DNA of 64,000 bases from Clostridia bacterium (GTDB lineage: Bacteria > Bacillota > Clostridia > Oscillospirales > CAG-272): NCBI GenBank assembly GCA_017937845.1, contig JAGBCV010000016.1, positions 1 to 64,000 of the forward strand, read 5' to 3'. A model generated the notes under the pieces. The model searched no databases. It saw only the letters and a program-made list of their open reading frames with translations, and was not told where the DNA came from. Shown here piece after piece: positions 1 through 64,000 of this stretch. The position numbers and the translations under genes were made by a program. The stretch's first letter is position 1, and the number at the start of each line of letters is the position of its first letter.

Positions 1-126
1 AACTTTTTTCGAAAGCCGTTCCACTTTGTCTACTACGCTTTCCTCGCTTTACCTATCAAATCGTGTATTGACTTCCAGAACGGTTGTGCCGAAATCCATT
101 TCAAAGTCGAGCTTGCGCGGATACAT
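1..126 (-). pseudogene. decayed short transposon-associated ORF (TnpW-like), runs off window edge
   Basis: Read on the minus strand from the ATG at 126, the frame gives MYPRKLDFEMDFGTTVLEVN, then a TAA at 51-49, then SEESVVDKVERLSKKV in the same frame to the window edge. The pattern of a G-T-T-hydrophobic-V core followed by S-E-S-x3-K-hydrophobic-R-L resembles the very short transposon-associated proteins often labelled TnpW in clostridial conjugative elements. That match is from memory and is weak. The in-frame stop between the two halves argues for decay, unless an error in the assembly is responsible. No good ribosome site precedes the ATG. Confidence 0.35.
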
Positions 127-153
127 TTGTGAGCGAAAATAGTCAAGGCGTTT

Positions 154-333
154 CTAACGTGTCATACGTTTCAGTTTTTCTGTTTCACTTCGACTTTCAT
201 CCAAAAATTCGTGGAGCATTTCATACTCGCTTTGCGTTACTTCAATTTGGATCTTCTTTTTGGGAAAGCGAATCTCGGCACGTTTGTTTTCCAAAACCTC
301 ATGGATCCGATTCAACAATTTTTTCAGTTTCAT
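154..333 (-). CDS. small hypothetical protein (59 aa) coupled to mobC
   Basis: This ORF starts at ATG 333, behind a GAAAGGA ribosome site that lies inside the end of mobC, so the two genes overlap by 35 nt and are probably translated together. The product begins MKLKKLLNRIHEVLENK and is short, basic and probably helical, with no membrane segment. I do not recognise the family. In mobilizable elements the gene after mobC is usually the relaxase; here this small ORF takes that place, which fits a degenerate or unusual mobilization region. It is too short for standard ORF cut-offs but has a good start signal. Confidence 0.5.
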   Translation of the reverse strand: MKLKKLLNRIHEVLENKRAEIRFPKKKIQIEVTQSEYEMLHEFLDESRSETEKLKRMTR

Positions 334-655
334 TTTTTCCTTTCTGACAGTTCAACGTCGTTTCAAAAATTTGCTCTAAATTTTTGACCTCTCGATAAAT
401 TTCGTTCATTTGCAGCATATCGACAAAGCCAAGTGTTCTCACTTTCACAAGTGTGTCGTCGACTTTCGCGCCGATACGGCGTAGCTCTCTTAAAAGTCCA
501 GGATAATCCGCAGGCGGATTTCTCTTGACAGTAGCACCTGCAAAGAGCCTGCGAACGTATTCCTCACGGGAAAGTCCCGTAACATAAACAAGCGCGTTCA
601 GACGGTCAAACTCTTCCCGCGACATTCTGACTTTGATTTCTTTTGTTCGTTTCAT
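299..655 (-). CDS. mobC: MobC-like plasmid/element mobilization relaxosome protein
   Basis: A 118-aa protein. The N-terminal part (KEIKVRMSREEFDRLNALVY) is a ribbon-helix-helix-like segment, and the C-terminal half (LLRELRRIGAKVDDTLVKVR followed by an L-E-x-hydrophobic helix) matches the layout of MobC proteins, which help open DNA at oriT for a relaxase. The start at 655 has a GGAAAGGAAA ribosome site. Upstream lie two short inverted repeats that could be the oriT. No relaxase follows within the window. The alternative is another small ribbon-helix-helix accessory protein of a mobile element. Confidence 0.75.
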   Translation of the reverse strand: MKRTKEIKVRMSREEFDRLNALVYVTGLSREEYVRRLFAGATVKRNPPADYPGLLRELRRIGAKVDDTLVKVRTLGFVDMLQMNEIYREVKNLEQIFETTLNCQKGKNETEKIVESDP

Positions 656-691
656 TTACGATTTCCTTTCCTTCAAATTTTCAGGGGTTTT

Positions 692-734
692 AGGGGAGAA
701 TTCCCCTCTGGGGCGAATTATGAGGACATAATTC
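692..734. repeat. paired inverted repeats, candidate oriT of the mobile segment
   Basis: Two hairpins lie side by side in the 387-nt gap between mobC and the sigma gene (656-1042). The first is AGGGG-6 nt-CCCCT at 692-707. The second is a perfect 8-bp repeat GAATTATG-AGGA-CATAATTC at 715-734. Short inverted repeats directly upstream of mobC are the usual place for an oriT nick region, so that role is inferred from position. The rest of the gap is AT-rich and holds only the sigma-gene promoter and scattered short repeats; I see no further gene. Confidence 0.4.
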
Positions 735-956
735 AGTGCTTGTTAAGATTTGCAGACCTTTTTATTAACAGTTTAGACATATCTTTTTTCCTCCTTTCCC
801 GCAAAGTTTTTTCATATACTTACCGTAATGCGAACGGCAAATTTGTCCTGCTTTTTTCTGTTTTTCATGATTGTAGCATACGAACTCGTCACCTAATGAC
901 ACCTTTAAAAAAGTTTTTCATAAATTTTCATAAAAATTTTATGTGTTTTGCGTAAA

Positions 957-985
957 TTGGTCTTTCAAATTCGCCTTACTATAAT
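957..985 (+). promoter_or_regulatory. putative promoter of the ECF sigma operon
   Basis: TTGGTC at 957-962 and TATAAT at 980-985 are 17 nt apart, about 60 nt before the sigma-factor start. A second TATAAT occurs near 1005-1010. The -35 is imperfect, so the assignment is moderate. Whether the ECF sigma factor also controls this site cannot be told from one copy. Confidence 0.4.
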
Positions 986-1042
986 AGAAATGAAAAAATA
1001 AGTGATATAATAATTGTATTTCAAAGGAAAGAGGAATCAAAG

Positions 1043-1588
1043 TTGATATTACATTGGAATGCCGTATCTAAAGAGGATGACCATAAACTTTTTGAAACGA
1101 TATATACCAAATATGAGGATGATATTTTCAGAAAAATATATAAAATTTTGAAAAATCAACGAGATACAGAAGATGTAGCACAAGAAACATGGCTCTATAT
1201 TCTGGAACATATTGATATTTTTCAAGGAAAATCCGATCGTTCTATCAAGGCATATATTTTCAGCGTTGCCAAAAACAAAGCAATTGATTTGATTCGTAAA
1301 AAACGTCGGGAAGAAAAGATTTTATGTAAATTTGATGATACGGATGTTGCAGACGAATCGGAAATGTTTGAACTTTGCGCGGAACAAAGCGATGAATCCG
1401 TGTTGAATGCCATTATAGAATTGGGCGAACCATATAGTTCTGTGTTGACTTACTATTATTTGCACGGGCATACATTGAAAGAAATTTCAAAGATTATGAA
1501 ATTAAAGGAATCTACTGTCGGTTCACGTTTGACAAGGGGAAGAAAAAAATTGATTTTATTACTAAAAAGGAGTGATCTTCATGAATGA
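1043..1588 (+). CDS. ECF-type RNA polymerase sigma factor
   Basis: A 181-aa sigma-70 family protein. Region 2 spans about residues 20-95 (YTKYEDDIFRKIYKI, then DTEDVAQETWLYILEHI and a -10 binding helix ending in AKNKAIDLIRKKRREE). Region 4 lies at about 130-175 (SSVLTYYYLHGHTLKEISKI, then a helix-turn-helix with KESTVGSRLTRGRKKL). The start is a TTG at 1043 behind AAAGGAAAGAGG; no in-frame ATG gives as complete a region 2. It overlaps the next gene by 8 nt and heads a seven-gene operon reaching 7499, so it probably drives that operon in response to an envelope signal. Base composition is AT-rich, unlike the chromosome to the right. Confidence 0.85.
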   Translation: MILHWNAVSKEDDHKLFETIYTKYEDDIFRKIYKILKNQRDTEDVAQETWLYILEHIDIFQGKSDRSIKAYIFSVAKNKAIDLIRKKRREEKILCKFDDTDVADESEMFELCAEQSDESVLNAIIELGEPYSSVLTYYYLHGHTLKEISKIMKLKESTVGSRLTRGRKKLILLLKRSDLHE

Positions 1589-2162
1589 TAATCAGCAAAG
1601 AGGACGCGAGCGTTTGATGCGTATGCTTGCAGAATATGAAAGGATAAACTGTGAAAAACAAGTTAATTATAAAAAAACAATTGTATTGCCACTCAAGTGT
1701 TTATTTGTTTTTAGAAAACGAATCACAATAATAGGCATATCTCTTTTCATCATGCTTGTTTTTTGCATGCCTTTTATACATTTTAATGTAAATGCGCTTG
1801 ATGTTTGTTGGGCGCACCCAGGAAAACATCTCATGGTTCCCAATCTTGGCTTTTCTCCTTATACTCATACTGTATATTGTTCTGAATGTGGTTTGGAATT
1901 GGGTCAAGAGTATTGTGAAGATTGGCAAACACGTCCTGACGATTGCAGAGAATCTTCTCGCTGTTCGGAGTGCAATCGAGTTCTCGTTGCAACAGAATAT
2001 ACGCAGCACGCGACAACCGGCACATGGTATGCCAGAGGAACCCAATATCATTATAGTATTTGCAAACATAAAACAGTATTTGGGTATCCTTGTGAAAAAG
2101 AAATTGTCGAACTTCATGATTTTGTAGATGGAATTTGCAAAGTTTGCGGTTATGAGGGCTAA
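1581..2162 (+). CDS. single-pass membrane protein with paired-cysteine clusters; possible anti-sigma factor
   Basis: This 193-aa protein starts at ATG 1581, behind AAAAGGAG, inside the end of the sigma gene. Residues 1-50 are charged and cytoplasmic-like, about 52-75 form a membrane segment (ITIIGISLFIMLVFCMPFI), and the rest is outside the membrane. The outer part carries several Cys pairs: CSECG, CSECN and CKVCG, plus further Cys and His residues, as in zinc ribbons or disulfide-bonded modules. Its place directly after an ECF sigma gene, together with the in/TM/out layout, suggests an anti-sigma factor whose sensor is the Cys-rich part. The cytoplasmic part lacks the classic HxxxCxxC ZAS motif, so this role is inference. 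Confidence 0.5.
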   Translation: MNDNQQRGRERLMRMLAEYERINCEKQVNYKKTIVLPLKCLFVFRKRITIIGISLFIMLVFCMPFIHFNVNALDVCWAHPGKHLMVPNLGFSPYTHTVYCSECGLELGQEYCEDWQTRPDDCRESSRCSECNRVLVATEYTQHATTGTWYARGTQYHYSICKHKTVFGYPCEKEIVELHDFVDGICKVCGYEG

Positions 2163-2256
2163 TTAAATGTGGATGGTAGAATTTTCCACCATCCACAAAT
2201 ATCATTACCTTTTTTCAATATAGGCACTAATGAAAAATGTTTTGAAAGGAAATCTT

Positions 2257-3138
2257 ATGAAACGAATCTATATAGGTGTATTTGTAGTTATCACATTGAT
2301 GCTATTTTGCAGTTGTCAAATGATTCCGTCCGATACAATATCTACTACATCTTATCAAACCACATTAGAAACCACAACCACATTGGAAACTACAACACAA
2401 CCAGCAAATTCCAAAATACAGCAAAGATTTGAAGTCATACAAGAATTTGATGCAGAACATAATACTGTGAAGATTACCGTGCTATCGAATGATAAATGTA
2501 GAGTATCGAACAATATAAAAGGAGAATATATCGAAAATTACCAATATGATATCGTGGAATTGCCGAGTGGAGATAAAGTGCCCGTTTGCCTCAACATGGA
2601 TAGTCCGATCCATATCTATATCCCCGCAAAGGTTTATATTGCATATGCCAATAACAATGAATCAGAATATTTTCAGATTTACGGAAACGAATCCTCTGTA
2701 ATTGTTAAATTTGATTTTGATATTTTATCCTGCTATTCCGATGCACCAATGGAAATGCAAGATGATTATTTTCATAAAGCCCTTACAGAATATTTTGGCG
2801 GAGCATATTCTAAACGAGATTTATTACAAATTGATGCCTTGGCAATTCGTTATACCGATGAAAAAAATCTTGCATCAAGACCTGCTTCGGATACAAGGCC
2901 ACTATGTTCAATAGTCATGATCGATTATGGAGTAAAAGAATATATTTTTACGGATTTTGGAGAAGAACCACCCACAATAATTTCTGAAGAATTATTGTCA
3001 GACCTATATCACTTTTTTGAATTGGATAATTTGCATATAATAGATGGTGCTTATCAGGAAAGGCATTTGCAATATGAAGAAATCATTCGCGATTTGAAGC
3101 TTTATGAAGTAACAGAAAACACTTGGAGCGAGCCATGA
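2257..3138 (+). CDS. hypothetical lipoprotein with Thr-rich linker
   Basis: A 293-aa protein starting at ATG 2257 (GAAAGGAAATCTT site; an earlier ATG at 2230 has no ribosome site). A basic-hydrophobic signal peptide ends in LFCSC, a lipobox, so Cys21 is probably lipidated. A Thr/Ser-rich linker (TTLETTTTLETTT) follows at about 30-50, then a soluble domain of roughly 240 residues that I do not recognise. The stop overlaps the next start as ATGA. As part of the sigma/ABC operon it may be the extracytoplasmic partner or sensor of the transporter. Confidence 0.65.
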   Translation: MKRIYIGVFVVITLMLFCSCQMIPSDTISTTSYQTTLETTTTLETTTQPANSKIQQRFEVIQEFDAEHNTVKITVLSNDKCRVSNNIKGEYIENYQYDIVELPSGDKVPVCLNMDSPIHIYIPAKVYIAYANNNESEYFQIYGNESSVIVKFDFDILSCYSDAPMEMQDDYFHKALTEYFGGAYSKRDLLQIDALAIRYTDEKNLASRPASDTRPLCSIVMIDYGVKEYIFTDFGEEPPTIISEELLSDLYHFFELDNLHIIDGAYQERHLQYEEIIRDLKLYEVTENTWSEP

Positions 3139-3620
3139 AAAAATTAGTCCTCGCCTTTTTTTGTCTTTTAAGCATACTTTTTTCTTCCTGTGAGAAAAAG
3201 CTTTTGAATATTTCTTATTACGGTGTCGATTTTCAAAAAACAAATGAGGTATTATATTTGAATGAAGATTGTGAGCATTTTTTGATCTACACCCAAGTGG
3301 ATGACTCTGTAAATGGGATAGATAACAACATTTATCATGCCGTATATTGTAAATGGAGCACCTGTAAAGAAGAATTTCATTATGAGCCCCACACATTACG
3401 ACTTGTCGATGATTTTGGAAGCTCTCGCGCATTGTATCAAGAAAATGGCTATATGTATCATACGGTTAGTCTTTTTTGTGTCCTTTGTGATGCTGCTGTA
3501 ACATTTCAATTACTTTGTCAAGCACAGGATGCTTCCTGTATGGAGGCCACAATATGTTGGGATAAAATCCCGTGGGAGGAAATCTTATGCGATATGCCGT
3601 ACGAAATCTCATACGACTGA
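3135..3620 (+). CDS. hypothetical small lipoprotein, Cys-rich
   Basis: A 161-aa protein with start ATG 3135, preceded by GGAG and overlapping the previous stop. The signal peptide MKKLVLAFFCLLSILFSSC ends in a lipobox. The mature part has many cysteines (CEHF, CKWSTCKEEF, CVLC, and three more near the end), which suggests disulfides or metal binding. I do not recognise a family. Its 3' end overlaps the first permease start at 3587 by 34 nt, so the genes are translationally coupled. Confidence 0.6.
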   Translation: MKKLVLAFFCLLSILFSSCEKKLLNISYYGVDFQKTNEVLYLNEDCEHFLIYTQVDDSVNGIDNNIYHAVYCKWSTCKEEFHYEPHTLRLVDDFGSSRALYQENGYMYHTVSLFCVLCDAAVTFQLLCQAQDASCMEATICWDKIPWEEILCDMPYEISYD

Positions 3621-5083
3621 AAGCAAGATCCTTTTTAATGTTTATCATCGTATTTGCTATCTTATTTCTTTCGATGTTTGGTGCGATGGTGGTGGGTTTA
3701 TGTGAAGATAACCGCGAACGTTTTTATGGTCCGCTCGATGGCACGGTTTACGTTACGAACGAAGATTATGAACCGTATCTCACATACCATGCGGCAATAA
3801 CGATGTGCGAAGATGCAAAAGTGATTACCGATATATCTGCAATTAAAGAATATACAGCTATTTTTGAAGACTTGACTTATATTGGATATGATAAATTTCA
3901 GCGTGCGCGATATATGGGAGAAACCGCAAACGAAAGTGGAAAAGTCAATTATGTCAAGGGAATTTCCATAGTTGGCGTTACCGATATGGCGATTTTGGAA
4001 GAAGTATATAGTGGCAATCTTACGATGACGGACGGTACAATGATTACAAAAGCTGACAACCACGAAAGCCACAATAAAATCATTATTTCCGAAGAATTGG
4101 CAAAAGCAAATGGTCTTTCCATCGGAGATGCAATGATTTTGGATATGCCGTCGCTTTACCGAACAGAATTTGATGTTCGTTTTGATGCGGAAACCGATAC
4201 CCAGGATGCAGATCATTACGTTTACGTTATAGGAGGTATTTTCCAAAACAGTATCGATAATACAGCGAATGTTTCCGTCCCGTGGGAGGTAAATGCCAAT
4301 CGCGTTTACGTTCCCATACAAACACTTGTTGATATTGCAAACTGCGAACGGATCCAAACGTTATATCATTACACAACAATCGAGGTGGCAGGAAAAATAT
4401 TTAGCCGTCATGGCGCATTGAATGCCCATCCTGTGGTCATACCCGATAGGCTGTATTTCCATCTCTCGAACACAAGGGAAATCGGAAATCTTTGTGAAGA
4501 AATCAATGGCTTGGGATTTCATGAACCCATCGTTTTGACCGAATACATTTCGGATTCCGCATCCTCTCCATCAGCACGCCTTTCCGAAACCATTTCCATC
4601 ATTTTGCTTGGCATCGGATGTGTTGGTTTTGTAATCTTTGGGCTTGCAATTCTGTTCAATATGAAGGCAAGACATAAGGAGCTTGCCATTCTTGTAGCGC
4701 TCGGAAAAAATCGAAGAGCGGTTACCATTTCCTTTTTTATAGAAATATTACTGATAGCAATGGTTGCTGTGTTGCTGAGTGGAATTTCGTTATTATTGAT
4801 GACCCACATGCTGGCCCTTCCGATCACAAATTATTTATATTCGGCGGAAATCTCCGCGAAATTCAACGACATAACATCGGATATGATTCTTTTCGGAAAT
4901 ATAACAGGGAATGATACCGCTATTCGAATAGCGAATATGGCATATCTTTTCAACACCTACGCATTACCGAGTTTTCTTTTGGTGTTTGCGGCAACCCTTG
5001 CTCTCATGATTTTAATCTATCTTTTTGTTCGCATATATGTGAATAAGATCAATGCGCTTTCGGATGTTGGAGGTAAAGAATGA
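3587..5083 (+). CDS. ABC transporter permease, FtsX/MacB-like
   Basis: A 498-aa membrane protein. TM1 is at about 15-40 (FLMFIIVFAILFLSMFGAMV), followed by an extracytoplasmic domain of about 270 residues, TM2 (ISIILLGIGCVGFVIFGLAI), TM3 (FFIEILLIAMVAVLLSGISL) and TM4 near the C-terminus (FLLVFAATLALMILIYLFV). The motif KARHKELAILVALGKNRRAV after TM2 is the cytoplasmic coupling segment typical of FtsX-fold permeases. The start at 3587 uses GGGAGGAAA. It pairs with the next permease and the ATPase at 6834. Such systems are often efflux or lipoprotein/peptide-handling machines, for example in antimicrobial-peptide resistance; the substrate is unknown. Confidence 0.8.
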   Translation: MRYAVRNLIRLKARSFLMFIIVFAILFLSMFGAMVVGLCEDNRERFYGPLDGTVYVTNEDYEPYLTYHAAITMCEDAKVITDISAIKEYTAIFEDLTYIGYDKFQRARYMGETANESGKVNYVKGISIVGVTDMAILEEVYSGNLTMTDGTMITKADNHESHNKIIISEELAKANGLSIGDAMILDMPSLYRTEFDVRFDAETDTQDADHYVYVIGGIFQNSIDNTANVSVPWEVNANRVYVPIQTLVDIANCERIQTLYHYTTIEVAGKIFSRHGALNAHPVVIPDRLYFHLSNTREIGNLCEEINGLGFHEPIVLTEYISDSASSPSARLSETISIILLGIGCVGFVIFGLAILFNMKARHKELAILVALGKNRRAVTISFFIEILLIAMVAVLLSGISLLLMTHMLALPITNYLYSAEISAKFNDITSDMILFGNITGNDTAIRIANMAYLFNTYALPSFLLVFAATLALMILIYLFVRIYVNKINALSDVGGKE

Positions 5084-6834
5084 TTTTGAAATTTGCGATT
5101 CGGAATATCATCCGTTTGCCTTGGCGAACGCTATTATATATCATGGTTACTCTTTGTATCGTTTTAGCGATAACAGCATCACTTTTTGTATATAGGGCCT
5201 GTGAAAATGCTGTGTCTGAATTGGATGAACAGTATATTTTTGTGGCATCCGTTGTTCCAAGCGGTCAAGAGCCGATTCTTCTTTCTCGTATGGGTGCTTG
5301 TTTTGAACATACGGAAGTGCTTGCCTATAATATCACAATGGCAGAAGCAAACGGCAGGGTTCCAAGTGGGCGAAATATGAAAAAAATGCCAAGCCTTGAT
5401 GACCGAGAAGAAGCCGATGTGCTTTGGTCCCATGATGAAGGGATACCATTTCTTGCCGTTGAAAATCTTTCTTTGGTACCGTCATTTTTTGATGGTAGAT
5501 GTACGATTGGGGAAGGTACGGGAATTACGGCATCCGGTTATTCGGGAGAAGAATCTGAAATTGTTATTCCGTGGTGGTTAGCCGAACAATATGATATTTC
5601 TATTGGTGATACAATCATCAAACGCTATGAATACGGAAGATACACGTTTTTTGAAGCAAAAGTTGTCGGTATTTATGAAGCAAACGTACATACCTTTCGT
5701 GAGCATGATTATCCCGCTTATATTCCGCTTGCCATTGCAGAAATGGATTTGGGGTATACCATCGTTCGATATATGCACGAAACGGTTGCCGTTCAAAGAG
5801 CAGATTTTGTCCTGAATGGACGGGAAGCTTTTGAGGAATTTGTTTTGACGGCAAAAGCAAATGGTTTTGATTTTCAAAAAGCGAAAATCGTTTTTAATAA
5901 CAGCACCTATGATTCACTTTCCTCGGAGCTTAACAATATTCATATGATCGCACTCCTTGTATGCATTGTTGTTTTAACCGTAGGGCTTGGAATATTGATA
6001 TTTTTCACAGTTTATCTTTGCCACACGAGAACGAAAGAACGTACTCTGTTGATCTCTTTGGGTATGACAAAAAGAAAAGTGAACGGTATGATTGCATTTG
6101 AGTTGATGCTTATGTTTATCATTTCACTTTTTCTTGGCATTTTTGGCGGTTACTTAGCGGCAGACGGTATTTGCTCATATGTCAATGCGTCTGTGCTTTC
6201 CCGTGCTGATGCTTCGGATGCAATCCAAAATGAGGGGATCGATAGAAATGAACCTCTTTTTCAAAATATGAATCTCCAGATCTCCGTTTCATCTAAAAAG
6301 GAACGCTCCGAATCTGTTGCAGTCAATTACAATTTGAAGGCAACCGAACATGAGATCGGTGTTTCAAGACATACATATCAATTTGTTGGCACCGAGCTTG
6401 AAGGTCTTTTGAACAGAGAATGGATTCCCATTCATATTGTCGGCGTTACCAATTTCGATGAAATGAATGTATCGATTGATTTTGAAACATTTCAGCACAC
6501 TTCCGATTACAATGATTTTGCAATATACGGATATGTCAGTGAAAATTCCCCATATGCCCCGAAAGAAGATGAGCTTTATACGACATATTTTATCAATGGA
6601 TGTGCCAGAGATGCTTTTGTTCGTATTGATGGACAAAATATTGAGAGTGCGGAAAGCTTGAGTCAAACAAAAATATATATCATTGGAACATATAAAGACA
6701 ACGATTATTGCTCGGAAAACGATATTCTTCTTCGTATGGAAGATTATCATAGATTATATAGCGAACATTCCGTAACGACAGATGCATTTTATTTTGAGCG
6801 TATCGGGTCAGTTTATATAAAGGAGGAATCGTAA
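5080..6834 (+). CDS. ABC transporter permease, FtsX/MacB-like, atypical C-terminus
   Basis: A 584-aa permease whose start overlaps the previous stop (ATGA) and has GGAGG upstream. TM1 is at about 15-37, then a large extracytoplasmic domain, TM2 (IALLVCIVVLTVGLGILIFF), a coupling segment with RTKERTLLISLGMTKRKV, and TM3 (LMLMFIISLFLGIFGGYLA). After TM3 comes a second soluble region of about 210 residues that runs to the C-terminus with no final hydrophobic segment. Normal FtsX-fold permeases end with a fourth TM and a cytoplasmic tail. The reading frame is clean and abuts the ATPase, so this looks like a real variant, or a truncation that kept the stop next to the next start. Confidence 0.75.
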   Translation: MILKFAIRNIIRLPWRTLLYIMVTLCIVLAITASLFVYRACENAVSELDEQYIFVASVVPSGQEPILLSRMGACFEHTEVLAYNITMAEANGRVPSGRNMKKMPSLDDREEADVLWSHDEGIPFLAVENLSLVPSFFDGRCTIGEGTGITASGYSGEESEIVIPWWLAEQYDISIGDTIIKRYEYGRYTFFEAKVVGIYEANVHTFREHDYPAYIPLAIAEMDLGYTIVRYMHETVAVQRADFVLNGREAFEEFVLTAKANGFDFQKAKIVFNNSTYDSLSSELNNIHMIALLVCIVVLTVGLGILIFFTVYLCHTRTKERTLLISLGMTKRKVNGMIAFELMLMFIISLFLGIFGGYLAADGICSYVNASVLSRADASDAIQNEGIDRNEPLFQNMNLQISVSSKKERSESVAVNYNLKATEHEIGVSRHTYQFVGTELEGLLNREWIPIHIVGVTNFDEMNVSIDFETFQHTSDYNDFAIYGYVSENSPYAPKEDELYTTYFINGCARDAFVRIDGQNIESAESLSQTKIYIIGTYKDNDYCSENDILLRMEDYHRLYSEHSVTTDAFYFERIGSVYIKEES

Positions 6835-7499
6835 TGGCTATCTTGGAACTCAAGCATTTATCTTATGATTACATCACGAAAGCCGGAAAAGTTCATGCGT
6901 TGAAAAATGCAACTGCCTCTTTTGAAACAGGTAAGGTCTATGCTATTGTTGGCCGTTCGGGAAGCGGGAAGTCTACTTTGATGTCACTGATGGCAGGGCT
7001 TGATGTGCCGAAAGACGGTGATATTCTGTATCATGGTGAAAACCTTAGAGATATTGATCGCGATAAATTCCGACGCGAACATATCGGAATGATCTTTCAA
7101 AGCTATTATCTCCTTCCTCAGCTTACCGCCGTTGAAAACGTGGAGCTTTCTCTTGAACTTGCAAAATACAAAGGCGATAAACGAAAACGTGCCGAAGAAA
7201 TGCTTACACTTGTTGGTATCAAAAAAGAACAGTTCAAAAAACGCAGTACACAGTTTTCGGGTGGTGAACAGCAAAGAATTGCTGTTGCCCGCGCGATTGC
7301 AACCGATCCCGAAATTATCCTTGCGGATGAACCGACAGGAAACCTTGATAACGAAAACAGTATGAATGTTGTCAGCATCCTCGTCGATTTGGCACACAAA
7401 TACAACAAATGCGTTATCGTCATTACCCACGCCTCCGAGGTTGCGGAAAAAGCGGATGTGGTGTTCAAAATGGATGACGGAATTCTAATTATACAATAA
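6834..7499 (+). CDS. ABC transporter ATP-binding protein (MacB/LolD type)
   Basis: A 221-aa ATPase with all motifs: Walker A GRSGSGKST at about 40-48, Q-loop IFQSYYLLPQLT, signature FSGGEQQRIAVARAIA, Walker B IILADEPTGNLD and the H-loop VITHASEVAEKA. The 220-residue length and the short insert after the Q-loop fit the LolD/MacB/FtsE group that powers FtsX-fold permeases. The start shares one base with the previous stop (TAATG), behind AAAGGAGGAATCG. This is the last gene of the sigma operon; a strong hairpin follows 2 nt after the stop. Confidence 0.9.
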   Translation: MAILELKHLSYDYITKAGKVHALKNATASFETGKVYAIVGRSGSGKSTLMSLMAGLDVPKDGDILYHGENLRDIDRDKFRREHIGMIFQSYYLLPQLTAVENVELSLELAKYKGDKRKRAEEMLTLVGIKKEQFKKRSTQFSGGEQQRIAVARAIATDPEIILADEPTGNLDNENSMNVVSILVDLAHKYNKCVIVITHASEVAEKADVVFKMDDGILIIQ

Positions 7500-7500
7500 C

Positions 7501-7533
7501 AAACAGGGAACTCAATTTTTGAGTTCCCTGTTT
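7501..7533. terminator. bidirectional terminator between ABC operon and tnpV
   Basis: A 15-bp perfect stem, AAACAGGGAACTCAA and its complement, with a 3-nt loop. U-rich tracts arise on both strands. It sits between two convergent genes, 2 nt after one stop and 2 nt after the other. Confidence 0.85.
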
Positions 7534-7534
7534 G

Positions 7535-7915
7535 TTATTGAAATATTACTTCTGCCTCTACTATTTCTTTTGCACGATGCTCAATGTTCTTCATCATCTG
7601 TACCCACTTCATTTGATCCATGGCTTTGAGATGTTCATTAACACCTTCCGCTTTTGCATAATCTATAATCAATGATTCGTACATTTCGTTGGCTTCCTTA
7701 TCGACTTGATAAAGATACTCATTGAGTTCTCCCAATCCAAGCAGAAGAGAGTGTCGGAGGTGATGATGTGTTTTCAGCCAAATTTCATGTTGCAATCCAA
7801 ACCGACCGATTTCTTTCTGCTCAGGCAATTCGATGTTAGGAATAAAGACGCCGTTAATTTCGCGATAGGTAATACCATGCTGTTCAAACAAGCTGTTGTT
7901 AGTTTTGTTTTTCAT
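7535..7915 (-). CDS. tnpV: TnpV, transposon-encoded protein
   Basis: A 126-aa protein that I recognise as the TnpV family of clostridial mobile elements: N-terminal LFEQHGITYREINGVFIPNI, central LRHSLLLGLGELNEYLYQVD, then a helical C-terminus with MKWVQMMKNIEHRAKEIVEA. Its function is unknown; it is found inside Tn916-like and related integrative elements and mobilizable transposons. Here it stands alone, convergent to the ABC operon, and supports the reading of 1-8750 as a mobile or formerly mobile segment. Confidence 0.85.
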   Translation of the reverse strand: MKNKTNNSLFEQHGITYREINGVFIPNIELPEQKEIGRFGLQHEIWLKTHHHLRHSLLLGLGELNEYLYQVDKEANEMYESLIIDYAKAEGVNEHLKAMDQMKWVQMMKNIEHRAKEIVEAEVIFQ

Positions 7916-7994
7916 TGTAGTTTCTCCAATTCAATTTAGATTTACTACAATTCATTCGCATCTTGACCAATTCAAATATTTTTAGATAGAGAAA

Positions 7995-8020
7995 GGGTAC
8001 CTGCTTTATCGCAGGTACCC
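7995..8020. terminator. strong hairpin in the intergenic region upstream of tnpV
   Basis: A perfect 10-bp stem, GGGTACCTGC and GCAGGTACCC, with loop TTTATC, followed by a T-rich stretch (GGTTTTTCTTTT) at about 8029-8040 on the plus strand. It looks like a terminator for plus-strand transcripts, but no plus-strand gene ends just before it; the gene it once served may be lost. Confidence 0.55.
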
Positions 8021-8142
8021 TATCGGATGGTTTTTCTTTTCGCTCACCCTGTTCGGGATTTTTGGAAAGTAAAAAGTAACACTATGGGAACATGACGAAC
8101 TTGATCAATATCGTCATTTTGTACCATAATAAGGAGGTTTTT

Positions 8143-8613
8143 ATGATACCTAGTAATAAAGCATTTGATGGAGAAAATTTTTATGAATATGATGGAAAAA
8201 CTTTTTATAGATGGTATCATCTGGAAAAACTGGGTGAATATCAGGTGAGATTGAAAATTATTTCTACAAAATCTAATAATCTTCAAGGCATTGCAATGTT
8301 TTTTTCTGACTTTAAGGGTTCAATTTCTTTGAATGGAGAAAATCTGCAAATTCTAAAAGGATTTAAGCATTATGTTTTCAAAGACGGACAATTTCCCAAT
8401 AATGAAATGCTTTTTGTTGTTCATGCTAAAAGCGGACACCTTTTGTTTAATAATGCATCACAAGAAGGTGAATTTTTTCGCTGCGGAGCATTTGGGTGTG
8501 CATTTTGGATTGAAAATATTTCAGAAAATCATTTGCGGTTTCATTGTAATGATCATGAATATGATGATGATTTTGATGACTTGATTTTTGATATGATTAT
8601 TACAGATTTGTAA
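8143..8613 (+). CDS. hypothetical cytosolic protein, acidic C-terminus; possible orphan immunity protein
   Basis: A 156-aa protein starting at ATG 8143, preceded by a perfect AAGGAGG site (upstream codons in the frame have no such site). It has no signal or membrane segment and ends in a run of acidic residues (HEYDDDFDDLIFDM). I do not recognise the family. An RHS/YD-repeat fragment lies 39 nt downstream, and small acidic proteins next to RHS tip fragments are often immunity proteins. That role is inference from context only. Confidence 0.6.
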   Translation: MIPSNKAFDGENFYEYDGKTFYRWYHLEKLGEYQVRLKIISTKSNNLQGIAMFFSDFKGSISLNGENLQILKGFKHYVFKDGQFPNNEMLFVVHAKSGHLLFNNASQEGEFFRCGAFGCAFWIENISENHLRFHCNDHEYDDDFDDLIFDMIITDL

Positions 8614-8623
8614 TAATCAATTT

Positions 8624-8649
8624 AGAAGAGCGCCCTCGGGTGCTCTTCT
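8624..8649 (+). terminator. hairpin after the acidic hypothetical gene
   Basis: AGAAGAGC and GCTCTTCT form an 8-bp stem extended by G-T and C-G pairs around a small loop, 11 nt after the stop. The downstream sequence is A-rich rather than T-rich, so it may be a weak terminator or an RNA-stabilising hairpin. Confidence 0.5.
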
Positions 8650-8651
8650 GA

Positions 8652-8744
8652 AAAAATCTAAACCGCTTGCTCGCGGAAACAACAGGCGTATCGAACACGC
8701 TGTATACCTACGATGCGAACGGCAATACGCTCCGCATGACATAA
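8652..8744 (+). pseudogene. C-terminal fragment of an RHS/YD-repeat protein
   Basis: One frame reads NRLLAETTGVSNTL, then YTYDANGNTLRMT and a stop at 8742-8744. Y-x-Y-D-x-N-G-N is the hallmark of YD repeats in RHS and teneurin-like proteins. The frame is closed upstream by a TGA at 8649-8651 and no start or further repeats are present, so only about 30 codons remain. RHS tips are often exchanged with their immunity genes, which gives the neighbouring acidic protein some context. Confidence 0.6.
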
Positions 8745-8758
8745 TAAATAACTGAAAA

Positions 8759-8805
8759 TCAAGCCGACTTTATCGCACCGAAGTGGTGAAATAAGGTCGG
8801 CTTTT
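8759..8805 (+). terminator. terminator-like hairpin before the xylanase promoter
   Basis: AAGCCGACTTTAT pairs with ATAAGGTCGGCTT (one wobble) around an inner CACC/GGTG hairpin, followed by TTTTGATGTT. It closes the accessory segment. The 300-nt stretch 8614-8913 therefore holds a hairpin, the RHS fragment, this terminator and the promoter of the next gene. Confidence 0.7.
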
Positions 8806-8809
8806 GATG

Positions 8810-8838
8810 TTGACAACCTAAGATTTGTGTGCTAAAAT
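8810..8838 (+). promoter_or_regulatory. promoter of the GH10 gene
   Basis: TTGACA at 8810-8815, a 17-nt spacer and TAAAAT at 8833-8838. The untranslated leader would be about 70 nt, ending in AAAGGAG before the start codon. Confidence 0.75.
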
Positions 8839-8913
8839 ACGGATAACAAGTTGCGTAAAGATGTTTTACGCAAAAAATCCTTGAAAAGAATGATATAAAA
8901 GGAGATTTCAGCG

Positions 8914-10284
8914 ATGGAAAAGAAAAACGATCTTCGCCGTCTTGTGGATAACATGGCGCGCTTTGATTATTATGTGGAAGACAAAGTGGCGCGTGGTATT
9001 GAAGAAAATCGAAAAGGACAATTTCGTTTGCGTTTTCTGGATCAGCAAGGCGAGGCTGTCAAGGGTGTTCGTGTAAAGGTAAAACAAATGCGTCATGCGT
9101 TTCATTTCGGCGCAACGACTTTTTTCCTCGGTCAAATGGAAACGCCCGAGTTGAACGCTCTGTATGAAGAAAAATTCAAAAAGCTCTTTAATTTTGCCGT
9201 TATTCCGTTGTATTGGGATACACTTGAGCCTGAACGCGGAAAACCACGCTTTGCAAAGGATTCTCCTTTTATCAGCCGTCGCCCTCCGCTGGATACGGCT
9301 GTGGAATTTTGTGAAAAGAACGGTATAGAAATGAAAGGACATTGCCTCATCTATAATTCCTTTCAGCCCGATTGGCTTTCTAAAAATAACAGAGAGATCA
9401 AAATCGAGGTTGACAGACGTCTTTCTGAGCTGGCGGCGCGTTATGGCGATAAATTCGTTGACGTTGACGTTATCAATGAAATGTTGACCATTTATAAAAA
9501 TTGTTATAAGGGAAACGGTTGTCGTAATTTGCAGATCGCAGATGAACGCGACCATGAAAAATGGTGCTTTGATCTTTGCAAGCGTCATTTTCCATATTCT
9601 CGTTTGTATTGGAATGAGGGTATGCAGGAAAGCTTCGGTGAACATTACCGCGGTTATCGCAGTTATTATTACATGGCTTTGCGTGAATGGCTCGATAAGG
9701 GCGCGCCGATCGAGGGAATTGGTATGCAATATCACGCATTTTGGGCGCATCAGAAGGATAAAACCCTTTTTGATGACAATAATCGCGCGATGAATCCCTT
9801 GAGATTGCTTGACGTTTTGGATTGCTACGGAGAATTTGGACTTCCCATTAGCCTTTCTGAAGTTTCTATTCCTTCTTGGCATGGGGCGGGTGAGGACGAA
9901 GAAGCACAAGCAGAAATCGTGCGCCGTCTTTACCGCCTTTGGTTTAGTCATAAGGCTTGCGAATCTATCGTTTGGTGGAATTTTGCAGATGATACGGCAT
10001 TCCAAGGGGAAAATATTTTCCATGCAGGTCTTCTTCATCGTGATTGCACCGAAAAGCTTGCTTATCGGGTTTTAGATGAGCTTATCAATCATGAATGGCA
10101 TACGGAGTTTACGGCAGACAGCCAAAACGGTGAGCTTCGCTTCAGCGGTTTTTATGGAGATTATGAAATCGAAGTGACGAGTGCGGACGGTAAAACATCT
10201 ACGCATACCGTTCGTCTTCATCGTGATACGACGGGCTTTGATAATCGTCTTTGTGATTTCAGACGAACCGATATCATGTTGTAA
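8914..10284 (+). CDS. glycoside hydrolase family 10, endo-1,4-beta-xylanase-like
   Basis: A 456-aa enzyme with start ATG 8914 behind AAAGGAG. The GH10 TIM barrel is visible: HFGATTFF near the start of the barrel, PLYWDTLEPERGKPRF, GHCLIYNSFQPDWL, the acid/base Glu in DVDVINEMLT (about residue 190), GIGMQYHAFW, the nucleophile Glu in ISLSEVSIPS (about residue 315) and the late WWNFADD segment. About 70 residues precede the barrel as a small beta-rich domain. There is no signal peptide, so it probably acts in the cytoplasm on imported xylo-oligosaccharides rather than on polymeric xylan. It forms a single-gene unit between its own promoter and terminator, just right of the mobile segment. Confidence 0.85.
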   Translation: MEKKNDLRRLVDNMARFDYYVEDKVARGIEENRKGQFRLRFLDQQGEAVKGVRVKVKQMRHAFHFGATTFFLGQMETPELNALYEEKFKKLFNFAVIPLYWDTLEPERGKPRFAKDSPFISRRPPLDTAVEFCEKNGIEMKGHCLIYNSFQPDWLSKNNREIKIEVDRRLSELAARYGDKFVDVDVINEMLTIYKNCYKGNGCRNLQIADERDHEKWCFDLCKRHFPYSRLYWNEGMQESFGEHYRGYRSYYYMALREWLDKGAPIEGIGMQYHAFWAHQKDKTLFDDNNRAMNPLRLLDVLDCYGEFGLPISLSEVSIPSWHGAGEDEEAQAEIVRRLYRLWFSHKACESIVWWNFADDTAFQGENIFHAGLLHRDCTEKLAYRVLDELINHEWHTEFTADSQNGELRFSGFYGDYEIEVTSADGKTSTHTVRLHRDTTGFDNRLCDFRRTDIML

Positions 10285-10291
10285 ATTTCAA

Positions 10292-10337
10292 AAAAGAAAA
10301 TGCTTTGTGTCCTTACGGGCACAAAGCATTTTCTTTT
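10292..10337. terminator. bidirectional terminator
   Basis: An 18-bp perfect stem (AAAAGAAAATGCTTTGTG and its complement) with a 10-nt loop lies between the convergent GH10 gene and the 56-aa gene, overlapping the last two bases of the latter. Confidence 0.85.
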
Positions 10338-10506
10338 ATTCTATGATGGTATAGGTCAGCCATTCATAATGTAATTTCGTTCCGATATCCACGCCTATCG
10401 GGAGCAAATAAAGCGCGATGAAAAGCTCCTCCGTATCGTTCCCGATTTCACGAAGATACGCATATTCACCTTCAATTTTTGTTACGATATAATCCTTGGA
10501 TTCCAT
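10336..10506 (-). CDS. small conserved-looking hypothetical protein (56 aa)
   Basis: The start is ATG 10506, behind GAAAGGAA and 31 nt downstream of a consensus -10. The protein (beginning MESKDYIVTKIEGEYAYLRE and ending HYEWLTYTIIE) looks like a small beta-barrel with an ELFIALYLLP segment in the middle. Similar tiny proteins are common in Clostridia but I cannot give a function. A perfect promoter and its own terminator argue that it is a real, well expressed gene. Confidence 0.65.
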   Translation of the reverse strand: MESKDYIVTKIEGEYAYLREIGNDTEELFIALYLLPIGVDIGTKLHYEWLTYTIIE

Positions 10507-10536
10507 GATGATTCCTTTCACTTGTTTGATACTATG

Positions 10537-10565
10537 ATTATAGCATATAGGGCGGTATCTGTCAA
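10537..10565 (-). promoter_or_regulatory. consensus promoter of the 56-aa gene
   Basis: On the minus strand, TTGACA at 10565-10560, a 17-nt spacer and TATAAT at 10542-10537. Both hexamers are perfect sigma-A consensus. Confidence 0.8.
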
Positions 10566-10596
10566 TCGTTTGGCAAAAGCGCTTGTGAATATGGAA

Positions 10597-10625
10597 TTGA
10601 CAAGACAGGATATTTATGATAAAAT
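10597..10625 (+). promoter_or_regulatory. promoter of the MoxR operon
   Basis: TTGACA at 10597-10602, a 17-nt spacer and TAAAAT at 10620-10625. It is back to back with the promoter of the 56-aa gene, with about 30 nt between the two -35 boxes. Confidence 0.75.
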
Positions 10626-10660
10626 AAAAACAATCGAATCTATCCGATAGGAGATATGAT

Positions 10661-11617
10661 ATGAACGCATTTGAAACATATAAGGCTATCAAAACAAGCA
10701 TGGAAAAAACGATTGCGGGAAAGGGCGAGGTGCTTGATCTTGTCATCATTTCGCTTTTCTGCGGCGGTCATGTCCTCATCGAGGACGTACCCGGGACGGG
10801 TAAAACGATGATCGCGCGTGCGCTTGCGGCAAGCATCGACGGCGAATGTAAACGTATTCAGTTTACGCCCGACCTTTTGCCGTCCGATATCACGGGTATC
10901 AACTATTTTAATATGAAAAAATCGGAATTTGAATTTTTGAAAGGTCCCATCTTTTCTCATATTCTGCTTGCCGATGAGATCAACCGTGCGACACCGAAAA
11001 CACAGGCGGGTCTTCTTGAATGTATGGAAGAACGCACCGCCACGATCGACGGCAAGACCTATGCGCTTTCTGAGCCGTTTATGGTCATTGCGACACAGAA
11101 TCCGCTCGAAACCATGGGTACGTATCCGCTCCCCGAGGCACAGCTTGACCGTTTCCTCGTCAAGACCTCGGTCGGTTATCCCGATTTTGCAGGCGGTGTG
11201 GAAATTTTGCGCCGTTTCGGTGAAAAACGCGGTGTGAAAAATGAAAAGCCTGTCGTTTCTCTTGCCGACGTGACTTCTGCGATGGAGGAAACAGCAAAGA
11301 TCTTCTGTCACGATGACCTTCTCGAATATATCACGGGTATCGTGGAGATGACGAGAGAATCCGCGGGTGTCGTGCTTGGCGCAAGCCCCCGCGCCGCGCT
11401 TTCGCTTCTCATGGTGGCGAAGGGCTTTGCCGTTATCCATGGCAGAAATTACGTTCTCCCCGACGATATCAAAAAGGCAACCGTTCCCGTTTTGAGTCAT
11501 CGACTGATCCTCACAAACTCCGAAATGCTTAAAAAGGATTCCGCACGCCGTATCCTTACGGAAATTTTGAGCCGTGTACCCGTGCCGACGGAAACCGTTT
11601 TTGACGGTCGCAAATGA
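10661..11617 (+). CDS. MoxR-family AAA+ ATPase
   Basis: A 318-aa protein. Walker A is EDVPGTGKTMIARALA (about 41-56), Walker B is ILLADEINRATPKTQAGLLE (about 104-123), sensor 1 is IATQNPLE, and the C-terminal lid contains the SPRAALSL motif. MoxR proteins are chaperone-like ATPases whose genes precede DUF58 proteins; together they are thought to mature or insert metal-containing or von Willebrand-type proteins and affect the envelope. Here the order MoxR-DUF58-membrane protein is the typical one, with the next start 2 nt after the stop. Confidence 0.9.
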   Translation: MNAFETYKAIKTSMEKTIAGKGEVLDLVIISLFCGGHVLIEDVPGTGKTMIARALAASIDGECKRIQFTPDLLPSDITGINYFNMKKSEFEFLKGPIFSHILLADEINRATPKTQAGLLECMEERTATIDGKTYALSEPFMVIATQNPLETMGTYPLPEAQLDRFLVKTSVGYPDFAGGVEILRRFGEKRGVKNEKPVVSLADVTSAMEETAKIFCHDDLLEYITGIVEMTRESAGVVLGASPRAALSLLMVAKGFAVIHGRNYVLPDDIKKATVPVLSHRLILTNSEMLKKDSARRILTEILSRVPVPTETVFDGRK

Positions 11618-11618
11618 T

Positions 11619-12728
11619 ATGGAACGATTTCTTGAAATTGTAGGGACGGTTTTGACCGTCATCGTCAATATCGCCGCCGTTTTGATCGTTTTGTTTCTGC
11701 TGTATCAGCTTTTTCTGCTCATTCGTCGGTTTTCGGTCGATAAATTGGTCTATCATCGGGAATTTGCCGAGGAATGTGTCTATGAAGGTGATACGGTGGA
11801 GCTGATCGAAACGATATGGAATCCGACGGTGTTTCCCGTGTTTCTCGTCGATGTGGAAAGTTATTTTTATAGTGGGTTGCAAATCGACGGACACGAGGCG
11901 GTCAAGGGCGGTATGCGGTATTTCGTCAGCCGTTATCACCTCATGCCGTTTGAAAAGATCACGCGCAGAATCGAGATCAAATGCACGAAGCGCGGATATT
12001 ATAAGCTGACGACGGCTTCCGTTTTTCGCTGCGGTGATGAACGCTCCATCGAATCCGAAGCAGAGCTTTACGTTTACCCGAAAATCGAGGCGCTTTCCGA
12101 AAATATGCCGAGCGCATACGGGCTTGGCGATGAGCTCTCGCGCAACCGCCTCATTCGCAATCCGTTTTCCGTGAACGGGATACGGGAATACAGACAGGGC
12201 GACCCGTTCCGCTCCATCAATTTTAAGGCGAGCGCGCGTCTTTCCGTCGGCGGTCTTCCCCGTTTTGCGGTCAATCGTTATGATCACTGCGCCAACAACA
12301 AATATTATATCTATCAGAATTTCCATCTGCCAAAGGGGGAGGAGCTTCTTTTTGATGCGTATGAAAATCTCATGGAGGTGGGTCTGAGGCTTTCCGCGTC
12401 GATTCTTGTGAAAGGCATCGATGCGGGCGGACTTTGCGCGTTTTCCGCAAACTGCGGTACGATCGACGGGCGCAAAAAGGTGGTTTTCCCCATTCGCGGT
12501 GGAGAACTTCACAAAAAAGATATCCTGCGCGAAATGGCGCTGACAAGAGCGATGGACGGCGTTTCCTTTGCCAGCCTTCTTTCAGCGGATATCATGCAGG
12601 GGATTTCGGATAGTGATGTTTTCATCATTACGGCGTACGTTGATGATGCCATTGGGGAGCAGATCGCCATGCTCGAATATCTCGGCAACACCGTGAAGGT
12701 CATCACGCTGAAAGGCGGTGCGGTATGA
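11619..12728 (+). CDS. DUF58 domain protein, membrane anchored
   Basis: A 369-aa protein starting at ATG 11619, right after the MoxR stop (TGATATG). An N-terminal membrane segment (VLTVIVNIAAVLIVLFLLYQ) is followed by a beta-rich region (about 50-170) and the DUF58 signature NGIREYRQGDPFRSINFKAS (about 185-205) that opens the vWA-like C-terminal part. Most family members have two N-terminal TMs; here I see one. Genes of this type act with MoxR ATPases. The stop overlaps the next start by 4 nt. Confidence 0.8.
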   Translation: MERFLEIVGTVLTVIVNIAAVLIVLFLLYQLFLLIRRFSVDKLVYHREFAEECVYEGDTVELIETIWNPTVFPVFLVDVESYFYSGLQIDGHEAVKGGMRYFVSRYHLMPFEKITRRIEIKCTKRGYYKLTTASVFRCGDERSIESEAELYVYPKIEALSENMPSAYGLGDELSRNRLIRNPFSVNGIREYRQGDPFRSINFKASARLSVGGLPRFAVNRYDHCANNKYYIYQNFHLPKGEELLFDAYENLMEVGLRLSASILVKGIDAGGLCAFSANCGTIDGRKKVVFPIRGGELHKKDILREMALTRAMDGVSFASLLSADIMQGISDSDVFIITAYVDDAIGEQIAMLEYLGNTVKVITLKGGAV

Positions 12729-13297
12729 AAAAAATATCTTCCAAACTGAAAAAATTCTTGCTTGCGGTCTATTTCGTGCTTGGCGGTACGTTTACCTTTG
12801 AGCTGACCGTGGAGCGTGTGCGCGAAAATCAAAATCTTTACGCCATCATGACGGTGCTTGCTATCGTCTTTGACGTTCTCTTTTTCAAAACGTTTTTTTC
12901 GCTTTTCAAGGAAAAGGCGCTGCCGACGATCATGACGGCGGTCGGCAAGGTCTTCTATGCGGTCTTTCGCCGTATCGGAAAACTCGTCGAAAGGGTGAGC
13001 GATGCGCTTTCGCCAAACAAAGATAAGACCTTTATGGACGGCAAAAGCGAACGCACCTTTGTCTTTGAAACGCATACGGGCGGAGCGGGGCGGACTGCGA
13101 GAAAGCTCCCGAAACTCCCCAAGGATGCGACGGACAGACAAAAGATTCGCCACGAATACACCTGTTACGTTTTCAAAAAGGACAAAAATATCTCCTCTGC
13201 GCTGACCCCGAACGAGGTCGCTTTGCGGCTCGACGAGAACGGCGAGGACAGAGAGCTTTTTGAACGCTATCATGAGGCAAGATATACGGAAGAATGA
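12725..13297 (+). CDS. hypothetical membrane protein with DUF4129-like tail
   Basis: A 190-aa protein, start overlapping the DUF58 stop (ATGA). Two membrane segments near the N-terminus (LLAVYFVLGGTFTFEL and MTVLAIVFDVLFFKTFF) precede a basic cytoplasmic region. The C-terminal 50 residues (IRHEYTCYVFKKD, SALTPNEVALRL, DRELFERYHEARYTEE) resemble the DUF4129 tail often encoded next to MoxR-DUF58 pairs. In other genomes that tail belongs to larger transglutaminase-like proteins, and here it stands in a short protein. The family match is by pattern only. Confidence 0.55.
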   Translation: MKKISSKLKKFLLAVYFVLGGTFTFELTVERVRENQNLYAIMTVLAIVFDVLFFKTFFSLFKEKALPTIMTAVGKVFYAVFRRIGKLVERVSDALSPNKDKTFMDGKSERTFVFETHTGGAGRTARKLPKLPKDATDRQKIRHEYTCYVFKKDKNISSALTPNEVALRLDENGEDRELFERYHEARYTEE

Positions 13298-13299
13298 AG

Positions 13300-13325
13300 A
13301 TCGACCATGCGGTCGATTTTCTTTT
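13300..13325 (+). terminator. terminator of the MoxR operon
   Basis: ATCGACC-ATGC-GGTCGAT followed by TTTTCTTTTT, 3 nt after the stop codon. Confidence 0.8.
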
Positions 13326-13396
13326 TGGAAAAAACGTATGATTTTCATGGTTCTTGGCAAAATAAAAGCAAAGACTTTAATTTTTGGGAGGCAGAT

Positions 13397-14371
13397 ATGT
13401 GTACGGCGATCGCGGTGAGATGTGAAAGGTTTTATTTCGGCAGAAATATGGATTATGACAGGAGCTTTGGGGAGCAGGTAGTCATCTCGCCCCGAAGCTT
13501 TCCGTTTCCGTTTTGCAGAGAGGAGCTTTGCGCGGGGCATTACGCCATGATCGGCATGGCATCCGTGATGGACGGCTATCCCTTATATGCGGATGCAGTC
13601 AACGAAAATGGACTTGGCATGGCGGGTCTGCACTTTCCCGACAACGCCTATTATCGGGAAACAGAAATAAAGGGGAAATATCACGTTTCGCCGTTTGAGC
13701 TGATCCCTTGGGTGCTTTCGCGGTGCGCGACGGTGCAAGAGGCGCGGACGATCCTCGAAAAAACGAGTCTTATTGCTGTGCCTTTTCGGGAGGATATCCC
13801 GCTTTCCCCCTTGCACTGGCTGATTGCGGACAGATATGACAGCATCGTTTTGGAGGTGACGAAAAGCGGGACGCATATTTATGAAAACAAAACAGGGATT
13901 CTGACGAACAATCCGCCGTTTCCGTTCCATCTGAAAAATCTTTGTCAATACGGCAATTTGATGAATACGGTGACGAAAACGGAATTTTCGGAGCATTTGG
14001 GGCTTGTGCCGTTTGGTATGGGGCTTGGCGCGTTTGGACTTCCCGGAGATTATTCCTCTGCCTCCAGATTTGTGAAGGCGGCGTTCCTTACCGCACATAC
14101 CGCTTATCATGAGGACGCAACGGAAAACGTGACGGAATTTTTTCATCTGCTTTCCGCCGTCGCGCCCATTGGCAGAAGCGTTCTCACGCCGGAGGGGAAA
14201 ACACATATCACGATATATTCCTGCTGTATGGATGCGGAAAAGGGCGTTTATTATTACAATACCTATTATAACCATCAGATCACGGCGGTGGATATGCACG
14301 CGACCAATCTCGATGACAGACGGCTCGTCATCTTTCCTTTGAAAAAGAAGCAACAGATTTTATGGGAATGA
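13397..14371 (+). CDS. choloylglycine hydrolase family (bile salt hydrolase / penicillin V acylase)
   Basis: A 324-aa protein starting at ATG 13397 (GGGAGG site), so that Cys2 becomes the N-terminal nucleophile after Met removal. The family's catalytic set is complete: C2, R16 and D19 in GRNMDY, the Asn in VNENGLGMAGLHFP, the Asn in GILTNNPPF and the Arg in DYSSASRFVKAAF. Ntn hydrolases of this family hydrolyse glycine- or taurine-conjugated bile salts or penicillin V; the LTNNP and GDYSSASRF patterns and the length favour the bile-salt branch. No signal peptide, as usual. A weak promoter (TTGGCA at 13354, TTTAAT at 13376) precedes it. Substrate preference needs assay. Confidence 0.88.
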   Translation: MCTAIAVRCERFYFGRNMDYDRSFGEQVVISPRSFPFPFCREELCAGHYAMIGMASVMDGYPLYADAVNENGLGMAGLHFPDNAYYRETEIKGKYHVSPFELIPWVLSRCATVQEARTILEKTSLIAVPFREDIPLSPLHWLIADRYDSIVLEVTKSGTHIYENKTGILTNNPPFPFHLKNLCQYGNLMNTVTKTEFSEHLGLVPFGMGLGAFGLPGDYSSASRFVKAAFLTAHTAYHEDATENVTEFFHLLSAVAPIGRSVLTPEGKTHITIYSCCMDAEKGVYYYNTYYNHQITAVDMHATNLDDRRLVIFPLKKKQQILWE

Positions 14372-14388
14372 AAAAATGTAAAAAATGA

Positions 14389-14417
14389 TTGACAAATTGC
14401 ATCGGTTTCGGTATAAT
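14389..14417 (+). promoter_or_regulatory. perfect consensus promoter of the DUF4097-like lipoprotein gene
   Basis: TTGACA at 14389-14394, 17 nt, TATAAT at 14412-14417, 18 nt after the previous stop. The leader is about 26 nt with a GGGAAAGGG ribosome site. Confidence 0.85.
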
Positions 14418-14449
14418 AAAAGCAGAAACAAGGGAAAGGGTGATACAGA

Positions 14450-15292
14450 ATGAAAAAAATTGCGATCGGTATTTTGACCTTGGCGCTCCTTTTGATGCTT
14501 GTAGGCTGTCATTACTCTTTGAATGTCGGCACCGGCTCAACGTATGTTTATGATGACGCATCCTTCTATACGATGGGCGGCGCATCGCTCATGGAGGATA
14601 TCAGGGAACTGGATATCACTTGGGTCAGCGGAAAGGTGACGGTCAAATATCACGACGGCGAGGATATTTTGATTTCGGAAACGGCAAGCGTTGAACTTTC
14701 CGAAAACAATTCGCTTTATTATCGCGTGGTCGGCAAAACGCTCAAGATTCAATATGCGAAATCGGGCGTTTGGACGAATATGGATTTCGCAAAGGAACTG
14801 ACGGTTTCCTTGCCGAGGGGCGAGGAGGGAAGCGAAACGGCGTATGCGCTTTCGTTTGATACGGTCAGCGCGGACGTGGATATCCACGAGATCTACACGC
14901 AAACGTGCGAGGCTGAAAACGTTTCGGGCAATATCCGCGGAACGCTTTTGGGTGATGTTTCCTCCGTTGATGTGGAGACCGTTTCGGGCAACGTGAATCT
15001 CAGCGTGGGTGAGCTTGCTTCCTTTGATATCGAATCGGTCAGCGGCAACGTCACGATGATGGGCGGTAATATCCGAGAGGGAAAATTTGATTCCGTTTCG
15101 GGCGATTTCCTGCTGGAGCTTCCTCCCAATAACGGCTATACGTTGGAATTTGAAAGCGTCAGCGGTGACGTTGACCTTTTCGGCGATATCGTTTCCAAGG
15201 AGGGCGACCGCTATACCGTCGGCGACGGTACGCGCCATTATGAGATCGAAACCGTTTCGGGAAATGCAAAGATTTCCATATATAAAGTCTGA
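14450..15292 (+). CDS. DUF4097-like lipoprotein, beta-helix adhesin-type repeats
   Basis: A 280-aa protein. The signal peptide with lipobox LMLVGC makes Cys20 the likely lipid anchor. From about residue 50 the sequence has repeated strands, each carrying V-S-G-N/D-V or close variants (ITWVSGKVTV, AENVSGNIRG, ETVSGNVNLS, ESVSGNVTMM, DSVSGDFLLE, ESVSGDVDLF, ETVSGNAKIS), spaced roughly 20 residues apart. This is the rung pattern of the DUF4097/DUF2807 right-handed beta-helix family, whose members are extracytoplasmic and of unclear function. It is a single-gene unit. Confidence 0.8.
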   Translation: MKKIAIGILTLALLLMLVGCHYSLNVGTGSTYVYDDASFYTMGGASLMEDIRELDITWVSGKVTVKYHDGEDILISETASVELSENNSLYYRVVGKTLKIQYAKSGVWTNMDFAKELTVSLPRGEEGSETAYALSFDTVSADVDIHEIYTQTCEAENVSGNIRGTLLGDVSSVDVETVSGNVNLSVGELASFDIESVSGNVTMMGGNIREGKFDSVSGDFLLELPPNNGYTLEFESVSGDVDLFGDIVSKEGDRYTVGDGTRHYEIETVSGNAKISIYKV

Positions 15293-15300
15293 ATTTGATA

Positions 15301-15336
15301 AAATCGGCAAGTTCTCTTGAATTTGCCGATTTTTTA
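15301..15336 (+). terminator. terminator after the DUF4097-like gene
   Basis: AAATCGGCAA and TTGCCGATTT form a 10-bp stem followed by TTTT. The promoter of the next gene overlaps its 3' arm. Confidence 0.8.
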
Positions 15337-15345
15337 TGCTATACT
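15317..15345 (+). promoter_or_regulatory. promoter of the EEP-family gene, overlapping a terminator
   Basis: TTGAAT at 15317-15322, 17 nt, TATACT at 15340-15345. The -35 and spacer lie in the loop and 3' arm of the preceding terminator, a compact arrangement. Confidence 0.6.
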
Positions 15346-15383
15346 GCAAATAGAAATGTTATATCAATATAGGAGGATTTTTT

Positions 15384-16169
15384 ATGTCTATTGCGAAAAT
15401 CGTAACCTTTAATTCCCGTAACGTATGGATGTGGAGCAAGGAGGGCATCAACTGCTTTATCTTCCGCGCAGGGCTTATCTATGAAAAGGTCAACAAGGAA
15501 AAGCCCGATGTGATCGCTTTTCAAGAAATTTTGCAGAAGAATCTCGACCTGCTTAAAAAGCTTTTCCCCGAATATGAATTTTACGGTCAATTCCGCAACG
15601 AGGATTACACGGGCGAGGGTCTTTATACCGCCGTTCGCAAGGATGCTTGGGACGTGATCGGCTACGAAACCTTTTGGATCAGCCCCACACCGTACGTTTC
15701 CGGCTCCCGCTTTGAGGATCAGAGCGAATGTCCCAGAATCTGCGTCGTCACACAGATCCGCCACAAGGAAACGGGCAAGATGCTTCGCCTTTACAATATC
15801 CACCTTGACCATATCTCCGATGCGGCGCGTATCGAGGGTATCAAGTGCGTCATGGCAAAGGTAAAGGAATTTAACGCAAAACTTCCGCTTCCGTCGATGA
15901 TCATGGGCGACTACAATGCGCTCCCCGACAGCGAAACCATTCGCTTCTGCAACGAGCATCAGGACCCCGTCATCAAGGATACCACGGCGGACCTTACCAT
16001 TACGTATCACGGCTACGGCACGGATTCCCAAAAGATCGACTATATCTACGTAACGGAGGATATGGCGGATGCGGTTCTCGAAACCAATATCTGGGATACC
16101 AAATACAACGGCATTTATCTTTCCGACCATTATCCCGTTTGCGCGGACGTAGAGCTGGATAAGCTTTGA
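15384..16169 (+). CDS. endonuclease/exonuclease/phosphatase (EEP) family hydrolase
   Basis: A 261-aa protein with ribosome site ATAGGAGG. EEP motifs occur in order: TFNSRNVW near the N-terminus (metal Asn), VIAFQEIL (catalytic Glu, about residue 48), NIHLDHISDAAR, IMGDYNALPDSE (Asp and Asn), KIDYIYV and the final LSDHYPV (Asp-His pair). These metal-dependent phosphodiesterases act on DNA, inositol phosphates, sphingomyelin or nucleotides. No signal peptide is present, so it is probably intracellular; the substrate cannot be inferred. It is a single-gene unit. Confidence 0.82.
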   Translation: MSIAKIVTFNSRNVWMWSKEGINCFIFRAGLIYEKVNKEKPDVIAFQEILQKNLDLLKKLFPEYEFYGQFRNEDYTGEGLYTAVRKDAWDVIGYETFWISPTPYVSGSRFEDQSECPRICVVTQIRHKETGKMLRLYNIHLDHISDAARIEGIKCVMAKVKEFNAKLPLPSMIMGDYNALPDSETIRFCNEHQDPVIKDTTADLTITYHGYGTDSQKIDYIYVTEDMADAVLETNIWDTKYNGIYLSDHYPVCADVELDKL

Positions 16170-16226
16170 TACTATGTAAAACGGTGTTGACAACCCCAAG
16201 TGGCACTTAAAGCAACCGATTGTTGC

Positions 16227-16255
16227 TTGAAAAAGGTCGAATTTTTTGATATACT
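16227..16255 (+). promoter_or_regulatory. promoter of the ADP-ribosylglycohydrolase-like gene
   Basis: TTGAAA at 16227-16232, 17 nt, TATACT at 16250-16255. A further TTGACA occurs upstream at about 16187 without a clear -10. Confidence 0.65.
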
Positions 16256-16298
16256 GAAGTTATCATATCATAAGACCAAACCTCAGGAGGATAAAAAC

Positions 16299-17747
16299 AT
16301 GGTTTATGAAAATCAAAACGGCATGATGACCGACGCATTTACATACGACAAGGTCGTATCGGCTATGCCCGAAAAGCAGCATGAGTGGGAAGTATATTCC
16401 AAGCAGCTGAAGATCGAATACAAGCAGAGCATCGAAGAAGGCTTGGATATCGAGGAATACAAGGACGTGATCATGGCGGTCGCAAATATGCCCGACGGCA
16501 ACGATAAGGAAGCGATGGCAAACGTCATTTTCCATATCATCGCAAACGCCAAGACCAAGGAGGGCTACGCATACGTTGAACCTTCTGATCTTGAGGGCAT
16601 CAAGGCGAAACGTGTTCCGCATACCTACGCTAAGCGCGATATCCCGACGGGCGACGCACTTGTCGAAAAGATCGCAGGCGCTTGGTACGGCAGAATCTGC
16701 GGTTGCTTGCTCGGTAAACCCGTTGAGGGTTGCCGCGCGCATGAGCTCGTTCCGTTTTTGAAGGATACGGGCAACTATCCGATGACACGCTACATCATGA
16801 AGAGCGACGTTACGGAGGAGATCGACGGCAAGTATAAGTTTGACTTCATCGGCGCAAAGGGCAGAAAGACCTATCCCGACGTGATCAAATTCGCGCCTAT
16901 CGACGACGACACCAACTACGTCGTTTTGGCTCAGCTTCTCATTAAGAAGTTCGGCAGAGATTTCGAGCCCCGTCATATGGCGGAAATGTGGATCCGTTCC
17001 CAGTCGAAGAACGCATACTGCACCGCAGAGCGCGTTGCATTCCGCAACTTCATCAACGGCTTCCGTCCTCCCCAATCCGCAGTTTATAAGAATCCTTACA
17101 GAGAATGGATTGGCGCGCAGATCAGAGGCGACTATTTTGGTTATATCAACCCCGGCAATCCCGAGCTTGCAGCGGAAATGGCATGGCGTGACGCTTCCAT
17201 TTCTCACGTGAAGAACGGTATTTACGGCGAAATGTGGGTAGCGGCAATGCTCGCTATCGCGGCTGTCACCGACGATATCCTTGATATCATTCGCGGCGGT
17301 CTTGCGGAGATCCCTGCGACCTCCAGACTTTACGAGGCTGTAAACAAGGTCATCGAACGCTACGAAAACGGCGTTTCCAAGGAAGAAGCCTTTGCTTATA
17401 TCCATGAGCTTTATGACGATACGGATGAGCATGATTGGTGTCACACCATTTCCAATGCGCTCGTCGTCGTAACCTCTCTCCTTTACGGTGAGGGCGATTA
17501 CAGCAAGTCCATCTGCATGGCTGTCGATACGGGCTTTGATACCGACTGCAACGGCGCGACCGTCGGCTCCATCATCGGTATGAGAAACGGCAAGAGCGGT
17601 ATTGACGAATATTGGATCGCTCCCACACGCGGTATCCTCGATACCAACGTGTTCGGCGCTTCCAAGGCTCCCATCGATAAGATGATCGCCAAGACCCTCG
17701 TACAGATGCCCGGCTACGACCACATGGAAGATAAGGCTGAGGATTGA
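16299..17747 (+). CDS. ADP-ribosylglycohydrolase family protein
   Basis: A 482-aa protein starting at ATG 16299 behind TCAGGAGG (the open frame continues 33 codons upstream, across the promoter, so the earlier start is rejected). The ARH fold begins at about residue 125: KIAGAWYGRICGCLLGKPVEG, then the metal-binding PIDDDTNYVVLAQLL, and later the second metal site DTGFDTDCNGATVGSIIG. Members remove ADP-ribose from proteins or small molecules, or belong to related hydrolases. The first 120 residues are mostly helical and acidic and lie outside the usual 300-residue core; a long N-terminal region is seen in some ADP-ribosylglycohydrolase-like proteins of unknown substrate. Single-gene unit. Confidence 0.82.
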   Translation: MVYENQNGMMTDAFTYDKVVSAMPEKQHEWEVYSKQLKIEYKQSIEEGLDIEEYKDVIMAVANMPDGNDKEAMANVIFHIIANAKTKEGYAYVEPSDLEGIKAKRVPHTYAKRDIPTGDALVEKIAGAWYGRICGCLLGKPVEGCRAHELVPFLKDTGNYPMTRYIMKSDVTEEIDGKYKFDFIGAKGRKTYPDVIKFAPIDDDTNYVVLAQLLIKKFGRDFEPRHMAEMWIRSQSKNAYCTAERVAFRNFINGFRPPQSAVYKNPYREWIGAQIRGDYFGYINPGNPELAAEMAWRDASISHVKNGIYGEMWVAAMLAIAAVTDDILDIIRGGLAEIPATSRLYEAVNKVIERYENGVSKEEAFAYIHELYDDTDEHDWCHTISNALVVVTSLLYGEGDYSKSICMAVDTGFDTDCNGATVGSIIGMRNGKSGIDEYWIAPTRGILDTNVFGASKAPIDKMIAKTLVQMPGYDHMEDKAED

Positions 17748-17761
17748 TTTTGATATTTTCA

Positions 17762-17788
17762 AAAGCCCTTGCGTTTTGCAGGGGCTTT
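17762..17788 (+). terminator. terminator
   Basis: AAAGCCC and GGGCTTT with a small inner GC/GC pairing, 14 nt after the stop. The following T-tract is poor. Confidence 0.6.
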
Positions 17789-17802
17789 GCGCTTAGATGG
17801 CG

Positions 17803-17831
17803 TTGACTTTTTTCGCTTTTCGTGTTAAGAT
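17803..17831 (+). promoter_or_regulatory. promoter of the anchored secreted protein gene
   Basis: TTGACT at 17803-17808, 17 nt, TAAGAT at 17826-17831, about 30 nt before the start codon. Confidence 0.6.
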
Positions 17832-17862
17832 GATACTATCAAACAGGAAAGGAAATGTTTCT

Positions 17863-18870
17863 ATGAATAAAGCACTTAAAATTTTCCTCGTGACTTTGGG
17901 TGTTTTGGTCGGTATCGTGCTTTTGCTCCTCGTCGGTATCAAGGTGGGGGAAAAGCTTCGTTATCTCAGCTTTTATCAAAATGCCGAAAAGGAATTTCCC
18001 ATGCCCGGTGTTTCCGATGATCTCGTTCAGCAGGGCATGGAATACGTAGAAGAGGAAAAGGTATTTCTCATCTGCGGTTATATGTCCGATGATACTGCTT
18101 CCCGCGTTTACGTCGTTTCCGAAACGGGCGAGGTGCAAAGCATCACCAAGCTCCAAAATGAGGACGGCAGTGAGTATACGGGGCATACGGGCGGTATCGA
18201 ATATTACGGCAACTGCGTTTATATCACGGAGGGAACGGGCGAAAAGGGCTACGACGGCGGACTTGACGTTTTCCCGCTTGACAAGATCTTGAGCGGGGAA
18301 GAAAGCGTTCGTAAGATCGGCAGAGTCAAGACCTATAACAATCCCGCGTACTGTCATATCTACAAGGGTCATATGTTCGTCGGTGAATTTTACCGTGAGG
18401 TCGATTATGAAACGCTCGATTCTCACAGAATGAAGACCCCTGCGGGCGATGATAATACTGCGCTTATCACGGTCTTCAAGCTCGACGAAAGTCCGCTTCA
18501 TATCAGCGGCGCGCCAATCGCGGGCATCACAACGACAGGTGCGGTGCAGGGTATGTATACGCTCGGCGACAAGCAGATCGTGCTTTCTACCTCTTGGGGA
18601 CTGACGACCTCGCATCTGTATTTTTACGATATGGAGAAGATCACCTGCTTTGATGAGCCGCGCACGATAGATGGCAATACGTTCCCCATTTACCATTTGG
18701 ATCGCGCAAGTCTTGTAAAGGATGTGGAAGCGCCTCCGATGGCGGAGGAGATCGTTTATAAGGACGGCAAGATCTTTATCCTTTGCGAATCCGCTTGCAA
18801 TAAATACATATACGGCAAATTTATGAGCGGAAACGATCTGTATAGCTATCGTTATGAACTCTCCAATTAA
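17863..18870 (+). CDS. hypothetical membrane-anchored extracytoplasmic protein, propeller-like
   Basis: A 335-aa protein from ATG 17863 (AGGAAAGGAAA site). Residues about 6-30 (IFLVTLGVLVGIVLLLLVGI) form a signal anchor with no cleavage site or lipobox. The rest is soluble and rich in short beta strands, with repeated turns of the type VYVVSETGEV, VYITEGTG, HMFVGEFY, KQIVLSTSWG and KIFILCES, at intervals of about 45 residues. This suggests a beta-propeller. I do not recognise the family and no catalytic motif stands out. Confidence 0.65.
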   Translation: MNKALKIFLVTLGVLVGIVLLLLVGIKVGEKLRYLSFYQNAEKEFPMPGVSDDLVQQGMEYVEEEKVFLICGYMSDDTASRVYVVSETGEVQSITKLQNEDGSEYTGHTGGIEYYGNCVYITEGTGEKGYDGGLDVFPLDKILSGEESVRKIGRVKTYNNPAYCHIYKGHMFVGEFYREVDYETLDSHRMKTPAGDDNTALITVFKLDESPLHISGAPIAGITTTGAVQGMYTLGDKQIVLSTSWGLTTSHLYFYDMEKITCFDEPRTIDGNTFPIYHLDRASLVKDVEAPPMAEEIVYKDGKIFILCESACNKYIYGKFMSGNDLYSYRYELSN

Positions 18871-18873
18871 ATC

Positions 18874-18902
18874 TTGACTATTTTTTCTAAAAATGCTATA
18901 CT
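18874..18902 (+). promoter_or_regulatory. promoter of the ribokinase gene
   Basis: TTGACT at 18874-18879, 17 nt, TATACT at 18897-18902, only 4 nt after the preceding stop; no terminator separates the two genes. Confidence 0.7.
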
Positions 18903-18935
18903 GAACATATCAAAAACAGAAAGGAAATTCTGATT

Positions 18936-19832
18936 ATGAAAATTTTTGTTGTTGGCAGCTTGAATATGGACCTTGTCATCAAGGCTCCGTATATGCCCGA
19001 AAACGGCGTGACCATGCACGGCGAGGGCTTCATGACCAATCCCGGCGGTAAGGGCGCAAACCAGGCGGCGGCGATCGGCAAGCTCGGCGGTGAGGTCTAT
19101 ATGGTCGGCTGTGTCGGCGAAGCGTTTGGCGATGAACTCAAAACCACACTTTGCAAATACGGCGTACATACAAGATACGTGGATAAGCTGAAGGGCGTTT
19201 CCAGCGGTATTGCCGTTATCGTCGTCGTTGACGGTGATAACCGCATCATTCTCGATGCGGGCGCAAACGGAAAGGTCGATGCGGCGCTCATTGACAAGGC
19301 GCTCGCAAGCGCAGAGCGCGGAGATTATCTCGTAACACAGCTTGAGATCGAACAGGATATGGTGGCGTATGCCTTGAAGAGCGCAAAGGAAAAGGGCATG
19401 ACGACCATTCTTAATCCTGCTCCCGCGGCGAAGGTCTCCGAGGAGATTCTCGCAAACAGCGACTTCTTCATTCCCAACCAATCCGAAGCGGAATTTTATA
19501 CGGGTATTTATCCCAAGGATGAAGCATCTGCACAGGCTTGCGCTAAGGCGCTTGCGGCACAGGGCGTGAAAAACGTCGTCATCACCATGGGAGGAGAAGG
19601 CTCCGCTTGTGTTTGCGACGGCAACTACGAAAAGGTGGATTGCTTCCCTGCACAGGCGATCGATACCACGGCGGCGGGCGATACCTACGTTGGCGCGCTC
19701 GTGACCAAGCTCGCAGAGGGCGCTTCCATGAGAGAAGCGATGATCTTTGCAAGCAAGGCTTCCTCCATCACCGTTACCAGACGCGGCGCACAGCAGTCGA
19801 TCCCTTACAGAAACGAAGTCGATACGCTTTGA
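18936..19832 (+). CDS. rbsK: ribokinase (PfkB family sugar kinase)
   Basis: A 298-aa PfkB-family kinase. The N-terminal GSLNMDLVIKAPYMP, the substrate-binding NPGGKGANQAAA (about 32-43), ILNPAPAAK and NQSEAEFYTG in the middle, and the ATP/anion-hole motif AIDTTAAGDTYVGAL (about 245-259, catalytic Asp in AAGD) are all typical of ribokinase, which phosphorylates D-ribose to ribose-5-phosphate. Length matches (about 300). No ribose transporter or rbsD is adjacent; an MFS permease follows after a terminator. A related sugar or nucleoside kinase is possible. Confidence 0.85.
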   Translation: MKIFVVGSLNMDLVIKAPYMPENGVTMHGEGFMTNPGGKGANQAAAIGKLGGEVYMVGCVGEAFGDELKTTLCKYGVHTRYVDKLKGVSSGIAVIVVVDGDNRIILDAGANGKVDAALIDKALASAERGDYLVTQLEIEQDMVAYALKSAKEKGMTTILNPAPAAKVSEEILANSDFFIPNQSEAEFYTGIYPKDEASAQACAKALAAQGVKNVVITMGGEGSACVCDGNYEKVDCFPAQAIDTTAAGDTYVGALVTKLAEGASMREAMIFASKASSITVTRRGAQQSIPYRNEVDTL

Positions 19833-19840
19833 TATGAACG

Positions 19841-19865
19841 AGCATCCCGATCTTATCGGGGTGCT
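19841..19865 (+). terminator. terminator after the ribokinase gene
   Basis: AGCATCCCGAT pairs with ATCGGGGTGCT (one G-T), followed by TTCCATGTGTT. The T-tract is short. Confidence 0.65.
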
Positions 19866-19894
19866 TTCCATGTGTTGAATTTTTTGAGGATATT

Positions 19895-21073
19895 ATGGCA
19901 ACTTTACTCATTATTGTGATTTATGTGGCGTTTATCGGGCTTGGTATTCCCGATTCTCTTTTCGGTCCTGCGTGGCCCGTGATGCACGAGGACTTCGGCT
20001 TGGACGTTTCGCTGATGGGCTATATCACGCCCGTTTGTACGTTTTTTACCATCATTTCGAGCCTTTTGAGTGCAAAGCTCATCAATCGCTTCGGTACGGC
20101 AAAGGTAACGGCGGTCAGCACCGCCATGACGGCGTTGGCGCTTCTCGGTTATTCGCTTTCTCCGAACATCGTGTTCGTCATTTTGTGTTCGATTCCGCTC
20201 GGACTTGGCGGCGGCGCTATCGATTCGGGGCTGAATAACTACGTCGCGCTTCATTATAATACCGCCACCATGAGTTTTTTGCATTGCTTTTACGGTATCG
20301 GTGTTTCGCTGAGCCCGTATCTGATGTCGATCGCCCTTGACGGCTCAGGTGATTGGCGCGGCGGATATCGCTTGGCGTTTTTCGTTCAGATGGGTATCTC
20401 GCTTCTCGTGATCTTCACGATACCGATTTGGAAAAAAGCGCATCCGCCCGTCGTCGTTGAGGGAGAAGCTTCCGAGAAGACGATGAGGCTTATCGAGGTC
20501 ATTCGCGTGCCGGGGGTTCTCAAGGCGAGCACGATTTTCGTTGCCTCCTGCGCCATCGAATACGTTTGCGGCGCGTGGGGCAGTACGTTCCTCGTCGAAT
20601 CCAAGGGTGTGACGCCTGCCGATGCGGCGCAGATCATCGTGTTTTATTACGTCGGTATGGCGCTTGGCAGATTTCTTTCGGGTGTGCTTGCGGGCAAGCT
20701 TGCTTGCTGGCGCATCATTGAGCTTGGCGAGGCTGTCGTCGCCGTGGCGGTCGTGCTTCTGCTGTTGCCGCTTCCGACCGTGGTTTCGGGTATCGCGCTC
20801 TTTATGATCGGACTTGGAAACGGTCCCGTTTTCCCGAATCTCGTACATCTCACGCCCCGCAATTTCGGACTTGAAATCTCGGGCGCGGCGATGGGCGTAC
20901 AAATGGCGGCGGCATATACGGGCATTATGCTGATGCCGATGATCTTCGGCGCGCTCGTCGGTGTCTTTTCCACGGACGTTTTCGCTGTTTTTCTTGCCAT
21001 CGTCTTTGCCGTCATGGTGCTTTTCACGGCGCTGATGGTGCGTTTTGCGAAAAAAGAGAACAAATATGAGTGA
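19895..21073 (+). CDS. MFS transporter (sugar-permease-like)
   Basis: A 392-aa protein with 12 predicted membrane segments. The N-terminal TM contains FIGLGIPDSLFGPAWPVM, the loop between TM2 and TM3 has the MFS A-type motif remnant SAKLINRFGTAKV, and TM4 has GLGGGAIDSGLNNYVA; the pattern SFLHCFYGIGVSLSP is shared by FucP/GntP-like sugar permeases and related MFS proteins. It is probably a proton- or sodium-coupled symporter for a sugar or other small molecule. Start ATG 19895 has only a weak GAGGAT site. Substrate not determined. Confidence 0.8.
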   Translation: MATLLIIVIYVAFIGLGIPDSLFGPAWPVMHEDFGLDVSLMGYITPVCTFFTIISSLLSAKLINRFGTAKVTAVSTAMTALALLGYSLSPNIVFVILCSIPLGLGGGAIDSGLNNYVALHYNTATMSFLHCFYGIGVSLSPYLMSIALDGSGDWRGGYRLAFFVQMGISLLVIFTIPIWKKAHPPVVVEGEASEKTMRLIEVIRVPGVLKASTIFVASCAIEYVCGAWGSTFLVESKGVTPADAAQIIVFYYVGMALGRFLSGVLAGKLACWRIIELGEAVVAVAVVLLLLPLPTVVSGIALFMIGLGNGPVFPNLVHLTPRNFGLEISGAAMGVQMAAAYTGIMLMPMIFGALVGVFSTDVFAVFLAIVFAVMVLFTALMVRFAKKENKYE

Positions 21074-21078
21074 TTTTG

Positions 21079-21112
21079 AAAATGCTCGGTAAATTTGCCG
21101 AGCATTTTTCTT
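21079..21112 (+). terminator. terminator after the MFS gene
   Basis: AAAATGCTCGG and CCGAGCATTTT (11 bp) plus inner pairs, followed by TCTTTTTT. Confidence 0.85.
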
Positions 21113-21120
21113 TTTTGGTC

Positions 21121-21179
21121 TTGACAAAATACCCCCTATGGGTATATAATAAAAACAAAGAAATACCCCTTGGGGGTAT
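21121..21179 (+). promoter_or_regulatory. copper-responsive promoter with two CsoR operators
   Basis: TTGACA at 21121-21126 and TATAAT at 21145-21150 (18-nt spacer). An inverted repeat ATACCCCCTATGGGTAT fills the spacer (21129-21145), and a second, ATACCCCTTGGGGGTAT, lies at 21163-21179, near +10 to +25. GC-rich palindromes of this form (TACCCC-N-GGGGTA) are the known CsoR operator type. CsoR bound to both sites would block polymerase; Cu(I) binding releases it. Confidence 0.85.
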
Positions 21180-21192
21180 CTGTGAGGTGCAT

Positions 21193-21495
21193 ATGGAAAA
21201 GCTATGTGAATGTTGCGGTAAGACGAAAGAACGCGACGAAAAGGAATATCAAAGCCTGCTCAATCGCTTGAGCCGTATTGAAGGGCAGGTGCGCGGTATC
21301 CGTGGCATGGTGGAAAACAGCGCGTATTGTACGGATATTTTGATGCAGGTGAGCGCGGTCAGCGCGGCGCTCAACGCCTTTAATAAAGAGCTTTTGGCAA
21401 ATCATATCCGCACCTGTGTTGCCAAGGATATCCGCGATGGCAAGGACGAAACCGTGGATGAGCTTGTCGCAACGCTTCAAAAGCTGATGAAATGA
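21193..21495 (+). CDS. csoR: copper-sensing transcriptional repressor CsoR
   Basis: A 100-aa all-helical protein. The DNA-binding helix region NRLSRIEGQVRGIRGMVE is followed by the metal ligands in the C-H-C pattern: Cys in SAYCTDIL, His and Cys in LLANHIRTCV. The N-terminus carries an extra CECCG cluster. The start is ATG 21193 with GTGAGGTG upstream. CsoR represses copper efflux genes until Cu(I) is bound. It is first in an operon with copA (next start 9 nt after the stop), behind a promoter with two palindromic operators, which supports copper rather than nickel or formaldehyde sensing. Confidence 0.88.
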   Translation: MEKLCECCGKTKERDEKEYQSLLNRLSRIEGQVRGIRGMVENSAYCTDILMQVSAVSAALNAFNKELLANHIRTCVAKDIRDGKDETVDELVATLQKLMK

Positions 21496-21504
21496 GGTGA
21501 ATCG

Positions 21505-24000
21505 ATGAAACAATATTCTGTAACGGGAATGAGCTGTGCGGCTTGCAGTGCGCGCGTGGAAAAAGCCGTATCGGCAGTGGAGGGCGTGGAGTCCTGCGCG
21601 GTCAATCTTCTTACCAATTCCATGAACGTGGAGGGGACGGCGACCGAGGAGGCTGTGATTTCCGCCGTGATCGAGGCGGGATACGGCGCATCTCCCAAAA
21701 ACGAGACGCAAAATAAACCCAAAAAAGAGCAGGGAAGCATCAAAGATACGGCGACCCCGCTTCTCAAAAAACGGCTTTGGACGTCGGTCGGCTTCCTTGT
21801 CGTTTTGATGTATCTTTCGATGGGACATACAATGTGGGGCTTTCCGCTTCCGTCTGTGATGGCGAAAAATCCCATGATCATCGGGCTTTGTCAGATGCTT
21901 CTTGCAGGCATCGTCATGATCATCAATCAAAAATTCTTTATAAACGGCACGAAAGGTCTTTTGCATCGTGCGCCGAACATGGATACGCTCGTTGCACTTG
22001 GTTCGTTTGCATCGTTTGGATATAGCGTGTATGCACTTTTCGCCATGTCCAACGCGCAGATGGCGGGCGACCATGCGCTTGCCATGACCTATCTCCACGA
22101 TCTGTATTTTGAATCGGCGGCGATGATCCTGACGCTCATCACGGTCGGCAAAATGCTCGAAGCGCGCGCCAAGGGCAAGACCACGAGTGCGCTTGAGGGG
22201 CTCATGAAGCTTGCGCCAAAAACGGCAACCCTTCTCCGCGACGGCAAAGAGGTCACCGTTTCCATCGATGAAGTCAGAAAAGGCGACGTTTTTCTCGTTC
22301 GTCCGGGCGAACAGATCCCCGTGGACGGCATCGTTTTGGAGGGTCAAAGCGCTGTGAACGAATCCGCGCTGACGGGGGAAAGTATCCCCGTTGACAAAGA
22401 GGCGGGCGCGTCCGTTTCGTCGGGTACGATGAATGAATCGGGCGTACTGAAATGTGAAGCGACGCGCGTCGGTGAGGATACCACGCTTTCGCAGATCATT
22501 CGCATGGTGAGCGACGCTTCCGCGACGAAAGCACCTATCGCAAAAATTGCAGATAAGGTTTCGGGCGTGTTCGTGCCGACGGTGCTTGGTATCGCGCTTA
22601 TCACGCTTGTCGTGTGGCTTATCGTAGGCGAGACCTTTGGATTTGCCATTGCAAGAGCGATTTCTGTCCTCGTTATCAGTTGTCCTTGTGCTTTGGGGCT
22701 TGCAACGCCTGTTGCTATCATGGTCGGAACGGGTATGGGTGCGAAAAACGGGATCTTATTTAAGACGGCGGCTTCTCTCGAGGAAGCGGGCAAGGTAAGT
22801 ATCGTCGCTCTCGACAAAACAGGAACGATCACCGAGGGCAATCCGACGGTAACGGGCATCTATCCCGCAGAGGGCATGGACGAAGCGGCTCTCCTTTCGC
22901 TTGCGGCGGCGCTCGAAAAAAACAGCGAGCATCCCTTGGCGAAGGCGATTCGCAGAAAAGCGGAGGAAGACGGCGTTTCCGTTTCCGAGGTTACGGATTT
23001 TGCGATTTTGCCCGGTCATGGCTTGACGGCAAAGATCGGCGGTTCTACCGTATTCGGCGGCAATTTGAATTTCGTTCAAACCAAGGCGCATGTTTCCGAA
23101 AAGATGAAAAAACAAGCCGTTACACTTGCCGAAGAAGGCAAAACTCCGCTCTTTTTCGTGAAGGACGGCGCGCTTTGCGGTATCATTGCTGTGGCGGACA
23201 TCATCAAAAGCGATAGTGTGGAAGCCATCAAAGCGCTTCGTGAAATGGGAATCCGCGTGGTCATGCTGACTGGCGACAACGAGCGCACCGCAAACGCCAT
23301 CGGCAAAGAGGTCGGCGTAGATGAAGTGATCGCGGGCGTTTTGCCCGACGGAAAAGAAGCCGTGATTCGTGATCTGCAAAAGCAGGGCAAGGTGGCAATG
23401 GTCGGCGACGGCATCAACGATGCGCCTGCGCTCACGAGAGCGGATATCGGCATCGCCATCGGCGCAGGTACGGATATCGCCATCGATGCGGCGGATGTCG
23501 TGCTTGTGAAGAGCAGACTTTCCGATGTTCCCGCGGCAATTAAACTCAGCCGAAAAACGCTTCGCAATATCCGAGAAAATCTTTTCTGGGCGTTTATTTA
23601 TAATATCATCGGCATACCGCTGGCGGCAGGTGTTTGGTATCCGCTTTGGGGACTTAAACTCAATCCCATGTTTGGCGCGGCGGCAATGAGCCTTTCGAGT
23701 TTCTGTGTTGTAAGCAACGCACTTCGTTTGAATTTCGTTCAAATTCGCGGTGCGAAACATAAAAATCAAAATCAAAGTGAGGAAAACAAAATGGAAAAAA
23801 CCATGAAGATCAAAGGTATGATGTGCGGTCATTGTGAAGCAAGAGTTAAGAAATGTCTTGACGAGCTGCCCGGCGTTGCAGAGGCTATCGTAAGCCACAA
23901 GAAAAACAGCGCTGTCGTGAAGCTTTCCGAGGACGTTTCCGACGAAACGCTCAAGCAGACTGTGGAAGCGCAGGGCTATACCGTTATCAGCATCAAATAA
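21505..24000 (+). CDS. copA: copper-translocating P1B-type ATPase CopA with C-terminal CopZ-like domain
   Basis: An 831-aa P1B-1 ATPase that exports Cu(I). Order: N-terminal heavy-metal domain with GMSCAACSARVEKA (about 8-21); TM region; actuator domain with the SALTGESIPV loop; CPC motif VISCPCALGLATP in the transport path; phosphorylation site DKTGTITEGNP; nucleotide-binding GDNERTANAIG and hinge GDGINDAPAL; last TMs; and after a short Asn/Gln-rich linker a second heavy-metal domain at the C-terminus with GMMCGHCEARVKKC (about 770-783). Usual CopA proteins carry their metal domains only at the N-terminus. The tail has the size and sequence of a free CopZ chaperone and starts at a Met with its own ribosome-site-like sequence. 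Confidence 0.92.
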   Translation: MKQYSVTGMSCAACSARVEKAVSAVEGVESCAVNLLTNSMNVEGTATEEAVISAVIEAGYGASPKNETQNKPKKEQGSIKDTATPLLKKRLWTSVGFLVVLMYLSMGHTMWGFPLPSVMAKNPMIIGLCQMLLAGIVMIINQKFFINGTKGLLHRAPNMDTLVALGSFASFGYSVYALFAMSNAQMAGDHALAMTYLHDLYFESAAMILTLITVGKMLEARAKGKTTSALEGLMKLAPKTATLLRDGKEVTVSIDEVRKGDVFLVRPGEQIPVDGIVLEGQSAVNESALTGESIPVDKEAGASVSSGTMNESGVLKCEATRVGEDTTLSQIIRMVSDASATKAPIAKIADKVSGVFVPTVLGIALITLVVWLIVGETFGFAIARAISVLVISCPCALGLATPVAIMVGTGMGAKNGILFKTAASLEEAGKVSIVALDKTGTITEGNPTVTGIYPAEGMDEAALLSLAAALEKNSEHPLAKAIRRKAEEDGVSVSEVTDFAILPGHGLTAKIGGSTVFGGNLNFVQTKAHVSEKMKKQAVTLAEEGKTPLFFVKDGALCGIIAVADIIKSDSVEAIKALREMGIRVVMLTGDNERTANAIGKEVGVDEVIAGVLPDGKEAVIRDLQKQGKVAMVGDGINDAPALTRADIGIAIGAGTDIAIDAADVVLVKSRLSDVPAAIKLSRKTLRNIRENLFWAFIYNIIGIPLAAGVWYPLWGLKLNPMFGAAAMSLSSFCVVSNALRLNFVQIRGAKHKNQNQSEENKMEKTMKIKGMMCGHCEARVKKCLDELPGVAEAIVSHKKNSAVVKLSEDVSDETLKQTVEAQGYTVISIK
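23791..24000 (+). other. possible internal translation start giving free CopZ-like chaperone (69 aa)
   Basis: Inside copA, an in-frame ATG at 23791 is preceded at 8 nt by GTGAGGA, a plausible ribosome site, and the 69 codons from there to the stop encode MEKTMKIKGMMCGHCEARVK and the rest of a complete heavy-metal-associated domain. CopZ chaperones are typically 68-69 aa. The simplest history is a copA-copZ gene pair fused by loss of the copA stop. Whether a separate CopZ is still made is inference; the site must be tested. Confidence 0.4.
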
Positions 24001-24016
24001 GATCGATGAAAAAGCG

Positions 24017-24049
24017 ACCCCTCCCGATTTCGATGAGATCGGGAGGGGT
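24017..24049. terminator. bidirectional terminator between copA and the S66 peptidase gene
   Basis: A 12-bp perfect stem, ACCCCTCCCGAT and ATCGGGAGGGGT, lies between convergent genes. It has TTTGCG on one side and TCGCTTTTTC on the other strand. Confidence 0.85.
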
Positions 24050-24054
24050 TTGCG

Positions 24055-25137
24055 TTATGATAAGGTCGCAGGCTCCATGAGCGTCAAGGTCTTGTTTTCG
24101 CAGTTTATCTCATACGTCAAGCCGAGCGGAAAAAGTCCAATGGGATAGGCGTGTCCGACGTTGACGTTATAGAGGATAGGCAGGTCGGGAAGTCCTGCTT
24201 CTTCCGCGATGACCTTGCGATAAACCTCTTTGTAGGATTCGTATTTATTTTTGATGGAGGGCTTGCCGACGATGATGCCCTTTATCGCGTGCAAAATACC
24301 TTGCGCGTGGAAATTTCGCAAGAGCTCGGTCAGCAAAAATTCGGGCATATCGGATTCACTGGTTTCGAGGAGCATGATTTTTCCTTGCCATTTATCGGGG
24401 GCGGGAAAAAGCGATGTTCCGAGAAGTGATGGAAATACATTGATGCAACCGCCGAGGAGCTCACCGCGCGCGATGCCTTTGCCTTGTAAAAGCTCATACC
24501 CGTAATTTTCATATCGCGGGGTTTGCTTTTGCATATTGTTCTCGTCCCACCACACCTTATCCTCGTTAAAACTACAATAGGGACTACACGGAATATCCAA
24601 TCTGTCTTGCGGTTCAAACAATATTTTTTGAATTGCGTCCTTTGTGTACGGATTGATCTCTACATACTCTGCCCAGTTGTTCATCACGGAAAGCCCGTAA
24701 TACGAAACAAGTCCCGCTTTTTGCATCATAAAATGGTTGGTCGTCGTATCGGAGAAGCCTGTAAAGATTTTCGGATTTTGCCTGATAACATCAAAATCGA
24801 TATAGGGGAGCAGGCGAATCGTATCGTTTCCGCCAATGGCGTTGAAGATAGCCTTGATATTGGGGTCACGAAAAGCGTCCATCAAATCTTCTGCGCGTGC
24901 TTCGGGGTGACGATAGAGATAGTCGATACCTTTCAGAGCATTGGGCATCGTAACTACGTGAAGTTCGTAGTCTTTTTCAAGACGCTCCTTTGCTAACTCG
25001 TATTTATGGATGAACGGCTTTTCTCCGAGCATTCCTCGAGAAAGAGATACGATGGCAACGGTGTCACCGCGTTTTAGACGTTGGGGTACGAATTTTTCAG
25101 CTCCGCAGGCTTCATGTGTGCGCCGCAAAACAGACAA
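24055..25137 (-). CDS. S66-family serine peptidase (LD-carboxypeptidase / MccF-like)
   Basis: A 360-aa protein. The fold opens with LKRGDTVAIVSLSRGMLGEK; the nucleophile Ser is in FTGFSDTTTNHF (about 127-138); the Glu is in LLETSESDMPEF and the His in NVNVGHAYPIGLFPLGL, the Ser-Glu-His triad of S66. Members are LD-carboxypeptidases trimming murein tetrapeptides or MccF proteins that cleave peptide-nucleotide antibiotics; the long form and no signal peptide fit the MccF-like branch, but I cannot separate them. The given start is a TTG at 25137 inside the preceding gene (64-nt overlap); no ATG precedes the conserved core, so the exact start is uncertain. Confidence 0.8.
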   Translation of the reverse strand: MSVLRRTHEACGAEKFVPQRLKRGDTVAIVSLSRGMLGEKPFIHKYELAKERLEKDYELHVVTMPNALKGIDYLYRHPEARAEDLMDAFRDPNIKAIFNAIGGNDTIRLLPYIDFDVIRQNPKIFTGFSDTTTNHFMMQKAGLVSYYGLSVMNNWAEYVEINPYTKDAIQKILFEPQDRLDIPCSPYCSFNEDKVWWDENNMQKQTPRYENYGYELLQGKGIARGELLGGCINVFPSLLGTSLFPAPDKWQGKIMLLETSESDMPEFLLTELLRNFHAQGILHAIKGIIVGKPSIKNKYESYKEVYRKVIAEEAGLPDLPILYNVNVGHAYPIGLFPLGLTYEINCENKTLTLMEPATLS

Positions 25138-25865
25138 AAGACCGTTCCCGCGGGGGAAAATTCACCGCAAGAGGGGCATTTGATGCGGTTTTGTGTGCGT
25201 TCTTCATGGAGCTTGCGTTTTAAGTCCAAGACACCTTCGTCCAAAATGCCGTCAATGACGGCGGCTTCCAAAACGGCATCGGATATCCAAACGTATTTCA
25301 TCAAAACGGAAAGAAAATGCCAATCGATATCGCCCTGCAAGATCTTATCAAAGATAGAAAGCTTGGCGGAATAATTGAGCAGGGGCATGAGTTTTTCAAG
25401 AAGATTGACATCTGCATGCTCAAACGATGCGGAGTTGAGCAGGTTCCAAAAGCCCTCGTCGCTCATGTATTCAAAAAGCGATGCCAGATTGGAAATATCG
25501 ATGCCCTGCGCGGCAAACGCTTCCACGGCGCGATCCAGTACGCTCGGCTTCAAAAACGGCGCGAGATTTTGCAGGTCGCTGACCTTGACGTGATGACATT
25601 CACAGCTTTTGCCGAGTGCGGCGCTTTTGAGAAGCTCGCTTTCTCCCTCGGTCGGCGCACCCGCACCGATAAGGTCATCGATGGAGATATGAAAGATCTC
25701 CGCGATCTTCACAAGAATGGAGATATCGGGAAAGCTATCGCCCTTTTCGTATCGGGAAACGGCTTGGCGCGTGAGGTTCAATCGATCGGCAAGCTCGGAT
25801 TGTGTCATATCGGCGCATCGGCGCAGACGGGAAAGATTTTCGCAAAAAAGATTGGCATCAAACAT
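25074..25865 (-). CDS. XRE-family regulator with C-terminal zinc ribbon
   Basis: A 263-aa protein. An HTH_3 domain at about 8-65 (LSRLRRCADMTQSELADRLN, LTRQAVSRYEKGDSFPDISI) is followed by a helical region of about 140 residues, and a C-terminal zinc ribbon, CPSCGEFSPAGTVFCLFCG (Cys-x2-Cys-x11-Cys-x2-Cys). It starts 26 nt after dnaE and overlaps the S66 peptidase gene. This may be a cytoplasmic repressor sensing a ligand or metal state through the middle and ribbon domains; the target is unknown. Confidence 0.8.
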   Translation of the reverse strand: MFDANLFCENLSRLRRCADMTQSELADRLNLTRQAVSRYEKGDSFPDISILVKIAEIFHISIDDLIGAGAPTEGESELLKSAALGKSCECHHVKVSDLQNLAPFLKPSVLDRAVEAFAAQGIDISNLASLFEYMSDEGFWNLLNSASFEHADVNLLEKLMPLLNYSAKLSIFDKILQGDIDWHFLSVLMKYVWISDAVLEAAVIDGILDEGVLDLKRKLHEERTQNRIKCPSCGEFSPAGTVFCLFCGAHMKPAELKNSYPNV

Positions 25866-25891
25866 GGTGTTTTGCCTCCATGATGTAAAAA

Positions 25892-28800
25892 TTATTTCAA
25901 AATGACGGCGTTTTCTCCGAGTATCTTTTTGAGGAGGGAGAACATCGTCGGCTGTATGCTCGTCGACCTGCCGACGGCTTTGACGTATTTTTTCGTTGAA
26001 GCATCAAAGAAGACGACGGGGGTCGCGCCCTCGAAGATTTCAAGGATACTGCACGTTCGGCGGCAAGCCTCGCACGAGAGATTTTCTACCTTCAGATAAA
26101 GCGTTTTCGGCTTGTCCTGTGCTGGGGGGGGGACTTCCTTGACGGTCGGCTTTTCCGCGGGGGCGGCGGCTTCCTCGGGTATGAAGTTCGCTTTCAGCAT
26201 TTCCGCTTTGGCGACGAGAAGCTTCGGCGGTGCATCCTCCGTTACGGAAAGCTCGCCGTATGCCGCGATGGGAACGTCGGGAGTCAAGAAAAATGAATAT
26301 CGTTCAAGAATCTTGGGGAAGACGACAAGCTCCATCTCTCCGAGACGGTCTTCCACGGTGAGAAACGCCATCGGCGCGCCTGCCCGCGTTTGCTTGTTTA
26401 CGCGGGCGGTGATGATGCCCGCAATGGTGAGCTTTTGATGATCCTTGTAGGTGTCGGATTCTCCGTCTTCTTCAAAGGCGGAAAGGATATCCCCGATGGG
26501 GACGGCGTGAAAATATTTGGCGTGCGCCTCGAAATCATCAAACGGATGACCCGAAAAATACATACCCATGCTTTCTTTTTCTTGGCGCAGACGCTCTTTT
26601 GTCGGAAGCTCTTCCATCTCGGGGTAAACGTAATCCGTTTCGGGATAATCGTCCGCTACGGAGATATTGCCGATGGAGAAAAGGTCGAGCTGACCGTCGG
26701 AGCGGTTGCGCTCCTTTTTGAGATAGATATCGATGATGCGCTCGTATTCAGATAGAAGCTGAGAACGCTTTGTGCCGAGAGAATCAAACGCACCGCTTTT
26801 GATGAGAGATTCCACTTGGCGCTTATTGAGGTCGCGTCCGCTCATACGGGAAACGAAATTTTCAAAGGACGTGAACTTTCCTGAATTTCGTTCAAAAACG
26901 ACTTCCGCAAGGAAATTTTTGCCGACGTTTTTGATGCCGAGAAGTCCGAAGCGAATGGCGCGCTTGCCACCGTATTTGACCACGGTATAGGTGTCGCGGC
27001 TTTCGTTGATATCGGGACCGAGCACGGCGATCCTCATTTTTTGCGCTTGATCGACATAAACGGCAGTCTTGCCCATATTGCCGAGGACGGACGTGAGCAG
27101 GGAGGCGAGATATTCGCAGGGGTAATGCGCTTTCAGATACGCGGTGCGATAGGAGGTGTAAGCGTATGCGGTCGCGTGGGATTTATTGAAGGCGTAAGCG
27201 GCGAAGGAGGACATGGTATCAAAGATTTCGGTCGCAATTTCTTCGGAAATGCCTGCGGAAACGGCACCGTGACAGATGACCTTGCCGTTTTCGTCCTTTT
27301 CACCGAAAATGAAGGCTTGGCGTTCGTTTTCCATTTCTTTTGCCTTCTTTTTCGACATGGCGCGGCGAATGATATCCGCTCTGCCGTAGGAAAAGCCTGC
27401 GATATCGCGGCAGATATTCATGACCTGCTCTTGATACAGGATACAGCCCGAGGTCTCGTCTAAGATTTTCGCAAGCTGTGGGCAGGAATATTGGATATTT
27501 TCGGGATGCAGACGGTTTTCGAGGAATTGCGGAATGGAATCCATCGGACCCGGGCGATAGATGGAGATGGCGAGAATGATATCCTCCAGACACGCGGGGC
27601 GCATCTGCATGAGCATTTTTCGCATACCGCCCGATTCGAGCTGGAAAATGCCGTCTGTTTTGCCCGAGGAGATCAGCTCATAGGTCTTTTCATCGTCAAA
27701 GGGGACGCGGCGAAGATCAAAATCCGGCTCGGAAAGGCGGATCTGCTTTTCCGTATCGGACATGATGGTGAGATATCGCAGACCCAAAAAGTCGAATTTG
27801 AGAAGTCCGAGCTTGGCGACGGTATCCATCGGAAATTGGGTGAGCGTCATTTCATCGTTGACCGCGATGGGGACGTATTCATGGACGGGGCGGTCTGTGA
27901 TGACGATGCCTGCGGCGTGCGCGGAGGCATGACGGGGCATACCCTCGAGCGCTTTGGAGATATCGATCAGACGGCGAATGGATTCGTTATCGCGGTACAT
28001 ATCGCCGAGCGCGCCTTCGAGCGCCTTTTCGATGGTGATATGCAAATCGTTTGGGACGGCTTTTGCGACGGCGTCCACGTCGTTATAGCTCATGCCAAGC
28101 ACGCGCCCGACGTCACGAATGACAGCCTTTGCCGCGAGCGTCCCAAAGGTGGAGATGCCGCAGACGTGATCTCTGCCGTATTTTTCGGAAACATATTCGA
28201 TGACCTCGCCGCGGCGGTCATAGCAGAAGTCCGTATCAAAGTCGGGCATACTGACGCGCTCGGGGTTTAAGAATCGCTCGAACATTAAATTGTAATGAAT
28301 GGAGTCCACGTCCGTGATGCCGACGAGATACGCCACAAGGCTTCCCGCGCCCGAGCCTCGTCCGGGACCGACGGGGATATTCTTGCTTTTCGCAAAGCGG
28401 ATGAAGTCCGCGACGATGAGATAATATTCCGCATAGCCCATCTTGATGATAACGGAAAGCTCATATTCGATGCGTTCGCGGTAAACGGCTTCCGTGTGTT
28501 CTTCATTGAAAAGAATCTCACCGCTTTTGATTTTTGCTTCAAAGCTTTCCATCGCAAGACGGCGAAGGTACATATCGGGGGCTTCGCCCGTTTCGGGGTG
28601 AAAACGGGGAAGATAGAGATTGTCAAAGCAAAAATCAAAGTTGCAGAGGTCGGCAATCTTTTGTGTGTTTTCGAGAGCGCCCTCGTAAGCACCGAAAAGC
28701 GTTTTCATTTCCTCTTCGCTTTTCATGTAAAATTCATCGGTTTCAAAGCCGAACGGTCTGCCGTCGGCGATCTTATTGCCCGTTTGGATGCACATGAGAA

Positions 28801-29455
28801 CGGCTTGCGTGTCGGAATCGTTTCGTCTGAGATAGTGTACGTCGTTCGTTGCGACGAGCGGGATTCCCGTATCCTCGGAAAGGCGGAGAAGCTCACGGTT
28901 TACTTCCTTTTGCTCCTCGATACCGTGGTCCTGTATTTCAAGATAGTAGCTGTCCTCTCCGAAAAGGGAACGCATGAAAAGGGCATGCTCCTTGGCTTTT
29001 TCATAGTCGCCGCCGATCAAAAGCTTTGGGATATAGCCTGCCAGACACGCGGAAAGGCAGATGAGCCCCTCGTGATGCTCGGTGAGCAATTCCATATCGA
29101 TGCGGGGCTTGGTATAGAAGCCCTCGGTGTAGGCTTTGGAGACCATATAGCAAAGATTTTTGTAGCCCGTTTCGTTCTTGCAAAGTAGGACGAGATGATA
29201 GCGCGTGCTGTCCGTTTCGTGGCGTTTATCGAAGCGTGAGCCTGCCGCCACGTAGACCTCGCACCCGATGATGGGCTTGACACCCTCGTTTTTGCAAGCG
29301 CGGTAAAAATCGACGACGCCGTACATCGCGCCGTGGTCTGTGATGGCGACGGCAGTCTGCCCGAGCTCGCGTGCGCGGCGCGGAATATCGGTGACACGGC
29401 AGGCACCGTCAAGAAGGCTGTATTCGCTATGCAAATGGAGATGGACGAACGGCAT
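25892..29455 (-). CDS. dnaE: DNA polymerase III subunit alpha (DnaE)
   Basis: An 1187-aa replicative polymerase. The N-terminal PHP domain has HLHLHSEYSLLDG and ITDHGAMYGVVDF; the palm carries GPGRGSGAGSLVAYLVG and the catalytic aspartates in PDFDTDFCYDRRGEV (about 400-415); the fingers have QMRPACLEDIILAISIYRPG and SYGRADIIRRAMSKKK; the OB fold near 1000-1070 (LTIAGIITARVNKQ, MAFLTVEDRLGEMELVVFPK) follows. The C-terminal tail after the OB fold is about 100 residues with a LSCEACRRTC cluster, less usual. In Firmicutes DnaE partners with PolC, extending primers and lagging strand; PolC is not in the window. It sits 19 nt after whiA. Confidence 0.96.
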   Translation of the reverse strand: MPFVHLHLHSEYSLLDGACRVTDIPRRARELGQTAVAITDHGAMYGVVDFYRACKNEGVKPIIGCEVYVAAGSRFDKRHETDSTRYHLVLLCKNETGYKNLCYMVSKAYTEGFYTKPRIDMELLTEHHEGLICLSACLAGYIPKLLIGGDYEKAKEHALFMRSLFGEDSYYLEIQDHGIEEQKEVNRELLRLSEDTGIPLVATNDVHYLRRNDSDTQAVLMCIQTGNKIADGRPFGFETDEFYMKSEEEMKTLFGAYEGALENTQKIADLCNFDFCFDNLYLPRFHPETGEAPDMYLRRLAMESFEAKIKSGEILFNEEHTEAVYRERIEYELSVIIKMGYAEYYLIVADFIRFAKSKNIPVGPGRGSGAGSLVAYLVGITDVDSIHYNLMFERFLNPERVSMPDFDTDFCYDRRGEVIEYVSEKYGRDHVCGISTFGTLAAKAVIRDVGRVLGMSYNDVDAVAKAVPNDLHITIEKALEGALGDMYRDNESIRRLIDISKALEGMPRHASAHAAGIVITDRPVHEYVPIAVNDEMTLTQFPMDTVAKLGLLKFDFLGLRYLTIMSDTEKQIRLSEPDFDLRRVPFDDEKTYELISSGKTDGIFQLESGGMRKMLMQMRPACLEDIILAISIYRPGPMDSIPQFLENRLHPENIQYSCPQLAKILDETSGCILYQEQVMNICRDIAGFSYGRADIIRRAMSKKKAKEMENERQAFIFGEKDENGKVICHGAVSAGISEEIATEIFDTMSSFAAYAFNKSHATAYAYTSYRTAYLKAHYPCEYLASLLTSVLGNMGKTAVYVDQAQKMRIAVLGPDINESRDTYTVVKYGGKRAIRFGLLGIKNVGKNFLAEVVFERNSGKFTSFENFVSRMSGRDLNKRQVESLIKSGAFDSLGTKRSQLLSEYERIIDIYLKKERNRSDGQLDLFSIGNISVADDYPETDYVYPEMEELPTKERLRQEKESMGMYFSGHPFDDFEAHAKYFHAVPIGDILSAFEEDGESDTYKDHQKLTIAGIITARVNKQTRAGAPMAFLTVEDRLGEMELVVFPKILERYSFFLTPDVPIAAYGELSVTEDAPPKLLVAKAEMLKANFIPEEAAAPAEKPTVKEVPPPAQDKPKTLYLKVENLSCEACRRTCSILEIFEGATPVVFFDASTKKYVKAVGRSTSIQPTMFSLLKKILGENAVILK

Positions 29456-29474
29456 GTTTTCGCTTCCTTTCGGT

Positions 29475-30362
29475 TTATAATTTGGCTTCGGTTTGCTTGT
29501 TTTCTTCGTAAAAATGGTATATCTTTTGCAAGCGCTTGCTTACTTGCGATTTGGAGATGGGTGGTTCCTCCATATCGGCAAGCTCCTGCAAGGTGAGCGT
29601 ATCGTTATCGACGCGGTTTTGCGCCGTCGTGCGAAGCTCCGCGGGGAGCTTTTCAAAATCTCCGCTTTCCATCAGCGCGCGAATGGCGTCGACGTAAATA
29701 CCCGCGGCGTTGACGGTCTTCGTGAGGTTTGCCATATCGAAATTTTGCTTGCGGTTGACCTCATTGTTTTTTTCGCGGAGCATTTTCGCGTTGATGACCT
29801 CAAAGGCTTCCTTTTTTGCGCCTATATAAGAGAGGAAATAATGTACGCTTTCCGCGTCGCGGAAATAGATGATCTGATTGCCGCGGCGAACGGAGAGCTT
29901 TGGCAAACGGAAATGGAGCGTCAGCGCCGTTGCGGCATCGCAAGCGAGGTCGGGGCTTGCCGTGGAAAGCTCAAGACGCGGCTTTTCGGGCGGATTGACG
30001 AAGCCCGAAACGAGAAACGCACCGCGGAAAAAATGGTCATCGCATTTGGAGCAGCGGAAGATATCCTTGAGGTTTTCGCCGTACTGCATGACGATATCGT
30101 AAACGGCCTTGAAATCCTCGCCTGAGAGGGTATTTTTGTAGACGGTTCCTACCTTTTTTGTCACGACCGTTGCGCCTGCGATCTCCTTAAAAAGACGGGC
30201 GTAGGCTTCGGATACCTCGATGGTCTCCGTTTGAAAAACACAGGTGTTTTCATCCGTGAACGTGGAAAAACGGAACATGCCCGCGAGCATGGCGTGACGG
30301 CAGCAGTCCTTGCCGGGGGCTTTTTCGGCAAGCTTGATTTTGGTTTCACTGGAAAATGACAT
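29475..30362 (-). CDS. whiA: DNA-binding protein WhiA
   Basis: A 295-aa protein. The N-terminal half is the degenerate LAGLIDADG homing-endonuclease fold (CCRHAMLAGMFRFSTF near the start, RGAFLVSGFVNPPEKPRLEL at about 110-130, a second half-repeat AYFLSYIGAKKEAFEV-like with YFRDAESVHYFLSYIG); the C-terminal half is the helix-turn-helix domain ending PPISKSQVSKRLQKI. WhiA is conserved in Gram-positive bacteria and influences cell division and chromosome segregation in non-sporulating settings. The usual neighbours RapZ and YvcK are not here. Start signal is weak (ACAGGT). Confidence 0.9.
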   Translation of the reverse strand: MSFSSETKIKLAEKAPGKDCCRHAMLAGMFRFSTFTDENTCVFQTETIEVSEAYARLFKEIAGATVVTKKVGTVYKNTLSGEDFKAVYDIVMQYGENLKDIFRCSKCDDHFFRGAFLVSGFVNPPEKPRLELSTASPDLACDAATALTLHFRLPKLSVRRGNQIIYFRDAESVHYFLSYIGAKKEAFEVINAKMLREKNNEVNRKQNFDMANLTKTVNAAGIYVDAIRALMESGDFEKLPAELRTTAQNRVDNDTLTLQELADMEEPPISKSQVSKRLQKIYHFYEENKQTEAKL

Positions 30363-30412
30363 TTTGATTTTTTACCTGTTTCTATGTTAAAGATGTTGGA
30401 TTTTATGATTGG

Positions 30413-30460
30413 CAGAGGGCGACCGTCAACGGGATGTCGAGGCGCCGTCCCCTACAAACG
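30413..30460. repeat. GC-rich intergenic repeat-like sequence between murB and whiA
   Basis: In the 130-nt gap 30363-30492, the stretch reading GCAGAGGGCGACCGTC to CGCCGTCCCCTACAAAC has CGACCGTC and GACGG-type arms in inverted form. It recalls the TAGGGGCGG/GACGGTC type intergenic repeats common in gut Firmicutes. I see no second full copy in this window, so the call rests on composition and memory. Confidence 0.3.
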
Positions 30461-30492
30461 AACGATTTTATTTGGTCAAACGACGTAAGGGG

Positions 30493-31389
30493 TCAAGGTC
30501 TTTCGGAAACGTGAATGATTTCCGTTTCAAGATACACGCCGAACGTTTTCATGACCTCGGCGCGGATATGTTCGATGAGAGAAAGCACGTCATGTGAGGT
30601 CGCGCCGCCGCGGTTAACGATGAAGCCTGCGTGCTTTTCGGAGACCTCAGCGCCGCCGATGCGGTAGCCCTTGAGCCCGCATTTTTCGATGAGAGCGCCT
30701 GCAAAGTGTCCCTCGGGACGCTTAAAGACGCTTCCTGCGCTCGGAAATTCGAGCGGTTGCTTTTCTTTTCTTGCCTTCATGCGGTCTTCACAGAGCTTTT
30801 GAAGCTCCTCGGCATTCCCCTTTTGCAGGGAAAAACGCGCGGAAAGAATGATATCTCCGCTTGTCTGATAGACGCTTTTTCGGTAGCCGTAGGCGTGGTC
30901 GGCAAGGGGACGGGTGCGGATATGCTCGCCGTCAAAATAGGTGCTTTCGGTGAGAATACGGGAGATCTCCGCCTCGTATGCGCCTGCGTTCATATAGACC
31001 GCGCCGCCAACGGTGGCGGGAATACCGTATGCAAATTCGAGTCCCGAAAGTCCGCGACGCACCGCTTCTCCCGCGATGGCGGTGAGCGATGCGCCTGCCT
31101 CCGCTTCGACGAAATCTTCGCCCCAGATAACGCGCTTCAGTGCGGTCGTGAAGACGATAAGTCCGCGAAAGCCCGCGTCGTCAAAGAGCATATTGGTGGC
31201 GTTGCCGACGACGAGCGTCTTGATGTTTTCTTGTTTGGCAAGGGCGACGAGGGAAGCAAGCTCCTCCTTCGTGCGCGGAAATGCCGCAAGGTCGGCGCAT
31301 CCTCCGATCTTGAAGGAGGAATGCTTGGCAAGGGGAAGGTCCTCTTGGATGATGGTGCTGAAATTTTCTTTGATGGTCTGCATAGGCAT
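30493..31389 (-). CDS. murB: UDP-N-acetylenolpyruvoylglucosamine reductase (MurB)
   Basis: A 298-aa flavoprotein that reduces UDP-GlcNAc-enolpyruvate to UDP-MurNAc in murein synthesis. Seen: SSFKIGGCADLAAFP and NATNMLFDDAGFRG (FAD site), FAYGIPATVGGAVYMNAGAY, the active-site Tyr/Arg region YGYRKSVYQ, the catalytic Ser in FPSAGSVFKRP, and the Glu in VYLETEIIHV. The start at 31389 (MPMQ) lies 4 nt after GGAG; the ATG at 31413 lies at the expected transcription start and is rejected. First gene of the murB-whiA-dnaE group. Confidence 0.93.
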   Translation of the reverse strand: MPMQTIKENFSTIIQEDLPLAKHSSFKIGGCADLAAFPRTKEELASLVALAKQENIKTLVVGNATNMLFDDAGFRGLIVFTTALKRVIWGEDFVEAEAGASLTAIAGEAVRRGLSGLEFAYGIPATVGGAVYMNAGAYEAEISRILTESTYFDGEHIRTRPLADHAYGYRKSVYQTSGDIILSARFSLQKGNAEELQKLCEDRMKARKEKQPLEFPSAGSVFKRPEGHFAGALIEKCGLKGYRIGGAEVSEKHAGFIVNRGGATSHDVLSLIEHIRAEVMKTFGVYLETEIIHVSERP

Positions 31390-31416
31390 ACTACTCCATT
31401 TTATCATTCTCATATC

Positions 31417-31422
31417 ATTATA
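31417..31422 (-). promoter_or_regulatory. -10 box of the murB operon promoter
   Basis: TATAAT on the minus strand at 31422-31417. The -35 region is poor (TATCTT near 31445), so it may need an activator or has an extended -10. It faces the Crp/Fnr gene promoter at 31475. Confidence 0.45.
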
Positions 31423-31474
31423 ACAAATTTTTATGAAAAAAGATAGAGATTTTATGTTTTTTATGAAAAAATTC

Positions 31475-31524
31475 TTGACTTTTTACGGTGTGAATGTTAC
31501 AATGAAAGTGTTCCAAACGGAACA
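31475..31524 (+). promoter_or_regulatory. promoter of the Crp/Fnr-ABC operon with palindromic operator
   Basis: TTGACT at 31475-31480, 17 nt, TACAAT at 31498-31503. A perfect palindrome, TGTTCCAAACGGAACA, at 31509-31524 covers the transcription start. Its 6-4-6 form is the size of Crp/Fnr half-sites but the sequence differs from TTGAT/TGTGA boxes, so it is a candidate site for the regulator encoded just downstream, acting as a repressor of its own operon. Confidence 0.6.
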
Positions 31525-31549
31525 GTTTTATGAAAGGCGTGGTGATGGT

Positions 31550-32212
31550 ATGGACGTGCAGGGCGAAATGCGCGAAGTGCTTTGCAAAACCGATATCTTT
31601 CGCGGAATGTCCGCGCAAACGGAGAACGTTTTGCTTTCGCTTCCTGTTTCCTCGTTTTCGGCGGGCGATACGATCGCAAACGAAAAGGGGACGGTATCCC
31701 TCGGCGTTTTGCTTGCGGGAAAGGCTTCCATCTACGGACGCAGCGGCGGAAACCGTGTGCTTCTGAACCGTCTGGAGCGCGCCTCGGTCTTTGATGCGGC
31801 GACGGTCTTCTTCTCCGAAAACGAAACGGTCAGCACGGTCGTTGCCAAAACAAAATGCCGCGTTTTGTTCATAGAACGCCCCGTTTTGGAAACAATAATC
31901 GAAAACGACCCCAAGGTCGCGCACGATTATATTCTCTTTCTTTCCGACAAGATCGGCTTTCTGAACCGAAAGATCATCGCCTTTACTGCGAAAAACGCAG
32001 ACGCGGCGCTCGCCGGTTATCTGCTCGACAACGCGGGGGAGGACGGCTTGCTTTCGGTCAATATGACGCGCATCGCGTCGATCCTCGATATCGGCAGAAC
32101 GACGCTTTACCGCGCCGTGGATGCGCTCGAAAAGGACGGCTGTATCGCTTACGACGGAAAGGAAATGCGGATCTTAGACCGCGAAACGCTCGAATCCAGA
32201 GCAAAAAATTGA
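31550..32212 (+). CDS. Crp/Fnr-family transcriptional regulator
   Basis: A 220-aa protein from ATG 31550; the upstream codons overlap the promoter and operator and are rejected. The N-terminal cyclic-nucleotide-like barrel spans about 10-130 (DIFRGMSAQTENVLLSLPVS, GDTIANEKGTVSLGVLLAGK, VSTVVAKTKCRVLFIERPVL), followed by the dimer helix and the C-terminal winged HTH (VNMTRIASILDIGRTTLYRA at about 170-190). No Fnr-type N-terminal Cys cluster and no phosphate-binding cassette for cAMP are seen, so the effector is unknown. The ABC importer gene starts 29 nt downstream, suggesting it controls that system. Confidence 0.85.
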   Translation: MDVQGEMREVLCKTDIFRGMSAQTENVLLSLPVSSFSAGDTIANEKGTVSLGVLLAGKASIYGRSGGNRVLLNRLERASVFDAATVFFSENETVSTVVAKTKCRVLFIERPVLETIIENDPKVAHDYILFLSDKIGFLNRKIIAFTAKNADAALAGYLLDNAGEDGLLSVNMTRIASILDIGRTTLYRAVDALEKDGCIAYDGKEMRILDRETLESRAKN

Positions 32213-32241
32213 ACTTTTTTTGAAAAGAAAGGAACGACATC

Positions 32242-33225
32242 ATGAAAAAAATCCTTGCACTTGTTCTCGCGCTTTGCATGATCTTCGCGCTTGTTTCCTG
32301 CAACGATACCCCCGAAAACCCCGACGTTACCGTTCGCGCAACCGTCATGAAGGGTCCGACCGGTATGGGTATGTCCAAGCTTATGAAGGACGATGCAAAC
32401 GGCACCTCTCAAAACGATTATGAATTTACCGTTGCAGCTTCTCCCGATGAAGCAAGAAACGCGCTCATTTCCGGTACGACCGATATCGCGGCGCTTCCCG
32501 TAAACCTTGCGGCGGTCCTTTACAATAAGGGCGTTGACATCAGCTTCGTCGGCATCAACACCCTCGGCGTTCTCTATATCCTTGAAAACGGCAATACGAT
32601 CACTTCTGTGGAAGACCTCCGCGGCAAGACCATCTACGCGACAGGTCAGGGCTCGACTCCGCAGTATATCCTCGAATACCTTCTCACAAAGAACGGCATC
32701 GACCTTGAAAACGATATCACCATCGAATATATCGCAGAGCACGCTGAGCTTGCGACAAAGCTCGCAACGGGCGACGCTGCGATCGGCATTTTGCCCGAAC
32801 CCAACGTGACCTCCGCGCTTTCCGCGGCAACACAGAACGGCAACACCGCTCTCCGCATCGCGCTTGACGTGACCGAGGAATGGGAAAAATTCGGTGAAGG
32901 CGAGCTTTGCCAAGGCTGTATCGTCGTGACCAATCAGTTCAAAAACGAGCATCCCGAGCAGTATGCGAAATTCCTCAAAGAATACGCGGCTTCTGCGGAA
33001 TACGTTGTGACCGAGGTCGACGAAGCGTCGAAGATCATCGAGGAATTTGGTATCATTCCGAAGGCTCCTCTTGCGAAAAAGGCGATTCCGAACGCAAACA
33101 TCTGCTTCATCGACGGCGACGACGGCATTGCCTATATGCAGAGCGTTTTGAACGTGCTTTACACCGCGAACCCCTCCTCCGTCGGCGGTAAGCTTCCCGA
33201 CGATGCTTTCTATGGTAAAAAATAA
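32242..33225 (+). CDS. ABC importer substrate-binding lipoprotein, NitT/TauT type
   Basis: A 327-aa protein with ribosome site AAAGAAAGGAA. The signal peptide ends in the lipobox FALVSC (Cys19 or so). The mature part has the NMT1/periplasmic type II layout: VRATVMKGPTGMGMSKLM, AALPVNLAAVLYNKGVDISF, LRGKTIYATGQGSTPQYILE and AAIGILPEPNVTSALSAA. This class captures nitrate, taurine, aliphatic sulfonates, thiamine precursors or other small molecules. A ligand-specific motif is not evident. Followed by permease and ATPase genes. Confidence 0.85.
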   Translation: MKKILALVLALCMIFALVSCNDTPENPDVTVRATVMKGPTGMGMSKLMKDDANGTSQNDYEFTVAASPDEARNALISGTTDIAALPVNLAAVLYNKGVDISFVGINTLGVLYILENGNTITSVEDLRGKTIYATGQGSTPQYILEYLLTKNGIDLENDITIEYIAEHAELATKLATGDAAIGILPEPNVTSALSAATQNGNTALRIALDVTEEWEKFGEGELCQGCIVVTNQFKNEHPEQYAKFLKEYAASAEYVVTEVDEASKIIEEFGIIPKAPLAKKAIPNANICFIDGDDGIAYMQSVLNVLYTANPSSVGGKLPDDAFYGKK

Positions 33226-33991
33226 AACGATCAAGGCTTTCATCCGAGGCGCGATATGCTTCGCGTTTTGGATGGCGGTCTGGTATATCCTTTCGGCGGC
33301 GCTCGGACGCGCACTCGTGCTTCCGACGCCGTTTGCCGTATTCGGAAGACTGCTCTCTCTTTTGCCGACGGCGGATTTCTGGCTTGCCTGTCTTGGGTCT
33401 GTTCTGCGTATCTTCGTGGGACTTATCGCGGGCATTTTGACGGGTGTTTTGCTTGCGTCGCTTTGCGCGGTGAGCAAGCTCATGGAGGCGATCTTCGAGC
33501 CTCTCGTCACCGTCATCAAGGCAACGCCCGTGGCATCCATCATCATTCTCATGCTGTTTATCATGGCGAAGAGCGCTGTGCCGATGGTGGCGGCGCTTCT
33601 CATGGTCATTCCCATTGTATTCGGCAACGTCAAAAAGGGTATCACGTCCGTCCCCGTCGATCTTTCTGAGGTCGCGGAGATGTATGACTTCGGTTTTGGC
33701 AAACGCATGAAATATCTCGTTTTGCCGTCTGTGCTTCCGTATTTTTCGGCGGCTTGCCGTTCTGCGCTCGGACTCGCATGGAAGGCGGGAATCGCGGCGG
33801 AGGTCATCTGCTATCCCAAGTATTCCATCGGCGCGAACCTCAACAACGCGAAGGTCTATCTCGAAAGCGAGGAGCTTTACGCTTGGACCATCGTCGTCAT
33901 CGTCATCAGCGTTCTGATCGAAAAGGGTGTGGTCTCGCTCCTTGACCTTGTGATGAAAAAGGGAGGTGTTTCGCGTGCTGAAGCTCTCTGA
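33203..33991 (+). CDS. ABC importer permease, SsuC/TauC type
   Basis: A 262-aa protein with about six membrane segments (FCFAFWMAVWYILSAAL-like first TM and a central GLIAGILTGVLLASLCA), and the EAA-type coupling motif DLSEVAEMYDFGFGKRMKYL at about 153-172, typical of the BPD_transp_1 NitT/TauT permeases. It overlaps the binding-protein gene by 23 nt. The ATG at 33203 or that at 33212 may be the start; neither has a good ribosome site, so translation is probably coupled. Confidence 0.82.
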   Translation: MLSMVKNKTIKAFIRGAICFAFWMAVWYILSAALGRALVLPTPFAVFGRLLSLLPTADFWLACLGSVLRIFVGLIAGILTGVLLASLCAVSKLMEAIFEPLVTVIKATPVASIIILMLFIMAKSAVPMVAALLMVIPIVFGNVKKGITSVPVDLSEVAEMYDFGFGKRMKYLVLPSVLPYFSAACRSALGLAWKAGIAAEVICYPKYSIGANLNNAKVYLESEELYAWTIVVIVISVLIEKGVVSLLDLVMKKGGVSRAEAL

Positions 33992-34583
33992 TATTACGAA
34001 ATCCTTTGGTGAAAGATGTGTGCTTTCGGGCGTTTCGCTCTCTCTTGAAAAGGGCGACGTGGCGGTGCTTTCGGGCATATCGGGCGGCGGCAAAACGACG
34101 CTTCTCCGCATCGCGGCGGGACTTGAAAAAGCGGACAGCGGTTTTGTGGAAAAGGACGGAACGGTCGCCGTCGTTTTTGCGGAAGCAAGACTTTTTCCCT
34201 CGGTCAGCGTGCTTGAAAACGTCACCTGCGTGATGCGCGGCGACAAAAGGGAAAACGTCAAAAGGGCGGAAAAGCTCCTTTCCATGCTCGGTCTTTCCGA
34301 TGCAAAGGATCTGTATCCGCGCGAAATATCGAGCGGCATGGCGGCGCGTGTTTCCATTGCCCGCGCGCTCGCGTATGATGCGGATATCTATCTTCTTGAC
34401 GAGCCTCTCAAAAGTCTTGATGAGGCACTTAAAATGCAGGTCATGCAAGACCTCAAGGAATTTTTTAAGACCAAGGCGGTGCTGATCATCAGCCACGACG
34501 AGGCGGAAGCGGAAATGCTTGCGACGGTCCGCTATCGGCTTTGCGATTCCGTTTTGATGAAAATCGAAAAAGACGAACCTTGA
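33975..34583 (+). CDS. ABC importer ATP-binding protein, divergent signature
   Basis: A 202-aa ATPase starting at GTG 33975, 8 nt after GGGAGG (an in-frame GTG at 33966 lies within the ribosome site and is rejected). Walker A GISGGGKTTLLRIAAGL, Walker B YLLDEPLKSLDEAL and the H-loop IISHDEAEAEML are clear. The signature helix reads EISSGMAARVSIARAL, where LSGGQ would be expected, and the protein is shorter than the usual 240-260 residues, with a reduced region after Walker A (no obvious Q-loop Gln, FAEARLFPSVSV). It may be functional but divergent. Last gene of the operon. Confidence 0.8.
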   Translation: MLKLSDITKSFGERCVLSGVSLSLEKGDVAVLSGISGGGKTTLLRIAAGLEKADSGFVEKDGTVAVVFAEARLFPSVSVLENVTCVMRGDKRENVKRAEKLLSMLGLSDAKDLYPREISSGMAARVSIARALAYDADIYLLDEPLKSLDEALKMQVMQDLKEFFKTKAVLIISHDEAEAEMLATVRYRLCDSVLMKIEKDEP

Positions 34584-34603
34584 CTTTGGGTTCGTCTTTT
34601 TGC
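34568..34603 (+). terminator. terminator of the NitT/TauT operon
   Basis: AAAAGACGAACC and GGTTCGTCTTTT form a 12-bp stem followed by TGCTTT. The stop codon TGA lies in its loop, so the 5' arm is coding. Confidence 0.85.
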
Positions 34604-34652
34604 TTTGTATTAAAAAATTTCAGAAATCGGTTCAGAAAATAAAGGTTTAGGG

Positions 34653-34681
34653 TTGCTTTTTTTTAGATATTATTATATAAT
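34653..34681 (+). promoter_or_regulatory. putative promoter of the glycogen operon
   Basis: TTGCTT at 34653-34658, 17 nt, TATAAT at 34676-34681. If used, the leader before glgC is about 330 nt. Confidence 0.5.
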
Positions 34682-34687
34682 TATATT

Positions 34688-35016
34688 AACAGAACTATAC
34701 CTTTCTCGCACATACTCCAAAAAACGATGGCAAAGATCCCAAAACATTGCCGAGAACGTGTGTTTTCGGCGATTTTATCGTTTGGAAAGGTGTATTTTTG
34801 AGAAGCGGACGCTTTTTCAAAGAAAAGCTTGCAGCTTGCATTCCGCACGGGTTTCGCGGTGTTTCGCATATTCGTGAGAGAACGTGCGTTTGGTGAGCCC
34901 CGCAAAACAAGAGTGAAAATCCCTACGTATACCACTTTTTTATCCAAAGCATTTTTATTTCATAGGTCAAGTACGCAAATACATTTTTACATAGAAAACG
35001 AAAGGCAGGAATTCTT
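34688..35016 (+). promoter_or_regulatory. long structured leader of glgC, function unknown
   Basis: The 433-nt gap before glgC (34584-35016) contains no gene that I can support. Near 34722-34790, AAACGAT pairs with ATCGTTT around an inner hairpin GCCGAG-N-TTCGGC, a possible branched stem. Further down are short repeats (GCTTGCAGCTTGC, GTTTCGCGGTGTTTCGC) and AT-rich sequence before the AAAGGCAGGA ribosome site. I do not recognise a riboswitch class. Confidence 0.4.
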
Positions 35017-36219
35017 ATGCTCAAGAAAAAAGAATGTATCGCAATGCTTCTTGCAGGCGGCCAAGGCAGCCGTCTGTATACCCTCACGGAAAAGACGGCA
35101 AAGCCCGCGGTTCCTTTTGGGGGTAAATACCGTATCATCGACTTCCCGATGTCAAACTGTGTGAACTCCGGCATTGATACGGTCGGTGTTTTGACCCAGT
35201 ATCAACCTCTTGTTTTGAACGAATATATCGGCAACGGTCAGCCGTGGGATCTTGACCGTACGCATGGCGGTGTTACCGTTCTTTCCCCTTACGAGGCTAA
35301 GGGCGGCAAGGACTGGTATCGCGGTACAGCCAATGCGATCTATCAGAACCTCACCTTCATCGAACGCTATTCTCCCGAATATACGCTCATCCTCGGCGGC
35401 GACCATATCTACAAGATGGATTACAGCAAGATGCTCGCTGAACACAAGAAGAACGGCGCGGATTGCACCATCGCGGTCCTCGAGGTTCCCATGGAGGAAG
35501 CAAGCCGCTTCGGTATCCTCAATACCGACGAAAACAACAGAATTTACGAGTTTGAAGAAAAGCCCAAGCAGCCCAAGAGCAACAAGGCTTCCATGGGTAT
35601 CTACATCTTCACGACAGAGGTCCTCAAGAAGTACCTCATCGAAGACGAAGCAGACCCCAATTCTTCCAACGACTTCGGTAAGAATATCATCCCCAATATG
35701 CTGAACGACGGCATGAAGATGTATTCCTACACGTTCGACGGCTACTGGAAAGACGTCGGTACGCTCACCAGCCTTTGGGAAGCGAACATGGATATCCTCG
35801 GCAAAAATCCCACATTCAATCTTTACGACCGCAAGTTCCGTATCTTCTACCGCCACAATGCTTTGCCGCCGCACCGCGTTGGCGAAGACGCTAAGGTGAA
35901 GAACTCGATGCTCACAGAGGGCTGTGTCATCGACGGTACGGTTGAAAACTCCGTTCTTTCCAATGGCGTTATCGTGGAAAGAGGTGCTGTCGTTAAGGAT
36001 TCCGTTATCATGAGCGGCGCGAAGATCTGCGCGGGCGCAAAGGTCGAATACGCCATCATCGACAGCGATACCGTTGTCGGCGCGGGCTGCCAGCTCGGCG
36101 AAGCAAAGGAAACGCAGAAGCTTCTCGTTCTCGGCGGCGGCATGAATATCCCCGCGGGAACAACACTTGGCGGCGGTGACGTTATCGACGCCAAAAACCT
36201 CAAAGATTATATCGGTTAA
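35017..36219 (+). CDS. glgC: glucose-1-phosphate adenylyltransferase, catalytic subunit
   Basis: A 400-aa enzyme making ADP-glucose from ATP and glucose-1-phosphate. Seen: the nucleotide loop [20 protein letters not shown] (about 10-29), [13 protein letters not shown], the GTANAIYQN motif, the catalytic Asp region [11 protein letters not shown] (about 128-138), EEKPKQPKS (glucose-1-phosphate site) and a C-terminal left-handed beta-helix with repeated hexapeptides. ADP-glucose feeds GlgA. In Firmicutes it works with GlgD, encoded 15 nt downstream. Ribosome site AGGCAGGA. Confidence 0.95.
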
Positions 36220-36234
36220 GGGAGGACACGGACA

Positions 36235-37368
36235 ATGAAAGTAGATGGAATTATTTTCTCGAATATTCACGATCACAATATCTCGGAGCTTACCAGAATC
36301 CGCACGCTCGCATCCGTTCCGTTCGGATGCCGTTACCGTCTGATCGACTTCCCGCTCTCCAATATGGTCAACTCCAACATCACGAATGTGAATATCATCA
36401 CCCATTACAATTACCATTCTCTGATGGACCATATCGGTACCGGTAAAGACTGGGATCTCGCTCGCCGCTCGGGCGGTGTGAAGATCCTCCCCCCCTACAT
36501 CACGGGCTACGCAAACCCCACCAATACGCTTTACAACACCAGACTCGAAGCGCTCAAGAGCGTGAACTATTCGATCTCTCAGATGACCTCCGATTACGTC
36601 GTCATGTCCGACTGTAACGTCATTTGCAACATCGACCTCAACGATATGATCAAGGACCACGTCGACAGCGGCGCGGACGTCACCATGGCGGTCAAGCGTA
36701 TGGAGCTCACTCCTGCTTTCGCAAAGGAAAACACACTCGTATTTTCCAGCCGTGAGGGCAGAATCACAGACCTTCTTCCGTATCCGACCAACTTCTTTGG
36801 CAGTGCGGACGTAAACCTTAACATCCTCGTTATCAACCGTCAGTATTTGCAGGAGATCACCCGCGACGCCGTTGCTCACGGCTACACCAGCATGACCCGC
36901 GACGTTTTCGTGAAGAACCTCCCGCACAGAAACTTCCGTACTTACAGATACGACGGTTACTTCGCTTGCATCTCTTCCTTCGAGGATTACTTCAAGCACA
37001 ATCTTCAGCTTATCGAAGATAAGGATATGTTCAATTCTCTCTTCAACGTGGAGGACAGACCGATCTTCACAAAGGTTCGTAACTCTGCTCCGACCTATTA
37101 CAGTGAGACCTCTAACGTGAAAAACTCCCTGATTGCGGACGGCTGTACCATCGAAGGTACGGTTGAAAACAGTATTCTCTTCCGCGGTGTCAAGGTTGGC
37201 AAGGGCGCTGTCGTTAAGAACAGCATCCTCTTCCAGGATACCATCATCGGCGAAAACGGTTCCGTAAACTACACCCTCTGCGATAAGAACGTTGTCATTC
37301 GTGATAACGTCACGATCTCCGGACATACAACGCTTCCGCTTTATGTGGATAAGGGCAAGATGGTTTAA
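36235..37368 (+). CDS. glgD: glucose-1-phosphate adenylyltransferase regulatory subunit GlgD
   Basis: A 377-aa GlgC paralogue. The fold is the same (FGCRYRLIDFPLSNMVNSNI, hexapeptide C-terminus), but the N-terminus MKVDGIIFSNIHDHNISEL lacks the GGxGxRL nucleotide loop, and the catalytic Asp region reads MSDCNVICNID instead of GDHIYKMDY. These losses define GlgD, which is inactive alone and stimulates GlgC in mixed tetramers. A hairpin after the stop may limit read-through into glgA. Confidence 0.92.
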   Translation: MKVDGIIFSNIHDHNISELTRIRTLASVPFGCRYRLIDFPLSNMVNSNITNVNIITHYNYHSLMDHIGTGKDWDLARRSGGVKILPPYITGYANPTNTLYNTRLEALKSVNYSISQMTSDYVVMSDCNVICNIDLNDMIKDHVDSGADVTMAVKRMELTPAFAKENTLVFSSREGRITDLLPYPTNFFGSADVNLNILVINRQYLQEITRDAVAHGYTSMTRDVFVKNLPHRNFRTYRYDGYFACISSFEDYFKHNLQLIEDKDMFNSLFNVEDRPIFTKVRNSAPTYYSETSNVKNSLIADGCTIEGTVENSILFRGVKVGKGAVVKNSILFQDTIIGENGSVNYTLCDKNVVIRDNVTISGHTTLPLYVDKGKMV

Positions 37369-37380
37369 GAAGATCTCAAA

Positions 37381-37415
37381 GCAAGGCTGGATGGCGGTTT
37401 GCCATTCAACCTTGC
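37381..37415 (+). terminator. hairpin between glgD and glgA, partial terminator or RNA-processing site
   Basis: GCAAGGCTGGATGGC pairs with GCCATTCAACCTTGC with one mismatch and one wobble; loop GGTTT. The next bases (GTTTGTGTT) are only moderately T-rich. It could set a lower level of glgA relative to glgCD. Confidence 0.5.
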
Positions 37416-37495
37416 GTTTGTGTTGAGGACACAGATATCCTCACCAAAAATCCAATACGATTTTGTAAATATTCAGAAAGGAAAGGACATATACT

Positions 37496-38923
37496 ATGAA
37501 AAAGATTCTCTATGCAGGCGCAGAAGTCATGCCTTTTGCCGCAACAGGCGGACTTGGAGACGTGCTTGGTTCTCTCCCCGCAGCGGTAAAACGTAAAAAT
37601 CCCGATTGCGACGTTCGCGTTGTCATGCCCCTTTACGGACAGATCAAGGCGGAATGGCGCGATAAGATGACGTTTGTGAAATATTTGATGGTCCCGCTCG
37701 CTTGGCGCAGCCTTTACTGCGGTATCTTTTCTATCGAAAAGGACGGCGTGACCTTCTATTTCCTCGATAACGAATATTACTTCAAGAGAAACGCGCTTTA
37801 TGGTAGCTACGACGATGCGGAACGTTTTGCATTCTTCTCCGTTGCCATTCTCGAAATGATGCGCGTGCTGAATTTCTATCCCGACGTTCTTCACGCCAAC
37901 GACTGGCAGACCGCGCTCACCGTGATCAAGCTGAAGCGCGCTTACGCAGAGCGTCCCGATTACAAGAACATCAAGGCTGTTTACACCATTCATAACATTG
38001 AATATCAGGGCGTTTACAGCAAGGAGATCCTCGGTGACGTTTTTGACCTCCGCGGCGAAGACGCGAACATCGTGGATTACAACGGTGCGCTCAACCTCAC
38101 CAAGGGCGCTGTCGTTTGCGCGGACTACGTAACGACCGTAAGCCCGAATTACGCAAAGGAGATCCAGACGGAGACTTACTCCTGCGGTCTTCACCATATT
38201 CTCCGCGAATATGCGTATAAGATCGACGGTATCGTAAACGGTATTGACTACGATTACTACAACCCGCAGGAAGACCCCGATATCCCCAACGCCTTCTATT
38301 GGAGAGCGCTTTCCGGCAAGAAGAAGAACAAGGAAGCGCTTCAGAAGCAGTTCGGTCTTGACGTGAACCCCGACGTTCCCGTCATTGCCATGATCTCCAG
38401 AATGGCTTCCCACAAGGGCTTTGACCTCGTTCTCTCCATCTTCGACGAGCTCATGCAGGACGACGTTCAGTTCATCCTCCTTGGTACGGGCGAGCCTCAG
38501 TATGAAGCGTTCTTTGCGGAATCCGCAAAACGCTACCCCGGCAAGGCATCCATCAATCTTACATACAACCGTGCGCTTTCCAAGATCATCTACGCGGGCT
38601 CGGATATCTTCCTTATGCCCTCCAAGAGCGAGGCTTGCGGCCTTTCTCAGATGATCGCATCCCGTTACGGTTCCGTTCCGGTCGTTCGTGAAACAGGCGG
38701 TCTTTTCGACACCATCAAGCCTTACGGCGTTGACCGCAGCGGTAACGGTTTCACCTTTGCTTCGTATAATGCTCATGATATGCTCCATGTCATCCGCGAA
38801 GCAGAAACACTTTTCCGAGATAAGGATAATTGGAAGACTCTCGTGAAAAAGGTCATGCGCGTAGACTTCTCTTGGGATGGCTCCGCAGACAAATATATCG
38901 CTTGCTACAACAAACTTCTGTAA
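37496..38923 (+). CDS. glgA: glycogen synthase GlgA
   Basis: A 475-aa GT5 glucosyltransferase extending alpha-1,4-glucan with ADP-glucose. Seen: the N-terminal MPFAATGGLGDVLGSLP (about 11-27), HANDWQTALTVIKLK, YTIHNIEYQGVY, NGIDYDYYNP, and the C-terminal domain with ISRMASHKGFDLV, the catalytic-site SEACGLSQMIASRYGSVPV (E-x7-E type motif) and the late TGGLFDTI. The usual KTGGL loop near the N-terminus reads ATGGL here; clostridial GlgA proteins may share this, but the Lys is known to bind ADP-glucose in the E. coli enzyme. Ribosome site GAAAGGAAAGG. Confidence 0.95.
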   Translation: MKKILYAGAEVMPFAATGGLGDVLGSLPAAVKRKNPDCDVRVVMPLYGQIKAEWRDKMTFVKYLMVPLAWRSLYCGIFSIEKDGVTFYFLDNEYYFKRNALYGSYDDAERFAFFSVAILEMMRVLNFYPDVLHANDWQTALTVIKLKRAYAERPDYKNIKAVYTIHNIEYQGVYSKEILGDVFDLRGEDANIVDYNGALNLTKGAVVCADYVTTVSPNYAKEIQTETYSCGLHHILREYAYKIDGIVNGIDYDYYNPQEDPDIPNAFYWRALSGKKKNKEALQKQFGLDVNPDVPVIAMISRMASHKGFDLVLSIFDELMQDDVQFILLGTGEPQYEAFFAESAKRYPGKASINLTYNRALSKIIYAGSDIFLMPSKSEACGLSQMIASRYGSVPVVRETGGLFDTIKPYGVDRSGNGFTFASYNAHDMLHVIREAETLFRDKDNWKTLVKKVMRVDFSWDGSADKYIACYNKLL

Positions 38924-39005
38924 GTCTATCCCGAGCGGGTAGGCACGAGTATGGTATGCAGGCGTATACCAATCTACTCATTCACAATCAAAAAGGAAAT
39001 TCAAA

Positions 39006-41450
39006 ATGGATCAGTTCACATACAACAGAAACTTTACTCATGAGGACGTAAAGGAAATTCTGGAGAGCAAGATTTCCAGATACTTTGGCGTCCGCCCCGA
39101 AGAAGCGACAAAAACTCAGATTTATAAAGCGGTCATCCTGACAGTCAAGGATATTTTGACAGAGAAACGTTCCGCTTTCCGCCGCTCCGCAAAGAAACAG
39201 AGCGCAAAACGTGTATATTACATGTGCATGGAATTTTTGATCGGACCTTCTTTGAAAAATAACCTCCGCAACCTCGGTCTTGAAGATGCGTATGCCGAAG
39301 CCGTCAAAGAGCTTGGCTGCGATATCAACGACCTTTACGAAGCAGAACCCAATCCGGGTCTTGGCAACGGCGGTCTTGGCCGTCTTGCCGCTTGCTTCAT
39401 GGATTCCTTGACAACTCTCGATTACAACGCGACAGGCTTCTCCCTTTGCTACGAATACGGTCTTTTCAAGCAGAAGATCATCGAAGGCAACCAGGTAGAA
39501 ATGCCCGATGTTTGGATCCCCGGCTCCGAAGGCTGGCTCGTTCCCCGTACCGATAAGACATTCTCCGTTCGTTTCGGCGGCAGAATCAACGAGGAATGGG
39601 ATAACGGCAGCCTTAGAATCACACACGTCGATTACGACGAGGTGCAGGCGGTTCCTTACGATATCATGATCTCCGGTTACAGCTGCGAAGCGGTCAACAA
39701 CCTCCGCCTCTGGAAAGCACAGGATATCATGAACTTCAATATGAAGCTCTTTACACAGGGTCAGTATATGCGGGCGGTCGAGCAGAACACGAACGCGGAA
39801 TCTCTTACCAAGCTTCTTTACCCCTCCGACGACCATATGGAAGGTAAGATCCTCCGTCTCAGCCAGCAGTATCTCCTCGTTTCCGCATCTTTGCAGAACA
39901 TCATTGCAGACCACCTCTCACAGTACGGCTCTCTTGCAAACTTCGGCGAAAAGAACTGCATCCACATCAACGATACACATCCTGCGCTTTGCATCCCCGA
40001 GCTTATGAGAATCTTTATGGATACTTACTCCTTCTCTTGGGAAGCTGCATGGGAAATGGTGACCAAGGTCGTTTCTTACACCAACCACACCGTTATGCCC
40101 GAGGCGCTCGAATGCTGGAACGAGGACCTCTTCCGTCTTCGTTTGCCCAGAATCCACAACATCGTTTGCGAGATCAACAGACGCTTCTGCGCTGACCTTT
40201 GGAACCTTTACCCCGGCGACTGGGATAGAATCTCCCGTATGTCCGTTATCGGTAACGGTCAGGTTCGTATGGCGAACCTCAGCGTTGTCGGCTCTCATAC
40301 CGTCAACGGCGTGGCTAAGATCCACTCCGAAATCCTGAAAGAGACCATCTTCCACGATTTCTACAAGGCAGAGCCCGAAAAGTTCACGAACGTCACAAAC
40401 GGTATCGCTCACAGACGTTGGCTTTGCTACTCCAACCCCGAACTTGCGAAGCTCCTTGACGAAACCATCACACCCGCATACCGCAAGAACCCCGAAACAC
40501 TTTCCGAGTTTGCAAAATACGCAACGGACGCGCAGGTCGTTGAAACCGTTCGCGCCATCAAGCATAATAATAAGGAAAGATTCGCAAAATGGCTCGAAAA
40601 CCGCGCAGGTGTGAAGCTCGATACACACTCTATCTTTGATACGCAGGTCAAGCGTATCCACGAATACAAGCGTCAGCTCTTGAACGTTCTCAAGATCGTG
40701 GCTCTTTACGACGAGATCAAGACGAACCCGAACGCAGATATCGCGCCCCAGACCTTCATCTTCGGCGGTAAGGCTGCTTCCGGTTATTATATGGCAAAGG
40801 ATATCATCCGCCTCATCTGGAACCTCGGCAAGGAGATCGAAAACGACCCCGTTGCCCGCGAAAAGATCCGCGTTGTCTTCCTCGAAGACTACAACGTAAG
40901 CACCGCTGAAATCCTCATGCCCGCGACCGATATCTCTGAGCAGATCTCTCTCGCAGGTAAGGAAGCGAGCGGTACGGGTTGCATGAAGTTCATGATCAAC
41001 GGCGCGATGACCATCGGTACGCTCGACGGCGCAAACGTCGAAATGGCTGCCGCTGTCGGCAAGGAAAACATCTATATCTTCGGTCTTACCGTAAAAGAAG
41101 TGGAAGACCTTTGGAAGAGCGGCTACTCTGCAACTTCCTATTATAATAGCAATGCGAAGCTCAAGGCGGTCATCGACCGTATCGCAAGAGGCTTCAACGG
41201 TGAAAGCTTTGCGAATATCGCAAACTACTTCCTCACCGGTAATTACAGCGTGGCTGACCCCTATATGTGCCTTGCTGACTTTGACTCTTATTACAGAACC
41301 TATCAGACCTGCATCGCAGATTACAAGGACCGCGCGGCTTGGACCTCCAGAGCAATCAAGAACATTGCAGCCGCAGGCTACTTTGCATCTGACCGCAGTA
41401 TCCGTGAATATGCGGAAAATATTTGGAATCTTGAACAAGTAACGGAGTAA
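39006..41450 (+). CDS. glgP: glycogen/alpha-glucan phosphorylase
   Basis: An 814-aa GT35 enzyme releasing glucose-1-phosphate from alpha-1,4-glucan. Seen: EAEPNPGLGNGGLGRLAACF, the substrate-gate regions, HINDTHPALCIPELMRIF, TNHTVMPEALECW, YKRQLLNVLKI, and the PLP-Lys motif GTGCMKFMINGAMTIGTLDG (about 655-674). Length is as expected. It starts 82 nt after glgA; a small hairpin (TGGTATGC and GTATACCA) lies in between. Its product returns to GlgC or to glycolysis. Confidence 0.95.
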   Translation: MDQFTYNRNFTHEDVKEILESKISRYFGVRPEEATKTQIYKAVILTVKDILTEKRSAFRRSAKKQSAKRVYYMCMEFLIGPSLKNNLRNLGLEDAYAEAVKELGCDINDLYEAEPNPGLGNGGLGRLAACFMDSLTTLDYNATGFSLCYEYGLFKQKIIEGNQVEMPDVWIPGSEGWLVPRTDKTFSVRFGGRINEEWDNGSLRITHVDYDEVQAVPYDIMISGYSCEAVNNLRLWKAQDIMNFNMKLFTQGQYMRAVEQNTNAESLTKLLYPSDDHMEGKILRLSQQYLLVSASLQNIIADHLSQYGSLANFGEKNCIHINDTHPALCIPELMRIFMDTYSFSWEAAWEMVTKVVSYTNHTVMPEALECWNEDLFRLRLPRIHNIVCEINRRFCADLWNLYPGDWDRISRMSVIGNGQVRMANLSVVGSHTVNGVAKIHSEILKETIFHDFYKAEPEKFTNVTNGIAHRRWLCYSNPELAKLLDETITPAYRKNPETLSEFAKYATDAQVVETVRAIKHNNKERFAKWLENRAGVKLDTHSIFDTQVKRIHEYKRQLLNVLKIVALYDEIKTNPNADIAPQTFIFGGKAASGYYMAKDIIRLIWNLGKEIENDPVAREKIRVVFLEDYNVSTAEILMPATDISEQISLAGKEASGTGCMKFMINGAMTIGTLDGANVEMAAAVGKENIYIFGLTVKEVEDLWKSGYSATSYYNSNAKLKAVIDRIARGFNGESFANIANYFLTGNYSVADPYMCLADFDSYYRTYQTCIADYKDRAAWTSRAIKNIAAAGYFASDRSIREYAENIWNLEQVTE

Positions 41451-41457
41451 GACCTTT

Positions 41458-43386
41458 ATGGCTGGATTTTCGCGATTCGGAGCCGCGTGCAAGCGGCTGG
41501 AAGAAAAATATTTGAACGGAACTTGCGTTACGGAGCGCAGTGCCTTTGAGTTCCGCGACTCTGTGGAGTTTGTGATTACGGTTCCGGACACGACAATCGG
41601 CGCAGTTATGGAAGTGGTTTCCGACGACACGGGGGAGGTCAAGCGCTTTCCCCTCGGTCGTCACGGCGAACGCTTTTCGGTTGTGATCCCCATGACGGCG
41701 ATTTGCGACGGGGAGGGACACGGGCTTTATTATTATAAGTACCGTATCTTTACCGATATGGGATATTTCGATTTCTTGCACCGTGACGATTTTTCACAAT
41801 GCTGGGGCGCGTCGAGCAGTAAGCGCGGCGATTTTCAGCTTTTGGTCTATCAAAAGCGAGATAAGCTCCCGACGTGGTTATACGGCGGTATCTTCTATCA
41901 GGTCTTTCCCGACCGTTTTTTCAGCGCGGGAAAGAATCCTGTCAAGGAAAACGCCATTCTGTGCAAGGATGCGGAAAAATTCCCGGATCTGATGCGTGTA
42001 AAGACAAACAACGATAAAAACAACTTGTTTTACGGCGGAGATCTGCAAGGCGTTGCGGCAAAGCTCGATTACCTTGCTTCTCTCGGCGTTTCCTGCCTGT
42101 ATCTGAATCCGATCTTTGAATCGAATTCCAATCATAAGTACAATACCGCGGATTATTCCCGCATCGATGAGATGCTCGGCGGTGAGGAAGCCTTCAAAAC
42201 GCTCCTTGCTGAGGCAAAAAAGCGCGGTATGGCGGTGATTTTGGACGGCGTTTTCAATCATACGGGCAGCGACAGCATCTATTTTAATAAAAACGGAAAT
42301 TATCCTTGCGTCGGCGCGATGCAATCCGAAAAATCACGGTACTCCAAATGGTTTACGTTTTTTCATTATCCCGATTCCTATGAATCGTGGTGGGGCATCG
42401 ATACGCTTCCTCGTGTTCGCTCGGATGAAGCATCCTACCGCGAATTTCTCTTTGGCGAGAGAGGTATCGTGAGAAAATACACCCGTATGGGCATCGACGG
42501 CTGGCGTCTTGACGTTGCCGACGAGCTTTCGGATGCGTTTCTTTCCGAGCTTTCCGCGGCCGTTTTGGAGGAGAATCCTCACGCGGTCGTCATCGGTGAG
42601 GTTTGGGAGGATGCGACGACGAAGGTTTCTTACGGCATCCGCAAAAAATATTTCCATGGCGGTGAGCTTGACGCAGTCATGAATTACCCCATGCAAAAGG
42701 CGATCATCAAGTATCTGACAAACGGCGATCATCGTTATTTTGCGCGGACGCTCGAATCCATCTACGGCAATTATCCGCCCGAGATGGCGAATGCGCTGAT
42801 GAATCTCCTCGGCACGCACGACACGGAGAGAATCCTCACGATGCTCGGCGATACGGAGGTCGCAAAGCTTCCGTATGAAAAGCGCGCGGGCTACCGTATG
42901 CCTCCCGCGGCGCGCGCGAAGGCTGTAAAGCGTCTTCGTCTTGCCGTGGCGATCCAGATGTCCATTCCCGGCGTACCGAGCATCTACTACGGTGATGAAG
43001 CCGGACTTGAGGGATACAAGGATCCGTTTTGCCGTTTGCCCTATCCTTGGGGCAAGGAGGACACGGCGATCCTCGATTTTTATCGCGCCATCACCAAGGC
43101 GCGCCGCGAAGAAAAGATCTTTGCGGACGGTACGGTATCGTTTGTCTACGCGGATGCGGATATCCTCTGCTATGAACGTCGCAGACGCGGCGAGATGGTC
43201 GTGGTGCTGATCAACCGCGGTCATGATATTTACGAGTTTCACGCGGATTGCAAGGGAAAAGACCTTGTGAGCGGCGCGGAAAGCCGTGAATTTATGCTCG
43301 GCGCGGAGTCGTTTATTTGGATCAAGCTTCCCGACGGCGTGGATTATAACGTATTCGTTACCATTCAAAAGAATAAGATCAAATGA
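41458..43386 (+). CDS. GH13 alpha-amylase family enzyme (neopullulanase/amylase type)
   Basis: A 642-aa glycosidase. A beta-sandwich N-domain of about 130 residues precedes the TIM barrel, which has IFYQVFPDRF, GGDLQGVAAKLDYLASLGVS, AVILDGVFNHTGSDS, the nucleophile in GIDGWRLDVADELS (Asp), the acid/base in AVVIGEVWED (Glu) and the third acid in LLGTHDTER; a short C-domain follows. No signal peptide: it probably degrades internal glucan or imported maltodextrins alongside GlgP. It starts 7 nt after glgP without a strong ribosome site. A subfamily (GH13_20/39-like) is suggested only by the N-domain. Confidence 0.9.
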   Translation: MAGFSRFGAACKRLEEKYLNGTCVTERSAFEFRDSVEFVITVPDTTIGAVMEVVSDDTGEVKRFPLGRHGERFSVVIPMTAICDGEGHGLYYYKYRIFTDMGYFDFLHRDDFSQCWGASSSKRGDFQLLVYQKRDKLPTWLYGGIFYQVFPDRFFSAGKNPVKENAILCKDAEKFPDLMRVKTNNDKNNLFYGGDLQGVAAKLDYLASLGVSCLYLNPIFESNSNHKYNTADYSRIDEMLGGEEAFKTLLAEAKKRGMAVILDGVFNHTGSDSIYFNKNGNYPCVGAMQSEKSRYSKWFTFFHYPDSYESWWGIDTLPRVRSDEASYREFLFGERGIVRKYTRMGIDGWRLDVADELSDAFLSELSAAVLEENPHAVVIGEVWEDATTKVSYGIRKKYFHGGELDAVMNYPMQKAIIKYLTNGDHRYFARTLESIYGNYPPEMANALMNLLGTHDTERILTMLGDTEVAKLPYEKRAGYRMPPAARAKAVKRLRLAVAIQMSIPGVPSIYYGDEAGLEGYKDPFCRLPYPWGKEDTAILDFYRAITKARREEKIFADGTVSFVYADADILCYERRRRGEMVVVLINRGHDIYEFHADCKGKDLVSGAESREFMLGAESFIWIKLPDGVDYNVFVTIQKNKIK

Positions 43387-43691
43387 AAAAACGATATATC
43401 GTGATGATGGCGGTCGCGCTACTGTTTTCGTCCTGCGCGAGAAGCGATGATTTTATCATCGACCTCGGCGCGGAAACGGAGGCGGTTTCCCATGAGGAGA
43501 GCGGCATTTCCGTTATCATCAATAAACATTCGCAGACCTTTCACCTTGACGGGGATTGCTCGTATCTTTCACGCATGAAGGAAGAGAATCGTCTGGAGCT
43601 TTCGGTGGAGTCTGCGGAAATGCTTCTGCGATACGGATACCATCCGTGCAGCAGATGCGCCAAAACGACAGAACAAAACGTTTTACCATGA
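43383..43691 (+). CDS. small lipoprotein with Ada-like Cys-rich motif
   Basis: A 102-aa protein whose ATG overlaps the GH13 stop (ATGA). Signal peptide MKKRYIVMMAVALLFSSC gives a lipobox with Cys18. The mature part has NKHSQTFHLDGDCSYLSRM followed by YGYHPCSRCAK; this C-x-n-G-Y-x-P-C-x2-C order resembles the zinc-binding domain of Ada and of small nuclease-linked proteins that accompany SNase-like enzymes. It is therefore probably metal-binding on the cell surface. Why it sits between two glycosidase genes is unclear. Confidence 0.6.
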   Translation: MKKRYIVMMAVALLFSSCARSDDFIIDLGAETEAVSHEESGISVIINKHSQTFHLDGDCSYLSRMKEENRLELSVESAEMLLRYGYHPCSRCAKTTEQNVLP

Positions 43692-43718
43692 CTTTGTAAT
43701 CAGAAAGGAATGTTAAAC

Positions 43719-45944
43719 ATGATCAAAGAATTTACTTTCGGCGGTAAAAAGGTCCGCTTGACCGCTTACGCTGACCGCATTGTTCGCGTTCACGCAGGCG
43801 AAACGCTTACGGAATCTCTTTTTGACCGCTACAATCTTTTGCGTAAGCCCGATGAAACCGTGGGCGCTGACATCGAAAACGGTATCGCCGTTGACGGTCT
43901 TTCCGTAACCTTTGCTGATGGCGTCGTTACCTTTAAGACCGACCGCGTGACTCGTACCGTTGACCTTGCAACACCCGAAACGGAAGCGATCAAGGAATAT
44001 TTCAATACCAAGCTTGGCGGTATGCGTCCTTCTCCGAAGCAGATCATCGGCGAAGATGCAAAACGCAGCTACGGCACTGTGGATTTCCAGAAAAATCCCA
44101 AGTATTTCACCGTTCGCGGTATTGAAGACGAGCGCTTCTACGGTCTTGGCGCGGCGAATACCGACCGCCTTGTTTTGAATGGCAAGACGTACCTTCAGCG
44201 TGTCGTATACCAGAGCAACGAAATGCCCGTTCCGTTCGTCATGACAAAGGCAGGCTACGGCATTCTCTGTAACTCTACGTGGTGGCACGGCGTTGACGTT
44301 TGCGCGAAGAACGCAGACGAGATCGTTTGGTATCTTCCCGACGGCGACGTGGACTTCTTCCTCTTTGCGGGCGATAGCCTTAGCGATCTTTTGGAACGCT
44401 TTACGTACATCACGGGCCGTCCCGCGCTTCTTCCGAAGTGGGCTCACGGTCTTGCATTCCTTGACCAGTACACCGCTGACCAGTACGAGGTGATGAGAAA
44501 CGCGGCTGAGTTCCGCAAGCAGGGTCTTCCTTGCGACTCCATCAGTTTGGAACCCGGTTGGATGGAAAAACGCTACGACTTCTCTGTCAATAAGAAATGG
44601 AGCAACGGTCCTCGCGGTAAGTTCCTCATCGAAGAATGGGCAAGAAGCAAGGAATACGGCAACGTCAACCCGAATTTCTTCACCGCGGCGCTCGAACGCT
44701 ACGGCTTTAAGCTTCATCTCTGGCTCTGCTGTGAGCATGACTTCACCGCAGAAGAAGAACGCAGAATCGGTAACGAGGTCGCTCCCGAAATCCCCGACTG
44801 GTTTGACCACCTCAAGGCGTTCATGAACGACGGCGCTTCCTCCTTCAAGCTCGACCCCTGTCACACCGTTGACAACGCCGACGAAGGCAGAATCTACGCA
44901 AACGGCAAGGGCGACCCCGAAATGCACAACCTCATTCAGACCATCTTCATGCGTGATATGGCGAGAGGTTCCTCCGAATACACGGGCAAACGTGCAATGC
45001 ACCACTACTGCGGCGGTTATACGGGTGCAGGTGCTTACTGTGCTTCCAATACGGGCGACAACGGCGGCGGTCTTTCCACCCTTGCTTGGACGCTCAGCTG
45101 CGGTATGTCCGGTATCTCCAACCTCACCTGCGATATGGATATCTTCAAGAAGGACGGTCTTCACTATTGCTTCTTCACCGCTTGGTGTCAGCTCAATAGC
45201 TGGTACGGCTTCTCCCATCCTTGGTGGGCAGGCGAAGAAATGGAACCCATCTTTGCGTTCTATGATAAGCTTCGTTACCGTTTGCTTCCTTATATATATA
45301 GCACCGCGATCAAGGCAAACATGACGGGTATGCCCGTTTGCCGCGCAATGCCTCTTATCTGCGAAGATGAAGAGGTTCAGGACTCCATCTGCCAGTATAT
45401 GTTCGGTGAGAACTTCCTCGTTGGCGCTTTCTCCGATGAGATCTATCTCCCCGCAGGCAGCACGTGGATCGATTACTGGACGGGTAAGGTCTACGCAGGC
45501 GGTCAGACGATGAAGGTCGATATCCCTGCAAACCGCGGCGGCTCTCTCTTCGTTCGCGGCGGCGCAATCATCCCGACCGACGAGCCCAAGCAGCATACGA
45601 CACCCGGCGATACCAAGCATATCATCCTTGAAATGTATCCGAGCGGCGCTTCCTACTACGATTTCTACGAGGACGACGGCGAAACGCTTGAATACAAGGA
45701 CGGCAAGCGCGCACTCACCAGAATTTCCATGGTTGAGGGCGACGGTGTTTGCGATATCGGCATTACAGAGCGCGAAGGCGACTTCAAGGGTATCGGTGAA
45801 CGTGTTTATACCGCTCGCGTATTCGCGGAAAAAGCGCCGAAGAGCGTTTCCGTTGCAGGCGCACCCGTTGAATTTGAATACGACGGTCAGTACGTAACCT
45901 TTGAACTCGGAGATGAAAAAGAGGCTTCGATCGTTCTCGGTTGA
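43719..45944 (+). CDS. GH31 alpha-glycosidase (alpha-glucosidase / alpha-xylosidase type)
   Basis: A 741-aa enzyme, start ATG 43719 placed 8 nt after GAAAGGAA. N-terminal beta-sandwich, then the barrel with FYGLGAANTDRLVLN, ALLPKWAHGLAFLDQYTAD, LPCDSISLEPGWMEKRYDF, the nucleophile region ASSFKLDPCHTV (Asp, about residue 380), the acid/base region YCASNTGDNGGGLSTLAW, and a C-terminal beta-domain with YEDDGETLEYKDG. Such enzymes remove terminal alpha-glucose or alpha-xylose. No signal peptide. It heads an operon with an unknown protein, GH29 and a PLP lyase, implying cytoplasmic breakdown of small glycans. Confidence 0.85.
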   Translation: MIKEFTFGGKKVRLTAYADRIVRVHAGETLTESLFDRYNLLRKPDETVGADIENGIAVDGLSVTFADGVVTFKTDRVTRTVDLATPETEAIKEYFNTKLGGMRPSPKQIIGEDAKRSYGTVDFQKNPKYFTVRGIEDERFYGLGAANTDRLVLNGKTYLQRVVYQSNEMPVPFVMTKAGYGILCNSTWWHGVDVCAKNADEIVWYLPDGDVDFFLFAGDSLSDLLERFTYITGRPALLPKWAHGLAFLDQYTADQYEVMRNAAEFRKQGLPCDSISLEPGWMEKRYDFSVNKKWSNGPRGKFLIEEWARSKEYGNVNPNFFTAALERYGFKLHLWLCCEHDFTAEEERRIGNEVAPEIPDWFDHLKAFMNDGASSFKLDPCHTVDNADEGRIYANGKGDPEMHNLIQTIFMRDMARGSSEYTGKRAMHHYCGGYTGAGAYCASNTGDNGGGLSTLAWTLSCGMSGISNLTCDMDIFKKDGLHYCFFTAWCQLNSWYGFSHPWWAGEEMEPIFAFYDKLRYRLLPYIYSTAIKANMTGMPVCRAMPLICEDEEVQDSICQYMFGENFLVGAFSDEIYLPAGSTWIDYWTGKVYAGGQTMKVDIPANRGGSLFVRGGAIIPTDEPKQHTTPGDTKHIILEMYPSGASYYDFYEDDGETLEYKDGKRALTRISMVEGDGVCDIGITEREGDFKGIGERVYTARVFAEKAPKSVSVAGAPVEFEYDGQYVTFELGDEKEASIVLG

Positions 45945-45964
45945 TTTTTGAAAGGATAGGTAAC

Positions 45965-46600
45965 ATGATAGAGCTTACGAAAACCAGCGTTATGAATTTG
46001 GAAAACGCCATCCGCGGCGCACGAAATCCGATGAACAGCTGGGCGAAAAGCGACAGCGCGTATGACGAGGACGGAAATTACGTCCTCGGAGAAAACGACG
46101 TCGGTCTTGGTATGCGTCTTTGCCGCGCGGGAAGCGACCACCGCAAATTTATCAGACAGATTTTCGTCAGTGTTGATATTTTGGCTCCGCTTTATTGGTG
46201 GAAGGAATTTGATACCTATAAGGTGGGGACGGTTGCCAATTCCACAAGTACGATGCACAAGATTCAAGCGAAATCTTTTTCCAGAGACGATTTTTCTCAT
46301 GACCATATGAGCAAGACAGCGCTTTGCTGTCTTGACTCGGTCATCGCGTGCCTGGAAGAACAAAGACAGCGTTTCCTTGAAACCAAGGATAAGGCTTATT
46401 GGTATGATATGATCCAGCTTTTGCCCTCGAGCTACAACCAAATGAGAACGGTCACGCTCAATTATGAGGTTCTTACGAACATCTATTATGCAAGACGCTT
46501 TCATAAGCTCGATGAATGGCATACGCTTTGCGATTGGATCGAATCGCTTCCTTATGCAAAAGAATTTATTCTCTCTCTTGATGAAAAGGGCAGAGATTGA
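45965..46600 (+). CDS. conserved-looking protein of unknown function in the glycosidase operon
   Basis: A 211-aa soluble protein, start ATG 45965 with GAAAGGATAGG. Striking segments are AIRGARNPMNSWAKSD, LRLCRAGSDHRKFIRQIFVS, DILAPLYWWKEFDTYKVGTV and NSTSTMHKIQAK, then an all-helical C-terminal half with YDMIQLLPSSYNQMRT and ANIYYARR-like NIYYARRFHKLDEW. I recall similar proteins from clostridial phages and genomes, and the order R-x-n-YWWKEFDTYK-x-n-NSTSTMHK loosely resembles the ThyX flavin fold, but no RHRxxS motif is present. I therefore assign no function. Genes on both sides are glycosidases, 20 and 22 nt away. Confidence 0.6.
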   Translation: MIELTKTSVMNLENAIRGARNPMNSWAKSDSAYDEDGNYVLGENDVGLGMRLCRAGSDHRKFIRQIFVSVDILAPLYWWKEFDTYKVGTVANSTSTMHKIQAKSFSRDDFSHDHMSKTALCCLDSVIACLEEQRQRFLETKDKAYWYDMIQLLPSSYNQMRTVTLNYEVLTNIYYARRFHKLDEWHTLCDWIESLPYAKEFILSLDEKGRD

Positions 46601-46622
46601 TTGCCAAGAAAGGTAAATCGAT

Positions 46623-47939
46623 ATGGAAAACAGAATCACAGGCGAAGAATATCTTGCGTTTACAAAAGCAAGCAAGGATCGCCGTATGGAATGGTTCCGA
46701 AACGCTCGTTTCGGTATGTTCATTCATTATGGACTTTTTTCTTCCCACGGTATGGGCGAATGGGCTCAGGTCTGGGAAAATATTAAAATTTCCGATTATG
46801 AAAAGCTCGCGTCTGCGTTTTGCCCGAAGGAGGGCTGTGCAGATGAATGGTGTCGTCTTGCAAAAGAGGCGGGCGCAAAATACGCCGTTCTCACAACACG
46901 CCACCACGAAGGCTTTTCTCTCTGGGATTCCAAGGTGAATCCCTTCAACTCCGTCAACTACGGTCCTCACCGTGATATCGTTCGTGAATTTGTTGACGCA
47001 TGCCGTAAATACGACCTTAGAATCGGTCTGTATTCCTCTCTCATGGATTGGCATCATCCCGATGCGTGGAAATGTATGACGGATGAAGATGCGCGCGCGC
47101 GTTTTACAAAATACATTGAAGATATGAACGTTGAGCTTCTCACGAACTACGGCAAGATCGATATCCTTTGGTACGATATGCCGTGGCCGCGCATGAGCGC
47201 AAGAAATTGGGATTCCGTGAACCGCAACTATAAGCTCAGACAGCTTCAGCCCGATATCCTCATCAACAACCGCAGCCGTATGGCAGAGGATTTCTTCACA
47301 CCCGAAGATGCCATCAAGTCGGAGGACGATGCGGATTGGGAAGCTTGCATGACCTTCAACGGTTTTTCGTGGGGTTATGTAGATGAAGATCAGATCGTTC
47401 CGTATTCTTATTCGGCAAATCAGATCATTCGTATGCTCCGTAAGTGCGCGGGCGCAGGCGGTAATCTGCTTCTCAACATCGGTCCGAAGGCAGACGGTAC
47501 GGTCCCTGCGGAAGCGCTCGATCCCTTGAAGCGCGTCGGCGGCTGGCTTTCTGAAAACGGGGAAGCAGCGTACGGACTCAAAAAGAAGTTCAGCGGTTGG
47601 TATTGCGGCGCAAACAACGTAACGGAATGTACCGTTTCCACAGATGACAAAACGGTCTATGCGTGGAACTACATCTGGCCCTCCTCGGGTGAGATGGTGT
47701 TTGGCGGTTACATCAACGCGCCGAAGAAGATCACGCTTCTTTCCACCGGGGAAGAGATCGCATTCCGTCACGAGGGTCATCGCATCGTGATGACGGGACT
47801 TCCCAAAAAATCGCCCGATAGCAATATGGGCATTGCGGTCATCAAAATGGAATTTGATGAACCGTTCCGCTATCAGTATGGTAGCTATTATCCTCAGGTT
47901 TCCGAGGGTGTAGATTATTCCGAAGGACAGGGTAACTGA
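46623..47939 (+). CDS. GH29 alpha-L-fucosidase
   Basis: A 438-aa enzyme. The barrel shows WFRNARFGMFIHYGLFSSHG, EAGAKYAVLTTRHHEGFSLW, PHRDIVREFVDACRKYDLRI and GLYSSLMDWHHPDAW, then the nucleophile Asp in IDILWYDMPWPRMSA (about residue 190), and GGNLLLNIGPKADGTVP; a beta-sandwich C-domain follows. GH29 removes alpha-L-fucose from glycans such as mucin or milk oligosaccharides. No signal peptide. It starts 22 nt after the unknown gene. Fucose use genes are not present nearby. Confidence 0.9.
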   Translation: MENRITGEEYLAFTKASKDRRMEWFRNARFGMFIHYGLFSSHGMGEWAQVWENIKISDYEKLASAFCPKEGCADEWCRLAKEAGAKYAVLTTRHHEGFSLWDSKVNPFNSVNYGPHRDIVREFVDACRKYDLRIGLYSSLMDWHHPDAWKCMTDEDARARFTKYIEDMNVELLTNYGKIDILWYDMPWPRMSARNWDSVNRNYKLRQLQPDILINNRSRMAEDFFTPEDAIKSEDDADWEACMTFNGFSWGYVDEDQIVPYSYSANQIIRMLRKCAGAGGNLLLNIGPKADGTVPAEALDPLKRVGGWLSENGEAAYGLKKKFSGWYCGANNVTECTVSTDDKTVYAWNYIWPSSGEMVFGGYINAPKKITLLSTGEEIAFRHEGHRIVMTGLPKKSPDSNMGIAVIKMEFDEPFRYQYGSYYPQVSEGVDYSEGQGN

Positions 47940-49126
47940 TGAAATACGATTTTGAAACACTTGTTCCGCGATATGGAAAGGGCTCCTTCAAATGGGAGGA
48001 GCTTCGTTCCGAGGATCCGAATATCCCCGATGATATCGTTCCGCTGTCCGTTGCCGATATGGAATTTAAGACAGCGCCCGCCATCGTGGAAGGACTCAAA
48101 AAATATTTGGACGAAACGTCTCTCGGTTATACGCGTGCGACGGATGCTTATTACGAGGCGGTCATCGATTGGATGCGCCGCCGACATGGCTTTGAACCCA
48201 AGCGCGAATGGTTCGTGCAATTCAGCGGTATCGTTCCCGCGCTTCGCCATATCATCGGCGTTTTTACAAAACCCGGTGATGGGGTTCTCATTATGACACC
48301 TGTTTATCATCAGTTTCGCATGGTCGCAGAGCATAACGGCTGTGAGATCGTCGAAAGCGAACTGCTTCTGAAAGACGGTAAATACGAAATTGATTTTGAA
48401 GATTTTGCGGCAAAGGCAGCAAGAGATGACGTGAAGCTCTGTATCCTTTGCAGTCCGCATAATCCTGTCGGTCGTGTTTGGACAAAGGAAGAGCTTTGCA
48501 AGATTGCGGATATTTGTCTGGAAAACAACGTATATCTTTTGGATGATGAGATCCATTCCGATCTTATCATGCCCGGATATCATCATGTGCCGATGCTTTC
48601 TCTTGATGAGAAATATCACGATAATCTGCTTGTTTGCACCTCGCCCGGCAAGACGTTCAACCTTGCGGGTATGCAGGCATCCAATATTTTCGTTCCGAAT
48701 GCGGAACGACGCGAAGCCATCGAAAAAGCGCGCGGTCATTTTTCTCTCAATGCTCTCAGTTATAAGGCTGTGGAATTTGCATATCGAGATTCTGAGGAAT
48801 GGCTCGACGAGGCGATCGCATATATTGACGGCAACCGTAAATTTGCGATCGAATTTTTCCGTAAGCATTATCCCGACGTGTTCATTTCGGAGATGGAAGG
48901 GACGTACCTGCTTTGGGTAGATCTTCACTCCTTTGGCATGACGATGGAGGAGCAGGAAAAATTGCTCCGCGAAAAGGCGCTTCTTTACGTTGACGAGGGC
49001 TATATCTTCGGCAAGGGCGGGGAAGGATTTGAGAGAATCAATATCGCTTGTCCGCGCCATGTGCTGGAAGCGGCACTTGTTCGTTTGAAGACTGCGCTGG
49101 ATGAATATGTAAAAAACAAAGCGTAA
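47939..49126 (+). CDS. PLP-dependent C-S lyase, MalY/PatB type
   Basis: A 395-aa aminotransferase-fold protein, its start overlapping the fucosidase stop (TGATG). Seen: the N-terminal FETLVPRYGKGSFKWEEL, VPLSVADMEFKTAPAIVEGL, the CSPHNPVGRVW motif, LLDDEIHSDLIMPGYHHVPM and the PLP-Lys in SPGKTFNLAGMQASNI (about 240). Cystathionine beta-lyases of this type cleave C-S bonds; MalY also modulates maltose genes in E. coli. The presence after glycosidases may be chance or may relate to a thio-linked or regulatory role; this is inference. A terminator follows. Confidence 0.88.
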   Translation: MKYDFETLVPRYGKGSFKWEELRSEDPNIPDDIVPLSVADMEFKTAPAIVEGLKKYLDETSLGYTRATDAYYEAVIDWMRRRHGFEPKREWFVQFSGIVPALRHIIGVFTKPGDGVLIMTPVYHQFRMVAEHNGCEIVESELLLKDGKYEIDFEDFAAKAARDDVKLCILCSPHNPVGRVWTKEELCKIADICLENNVYLLDDEIHSDLIMPGYHHVPMLSLDEKYHDNLLVCTSPGKTFNLAGMQASNIFVPNAERREAIEKARGHFSLNALSYKAVEFAYRDSEEWLDEAIAYIDGNRKFAIEFFRKHYPDVFISEMEGTYLLWVDLHSFGMTMEEQEKLLREKALLYVDEGYIFGKGGEGFERINIACPRHVLEAALVRLKTALDEYVKNKA

Positions 49127-49134
49127 TATAACGA

Positions 49135-49158
49135 AACCCCCGACGAAAGTCGGGGGTT
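49135..49158. terminator. bidirectional terminator between patB-like gene and trmO
   Basis: AACCCCCGAC-GAAA-GTCGGGGGTT, a 10-bp GC-rich stem with a GAAA tetraloop, between convergent genes. Confidence 0.85.
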
Positions 49159-49163
49159 GGTGT

Positions 49164-49847
49164 TTATAGAGCAAGAATCTTTTTTACCGTCAAAATATTT
49201 TCATTTACGGTGAAGTGGACCTCGATGCTACCGAACGCCATCATATAGATGCGCTCGGGGTCATGCTGATAACCCGGTCGAGGATCTTCGCGGAGCAGGG
49301 CGATCACGCCGTCATAAAGATGCGGTGGAATTTGTGCTTTCAGATCGTCTGTGATTTCAACGGTGAGCGAGCCTTCGCCTGGACCTTTTGCAAAACCGCC
49401 TTGGGCTTCGGGGTGGGAGTCCGTATAGGCGAGGTAGGGCTTGACATCATAGATCGGCGTGCCGTCGAGGATATCTGCGCCTGTAACGTAAAGCACAGGA
49501 CCTTCGGGCGTGTGCAGATCGATGCCGACGAGCTTCACGGAGGAAAGTCCAATGGGGTTCGGTCGGAACGGGGAGCGTGTGGCGAAAACGCCCATGCGTT
49601 TATTGCCGCCGAGTCTTGGCGGGCGGACGGTGGGTGACCATTCGTCGCGGACGGCTTCTGAAAATTGCCAGATGAGCCAAAGGTGGGAATATCCTTCGAT
49701 GCCGCGGAAGGCGTCGGAGTTTCGGTATTCGGGTTCAAAAACGATTTTTGACGTGATGGTATCGACAAGTCCGCTTTGGCGTGGGATGCCGAACTTGGCG
49801 GTAAAGTCGTTTCGGATGTGGGCGATGACGGAAAGGGAATGGGTCAT
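49164..49847 (-). CDS. trmO: tRNA (N6-threonylcarbamoyladenosine-37-N6)-methyltransferase TrmO
   Basis: A 227-aa protein starting at ATG 49847 behind CTCGGAGG; the open frame continues upstream into the hairpin repeats, which is rejected. The TsaA/TrmO fold has AHIRNDFTAKFGIPRQSGLV, IEGYSHLWLIWQFSEA, FATRSPFRPNPIGLSSVKLV and DILDGTPIYDVKPYLAYTDS, with the C-terminal domain after about 165 residues. TrmO uses SAM to methylate t6A at position 37 of tRNA-Thr. Its promoter must lie in or next to the repeat array. Confidence 0.88.
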   Translation of the reverse strand: MTHSLSVIAHIRNDFTAKFGIPRQSGLVDTITSKIVFEPEYRNSDAFRGIEGYSHLWLIWQFSEAVRDEWSPTVRPPRLGGNKRMGVFATRSPFRPNPIGLSSVKLVGIDLHTPEGPVLYVTGADILDGTPIYDVKPYLAYTDSHPEAQGGFAKGPGEGSLTVEITDDLKAQIPPHLYDGVIALLREDPRPGYQHDPERIYMMAFGSIEVHFTVNENILTVKKILAL

Positions 49848-49869
49848 GGAAACCTCCGAGAAAAGTGGA

Positions 49870-50051
49870 ATGATATATTCGCTCCGCGAATATGATATAC
49901 GGCTTACGCCGTATGATATACCTCGCGTTGCTCGGTATGATATAATATCCGTTCCCACATATGCCGAAGGCATATATCATCCGCGAAGCGGGATATCATA
50001 TCGAAGATATATCACCCGTTCCGCAAGGAACGGATATCATTGCAAAAAGAG
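49870..50051. repeat. 182-bp multi-hairpin repeat, copy 1
   Basis: This is a chain of small palindromes joined by GATAT/ATGATAT links. Seen: ATATTCGC-TCC-GCGAATAT (49875-49893), ATACGGC-TTAC-GCCGTAT (49897-49914), ATACC...GGTAT (49918-49938), ATATGCC-GAA-GGCATAT (49959-49975), ATCCGC-GAA-GCGGGAT (49979-49994), ATATC-GAA-GATAT (49998-50010) and CCGTTCC-GCAA-GGAACGG (50016-50033). Alternatively ATATCCGTTCC (49945-49955) pairs with GGAACGGATAT (50027-50037) and closes a cloverleaf of the three GAA hairpins. The small reading frames within it are products of the palindromes, not genes. Confidence 0.85.
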
Positions 50052-50072
50052 ATTTGTTTTTGTTGTGAAAAA

Positions 50073-50254
50073 ATGATATATTCGCTCCGCGAATATGATA
50101 TACGGCTTGCGCCGTATGATATACCTCGCGTTGCTCGGTATGATATAATATCCGTTCCCACATATGCCGAAGGCATATATCATCCGCGAAGCGGGATATC
50201 ATATCGAAGATATATCACCCGTTCTGAGAGGAACGGATATCATTGCAAAAAGAG
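50073..50254. repeat. 182-bp multi-hairpin repeat, copy 2
   Basis: This is a direct copy of 49870-50051, offset by 203 bp and separated by a 21-nt AT-rich spacer. I count one change in the second hairpin loop (TTAC to TTGC) and a cluster of changes in the last hairpin (CCGCAA to CTGAGA) that partly keeps the pairing. Its end runs into the 5' arm of the tRNA terminator (TTGCAAAAAGAG); copy 1 ends with the same 12 bases, so part of the terminator belongs to the duplicated unit. Confidence 0.85.
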
Positions 50255-50285
50255 CATTTGTCAAAAGACAAATGCTCTTTTTGCA
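50244..50285 (-). terminator. terminator of tRNA-Arg
   Basis: A 19-bp perfect stem, TGCAAAAAGAGCATTTGTC and its complement, with loop AAAA, directly downstream of the minus-strand tRNA gene. The arm ends in TTTTT on the minus strand. Confidence 0.85.
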
Positions 50286-50362
50286 TGGCGCACCGGACAG
50301 GATTCGAACCCGCGACCTACAGAATCGGAATCTGTCGCTCTATCCAGCTGAGCTACCGGAGC
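50286..50362 (-). tRNA. tRNA-Arg (anticodon CCG)
   Basis: A 77-nt gene with encoded CCA, read on the minus strand. Acceptor 5' arm GCTCCGG, D-arm GTAGCTCAGCTGGATAGAGC, anticodon stem ACAGA/TCTGT with loop TTCCGAT (anticodon CCG, codon CGG), T-arm with GGTTCGAATCC, and 3' arm CCGGTGC followed by G and CCA. The acceptor stem has a T-T mismatch at the third pair (3-70); the other six pairs are Watson-Crick. A terminator follows immediately. Confidence 0.95.
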
Positions 50363-50406
50363 ATGATATAAAGAGAAAGGGATCATGAAAAGAGAAAAGA
50401 AAAGGT

Positions 50407-50462
50407 GCAAAAGCTCCGCTTTTGTTCATTTTATGATATATTAAGGAGAGCGGAGCTTTTGC
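50407..50462 (-). terminator. terminator of the TSCPD gene
   Basis: A 14-bp perfect stem GCAAAAGCTCCGCT with its complement, loop of about 28 nt, followed on the minus strand by ACCTTTTCTTTTC. It separates the TSCPD gene from the tRNA downstream. Confidence 0.8.
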
Positions 50463-50476
50463 GAATTTTGGAGGGC

Positions 50477-50734
50477 TTATTTTGCGAGGGCTTCTTCGAG
50501 CGCCTTTGCGAGCTGGTCGGGGCAGGAGGTGCCGCGTCCTCTGCAATCGGTGCCTTTTACTCTTGCGATCACGTCTTCGGCTTTCATACCTTTGACAAGC
50601 TTGGAGATGCCCTGTGTGTTACCATGGCAACCGCCGACAAATTCTGCGGATTCGATGGTGTTGTCGTCTGCAAGGGTGATCTTGATCTGACGGGAGCAGG
50701 TGCCTTTTGTGGTGTATTCGATACTCTTTGCCAT
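50477..50734 (-). CDS. TSCPD-domain protein (TIGR03905-like)
   Basis: An 85-aa protein. The domain shows IEYTTKGTCSRQIKITLADD, VGGCHGNTQGISKLVKGMKA and the signature GTSCPDQLAKALEEA, with three to four Cys residues. This small family is common in Clostridia and resembles the C-terminal TSCPD domain of NrdJ-type ribonucleotide reductases and related proteins, where Cys residues may bind zinc or iron. Function is not established. A TATAAT box lies at 50778-50773 on the minus strand. Own terminator. Confidence 0.85.
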   Translation of the reverse strand: MAKSIEYTTKGTCSRQIKITLADDNTIESAEFVGGCHGNTQGISKLVKGMKAEDVIARVKGTDCRGRGTSCPDQLAKALEEALAK

Positions 50735-50930
50735 AATGATGTTTCCTTTGTTTTATTTTTGGTATATAGACTATTATAGCATAGATTTTTGGAAAATGCG
50801 CCTCTTTTTGATAAAAAAATGAAATTTGTGAATAATGACTAAAAATACTGTCTATAATTTTATCACGCTTGTGCAGGGTGGAAAAATCAAAGAAAATGTG
50901 AAAAAATCAGGAAAAATTGAGAAAAAACTA

Positions 50931-50959
50931 TTGACAAAAGGCTTGATTTGTTGTATACT
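50931..50959 (+). promoter_or_regulatory. main promoter of the S10 ribosomal operon
   Basis: TTGACA at 50931-50936, 17 nt, TATACT at 50954-50959, preceded by an A-rich tract (GAAAAATTGAGAAAAAAC) that could act as an UP element. The next 300 nt form an untranslated leader. Confidence 0.85.
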
Positions 50960-50964
50960 AAGGG

Positions 50965-51264
50965 AGCTTGATGTGCGATGAAGCGAGAGGTTGCCGCAAA
51001 GAAAGCGGGTAATTTTCGCAGAGTATGTCCGATAAACGGGCGCCAGTTTAAGGCGAACGATATGAGTGTTTGGGATATTGCAGTCGCGTGCGATTGTCAA
51101 TCCAAACGAAACAAGCGCGAGTACCAGCCGATGAAAATCGGCATTTTACACGGGCTACAGGAAACGCCCGGTGAGGTGTTCGCTACAAACTGAGTCAAAA
51201 TCACAACTTCCTGTGTGTTGTGAACTCGCCGCCAACAGCAAAATATTATAGGAGGCAAAATCAA
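50965..51264 (+). promoter_or_regulatory. long 5' leader of the S10 operon, structured
   Basis: About 300 nt lie between the promoter and rpsJ; this fills most of the 530-nt gap 50735-51264, whose other part is AT-rich with the TSCPD promoter. Hairpins visible: GCG-GGTAATTTT-CGC, CCG-ATAAA-CGG near 51030, GCCGAT-GAAA-ATCGGC at 51127-51142 and CACAAC-N9-GTTGTG near 51202-51222. Segments such as GCGAGAGGTTGCCGC and CTACAGGAAACGCCCGG recall leaders I have seen before rpsJ in other Clostridia, from memory. The role may be autoregulation by a ribosomal protein. No Rfam match can be checked here. Confidence 0.5.
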
Positions 51265-51576
51265 GTGGCAGTTAGTGAAAAAATCAGAATCAGACTGAAA
51301 AGCTACGATCACACATTGATCGATGCAGCAGCGGAAAAAATCGTTGAAACAGCGAAGAGAAACGGCGCTACCGTTTCCGGTCCCATTCCGCTTCCGACTG
51401 AAAAGGAGATCATCACCATTCTCCGCGCTGTACACAAGTACAAAGACAGCCGTGAACAGTTTGAATACAGAACTCACAAGAGATTGATTGATGTAATCAA
51501 ACCTTCTCAGAAAACCATCGAAGCTCTCACAGCTCTCGAACTTCCGGCCGGCGTCGAAATCGAAATCAAGCTTTAA
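51265..51576 (+). CDS. rpsJ: 30S ribosomal protein S10
   Basis: A 103-aa protein, start GTG 51265 behind ATAGGAGG (earlier in-frame codons are in the leader). Typical S10 sequence: [36 protein letters not shown], and [15 protein letters not shown]10 is part of the 30S head and also the NusB-S10 antitermination complex. First gene of the S10 cluster. An unusual 144-nt structured spacer separates it from rplC. Confidence 0.95.
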
Positions 51577-51622
51577 TCTCTACCATATATCATATACGGA
51601 TTAAAGACATTCGACTCGAGGC

Positions 51623-51694
51623 ATGTGCGGAAAGATAGATTCCCGTGCATCCGGTTCGGTCATGTTGACCCGCCTGCGCGACGCAGTGGTCAAC
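51623..51694 (+). promoter_or_regulatory. two hairpins in the rpsJ-rplC spacer
   Basis: ATGTGCGG pairs with CCGTGCAT (51623-51650, two wobbles), then GTTGACC and GGTCAAC (51664-51694) enclose CTGCG-CGA-CGCAG. The spacer is 144 nt, while the other S10-cluster gaps are below 70. No T-tract follows, so these are not simple terminators; a ribosomal-protein binding site or processing site is possible. Confidence 0.55.
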
Positions 51695-51720
51695 CAATAA
51701 CCTAAACAAGGAGATAGAAA

Positions 51721-52353
51721 ATGAAAAAGGCTATTATCGGTAAGAAAATCGGTATGACACAGATTTTCGACGAAGTTGGCAACGTAATCCCGGTTACCAT
51801 CATTGAAGCCGGTCCTTGCGTTGTAGCACAGAAGAAGACCGTTGAAACCGACGGCTATTCCAGTGTTCAGCTCGGCTTTGAAGACATCGCCGACAAGAAA
51901 CTCAACAAAGCAGTTAAGGGTCATTTCGCAAAAGCAAACGTTGCTGCGAAGAGACACCTCAAAGAATTCAGACTTGATGACGCAGCAAGCATGAACGTTG
52001 GCGATATCGTTTCCGCTGACACATTCGTTGCAGGTGACAGAGTTGACGTAACAGGCACCTCCAAGGGCCACGGCTTCTCCGGCGTAATCAAGAGATGGAA
52101 CTGCCACAAGCTCCGCATGACACACGGCGTAGGCCCTGTTCATCGTCAGCCCGGTTCCATGGGCGCGAACTCCTCCCCCTCCAGAATCTTCAAGAACAAG
52201 AAGATGGCTGGTCAGTACGGTAACGAACAGGTTACTGTTCAGAACCTCGACGTAGTTCGCGTTGACGCAGACAAAAATCTTATCGCCGTTAAGGGCGCTA
52301 TTCCCGGCGCTAAGGGCGGCATCGTGTTCGTTCGCAACACGGTAAAAGCGTGA
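51721..52353 (+). CDS. rplC: 50S ribosomal protein L3
   Basis: A 210-aa protein. Signature: [20 protein letters not shown] at the N-terminus and the conserved [20 protein letters not shown] / [20 protein letters not shown] core around residues 120-160, the loop that reaches the peptidyl-transferase region. Ribosome site AAGGAG. It is an early assembly protein of the 50S subunit. Confidence 0.96.
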
Positions 52354-52370
52354 GAAGGAGGAATTAGAAA

Positions 52371-52994
52371 ATGGCTAACATGAAAGTATTTGACATGGCC
52401 GGCAAGGAAGTTGGTACAATCGAACTTGCTGATTCCGTATTCGCTGTTGCTGTTAACGCAGCAGTTCTTCACGCAGCTGTAAGAGCTTACCTTCTCAACC
52501 AGAGACAGGGTACACAGTCCACACTTACCAGAACCGAAGTTTCCGGTGGCGGCAGAAAGCCTTGGAGACAGAAGGGTACCGGTCGTGCAAGACAGGGTTC
52601 CACACGTTCTCCTCAGTGGACACACGGTGGTGTAGCTCTCGGTCCGAAGCCCAGAACCTACAAAACCGACCTCAACAAGAAGGTTAAGAGACTTGCTCTC
52701 AAGAGCGCGCTCTCTTCCAAGGTTGCTGACGATTCTCTCGTAATCGTAAACGCAATCGTAGCTACCGAATACAAGACAAAGGTTATGGCAAACATGCTTA
52801 ACGCTCTCGGTGCTACCGGCAAGACTCTCGTAGTTCTTTCCGAAAAGAATGACATGGTTGTTAAGAGCCTTGGCAATATCGCAGGCGTTAAGACAGCTTA
52901 TGTCAACACCATCAACGTATATGACATCCTCAACTGCGACAAGCTCGTGATCGTTGAGGCTGCAGCTAAGAAAATCGAGGAGGTATACGCATAA
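52371..52994 (+). CDS. rplD: 50S ribosomal protein L4
   Basis: A 207-aa protein. The tunnel loop is seen in [20 protein letters not shown] followed by [12 protein letters not shown] (about 55-85), and the C-terminal Rossmann-like part ends in [11 protein letters not shown]4 lines the peptide exit tunnel and, in gamma-proteobacteria, represses its own operon; such feedback is not shown here. Ribosome site AGAAGGAGG. Confidence 0.96.
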
Positions 52995-53287
52995 TGAAGT
53001 TCGCTCATGATATTATCGTAAGACCCCTTATCACAGAAAAGAGCCTTTCCGCTACAAGCGAAAAGAGATATACTTTTGAAGTATTGAAAACCGCAACAAA
53101 GCCCGAAATCGCAGCAGCTGTTGAAGAAGTTTTCGGCGTTAAGGTTGCAGACGTAAACACAATGATCATGAAGAAGAAACCCGCAAGAATGGGTGTTCAC
53201 GCAGGTTACAAGAAAGCTTGGAAGAAAGCGATCGTAACCCTCACTGAAGATTCCAAGACCATCGAGTTCTTCGACGGCATGATCTGA
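52994..53287 (+). CDS. rplW: 50S ribosomal protein L23
   Basis: A 97-aa protein. [20 protein letters not shown] near the N-terminus, then [17 protein letters not shown], are typical. L23 sits at the tunnel exit and binds trigger factor and SRP. The ATG shares its A with the last base of the rplD stop (TAATG). Confidence 0.95.
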
Positions 53288-53303
53288 TAAGGAGGAGTAA
53301 AAA

Positions 53304-54137
53304 ATGGCTACTATCAAGTATAAACCGACGACTCCTGCCAGACGTAATATGTCTGTGCCGGACTTCGCGGAAATCACGAAGTTCTCCCCCGAAAAGAGTC
53401 TTCTCACTGTTAAGAAAAAACACGCCGGCAGAAACAGCTACGGCAAGATCACTGTTCGTCACATCGGTGGCGGTAACAGACAGAAATACAGAATCATCGA
53501 CTTCAAGCGCGCAGCTACAACTGAAGTTGCAACTGTTATCGGTATCGAATACGATCCTAACAGAACCGCTTACATCGCACTTCTCCAGTACGAAGATGGT
53601 TCCAAGAAGTACATCATCGCTCCTGTAGGTCTTACAGACGGTGACAAGGTTTACTCCGGTGAACACGCCGACATTAAACCCGGTAACACACTTCCCATCG
53701 CCAACATCCCCGTTGGTACTCTCATCTACAACATCGAGCTTTATCCCGGTAAGGGCGGTCAGCTCGTTCGTTCCGCCGGCACTTTCGCTCAGCTCATGGC
53801 TAAGGAAAATGACATGGCACAGGTAAGACTTCCTTCCGGCGAAGTTCGTCTTATCAGACTTGACTGCAAGGCAACAATCGGTCAGGTTTCCAACATCGAC
53901 CACGAAAACGTTAAGATCGGTAAAGCAGGTAAGACTCGCCACCGCGGCATCCGTCCTACCGTTCGCGGTTCCGTTATGAACCCCTGCGACCACCCGCACG
54001 GTGGTGGTGAAGGACGTTCTCCGATCGGTCGTCCGTCTCCTGTAACTCCTTGGGGTAAACCCGCACTTGGTTACAAGACAAGAAACAAGAAATCCAGAAC
54101 TGAACAGTTCATCGTAAAACACAGAAACGGTAAATAA
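53304..54137 (+). CDS. rplB: 50S ribosomal protein L2
   Basis: A 277-aa protein, the largest of the cluster. Motifs: [33 protein letters not shown] at the start, [20 protein letters not shown] and the basic tail [18 protein letters not shown]2 is needed for subunit joining and peptidyl-transferase activity. Ribosome site AAGGAGGAG. Confidence 0.96.
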
Positions 54138-54152
54138 GGAGGAGGCATAAAA

Positions 54153-54434
54153 ATGAGCAGAAGCCTTAAAAAAGGACCTTTTGTCGAAGAAAAGCTCTAC
54201 ACAAGAGTTTGCGCTATGAACGACAAAGGCGAGAAAAAGGTATTGAAGACCTGGTCTCGTGCTTCCGTAATTTTCCCCGAATTTGTCGGTCATACGATTG
54301 CGGTTCACGACGGTAGAAAACACGTTCCGGTATATGTAACAGAAGACATGGTTGGTCACAAACTCGGTGAGTTTGCTCCCACCAGAACCTTCAAGGGTCA
54401 TGCCGGTTCCAAAACATCCAACAACGGTAAATAA
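54153..54434 (+). CDS. rpsS: 30S ribosomal protein S19
   Basis: A 93-aa protein. [38 protein letters not shown] and [16 protein letters not shown] are characteristic. S19 contacts S13 and the A-site region of the 30S head. Ribosome site AAGGAGGAG. Confidence 0.95.
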
Positions 54435-54464
54435 TCTCGCACCAAGCGAAGGGAGGAACTACAA

Positions 54465-54800
54465 ATGGAATCTAGAGCATATCTCAAATATGCAAGAATT
54501 TCCCCGCGCAAAGTACAGATCGTGCTTGACCTCATCAGAGGTAAGGATGCGGGAACAGCAATGGCAATTCTTAAAAACACTCCTAAATCTGCGAGTGAAT
54601 ACCTCATCAAGTTGCTCAAGAGTGCAATCGCAAACGCTGAGCACAACTATGGCATGGACGTAAGCAAGCTTTACGTTTCCGAATGCTTCGTTTGCCCGGG
54701 TCCGACTCTCAAGAGAATCATGCCCCGCGCAAAAGGCAGCGCAGACAGAATCCTGAAGAGAACAAGCCATGTAACGCTCGCTCTCAAGGAAAGAGCTTAA
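54465..54800 (+). CDS. rplV: 50S ribosomal protein L22
   Basis: A 111-aa protein. [20 protein letters not shown] at the N-terminus and the beta-hairpin [20 protein letters not shown] that lines the exit tunnel (site of macrolide-resistance changes in other species). Ribosome site AAGGGAGGA. Confidence 0.95.
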
Positions 54801-54815
54801 TGGAGGTATCGAAGA

Positions 54816-55610
54816 ATGGGTCAGAAAGTTAATCCTCACGGTCTCCGTGTAGGTGTTATCAAAGATTGGGACTCGAGATGGTTCGCAAAAGACGCTGATT
54901 TCGGCGACACTCTCGTTTCCGACTATAAAATCAGAAAATATCTGAAAGAAAAACTCAAAGTCGCAGGCGTTCCGAAGATTGAAATCGAACGCAGCAATGC
55001 CGGCGTAAAGGTCGTTATTCACTGCGCAAAACCCGGTGTTGTAATCGGTCGCGGCGGCGCTGAGATCGAAAAGCTCCGTGTTTCTCTTGAAAAAATGACA
55101 GGCACCTCCGTCAGCGTAAACGTTGCTGAGGTTAAGAGCCCTGACATGAACGCACAGCTCGTTGCTGAATCCATCGCAGAACAGCTCGAAAAGAGAGTTG
55201 CGTTCCGTCGTGCGATGAAGCAGGCTATCGGCAGAACCATGCGTCTTGGCGCAAAGGGTATCAAGATCACCCTTTCCGGCCGTCTTGGCGGTGCCGAAAT
55301 CGCAAGAAGCGAACACTATCATGAAGGTACAATCCCGCTTCAGACAATCAGAGCCGACATCGAATACGGTTTCTGGGAAGCAAATACAACTTACGGTAAG
55401 ATCGGCGTAAAAGTTTGGATCTACAAGGGCGAAGTCCTCTCCGGCAGAACAGGCGCAGCTCAGGCTGAAGCTCCTGCTGAAAGACGCGACAGAAGAAACG
55501 ACCGTCGTGGCGATCGCCGCGGCGATAGAAGAAACGCAAACGGTAGAACCGGTGCTCCGAGACAGACCAGAGAAGGAGGCAGAAGAAATGTTGTTGCCAA
55601 AGAGAGTTAA
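54816..55610 (+). CDS. rpsC: 30S ribosomal protein S3 with Arg-rich C-terminal extension
   Basis: A 264-aa protein. [20 protein letters not shown], the KH-domain region [38 protein letters not shown] and IKVWIYKGE-like [11 protein letters not shown] are normal. After about residue 215 an extension rich in Arg, Asp and Gly follows ([19 protein letters not shown]). The last 23 nt overlap rplP, so the ribosome site and start of rplP lie inside the coding extension. S3 forms part of the mRNA entry helicase site. Confidence 0.95.
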
Positions 55611-56010
55611 ATACAGACGCCAGCAGCGCGGCCGCCTCAAGGGCACAGCCAGCAGAGGCAACACGATCACATACGGTTCCTACGGCCTTGTAGCAACAGA
55701 ACCCGCATGGATCACAAGCAACCAGATCGAAGCTGCCCGTATCGCTATGACACGTTACATCAAACGTGGCGGTCAGGTTTGGATCAAGATTTTCCCCGAC
55801 AAGCCGATCACCGAAAAGCCTGCTGAAACTCGAATGGGTTCCGGTAAGGGTTCTCCCGAATACTGGGTAGCGGTTGTAAAACCCGGCCGTGTTATGTTTG
55901 AAATGGACGGCGTTGCAGAGGACGTAGCAAGAGAAGCTATGCGTCTTGCATCCCACAAGCTCCCGATCAAATGTAAATTCATGAAAAAAGAAGAAGCAGA
56001 GGAGGAATAA
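55588..56010 (+). CDS. rplP: 50S ribosomal protein L16
   Basis: A 140-aa protein starting at ATG 55588, behind AGAAGGAGG inside rps[41 protein letters not shown] and [20 protein letters not shown] are typical. L16 sits near the A-site and is required for late 50S assembly. Confidence 0.95.
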
Positions 56011-56014
56011 TACA

Positions 56015-56206
56015 GTGAAAGCAGCTGAACTTAAAAACATGACTTCCGCTGAACTCACCTCTAAGCTCAAGGAATTGAAGAGTGAACTCTTCAAGCTCCG
56101 CTTCCAGAATGAGATCAATCAGCTTGACAACCCCCACAAGATCGCTGATGTCAAGAAGGACATCGCAAGAGTTATGACAGCCCTTCGTGCGAAGGACGCT
56201 GAGTAA
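56015..56206 (+). CDS. rpmC: 50S ribosomal protein L29
   Basis: A 63-aa two-helix protein ([40 protein letters not shown]). GTG start at 56015, 4 nt after the rplP stop, with GAGGAGG inside the end of rplP. L29 lies by the exit tunnel next to L23. Confidence 0.93.
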
Positions 56207-56228
56207 GTCATAGAGAGGAGTAAATGTC

Positions 56229-56486
56229 ATGGAAGAAAGAAATCTCAGAAAGACCAGAGTCGGCAAGGTCGTAAGCAATAAGATGGATAAGACCATCGTT
56301 GTTGCCATCGAAGACAGCGTTAAGCATCCTAAGTATGGCAAAGTCATCAAAAGAACGGTAAAATTTAAGGCACACGACGAAAACAATGTGTGCAACGAAG
56401 GCGACACCGTAAAGATCATGGAAACAAGACCCCTCTCCAAGGATAAGAGATGGAGACTTGTTGAAGTTATCGAAGAAGCAAAATAA
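56229..56486 (+). CDS. rpsQ: 30S ribosomal protein S17
   Basis: An 85-aa OB-fold protein: [40 protein letters not shown] and [16 protein letters not shown]. Primary 16S binder in the 5' domain. Ribosome site GAGAGGAG. It ends the S10 part of the supercluster. Confidence 0.95.
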
Positions 56487-56498
56487 TATCATAGTGCA

Positions 56499-56522
56499 AG
56501 GTTAGAGCGCAAGTCGCAACCT
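56499..56522 (+). promoter_or_regulatory. small hairpin between rpsQ and rplN
   Basis: AGGTT and AACCT enclose GCG-CAAGT-CGC. It sits in the 68-nt gap at the boundary between S10-type and spc-type genes and has no T-tract, so a regulatory or processing role is only a guess. Confidence 0.3.
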
Positions 56523-56554
56523 GTGAGATGTGAATATTTAAGGAGGAAAACACA

Positions 56555-56923
56555 ATGATTCAACAGCAGTCATTGATGAAAGTCGCTGATAACACCGGCG
56601 CGAAGGAACTCATGTGCATCAGAGTTCTCGGCGGCACCGGCAGAAGATATGCAAACATTGGCGACGTTGTTGTTTGCAGCGTTAAGAAGGCAGCGCCCGG
56701 CGGCACTGCTAAAAAGGGTGAAGTTGTTAAAGCTGTTATCGTTCGCTCCGTTAAGGGCGTAAAGAGAGCAGACGGCTCCTACCTCAAGTTCGATGAAAAC
56801 GCAGCAGTTATCATCAAAGAAGATAATACACCCAGAGGCACACGTATTTTTGGCCCGGTAGCAAGAGAACTTCGTGATAAAGACTTTATCAAGATTCTCT
56901 CCCTCGCTCCCGAAGTACTTTAA
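56555..56923 (+). CDS. rplN: 50S ribosomal protein L14
   Basis: A 122-aa barrel protein: [40 protein letters not shown] and [20 protein letters not shown]. It binds 23S rRNA and forms an inter-subunit bridge and the RsfS site. Ribosome site AAGGAGG. Confidence 0.96.
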
Positions 56924-56938
56924 TGGAGGAATCAATCG

Positions 56939-57253
56939 ATGAATAAGCTTCATGTAAAAAGAGATGATACCGTTATCGTAATCTCCGGCGACGACAAAGG
57001 CGTAAAGGGTAAGGTTATCGCGGTATCCCCCGACGAACACAAGGTTATCGTTGAGGGCGCAAACATCCAGACAAAACATATGAAACCCAGAAGACAGGGT
57101 GAAACCGGCGGCATCGTCAAAGTTGAAGGCGCTATGCACGCTGATAAGGTTGCTCTCTACTGCTCCAAGTGCGGTAAGGGCGTTCGCTCCACCATCAAGG
57201 TTGAGGGCGACAAGAAGGTTCGCGTTTGCAGCAAATGCGGACAGAAGATTTGA
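56939..57253 (+). CDS. rplX: 50S ribosomal protein L24 with zinc-ribbon tail
   Basis: A 104-aa protein. The KOW motif is at the start (VKRDDTVIVISGDDKGVKGK). The C-terminal 35 residues carry YCSKCGKGVRS and VRVCSKCGQKI, two Cys-x2-Cys pairs 24 residues apart, which likely form a zinc ribbon; this is seen in many but not all bacterial L24. L24 starts 50S assembly. Confidence 0.94.
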   Translation: MNKLHVKRDDTVIVISGDDKGVKGKVIAVSPDEHKVIVEGANIQTKHMKPRRQGETGGIVKVEGAMHADKVALYCSKCGKGVRSTIKVEGDKKVRVCSKCGQKI

Positions 57254-57270
57254 TGCGGAGGTAAAGAGAA

Positions 57271-57810
57271 ATGGCAAGACTTAAAGACTTATACAAATCT
57301 GAAGTTGCTCCCGCATTGATGAAGAAATTCGCTTACAAGAGCCCCATGCAGATCCCGCGCCTTGACAAGATCGTCATCAACGTTGGCGCAGGCGACGCAA
57401 AGGACAATGCGAAAGTAATTGACAAGATCATCGAAGAAATCACACTCATCACCGGTCAGAAGGCAGTTCCGACTTACGCAAGAAAGTCCGTTGCTAACTT
57501 CAAGCTCCGTCAGGGCATGAAGATCGGTGTTAAGGTAACACTTCGCGGCGATAGAATGTTCGAGTTCATGGACAGACTCTTCAATATCGCTCTCCCCCGT
57601 GTACGCGACTTCAAGGGTATCAACCCCAACGCGTTCGACGGTCGTGGTAACTACTCCCTCGGTCTCAAGGAACAGCTCATTTTCCCTGAAATCGAATACG
57701 ATAAGGTTGAAAAGTTCAGAGGCATGGATATCGCTTTTGTAACAACTGCAACCAATGACGAAGAAGCAAAAGAGCTCCTCACTCTCATGGGTGCTCCTTT
57801 CGCTAAATAA
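57271..57810 (+). CDS. rplE: 50S ribosomal protein L5
   Basis: A 179-aa protein: [40 protein letters not shown], and the C-terminal [20 protein letters not shown] with [20 protein letters not shown]5 binds 5S rRNA and contacts the P-site tRNA. Ribosome site GCGGAGG. Confidence 0.96.
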
Positions 57811-57828
57811 TTATAGGAGGTAAGAATC

Positions 57829-58014
57829 ATGGCAAAGACTTCTATGAAAGTTAAGCAGCAGAGAGAACAGAAATTCTCCACAAGAGAATACAACCGCTGC
57901 AAGATTTGTGGTAGACCTCACGGCTATCTCCGCAAATTCGGCATTTGCCGTATCTGCTTCCGCGAGCTTGCTTACAAGGGTCAGATCCCCGGCGTTAAGA
58001 AAGCCAGCTGGTAA
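57829..58014 (+). CDS. rpsN: 30S ribosomal protein S14 type Z
   Basis: A 61-aa zinc-binding S14: [20 protein letters not shown], then [20 protein letters not shown] with the Cys4 zinc site (C-x2-C, x12, C-x2-C) and the tail IPGVKKASW. This is the short C-plus form common in Bacillota. Ribosome site AGGAGG. A structured 177-nt spacer follows before rpsH. Confidence 0.95.
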
Positions 58015-58026
58015 TTTTGTTTGGTA

Positions 58027-58153
58027 AGAGCCAAAGGCTCTCATCATAAAACGCTCCAATCTTGTCGAAAGGAAAGCGCATCGCTTTAACCATCGGCTCG
58101 CCGCCGGCGAAAAGCCGGCAGCAAGGATTAGGCGGCGGGAGAAAAGCTCTCCC
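58027..58153 (+). promoter_or_regulatory. three hairpins in the rpsN-rpsH spacer
   Basis: AGAGCC-AAA-GGCTCT (58027-58041), GCCGGC-GAAAA-GCCGGC (58103-58119) and GGGAGA-AAAGC-TCTCCC (58137-58153) within a 177-nt gap, while nearby gaps are about 15-20 nt. S8, encoded directly downstream, is the translational repressor of spc genes in E. coli, where the site is near rplE; whether S8 binds here is untested. No T-tract follows. Confidence 0.5.
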
Positions 58154-58191
58154 ATAACCCAAAACAACTTGCATAAAGGAGGAAAACAACA

Positions 58192-58590
58192 ATGCAAATT
58201 TCAGACGTTATTGCAGACATGCTGACTCGTATCAGAAACGCAAACAACGCAAAACACGAAACCGTTGACGTTCCCGCTTCCAACATGAAGAAGGCTATCG
58301 CTGATATCCTCAAAGAAGAAGGCTATATCGCAGGCTATCAGATCGTTGAAGACGGCAAACAGGGCGTTATCCGCATCACACTCAAATATGGTCGCGGCAA
58401 GCAGAGAGTGATTCAGGGTCTCCGTAGAATCTCTAAGCCCGGTCTTCGTATCTATTCCAACTGCGAAGATATGCCCAAGGTTATGAACGGCCTCGGCATC
58501 GCTATCGTATCCACATCTAAGGGTATCATGACCGACAAAAAGGCTCGTGAACTCAACGTAGGCGGCGAAGTTCTCGCCTTTGTATGGTAA
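58192..58590 (+). CDS. rpsH: 30S ribosomal protein S8
   Basis: A 132-aa protein: [40 protein letters not shown] and the C-terminal [21 protein letters not shown]8 binds 16S helix 21 and represses the spc operon in E. coli. Ribosome site AAAGGAGG. Confidence 0.96.
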
Positions 58591-58606
58591 TTAGGAGGTA
58601 AACGAA

Positions 58607-59146
58607 ATGTCCAGAATTGGTAGACAGACAATCACCGTTCCTGCTGGCGTAACCGTTACCGTTAACGAAGAAAACCTCGTTACCGTTAAAGGCGCAAAGG
58701 GAACACTCACCACTCAGATCAACAATAAAATCACAGTTTCCGTTGACGGCGCAGTTATCTCCGTAGCTCGCGCAGACGACGAACGCGAAACAAGATCCCT
58801 CCACGGTCTTTCCAGAACCCTCATCGCAAACATGATCGAGGGCGTTACCAAAGGTTATTCCAAGACTCTTGAAATCGTTGGTGTTGGTTACAAGGCTGCA
58901 AAATCCGGTAAGACTTTGACCCTTAACCTCGGTCATTCTCACCCGATCGTGTTCGAAGAAAAGGACGGCATCACATTTGACGTTCCCAACTCGACAACAG
59001 TTGTTGTAAACGGTATCGACAAGCAGACTGTCGGTCAGATCGCCGCACAGATCCGCGAAAAGAGACCCCCGGAACCCTATCTTGGTAAGGGCGTTAAGTA
59101 TGTTGGCGAACACATTCGCCGCAAAGCTGGTAAAACCGGTAAATAA
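58607..59146 (+). CDS. rplF: 50S ribosomal protein L6
   Basis: A 179-aa protein: SRIGRQTITVPAGVTVTVNE, LHGLSRTLIANMIEGVTKGY and the C-terminal EKRPPEPYLGKGVKYVGEHI plus RRKAGKTGK. It sits near the sarcin-ricin loop. Ribosome site TTAGGAGG. Confidence 0.96.
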   Translation: MSRIGRQTITVPAGVTVTVNEENLVTVKGAKGTLTTQINNKITVSVDGAVISVARADDERETRSLHGLSRTLIANMIEGVTKGYSKTLEIVGVGYKAAKSGKTLTLNLGHSHPIVFEEKDGITFDVPNSTTVVVNGIDKQTVGQIAAQIREKRPPEPYLGKGVKYVGEHIRRKAGKTGK

Positions 59147-59164
59147 TGAAAGGAGTGGAGTAAA

Positions 59165-59524
59165 ATGGTATCCAGAAAAGACAGCAATCAGGCTCGTCTC
59201 GCTCGTCATAAGAGAGTTCGCGCAAAGATCTCCGGTACCCCCGAAAGACCTCGTCTCTGCGTTTATCGCTCTCTCGCAAACATCAATGCTCAGATCATTG
59301 ACGACGTAAACGGCGTAACACTTGCATCCGCTTCCACCCTCGAAAAAGCTTTTGAAGGTAACGGCGGCAACAAAGACGCAGCTAAGAAAATCGGCTTGAC
59401 AATCGCAGAAAGAGCCCTCGCTAAGGGTATCACCGAAGTCGTATTCGACCGTGGTGGTTATGTTTACGAAGGCAGAGTAAAAGAACTTGCAGAAGGCGCC
59501 CGCGAAGGCGGACTTAAGTTCTGA
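59165..59524 (+). CDS. rplR: 50S ribosomal protein L18
   Basis: A 119-aa protein: [40 protein letters not shown], and [21 protein letters not shown]18 binds 5S rRNA with L5. Ribosome site GAAAGGAG. Confidence 0.96.
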
Positions 59525-59538
59525 GGAGGAGGAATAAC

Positions 59539-60039
59539 ATGGCTAAAAGAATTGATCCGGCAACTCTCGAACTCAAAGAAGTTACCGTTGCTACAAACCG
59601 TGTTTCCAAAACCGTAAAGGGCGGTCGTATCGCACGCCAGACTGCAATCATGGTTGTCGGTGACGAAAACGGTCACGTAGGCTACGGTCTTGGAAAAGCA
59701 TCCGAATATCCCGAAGCGATCCGCAAGGGTATCGAAGATGCAAAGAAAAATATTATCGAAGTATCCCTCAAGGGTACAACAATCCCGCACGAAGTTATCG
59801 GTGAATACGGCGCAGCAAGAGTTATCTTGAAGCCCGCTGCTCCCGGTACCGGTGTCATCGCAGGTGGTACTGTTCGTGCAGTTGTTCAGATGGCAGGCAT
59901 CAAGGACATTCGTGCAAAATGCCTCCGTTCCAGCAACCCTTCCAACGTTGTAAAGGCAACATTTGAAGGTCTCAAGGCTCTCCGCACTGCTGAAGAAGTT
60001 GCAGCAATGCGCGGCGTTGACAAAGAAACATTGAAATAA
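59539..60039 (+). CDS. rpsE: 30S ribosomal protein S5
   Basis: A 166-aa protein: [60 protein letters not shown] and [21 protein letters not shown]5 affects decoding accuracy and mRNA entry. Ribosome site GAGGAGGAGG. Confidence 0.96.
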
Positions 60040-60053
60040 GGAGGCTAACTGAG

Positions 60054-60233
60054 ATGGAACAGATCAAAATCACACTCACAGGAAGCCTTATCGGTTCTAG
60101 CCCTAAGCAGAAGGCTGTTGCTAAGTCTCTCGGTCTTGCAAAGATCGGTGATACCACCGTTCAGGCAAACGACGCTTGCGTTATGGGTAAAGTTAAACTT
60201 GTTGCTCACCTTGTTAAGGTGGAAAATGTATAA
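60054..60233 (+). CDS. rpmD: 50S ribosomal protein L30
   Basis: A 59-aa protein starting at ATG 60054 behind AAGGAGG. It reads MEQIKITLTGSLIGSSPKQK, then AVAKSLGLAKIGDTTVQAND and a short tail, the standard L30 layout (single L30 fold, no N-terminal extension). It lies at its usual place between rpsE and rplO. The 65-nt gap that follows is AT-rich and holds nothing I can name. Confidence 0.93.
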   Translation: MEQIKITLTGSLIGSSPKQKAVAKSLGLAKIGDTTVQANDACVMGKVKLVAHLVKVENV

Positions 60234-60298
60234 TCTCGTTATACATTGAAAATTATCGAAAGTATTGTTAAAATTCACAGTATAAGGAGGATACAGAA

Positions 60299-60739
60299 AT
60301 GAAGCTTCATGAACTTTCTCCCGCAGAAGGCTCCGCAAAAGCCGCTTGGCGTAAGGGTAGAGGTGCAGGCTCCGGTAACGGCAAGACTGCCGGCAAGGGC
60401 CACAAGGGTCAGAACGCTCGTTCCGGCGGCGGTGTAAGACTCGGTTTTGAAGGCGGTCAGATCCCGCTTTACAGAAGACTTCCCAAGAGAGGTTTCACAA
60501 ACGTTTTCGCTACAACATACGCAATCGTGAATGTTGAAGCATTGAACGCTTTCGAAGACGGTGCTGTTGTTAACGCAGAAGCACTTCTCGAAAAAGGTAT
60601 TATCAAGAAAGCACTTGACGGCGTTAAGATTCTCGGCCGTGGTGAACTCACCAAGAAAGTAACTGTTCAGGCTGCAATTTTCTCTGCAAGCGCAAAAGAG
60701 AAGATTGAATCCGTAGGCGGAAAGTGCGAGGTGGTATAA
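60299..60739 (+). CDS. rplO: 50S ribosomal protein L15
   Basis: A 146-aa protein: [58 protein letters not shown]. The N-terminal part snakes into the 23S core during assembly. Its stop adjoins the secY GTG start. Ribosome site AAGGAGG. Confidence 0.95.
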
Positions 60740-62101
60740 GTGTTCAAAACACTGAGAAACGCGTGGGCAATTCCCGAACTTAGACGTAAGCTTTTGTTCA
60801 CACTTTTCATCGTTTTCTTATACCGCGTAGGCGCAGCTATCCCGATTCCCTTTATTGACTATGCTGCTATGCAGCAGACAGCCGCTTGGTATAGCGAAGG
60901 TATTTTCTCTTACCTCAATATCCTTTCCGGCTATGCCTTTTCTCAGGCAACCTTACTTGCTCTCTCCGTAACACCGTATATCAACGCGTCCATCATTATG
61001 CAGCTTCTCACGATCGCGCTCCCGCCTCTTGAAAAGCTCGCTAAGAATGGCGAAGAAGGCAAGAAGAAAATCGAAAAAATCACCCGTTACGTAACGATCG
61101 CAATCGCGCTCATTACATCTTACGGTTACTACACCATTCTCGGTTCCGAAGCAGTTACCGGTGTTGCCGGCGGCTTCCTCGTTTATACCGAGGGCGCAGC
61201 TAAATGGTTCTCTATGATCGTTATGGTTGCGTGCTACACAGCAGGCGCTTGCCTCGTTATGTGGCTCGGCGAAAGAATCGACGAACAGGGTATCGGCAAC
61301 GGTATCTCCATGATCCTTTTCGCCAACATCGTATCCGGCTTGCCGAGTACATTCTCTACTTTCGCTCAGAACCTCAACAACGTCAACCACGGTTCCTTCA
61401 TCTACAAGGGTCAGGTTATCCCGGTTTGGCTCCAGATCATCCTCTGGGTTGCGGTTATCGCGATCATGGTAGGTTCTCTCGTATTCGTGACTTATATGTC
61501 CGATGCAGAAAGAAGAATTCCGATCCAGTATGCAAAACGCACCGTTGGCAGAAAGCAGTACGGTGGTCAGAGCTCCAATCTCCCGATCAAGCTCAATATG
61601 TCCGGTGTTATGCCGATCATCTTTGCGAGCACGATCATCTCTCTCCCCCTCACCATCATGCAGTTTGCAGGTGTTAAGAGCACGAACTTCTTCTACAAGG
61701 TATTCTCTCCCGCAGGCAGCTTCTGGAGCCTTATCTATGTAGTATTGCTCTTCGCTCTTATCATTGCGTTTGCTTACTTCTATATCTCTATTTCCTTCAA
61801 TCCTGTTGAGGTTTCCAATAACCTTATGCAGCAGGGCGGCTCGATCCCCGGCATTCGTCCCGGCAGACCGACAGCCCTTTACATTAAGAAGGTCCTCAAT
61901 AAGATTGTTCTTATGGGTGCGCTCTTCCTCGGCCTTGTCGCTTGTCTCCCGCTTCTCCTCAACATCTTCACAGGCGGTCTTTTGAACGTTGTTTCTTTCA
62001 GCGGTTCTACCCTCCTCATCGTTGTAGGTGTAATCCTCGAGACGGTACGCGAAATGGAAGCGCAGATGACCATGCGTCATTACAAAGGCTTCCTTGATTA
62101 A
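60740..62101 (+). CDS. secY: preprotein translocase subunit SecY
   Basis: A 453-aa membrane protein with ten TM segments, the protein-conducting channel. Seen: RRKLLFTLFIVFLYRVGAAI (TM1), the plug and TM2 region, SVTPYINASIIMQLLTIALP, LERIDEQGIGNGISMILFAN-like WLGERIDEQGIGNGISMILF, IPIQYAKRTVGRKQYGGQSS (cytoplasmic loop that binds SecA and ribosome) and IPGIRPGRPTALYIKKVLNK. Start GTG 60740 directly follows the rplO stop, with GCGAGGTGG upstream. SecE and SecG are not in the window. Confidence 0.96.
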   Translation: MFKTLRNAWAIPELRRKLLFTLFIVFLYRVGAAIPIPFIDYAAMQQTAAWYSEGIFSYLNILSGYAFSQATLLALSVTPYINASIIMQLLTIALPPLEKLAKNGEEGKKKIEKITRYVTIAIALITSYGYYTILGSEAVTGVAGGFLVYTEGAAKWFSMIVMVACYTAGACLVMWLGERIDEQGIGNGISMILFANIVSGLPSTFSTFAQNLNNVNHGSFIYKGQVIPVWLQIILWVAVIAIMVGSLVFVTYMSDAERRIPIQYAKRTVGRKQYGGQSSNLPIKLNMSGVMPIIFASTIISLPLTIMQFAGVKSTNFFYKVFSPAGSFWSLIYVVLLFALIIAFAYFYISISFNPVEVSNNLMQQGGSIPGIRPGRPTALYIKKVLNKIVLMGALFLGLVACLPLLLNIFTGGLLNVVSFSGSTLLIVVGVILETVREMEAQMTMRHYKGFLD

Positions 62102-62113
62102 GATATGAACTCC

Positions 62114-62146
62114 GACGGCACCCGCCACTCTCGGCGGATGTCCGTC
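62114..62146 (+). promoter_or_regulatory. hairpin between secY and adk
   Basis: GACGG and CCGTC enclose CCGCC-6 nt-GGCGG. No T-tract follows, so it is more likely a stabilising or processing element than a full terminator. Confidence 0.35.
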
Positions 62147-62182
62147 CAACAAAAACCTTCACTTTGAAAGGAGACCCATAGT

Positions 62183-62824
62183 ATGAAACTTATGTTTCTT
62201 GGCGCTCCCGGCGCAGGAAAAGGTACACAGGCAGAAGTAGTTTCCGAACGTTACGAGATCCCCGCGATCTCCACAGGCGCGCTTCTTCGTGAAGCGATGG
62301 CTGCGGGAACCGAATTCGGCCTCAAAGCGAAAAGCTATATCGACGGCGGTGCGCTCGTTCCCGATGAAGTCGTAATCGGCATCATCAAGGAAAGACTTGT
62401 CGCTGACGATTGCAAAAACGGATTTATTCTTGATGGTTTCCCGAGAACCGTTGCTCAGGCAAAGGCGCTCGACGAAATGGGCATCAAGATGGATGGCGTT
62501 ATCAGCATCGAAGTTGAAGATGACGCGATCATTCGCAGACTTGGCGGACGCAGACTTTGCTCCAAATGCGGTTCGTCCTACCACGTCGAATACAAACCGA
62601 CCGCGGTTGAAGGCAAGTGCGACAAATGCGACGGCGACCTTATGATTCGTTCCGATGATAAGCCCGAAGTTATCAAGAGCCGCCTTGACGTTTACCACGA
62701 TCAGACTGAGCCGCTGAAAGATTTCTATGCAGCAAAAGGCGTTTTGAAAACAGTTATCGGTCAGGAACAGATCGAAGATACGACTGCTCTTACAATCGCT
62801 GCGATTGAAAGCATCAGAGGTTAA
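62183..62824 (+). CDS. adk: adenylate kinase, zinc LID type
   Basis: A 213-aa kinase interconverting ATP, AMP and ADP. P-loop MFLGAPGAGKGTQAEVV (about 4-20), the AMP site ISTGALLREAM, GFPRTVAQAKAL, and the LID domain with CSKCGSSYHVEYKP and CDKCDGDLM, four Cys for one zinc (about 127-153). Long-LID zinc form typical of Gram-positive bacteria. Ribosome site GAAAGGAG. Confidence 0.95.
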   Translation: MKLMFLGAPGAGKGTQAEVVSERYEIPAISTGALLREAMAAGTEFGLKAKSYIDGGALVPDEVVIGIIKERLVADDCKNGFILDGFPRTVAQAKALDEMGIKMDGVISIEVEDDAIIRRLGGRRLCSKCGSSYHVEYKPTAVEGKCDKCDGDLMIRSDDKPEVIKSRLDVYHDQTEPLKDFYAAKGVLKTVIGQEQIEDTTALTIAAIESIRG

Positions 62825-62830
62825 TTACCG

Positions 62831-63583
62831 ATGGTTCAGGTCAAAAACAGCGAACAGTTGGCGAGTATGCGTAAAGCGGGAAGAATCACCGGTGAGGCGA
62901 TTCTTGTGGCACGGGATCATATAAAAGAGGGGATCAGTACCAAAGAGCTTGATACGATCATCCGAAATTATATTGAAAAGTGCGGCGCAAAACCCTCGTT
63001 TCTCGGATACGGCGGTTTTCCCGGAAGTGCTTGCATCAGTATCAACAACGAAGTGATACACGGCATTCCGAGTGCCAAAAGATTCCTCGAAGAAGGCGAT
63101 ATCGTCAAGATCGATGTCGGCGCTTATATCGGTGGTTTCCACGGAGACAGCGCGAACACCTTCGGTGTCGGAAAAATCAGCGCGGAAGCGCAAAAGCTCA
63201 TAGATGTAACGCGTGAAAGTTTTTATCGCGGTGTGAAGATGGCTGTCAGCGGCAAGCGAGTCGGAGATATCGGTTCTGCGATCGCAAGCTACGCGGAGGG
63301 GCTCGGGTATGGAGTCGTCCGCAAGTTTGTAGGCCATGGCGTCGGAAAGAATTTGCACGAAGACCCTGAGGTTCCGAATTTCGGAACGGCGGGCAGAGGT
63401 GCAAGGCTCTATTCCGGTATGACCATTGCTGTCGAACCGATGATAAACTGTGGCACTCGAGAGGTCAAGGTGCTTGACGACGAGTGGACAGTCGTAACGG
63501 CAGACGGATCGCTTTCAGCGCATTATGAACACACGATCGCCATTGCAGACGGTGAGCCGTTGCTGCTGACGTTTGTTGAATGA
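62831..63583 (+). CDS. map: methionine aminopeptidase type I
   Basis: A 250-aa metalloenzyme removing initiator Met. Metal ligands: Asp in IVKIDVGAYIGGFHGDSANT (two Asp), His in GHGVGKNLHEDPEVPNFG, Glu in MTIAVEPMINCG, and Glu in SAHYEHTIAI. It starts 6 nt after adk. Its action on Cys2 of the choloylglycine hydrolase elsewhere in this window is one plausible substrate. Confidence 0.94.
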   Translation: MVQVKNSEQLASMRKAGRITGEAILVARDHIKEGISTKELDTIIRNYIEKCGAKPSFLGYGGFPGSACISINNEVIHGIPSAKRFLEEGDIVKIDVGAYIGGFHGDSANTFGVGKISAEAQKLIDVTRESFYRGVKMAVSGKRVGDIGSAIASYAEGLGYGVVRKFVGHGVGKNLHEDPEVPNFGTAGRGARLYSGMTIAVEPMINCGTREVKVLDDEWTVVTADGSLSAHYEHTIAIADGEPLLLTFVE

Positions 63584-63590
63584 TTTCGAT

Positions 63591-63914
63591 ATGAAGAAAA
63601 AACGGCAAAAAGATCAGATATCTTCCGTCGCTCCCGACTATCGGGACGCGCGGGTCGGAGATGTCGCGGTTTCCACGGCTGGCCACGATGCGGGACTTCT
63701 CCTTGTGGTCGTGGCGGGAATAGATGATAAGTATGTCCTTGTCGCCGATGGAAAACACCGCAAGCTTATCGCACCGAAGAAAAAGCAGATGCAGCATTTA
63801 AGCATTCTTACGAAACTTAGCAAAGAGGACAAGGAAAAGCTCATGGCGCGAGAAGTCAATGACAGCTTTCTCCGCAAAAAGCTTTCCTCCCTCGACCTTG
63901 CTGGTTTCACCTAA
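63591..63914 (+). CDS. KOW-domain RNA-binding protein (ribosomal L14e-like) between map and infA
   Basis: A 107-aa basic protein from ATG 63591, 7 nt after the map stop. The N-terminal half has a KOW-type fold: VGDVAVSTAGHDAGLLLVVV, then KYVLVADGKHRKLIAPKKKQ and HLSILTKLS. This small gene between map and infA is common in Clostridia and its product probably binds RNA on or near the ribosome, but its role is not known. No strong ribosome site; translation may be coupled to map. Confidence 0.8.
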   Translation: MKKKRQKDQISSVAPDYRDARVGDVAVSTAGHDAGLLLVVVAGIDDKYVLVADGKHRKLIAPKKKQMQHLSILTKLSKEDKEKLMAREVNDSFLRKKLSSLDLAGFT

Positions 63915-63955
63915 GTTAAATTTACGAATAACATTCCGAATTTAAGGAGGGGCTT

Positions 63956-64000
63956 ATGCCAAAGGACGATGTTATGGAATTTGAAGGTACGGTTGTAGAG
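63956..64000 (+). CDS. infA: translation initiation factor IF-1 (partial, cut by window end)
   Basis: The first 15 codons, MPKDDVMEFEGTVVE, follow an AAGGAGGGG ribosome site. They match the start of IF-1 (usual MxKxDxIEVEGTVVE). The gene continues past the window, as expected after map in the spc-alpha region. Confidence 0.85.
   Translation, partial: MPKDDVMEFEGTVVE

Follow-up and report, generated by a model that had tools for sequence, protein, structure and literature searches.

The window, the whole 64,000-nt stretch of DNA that was analysed, carries two near-identical copies of a hairpin-rich array between a tRNA-Arg(CCG) gene and trmO, copy B behind the tRNA and copy A before trmO, in agreement with the original prediction. 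The copies are direct repeats of 183 nt with 98% identity (49869-50051 and 50072-50254). The 203 bp by which they had been said to be apart is their start-to-start period, whereas the true gap between the repeats is 20 nt. Trimmed to its terminal heptamers, the array proper measures 171 nt per copy and leaves a spacer of 32 nt. Each array is built of eight heptamers (ATGATAT/GTGATAT), whose orientation reverses at the middle, and of the seven hairpins that had been predicted. The linkers between the hairpins proved to be an exact heptamer, reading (A/G)TGATAT on one side of the middle and ATATCAT on the other side. The order on the minus strand is ATGATAT-hp1-GTGATAT-hp2-ATGATAT-hp3-ATGATAT-hp4-centre-ATATCAT-hp5-ATATCAT-hp6-ATATCAT-hp7-ATATCAT. 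The features of the locus, all on the minus strand, are as follows.

49164..49847, minus: trmO, resident gene directly downstream of copy A; 22 nt from array end to ATG
49870..50040, minus: array copy A, trmO-proximal; 171 nt, 8 heptamers, 7 hairpins
50041..50072, minus: inter-copy spacer; its end is a degenerate version of the terminator 3' arm (ACAAATCTCTTTTTGCA)
50073..50243, minus: array copy B, tRNA-proximal; 171 nt
50230..50240 (copy B) and 50027-50037 (copy A), minus: 5' arm of the long-range helix, ATATCCGTTCC
50219..50236 (copy B) and 50016-50033 (copy A), minus: hp1, competing local hairpin
50164..50211 (copy B) and 49961-50008 (copy A), minus: hp2-hp4 with heptamers; loops TNC on the minus strand
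50148..50158 (copy B) and 49945-49955 (copy A), minus: central GGAACGGATAT, partner of the 5' arm
50080..50139 (copy B) and 49877-49936 (copy A), minus: hp5-hp7 with ATATCAT heptamers; minus-strand loops typically of GNA/GNNA type
49969..50042, minus: Rfam RF01706 (Gut-1) match in copy A, 56.5 bits (gathering 50)
50172..50245, minus: Rfam RF01706 (Gut-1) match in copy B, 55 bits (gathering 50)
50244..50285, minus: perfect terminator hairpin with T-run, directly after the tRNA-Arg CCA
50286..50362, minus: tRNA-Arg(CCG), 3' end abutting the element
50477..50734, minus: TSCPD-domain gene upstream of tRNA-Arg, a conserved neighbour that anchors the empty-site comparison

Open reading frames running through the window copies contain the words AEGIYH and YDIISVP, and AEGIYH was also found in one relative. 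The trmO frame stays open into copy A (49847-49973, minus strand), so gene callers may extend TrmO by a false N-terminus (putatively MPSAYVGTDIISYRATRGISYGVSRISYSRSEYII...). No promoter-like site was seen between copy A and the trmO ribosome-binding site (49844-49870), and the empty site of a sister genome described below has one by eye; expression of trmO may depend on the array or on read-through. An S10-Clostridia ribosomal protein leader (RF03136) lies on the plus strand at 50969-51043, upstream of a ribosomal protein operon.

Fold of the array and its match to Gut-1

Compared with 200 dinucleotide shuffles, the window arrays fold more strongly on either strand (z = -4.8 and -4.7). Two alternative pairings are available, a long-range one between ATATCCGTTCC and the central GGAACGGATAT and a local one between CCGTTCC and GGAACGG, and two competing folds had accordingly been proposed. 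Among 41 distinct relatives, 99% of cells preserve the long-range helix, whereas the local hairpin is broken at one pair in 13 of the 41, and local hp1 gained no covariation support of its own from 43 aligned arrays. These 43 arrays all belong to the window's subfamily, and 95% of their stem cells are paired. The expectation that changes keep the stems was borne out, with 20 pairs carrying two-sided changes, a number reached in none of 500 shuffles.

The closing pair is C-G in 88% of 509 distinct hairpins. On the strand that reads TCA, GNA accounts for 168 of 270 triloops and GNNA for 123 of 195 tetraloops, and a TNC triloop occurs once. Since the loops are oriented in this way (291 GNA/GNNA loops versus 1 reversed triloop), each heptamer-plus-hairpin unit is directional, with the two halves of the array facing each other. 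G.T wobbles outnumber A.C wobbles 69:11 towards the TCA strand, decisively in the right half only. We claim no helical phasing, because the Rayleigh value for a spacing of 17-29 nt was lower than that expected from a simple bell-shaped spread. One hairpin unit is tandemly duplicated in locus L077 (about 2660-2712; AATTATCACGAAGTG...), which suggests that hairpin units may be able to multiply singly.

The window arrays are Gut-1 by sequence, and the RF01706 model spans only the 5' half of the array (hp1-hp3). Gut-1 entered the literature as a noncoding RNA from uncultured bacteria of the gut, found in human-gut metagenomes only (Weinberg 2010, PMC2864571). We doubt this free-RNA reading in the light of the genomic context of the arrays.

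Copies, partner genes and insertion sites

The suggestion that the element is widespread proved correct: Gut-1 matches are present in 57 of 97 related genomes, with up to 42 per genome. The source genome contains 7 places detected by blastn and about 20 Gut-1-like places, several of them at contig ends, where collapsed repeats would be expected to lie. Heptamers differ between the elements of this genome (TGATAT, GTGAAAT, GTGATGT, ATGAAGC), with one word used throughout each element. A linker-agnostic parser recovered 69 arrays in 429 kb of collected loci and none in shuffled sequence. A search of sister strains for empty sites had been proposed, and in the sister genome G002 the trmO/tRNA-Arg locus consists of the terminator and trmO with no array; G002 is a diverged species, and its empty site is too diverged for a target duplication to be read. 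A decayed 5' part of the array is found at the same locus in G003. In blastn searches of phage and plasmid records the array found no match. Four pattern hits on viral contigs were chance coding matches and were rejected as phage carriage, and an IVP gene with an array occurred on two unannotated faecal phage contigs only.

In relatives, the array precedes a promoter, then a four-helix-bundle gene of PF05635/TIGR02436 (hereafter IVP) and then a variable cargo gene. The IVP gene lies immediately 3' of many arrays. Both IVP genes of the source genome adjoin an array; the window copies themselves are without one, and contig C45 of the same genome carries an array 97% identical to the window's, followed by IVP. 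Besides C45, 80 loci in other genomes have IVP beside the same array type, the array typically spanning about -217 to -50 relative to the IVP start (80 loci, other gut Clostridia). The read-through frame noted at trmO is present ahead of the IVP gene on C45 as well. Across 97 genomes, 44 have both IVP and Gut-1, 13 Gut-1 only, 10 IVP only and 30 neither (p=4e-7, rho 0.67), a statistic in which related genomes are not independent and carriers are spread over many genera. A 7-mer repeated at least 3 times was found upstream of 92% of the 65 IVP genes with enough upstream sequence. The share was 35% for 31 control ORFs and 2% for shuffles (p=1e-10).

Candidate moving enzymes did not behave in this way. 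REP pairs carry a short word at the hairpin foot in an inverted arrangement, and the array likewise has a short conserved word at each hairpin foot, inverted between its halves, as would suit REP/BIME-like palindromes spread by a RAYT (Y1 transposase). Copies of PF01797 do not correlate with Gut-1 copies across the 97 genomes (rho 0.14, p 0.18), whereas IVP does track them; we rejected the Y1 transposase as the mover and regard this explanation as highly improbable. Retro-mobility, with an Avd-like protein helping a reverse transcriptase in the manner of diversity-generating retroelements or of group IIC introns that target terminators, would fit the insertion beside terminators and the resemblance of PF05635 to Avd (PMC10053308). 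Reverse transcriptase (PF00078), however, has no match in the source genome G000 at E<=0.001 and shows rho 0.00 with Gut-1 across relatives; it too was rejected as the mover, leaving this route a very slim chance.

Heptamers also accompany IVP genes elsewhere. Some IVP genes have tandem heptamers without hairpins. In type B IVP elements (L164, L183, L191, L199, L201, L203, L204) tandem heptamers replace the hairpins, and the sequence at the centre is a repeat of the 3' arm belonging to the terminator upstream. Plasmid IVP genes from five phyla (Cyanobacteria, Bacteroidota, Spirochaetota, Chloroflexota, Bacillota) are bracketed by their own heptamers on both sides, usually inverted (p=3e-8 versus 37 control genes); one of the queries for finding IVP records is only IVP-like, having been written by hand after residue 40. 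Defence-operon genes flank or neighbour some of the plasmid IVP genes that have heptamers (L295, L302, L304, L296, L297, L298), namely cas1 and cas2, HsdS/HsdR, DrmD/PglX and DUF1156/Swt1-HEPN.

The heptamer follows the protein. On an IVP tree of 78 rows, in which clades mix host families, the heptamer label changes 19 times (minimum 16, shuffled 60). These labels were set partly by eye, and the test was repeated with words obtained by computation: IVP pairs with a common word show 72% identity versus 50%, a difference reached in 0 of 2000 permutations. That the word tracks the protein suggests recognition, and IVP probably does recognise its own heptamer on this comparative evidence; linked inheritance alone is a possible source of the agreement. 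The net charge of IVP is only about +2. Entries of its relatives in the PDB, 2RLD and 2GSC, contain five chains each, consistent with a ring.

Arrays follow tRNA/tmRNA genes or protein genes. Within 200 nt of a tRNA or tmRNA lie 93 of 142 arrays, all on the 3' side, compared with 4 of 656 controls. The tip of the tRNA-Arg terminator, TTTGTC/GACAAA, is common to many cassette copies; this conserved tip is enriched and not universal (38/103 versus 4/50, where several of the tRNAs counted as without an array in fact bear arrays that the parser missed). Identity between cassette copies starts at the tRNA CCA. L221 and L232 are 98.9% identical over 622 nt and diverge on either side, to the left at the tRNA CCA and to the right at the cargo start; in L226 and L236 99% identity persists through the cargo. 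Cargo is varied, with 44 clusters in 63 loci behind IVPs of median 85% identity, and includes GNAT, NUDIX, nucleotidyltransferase and methyltransferase genes; in 28 loci its start overlaps the IVP stop as ATGA. The same pairs of IVP and cargo stand behind different tRNAs for a methyltransferase, a nucleotidyltransferase and DUF4279 (Pfam), indicating that the unit moves, and we consider it very probable that it is mobile. Three units occur in tandem in L127. At the right ends of L287, L293 and L236 the next cassette or another element family follows directly, elements being stacked behind one tRNA. Of the readings offered originally, that of a mobile palindromic repeat is supported by the many copies, patchy distribution, empty orthologous site, compensatory changes and occurrence of the unit behind different tRNAs; the array is also a possible recombination or insertion target.

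The gap between array and IVP gene holds a promoter in 59 of 69 cassettes, with a 17-nt spacer in 53, and most have the last heptamer abutting the TTGAAA box. This arrangement would be expected if the array were mainly an operator or insulator, with IVP binding the heptamers by the -35 box and thereby regulating its own promoter, and with solo arrays as passive relics. Such a role would leave unexplained why the seven-hairpin array is kept in gene-less copies, how it moves between tRNAs and why inverted heptamers flank plasmid IVP genes on both sides, and we judge it unlikely as the main function. The promoter downstream and the intrinsic terminator upstream of the array bear also on the structured-RNA option of the original prediction, and since the array sits between them a free-standing Gut-1 RNA is not favoured. 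A noncoding RNA gene that is multicopy by chance would account for both copies passing the Rfam cut-off, for the strong fold and covariation on the Gut-1 strand, and for the excess of G.T over A.C wobbles on that strand in the right half. It fits poorly with heptamers that are inverted about the middle and also found with IVP genes, with IVP elements that have heptamers and no hairpins, and with a model limited to hp1-hp3. We therefore hold this explanation to be improbable.

Proposed mechanism and relation to known systems

Comparison between genomes established, at the level of sequence, the anatomy, copy number, IVP association, agreement of word with clade, recurrence of IVP and cargo behind different tRNAs, and empty site. 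We propose, with a probability of roughly 0.6, that the window array is the cis-acting heptamer-hairpin front end of a mobile gene cassette, in which an IVP-heptamer complex serves movement or maintenance. The full cassette would run from the tRNA 3' end through intrinsic terminator, array, promoter and IVP four-helix-bundle gene to the cargo gene. The window copies would have lost the IVP and cargo genes, or never had them, and would behave like MITEs alongside the full-length relative on C45. IVP, a pentamer in solved relatives, may form a ring that binds its own heptamer in single-stranded form; the hairpins would loop out and bring non-adjacent heptamers side by side, and the complex could then act in cassette movement or maintenance with an enzyme supplied by the host. 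DNA is favoured as the active form by the terminator and promoter context, and we suggest only tentatively that it is used single-stranded. Whether these elements make up an unrecognised cross-phylum cassette class, in which a four-helix-bundle ring protein reads clade-specific heptamer repeats around its own gene, is in our estimate an even bet; in Oscillospirales-type Clostridia this class would have hairpin-spaced words, tRNA 3'-end insertion and cargo.

With the window arrays read as gene-less copies of the front end of such tRNA-end cassettes, the motif catalogued as Gut-1 'RNA' would seem to belong to a type of mobile DNA not yet described. Among open-licence papers, the only literature covered, none was found that joins IVP, heptamers and Gut-1, and priority is not certain. 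If the proposal is true, the Gut-1 'RNA', IVP/S23 genes and orphan heptamer repeats are one system: a catalogued noncoding RNA would be reassigned to a mobile DNA element, the common and unexplained four-helix-bundle IVP family would gain a partner in its own heptamers, and intergenic heptamer repeats without a mechanism would gain a handle. If cargo is carried between tRNA loci, gut bacteria would have a gene-transfer route comparable to integron cassettes.

Several known systems share parts of this arrangement. Both window copies score above the gathering threshold of Gut-1, but Gut-1 was published as a noncoding RNA and is here a piece of a repeated dyad-symmetric element tied to IVP and cargo genes. 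The proteins of 23S rRNA intervening sequences (PF05635/TIGR02436) are those encoded by the cassette relatives, which likewise insert by structured RNA genes; the cassettes, however, lie outside 23S rRNA and have an array, their own promoter and cargo. Integron attC cassettes similarly tie small variable cargo to a hairpin-forming site and form tandem units, as in L127, whereas they consist of a promoterless gene and attC mobilised by IntI, and the present cassettes have their own promoter, an IVP gene and the site upstream of the gene. The array resembles MITEs in its inverted ends (ATGATAT...ATATCAT) and, like MITEs and REP/BIME elements, is short, dispersed, palindromic and gene-less, but differs from both in its seven-hairpin architecture, its clade-specific heptamer and an IVP partner in place of a transposase. 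Cyanobacterial STRRs are heptamer tandem repeats that are not known to have an associated protein or mechanism. Tandem repeats of the heptamer TAACTGA in Cyanobacteria, Bacteroidetes and Beggiatoaceae were reported without an associated protein or mechanism (PMC4679880). By description, both are like the present elements in having seven-nt words repeated in intergenic DNA, and such words bracket plasmid IVP genes.
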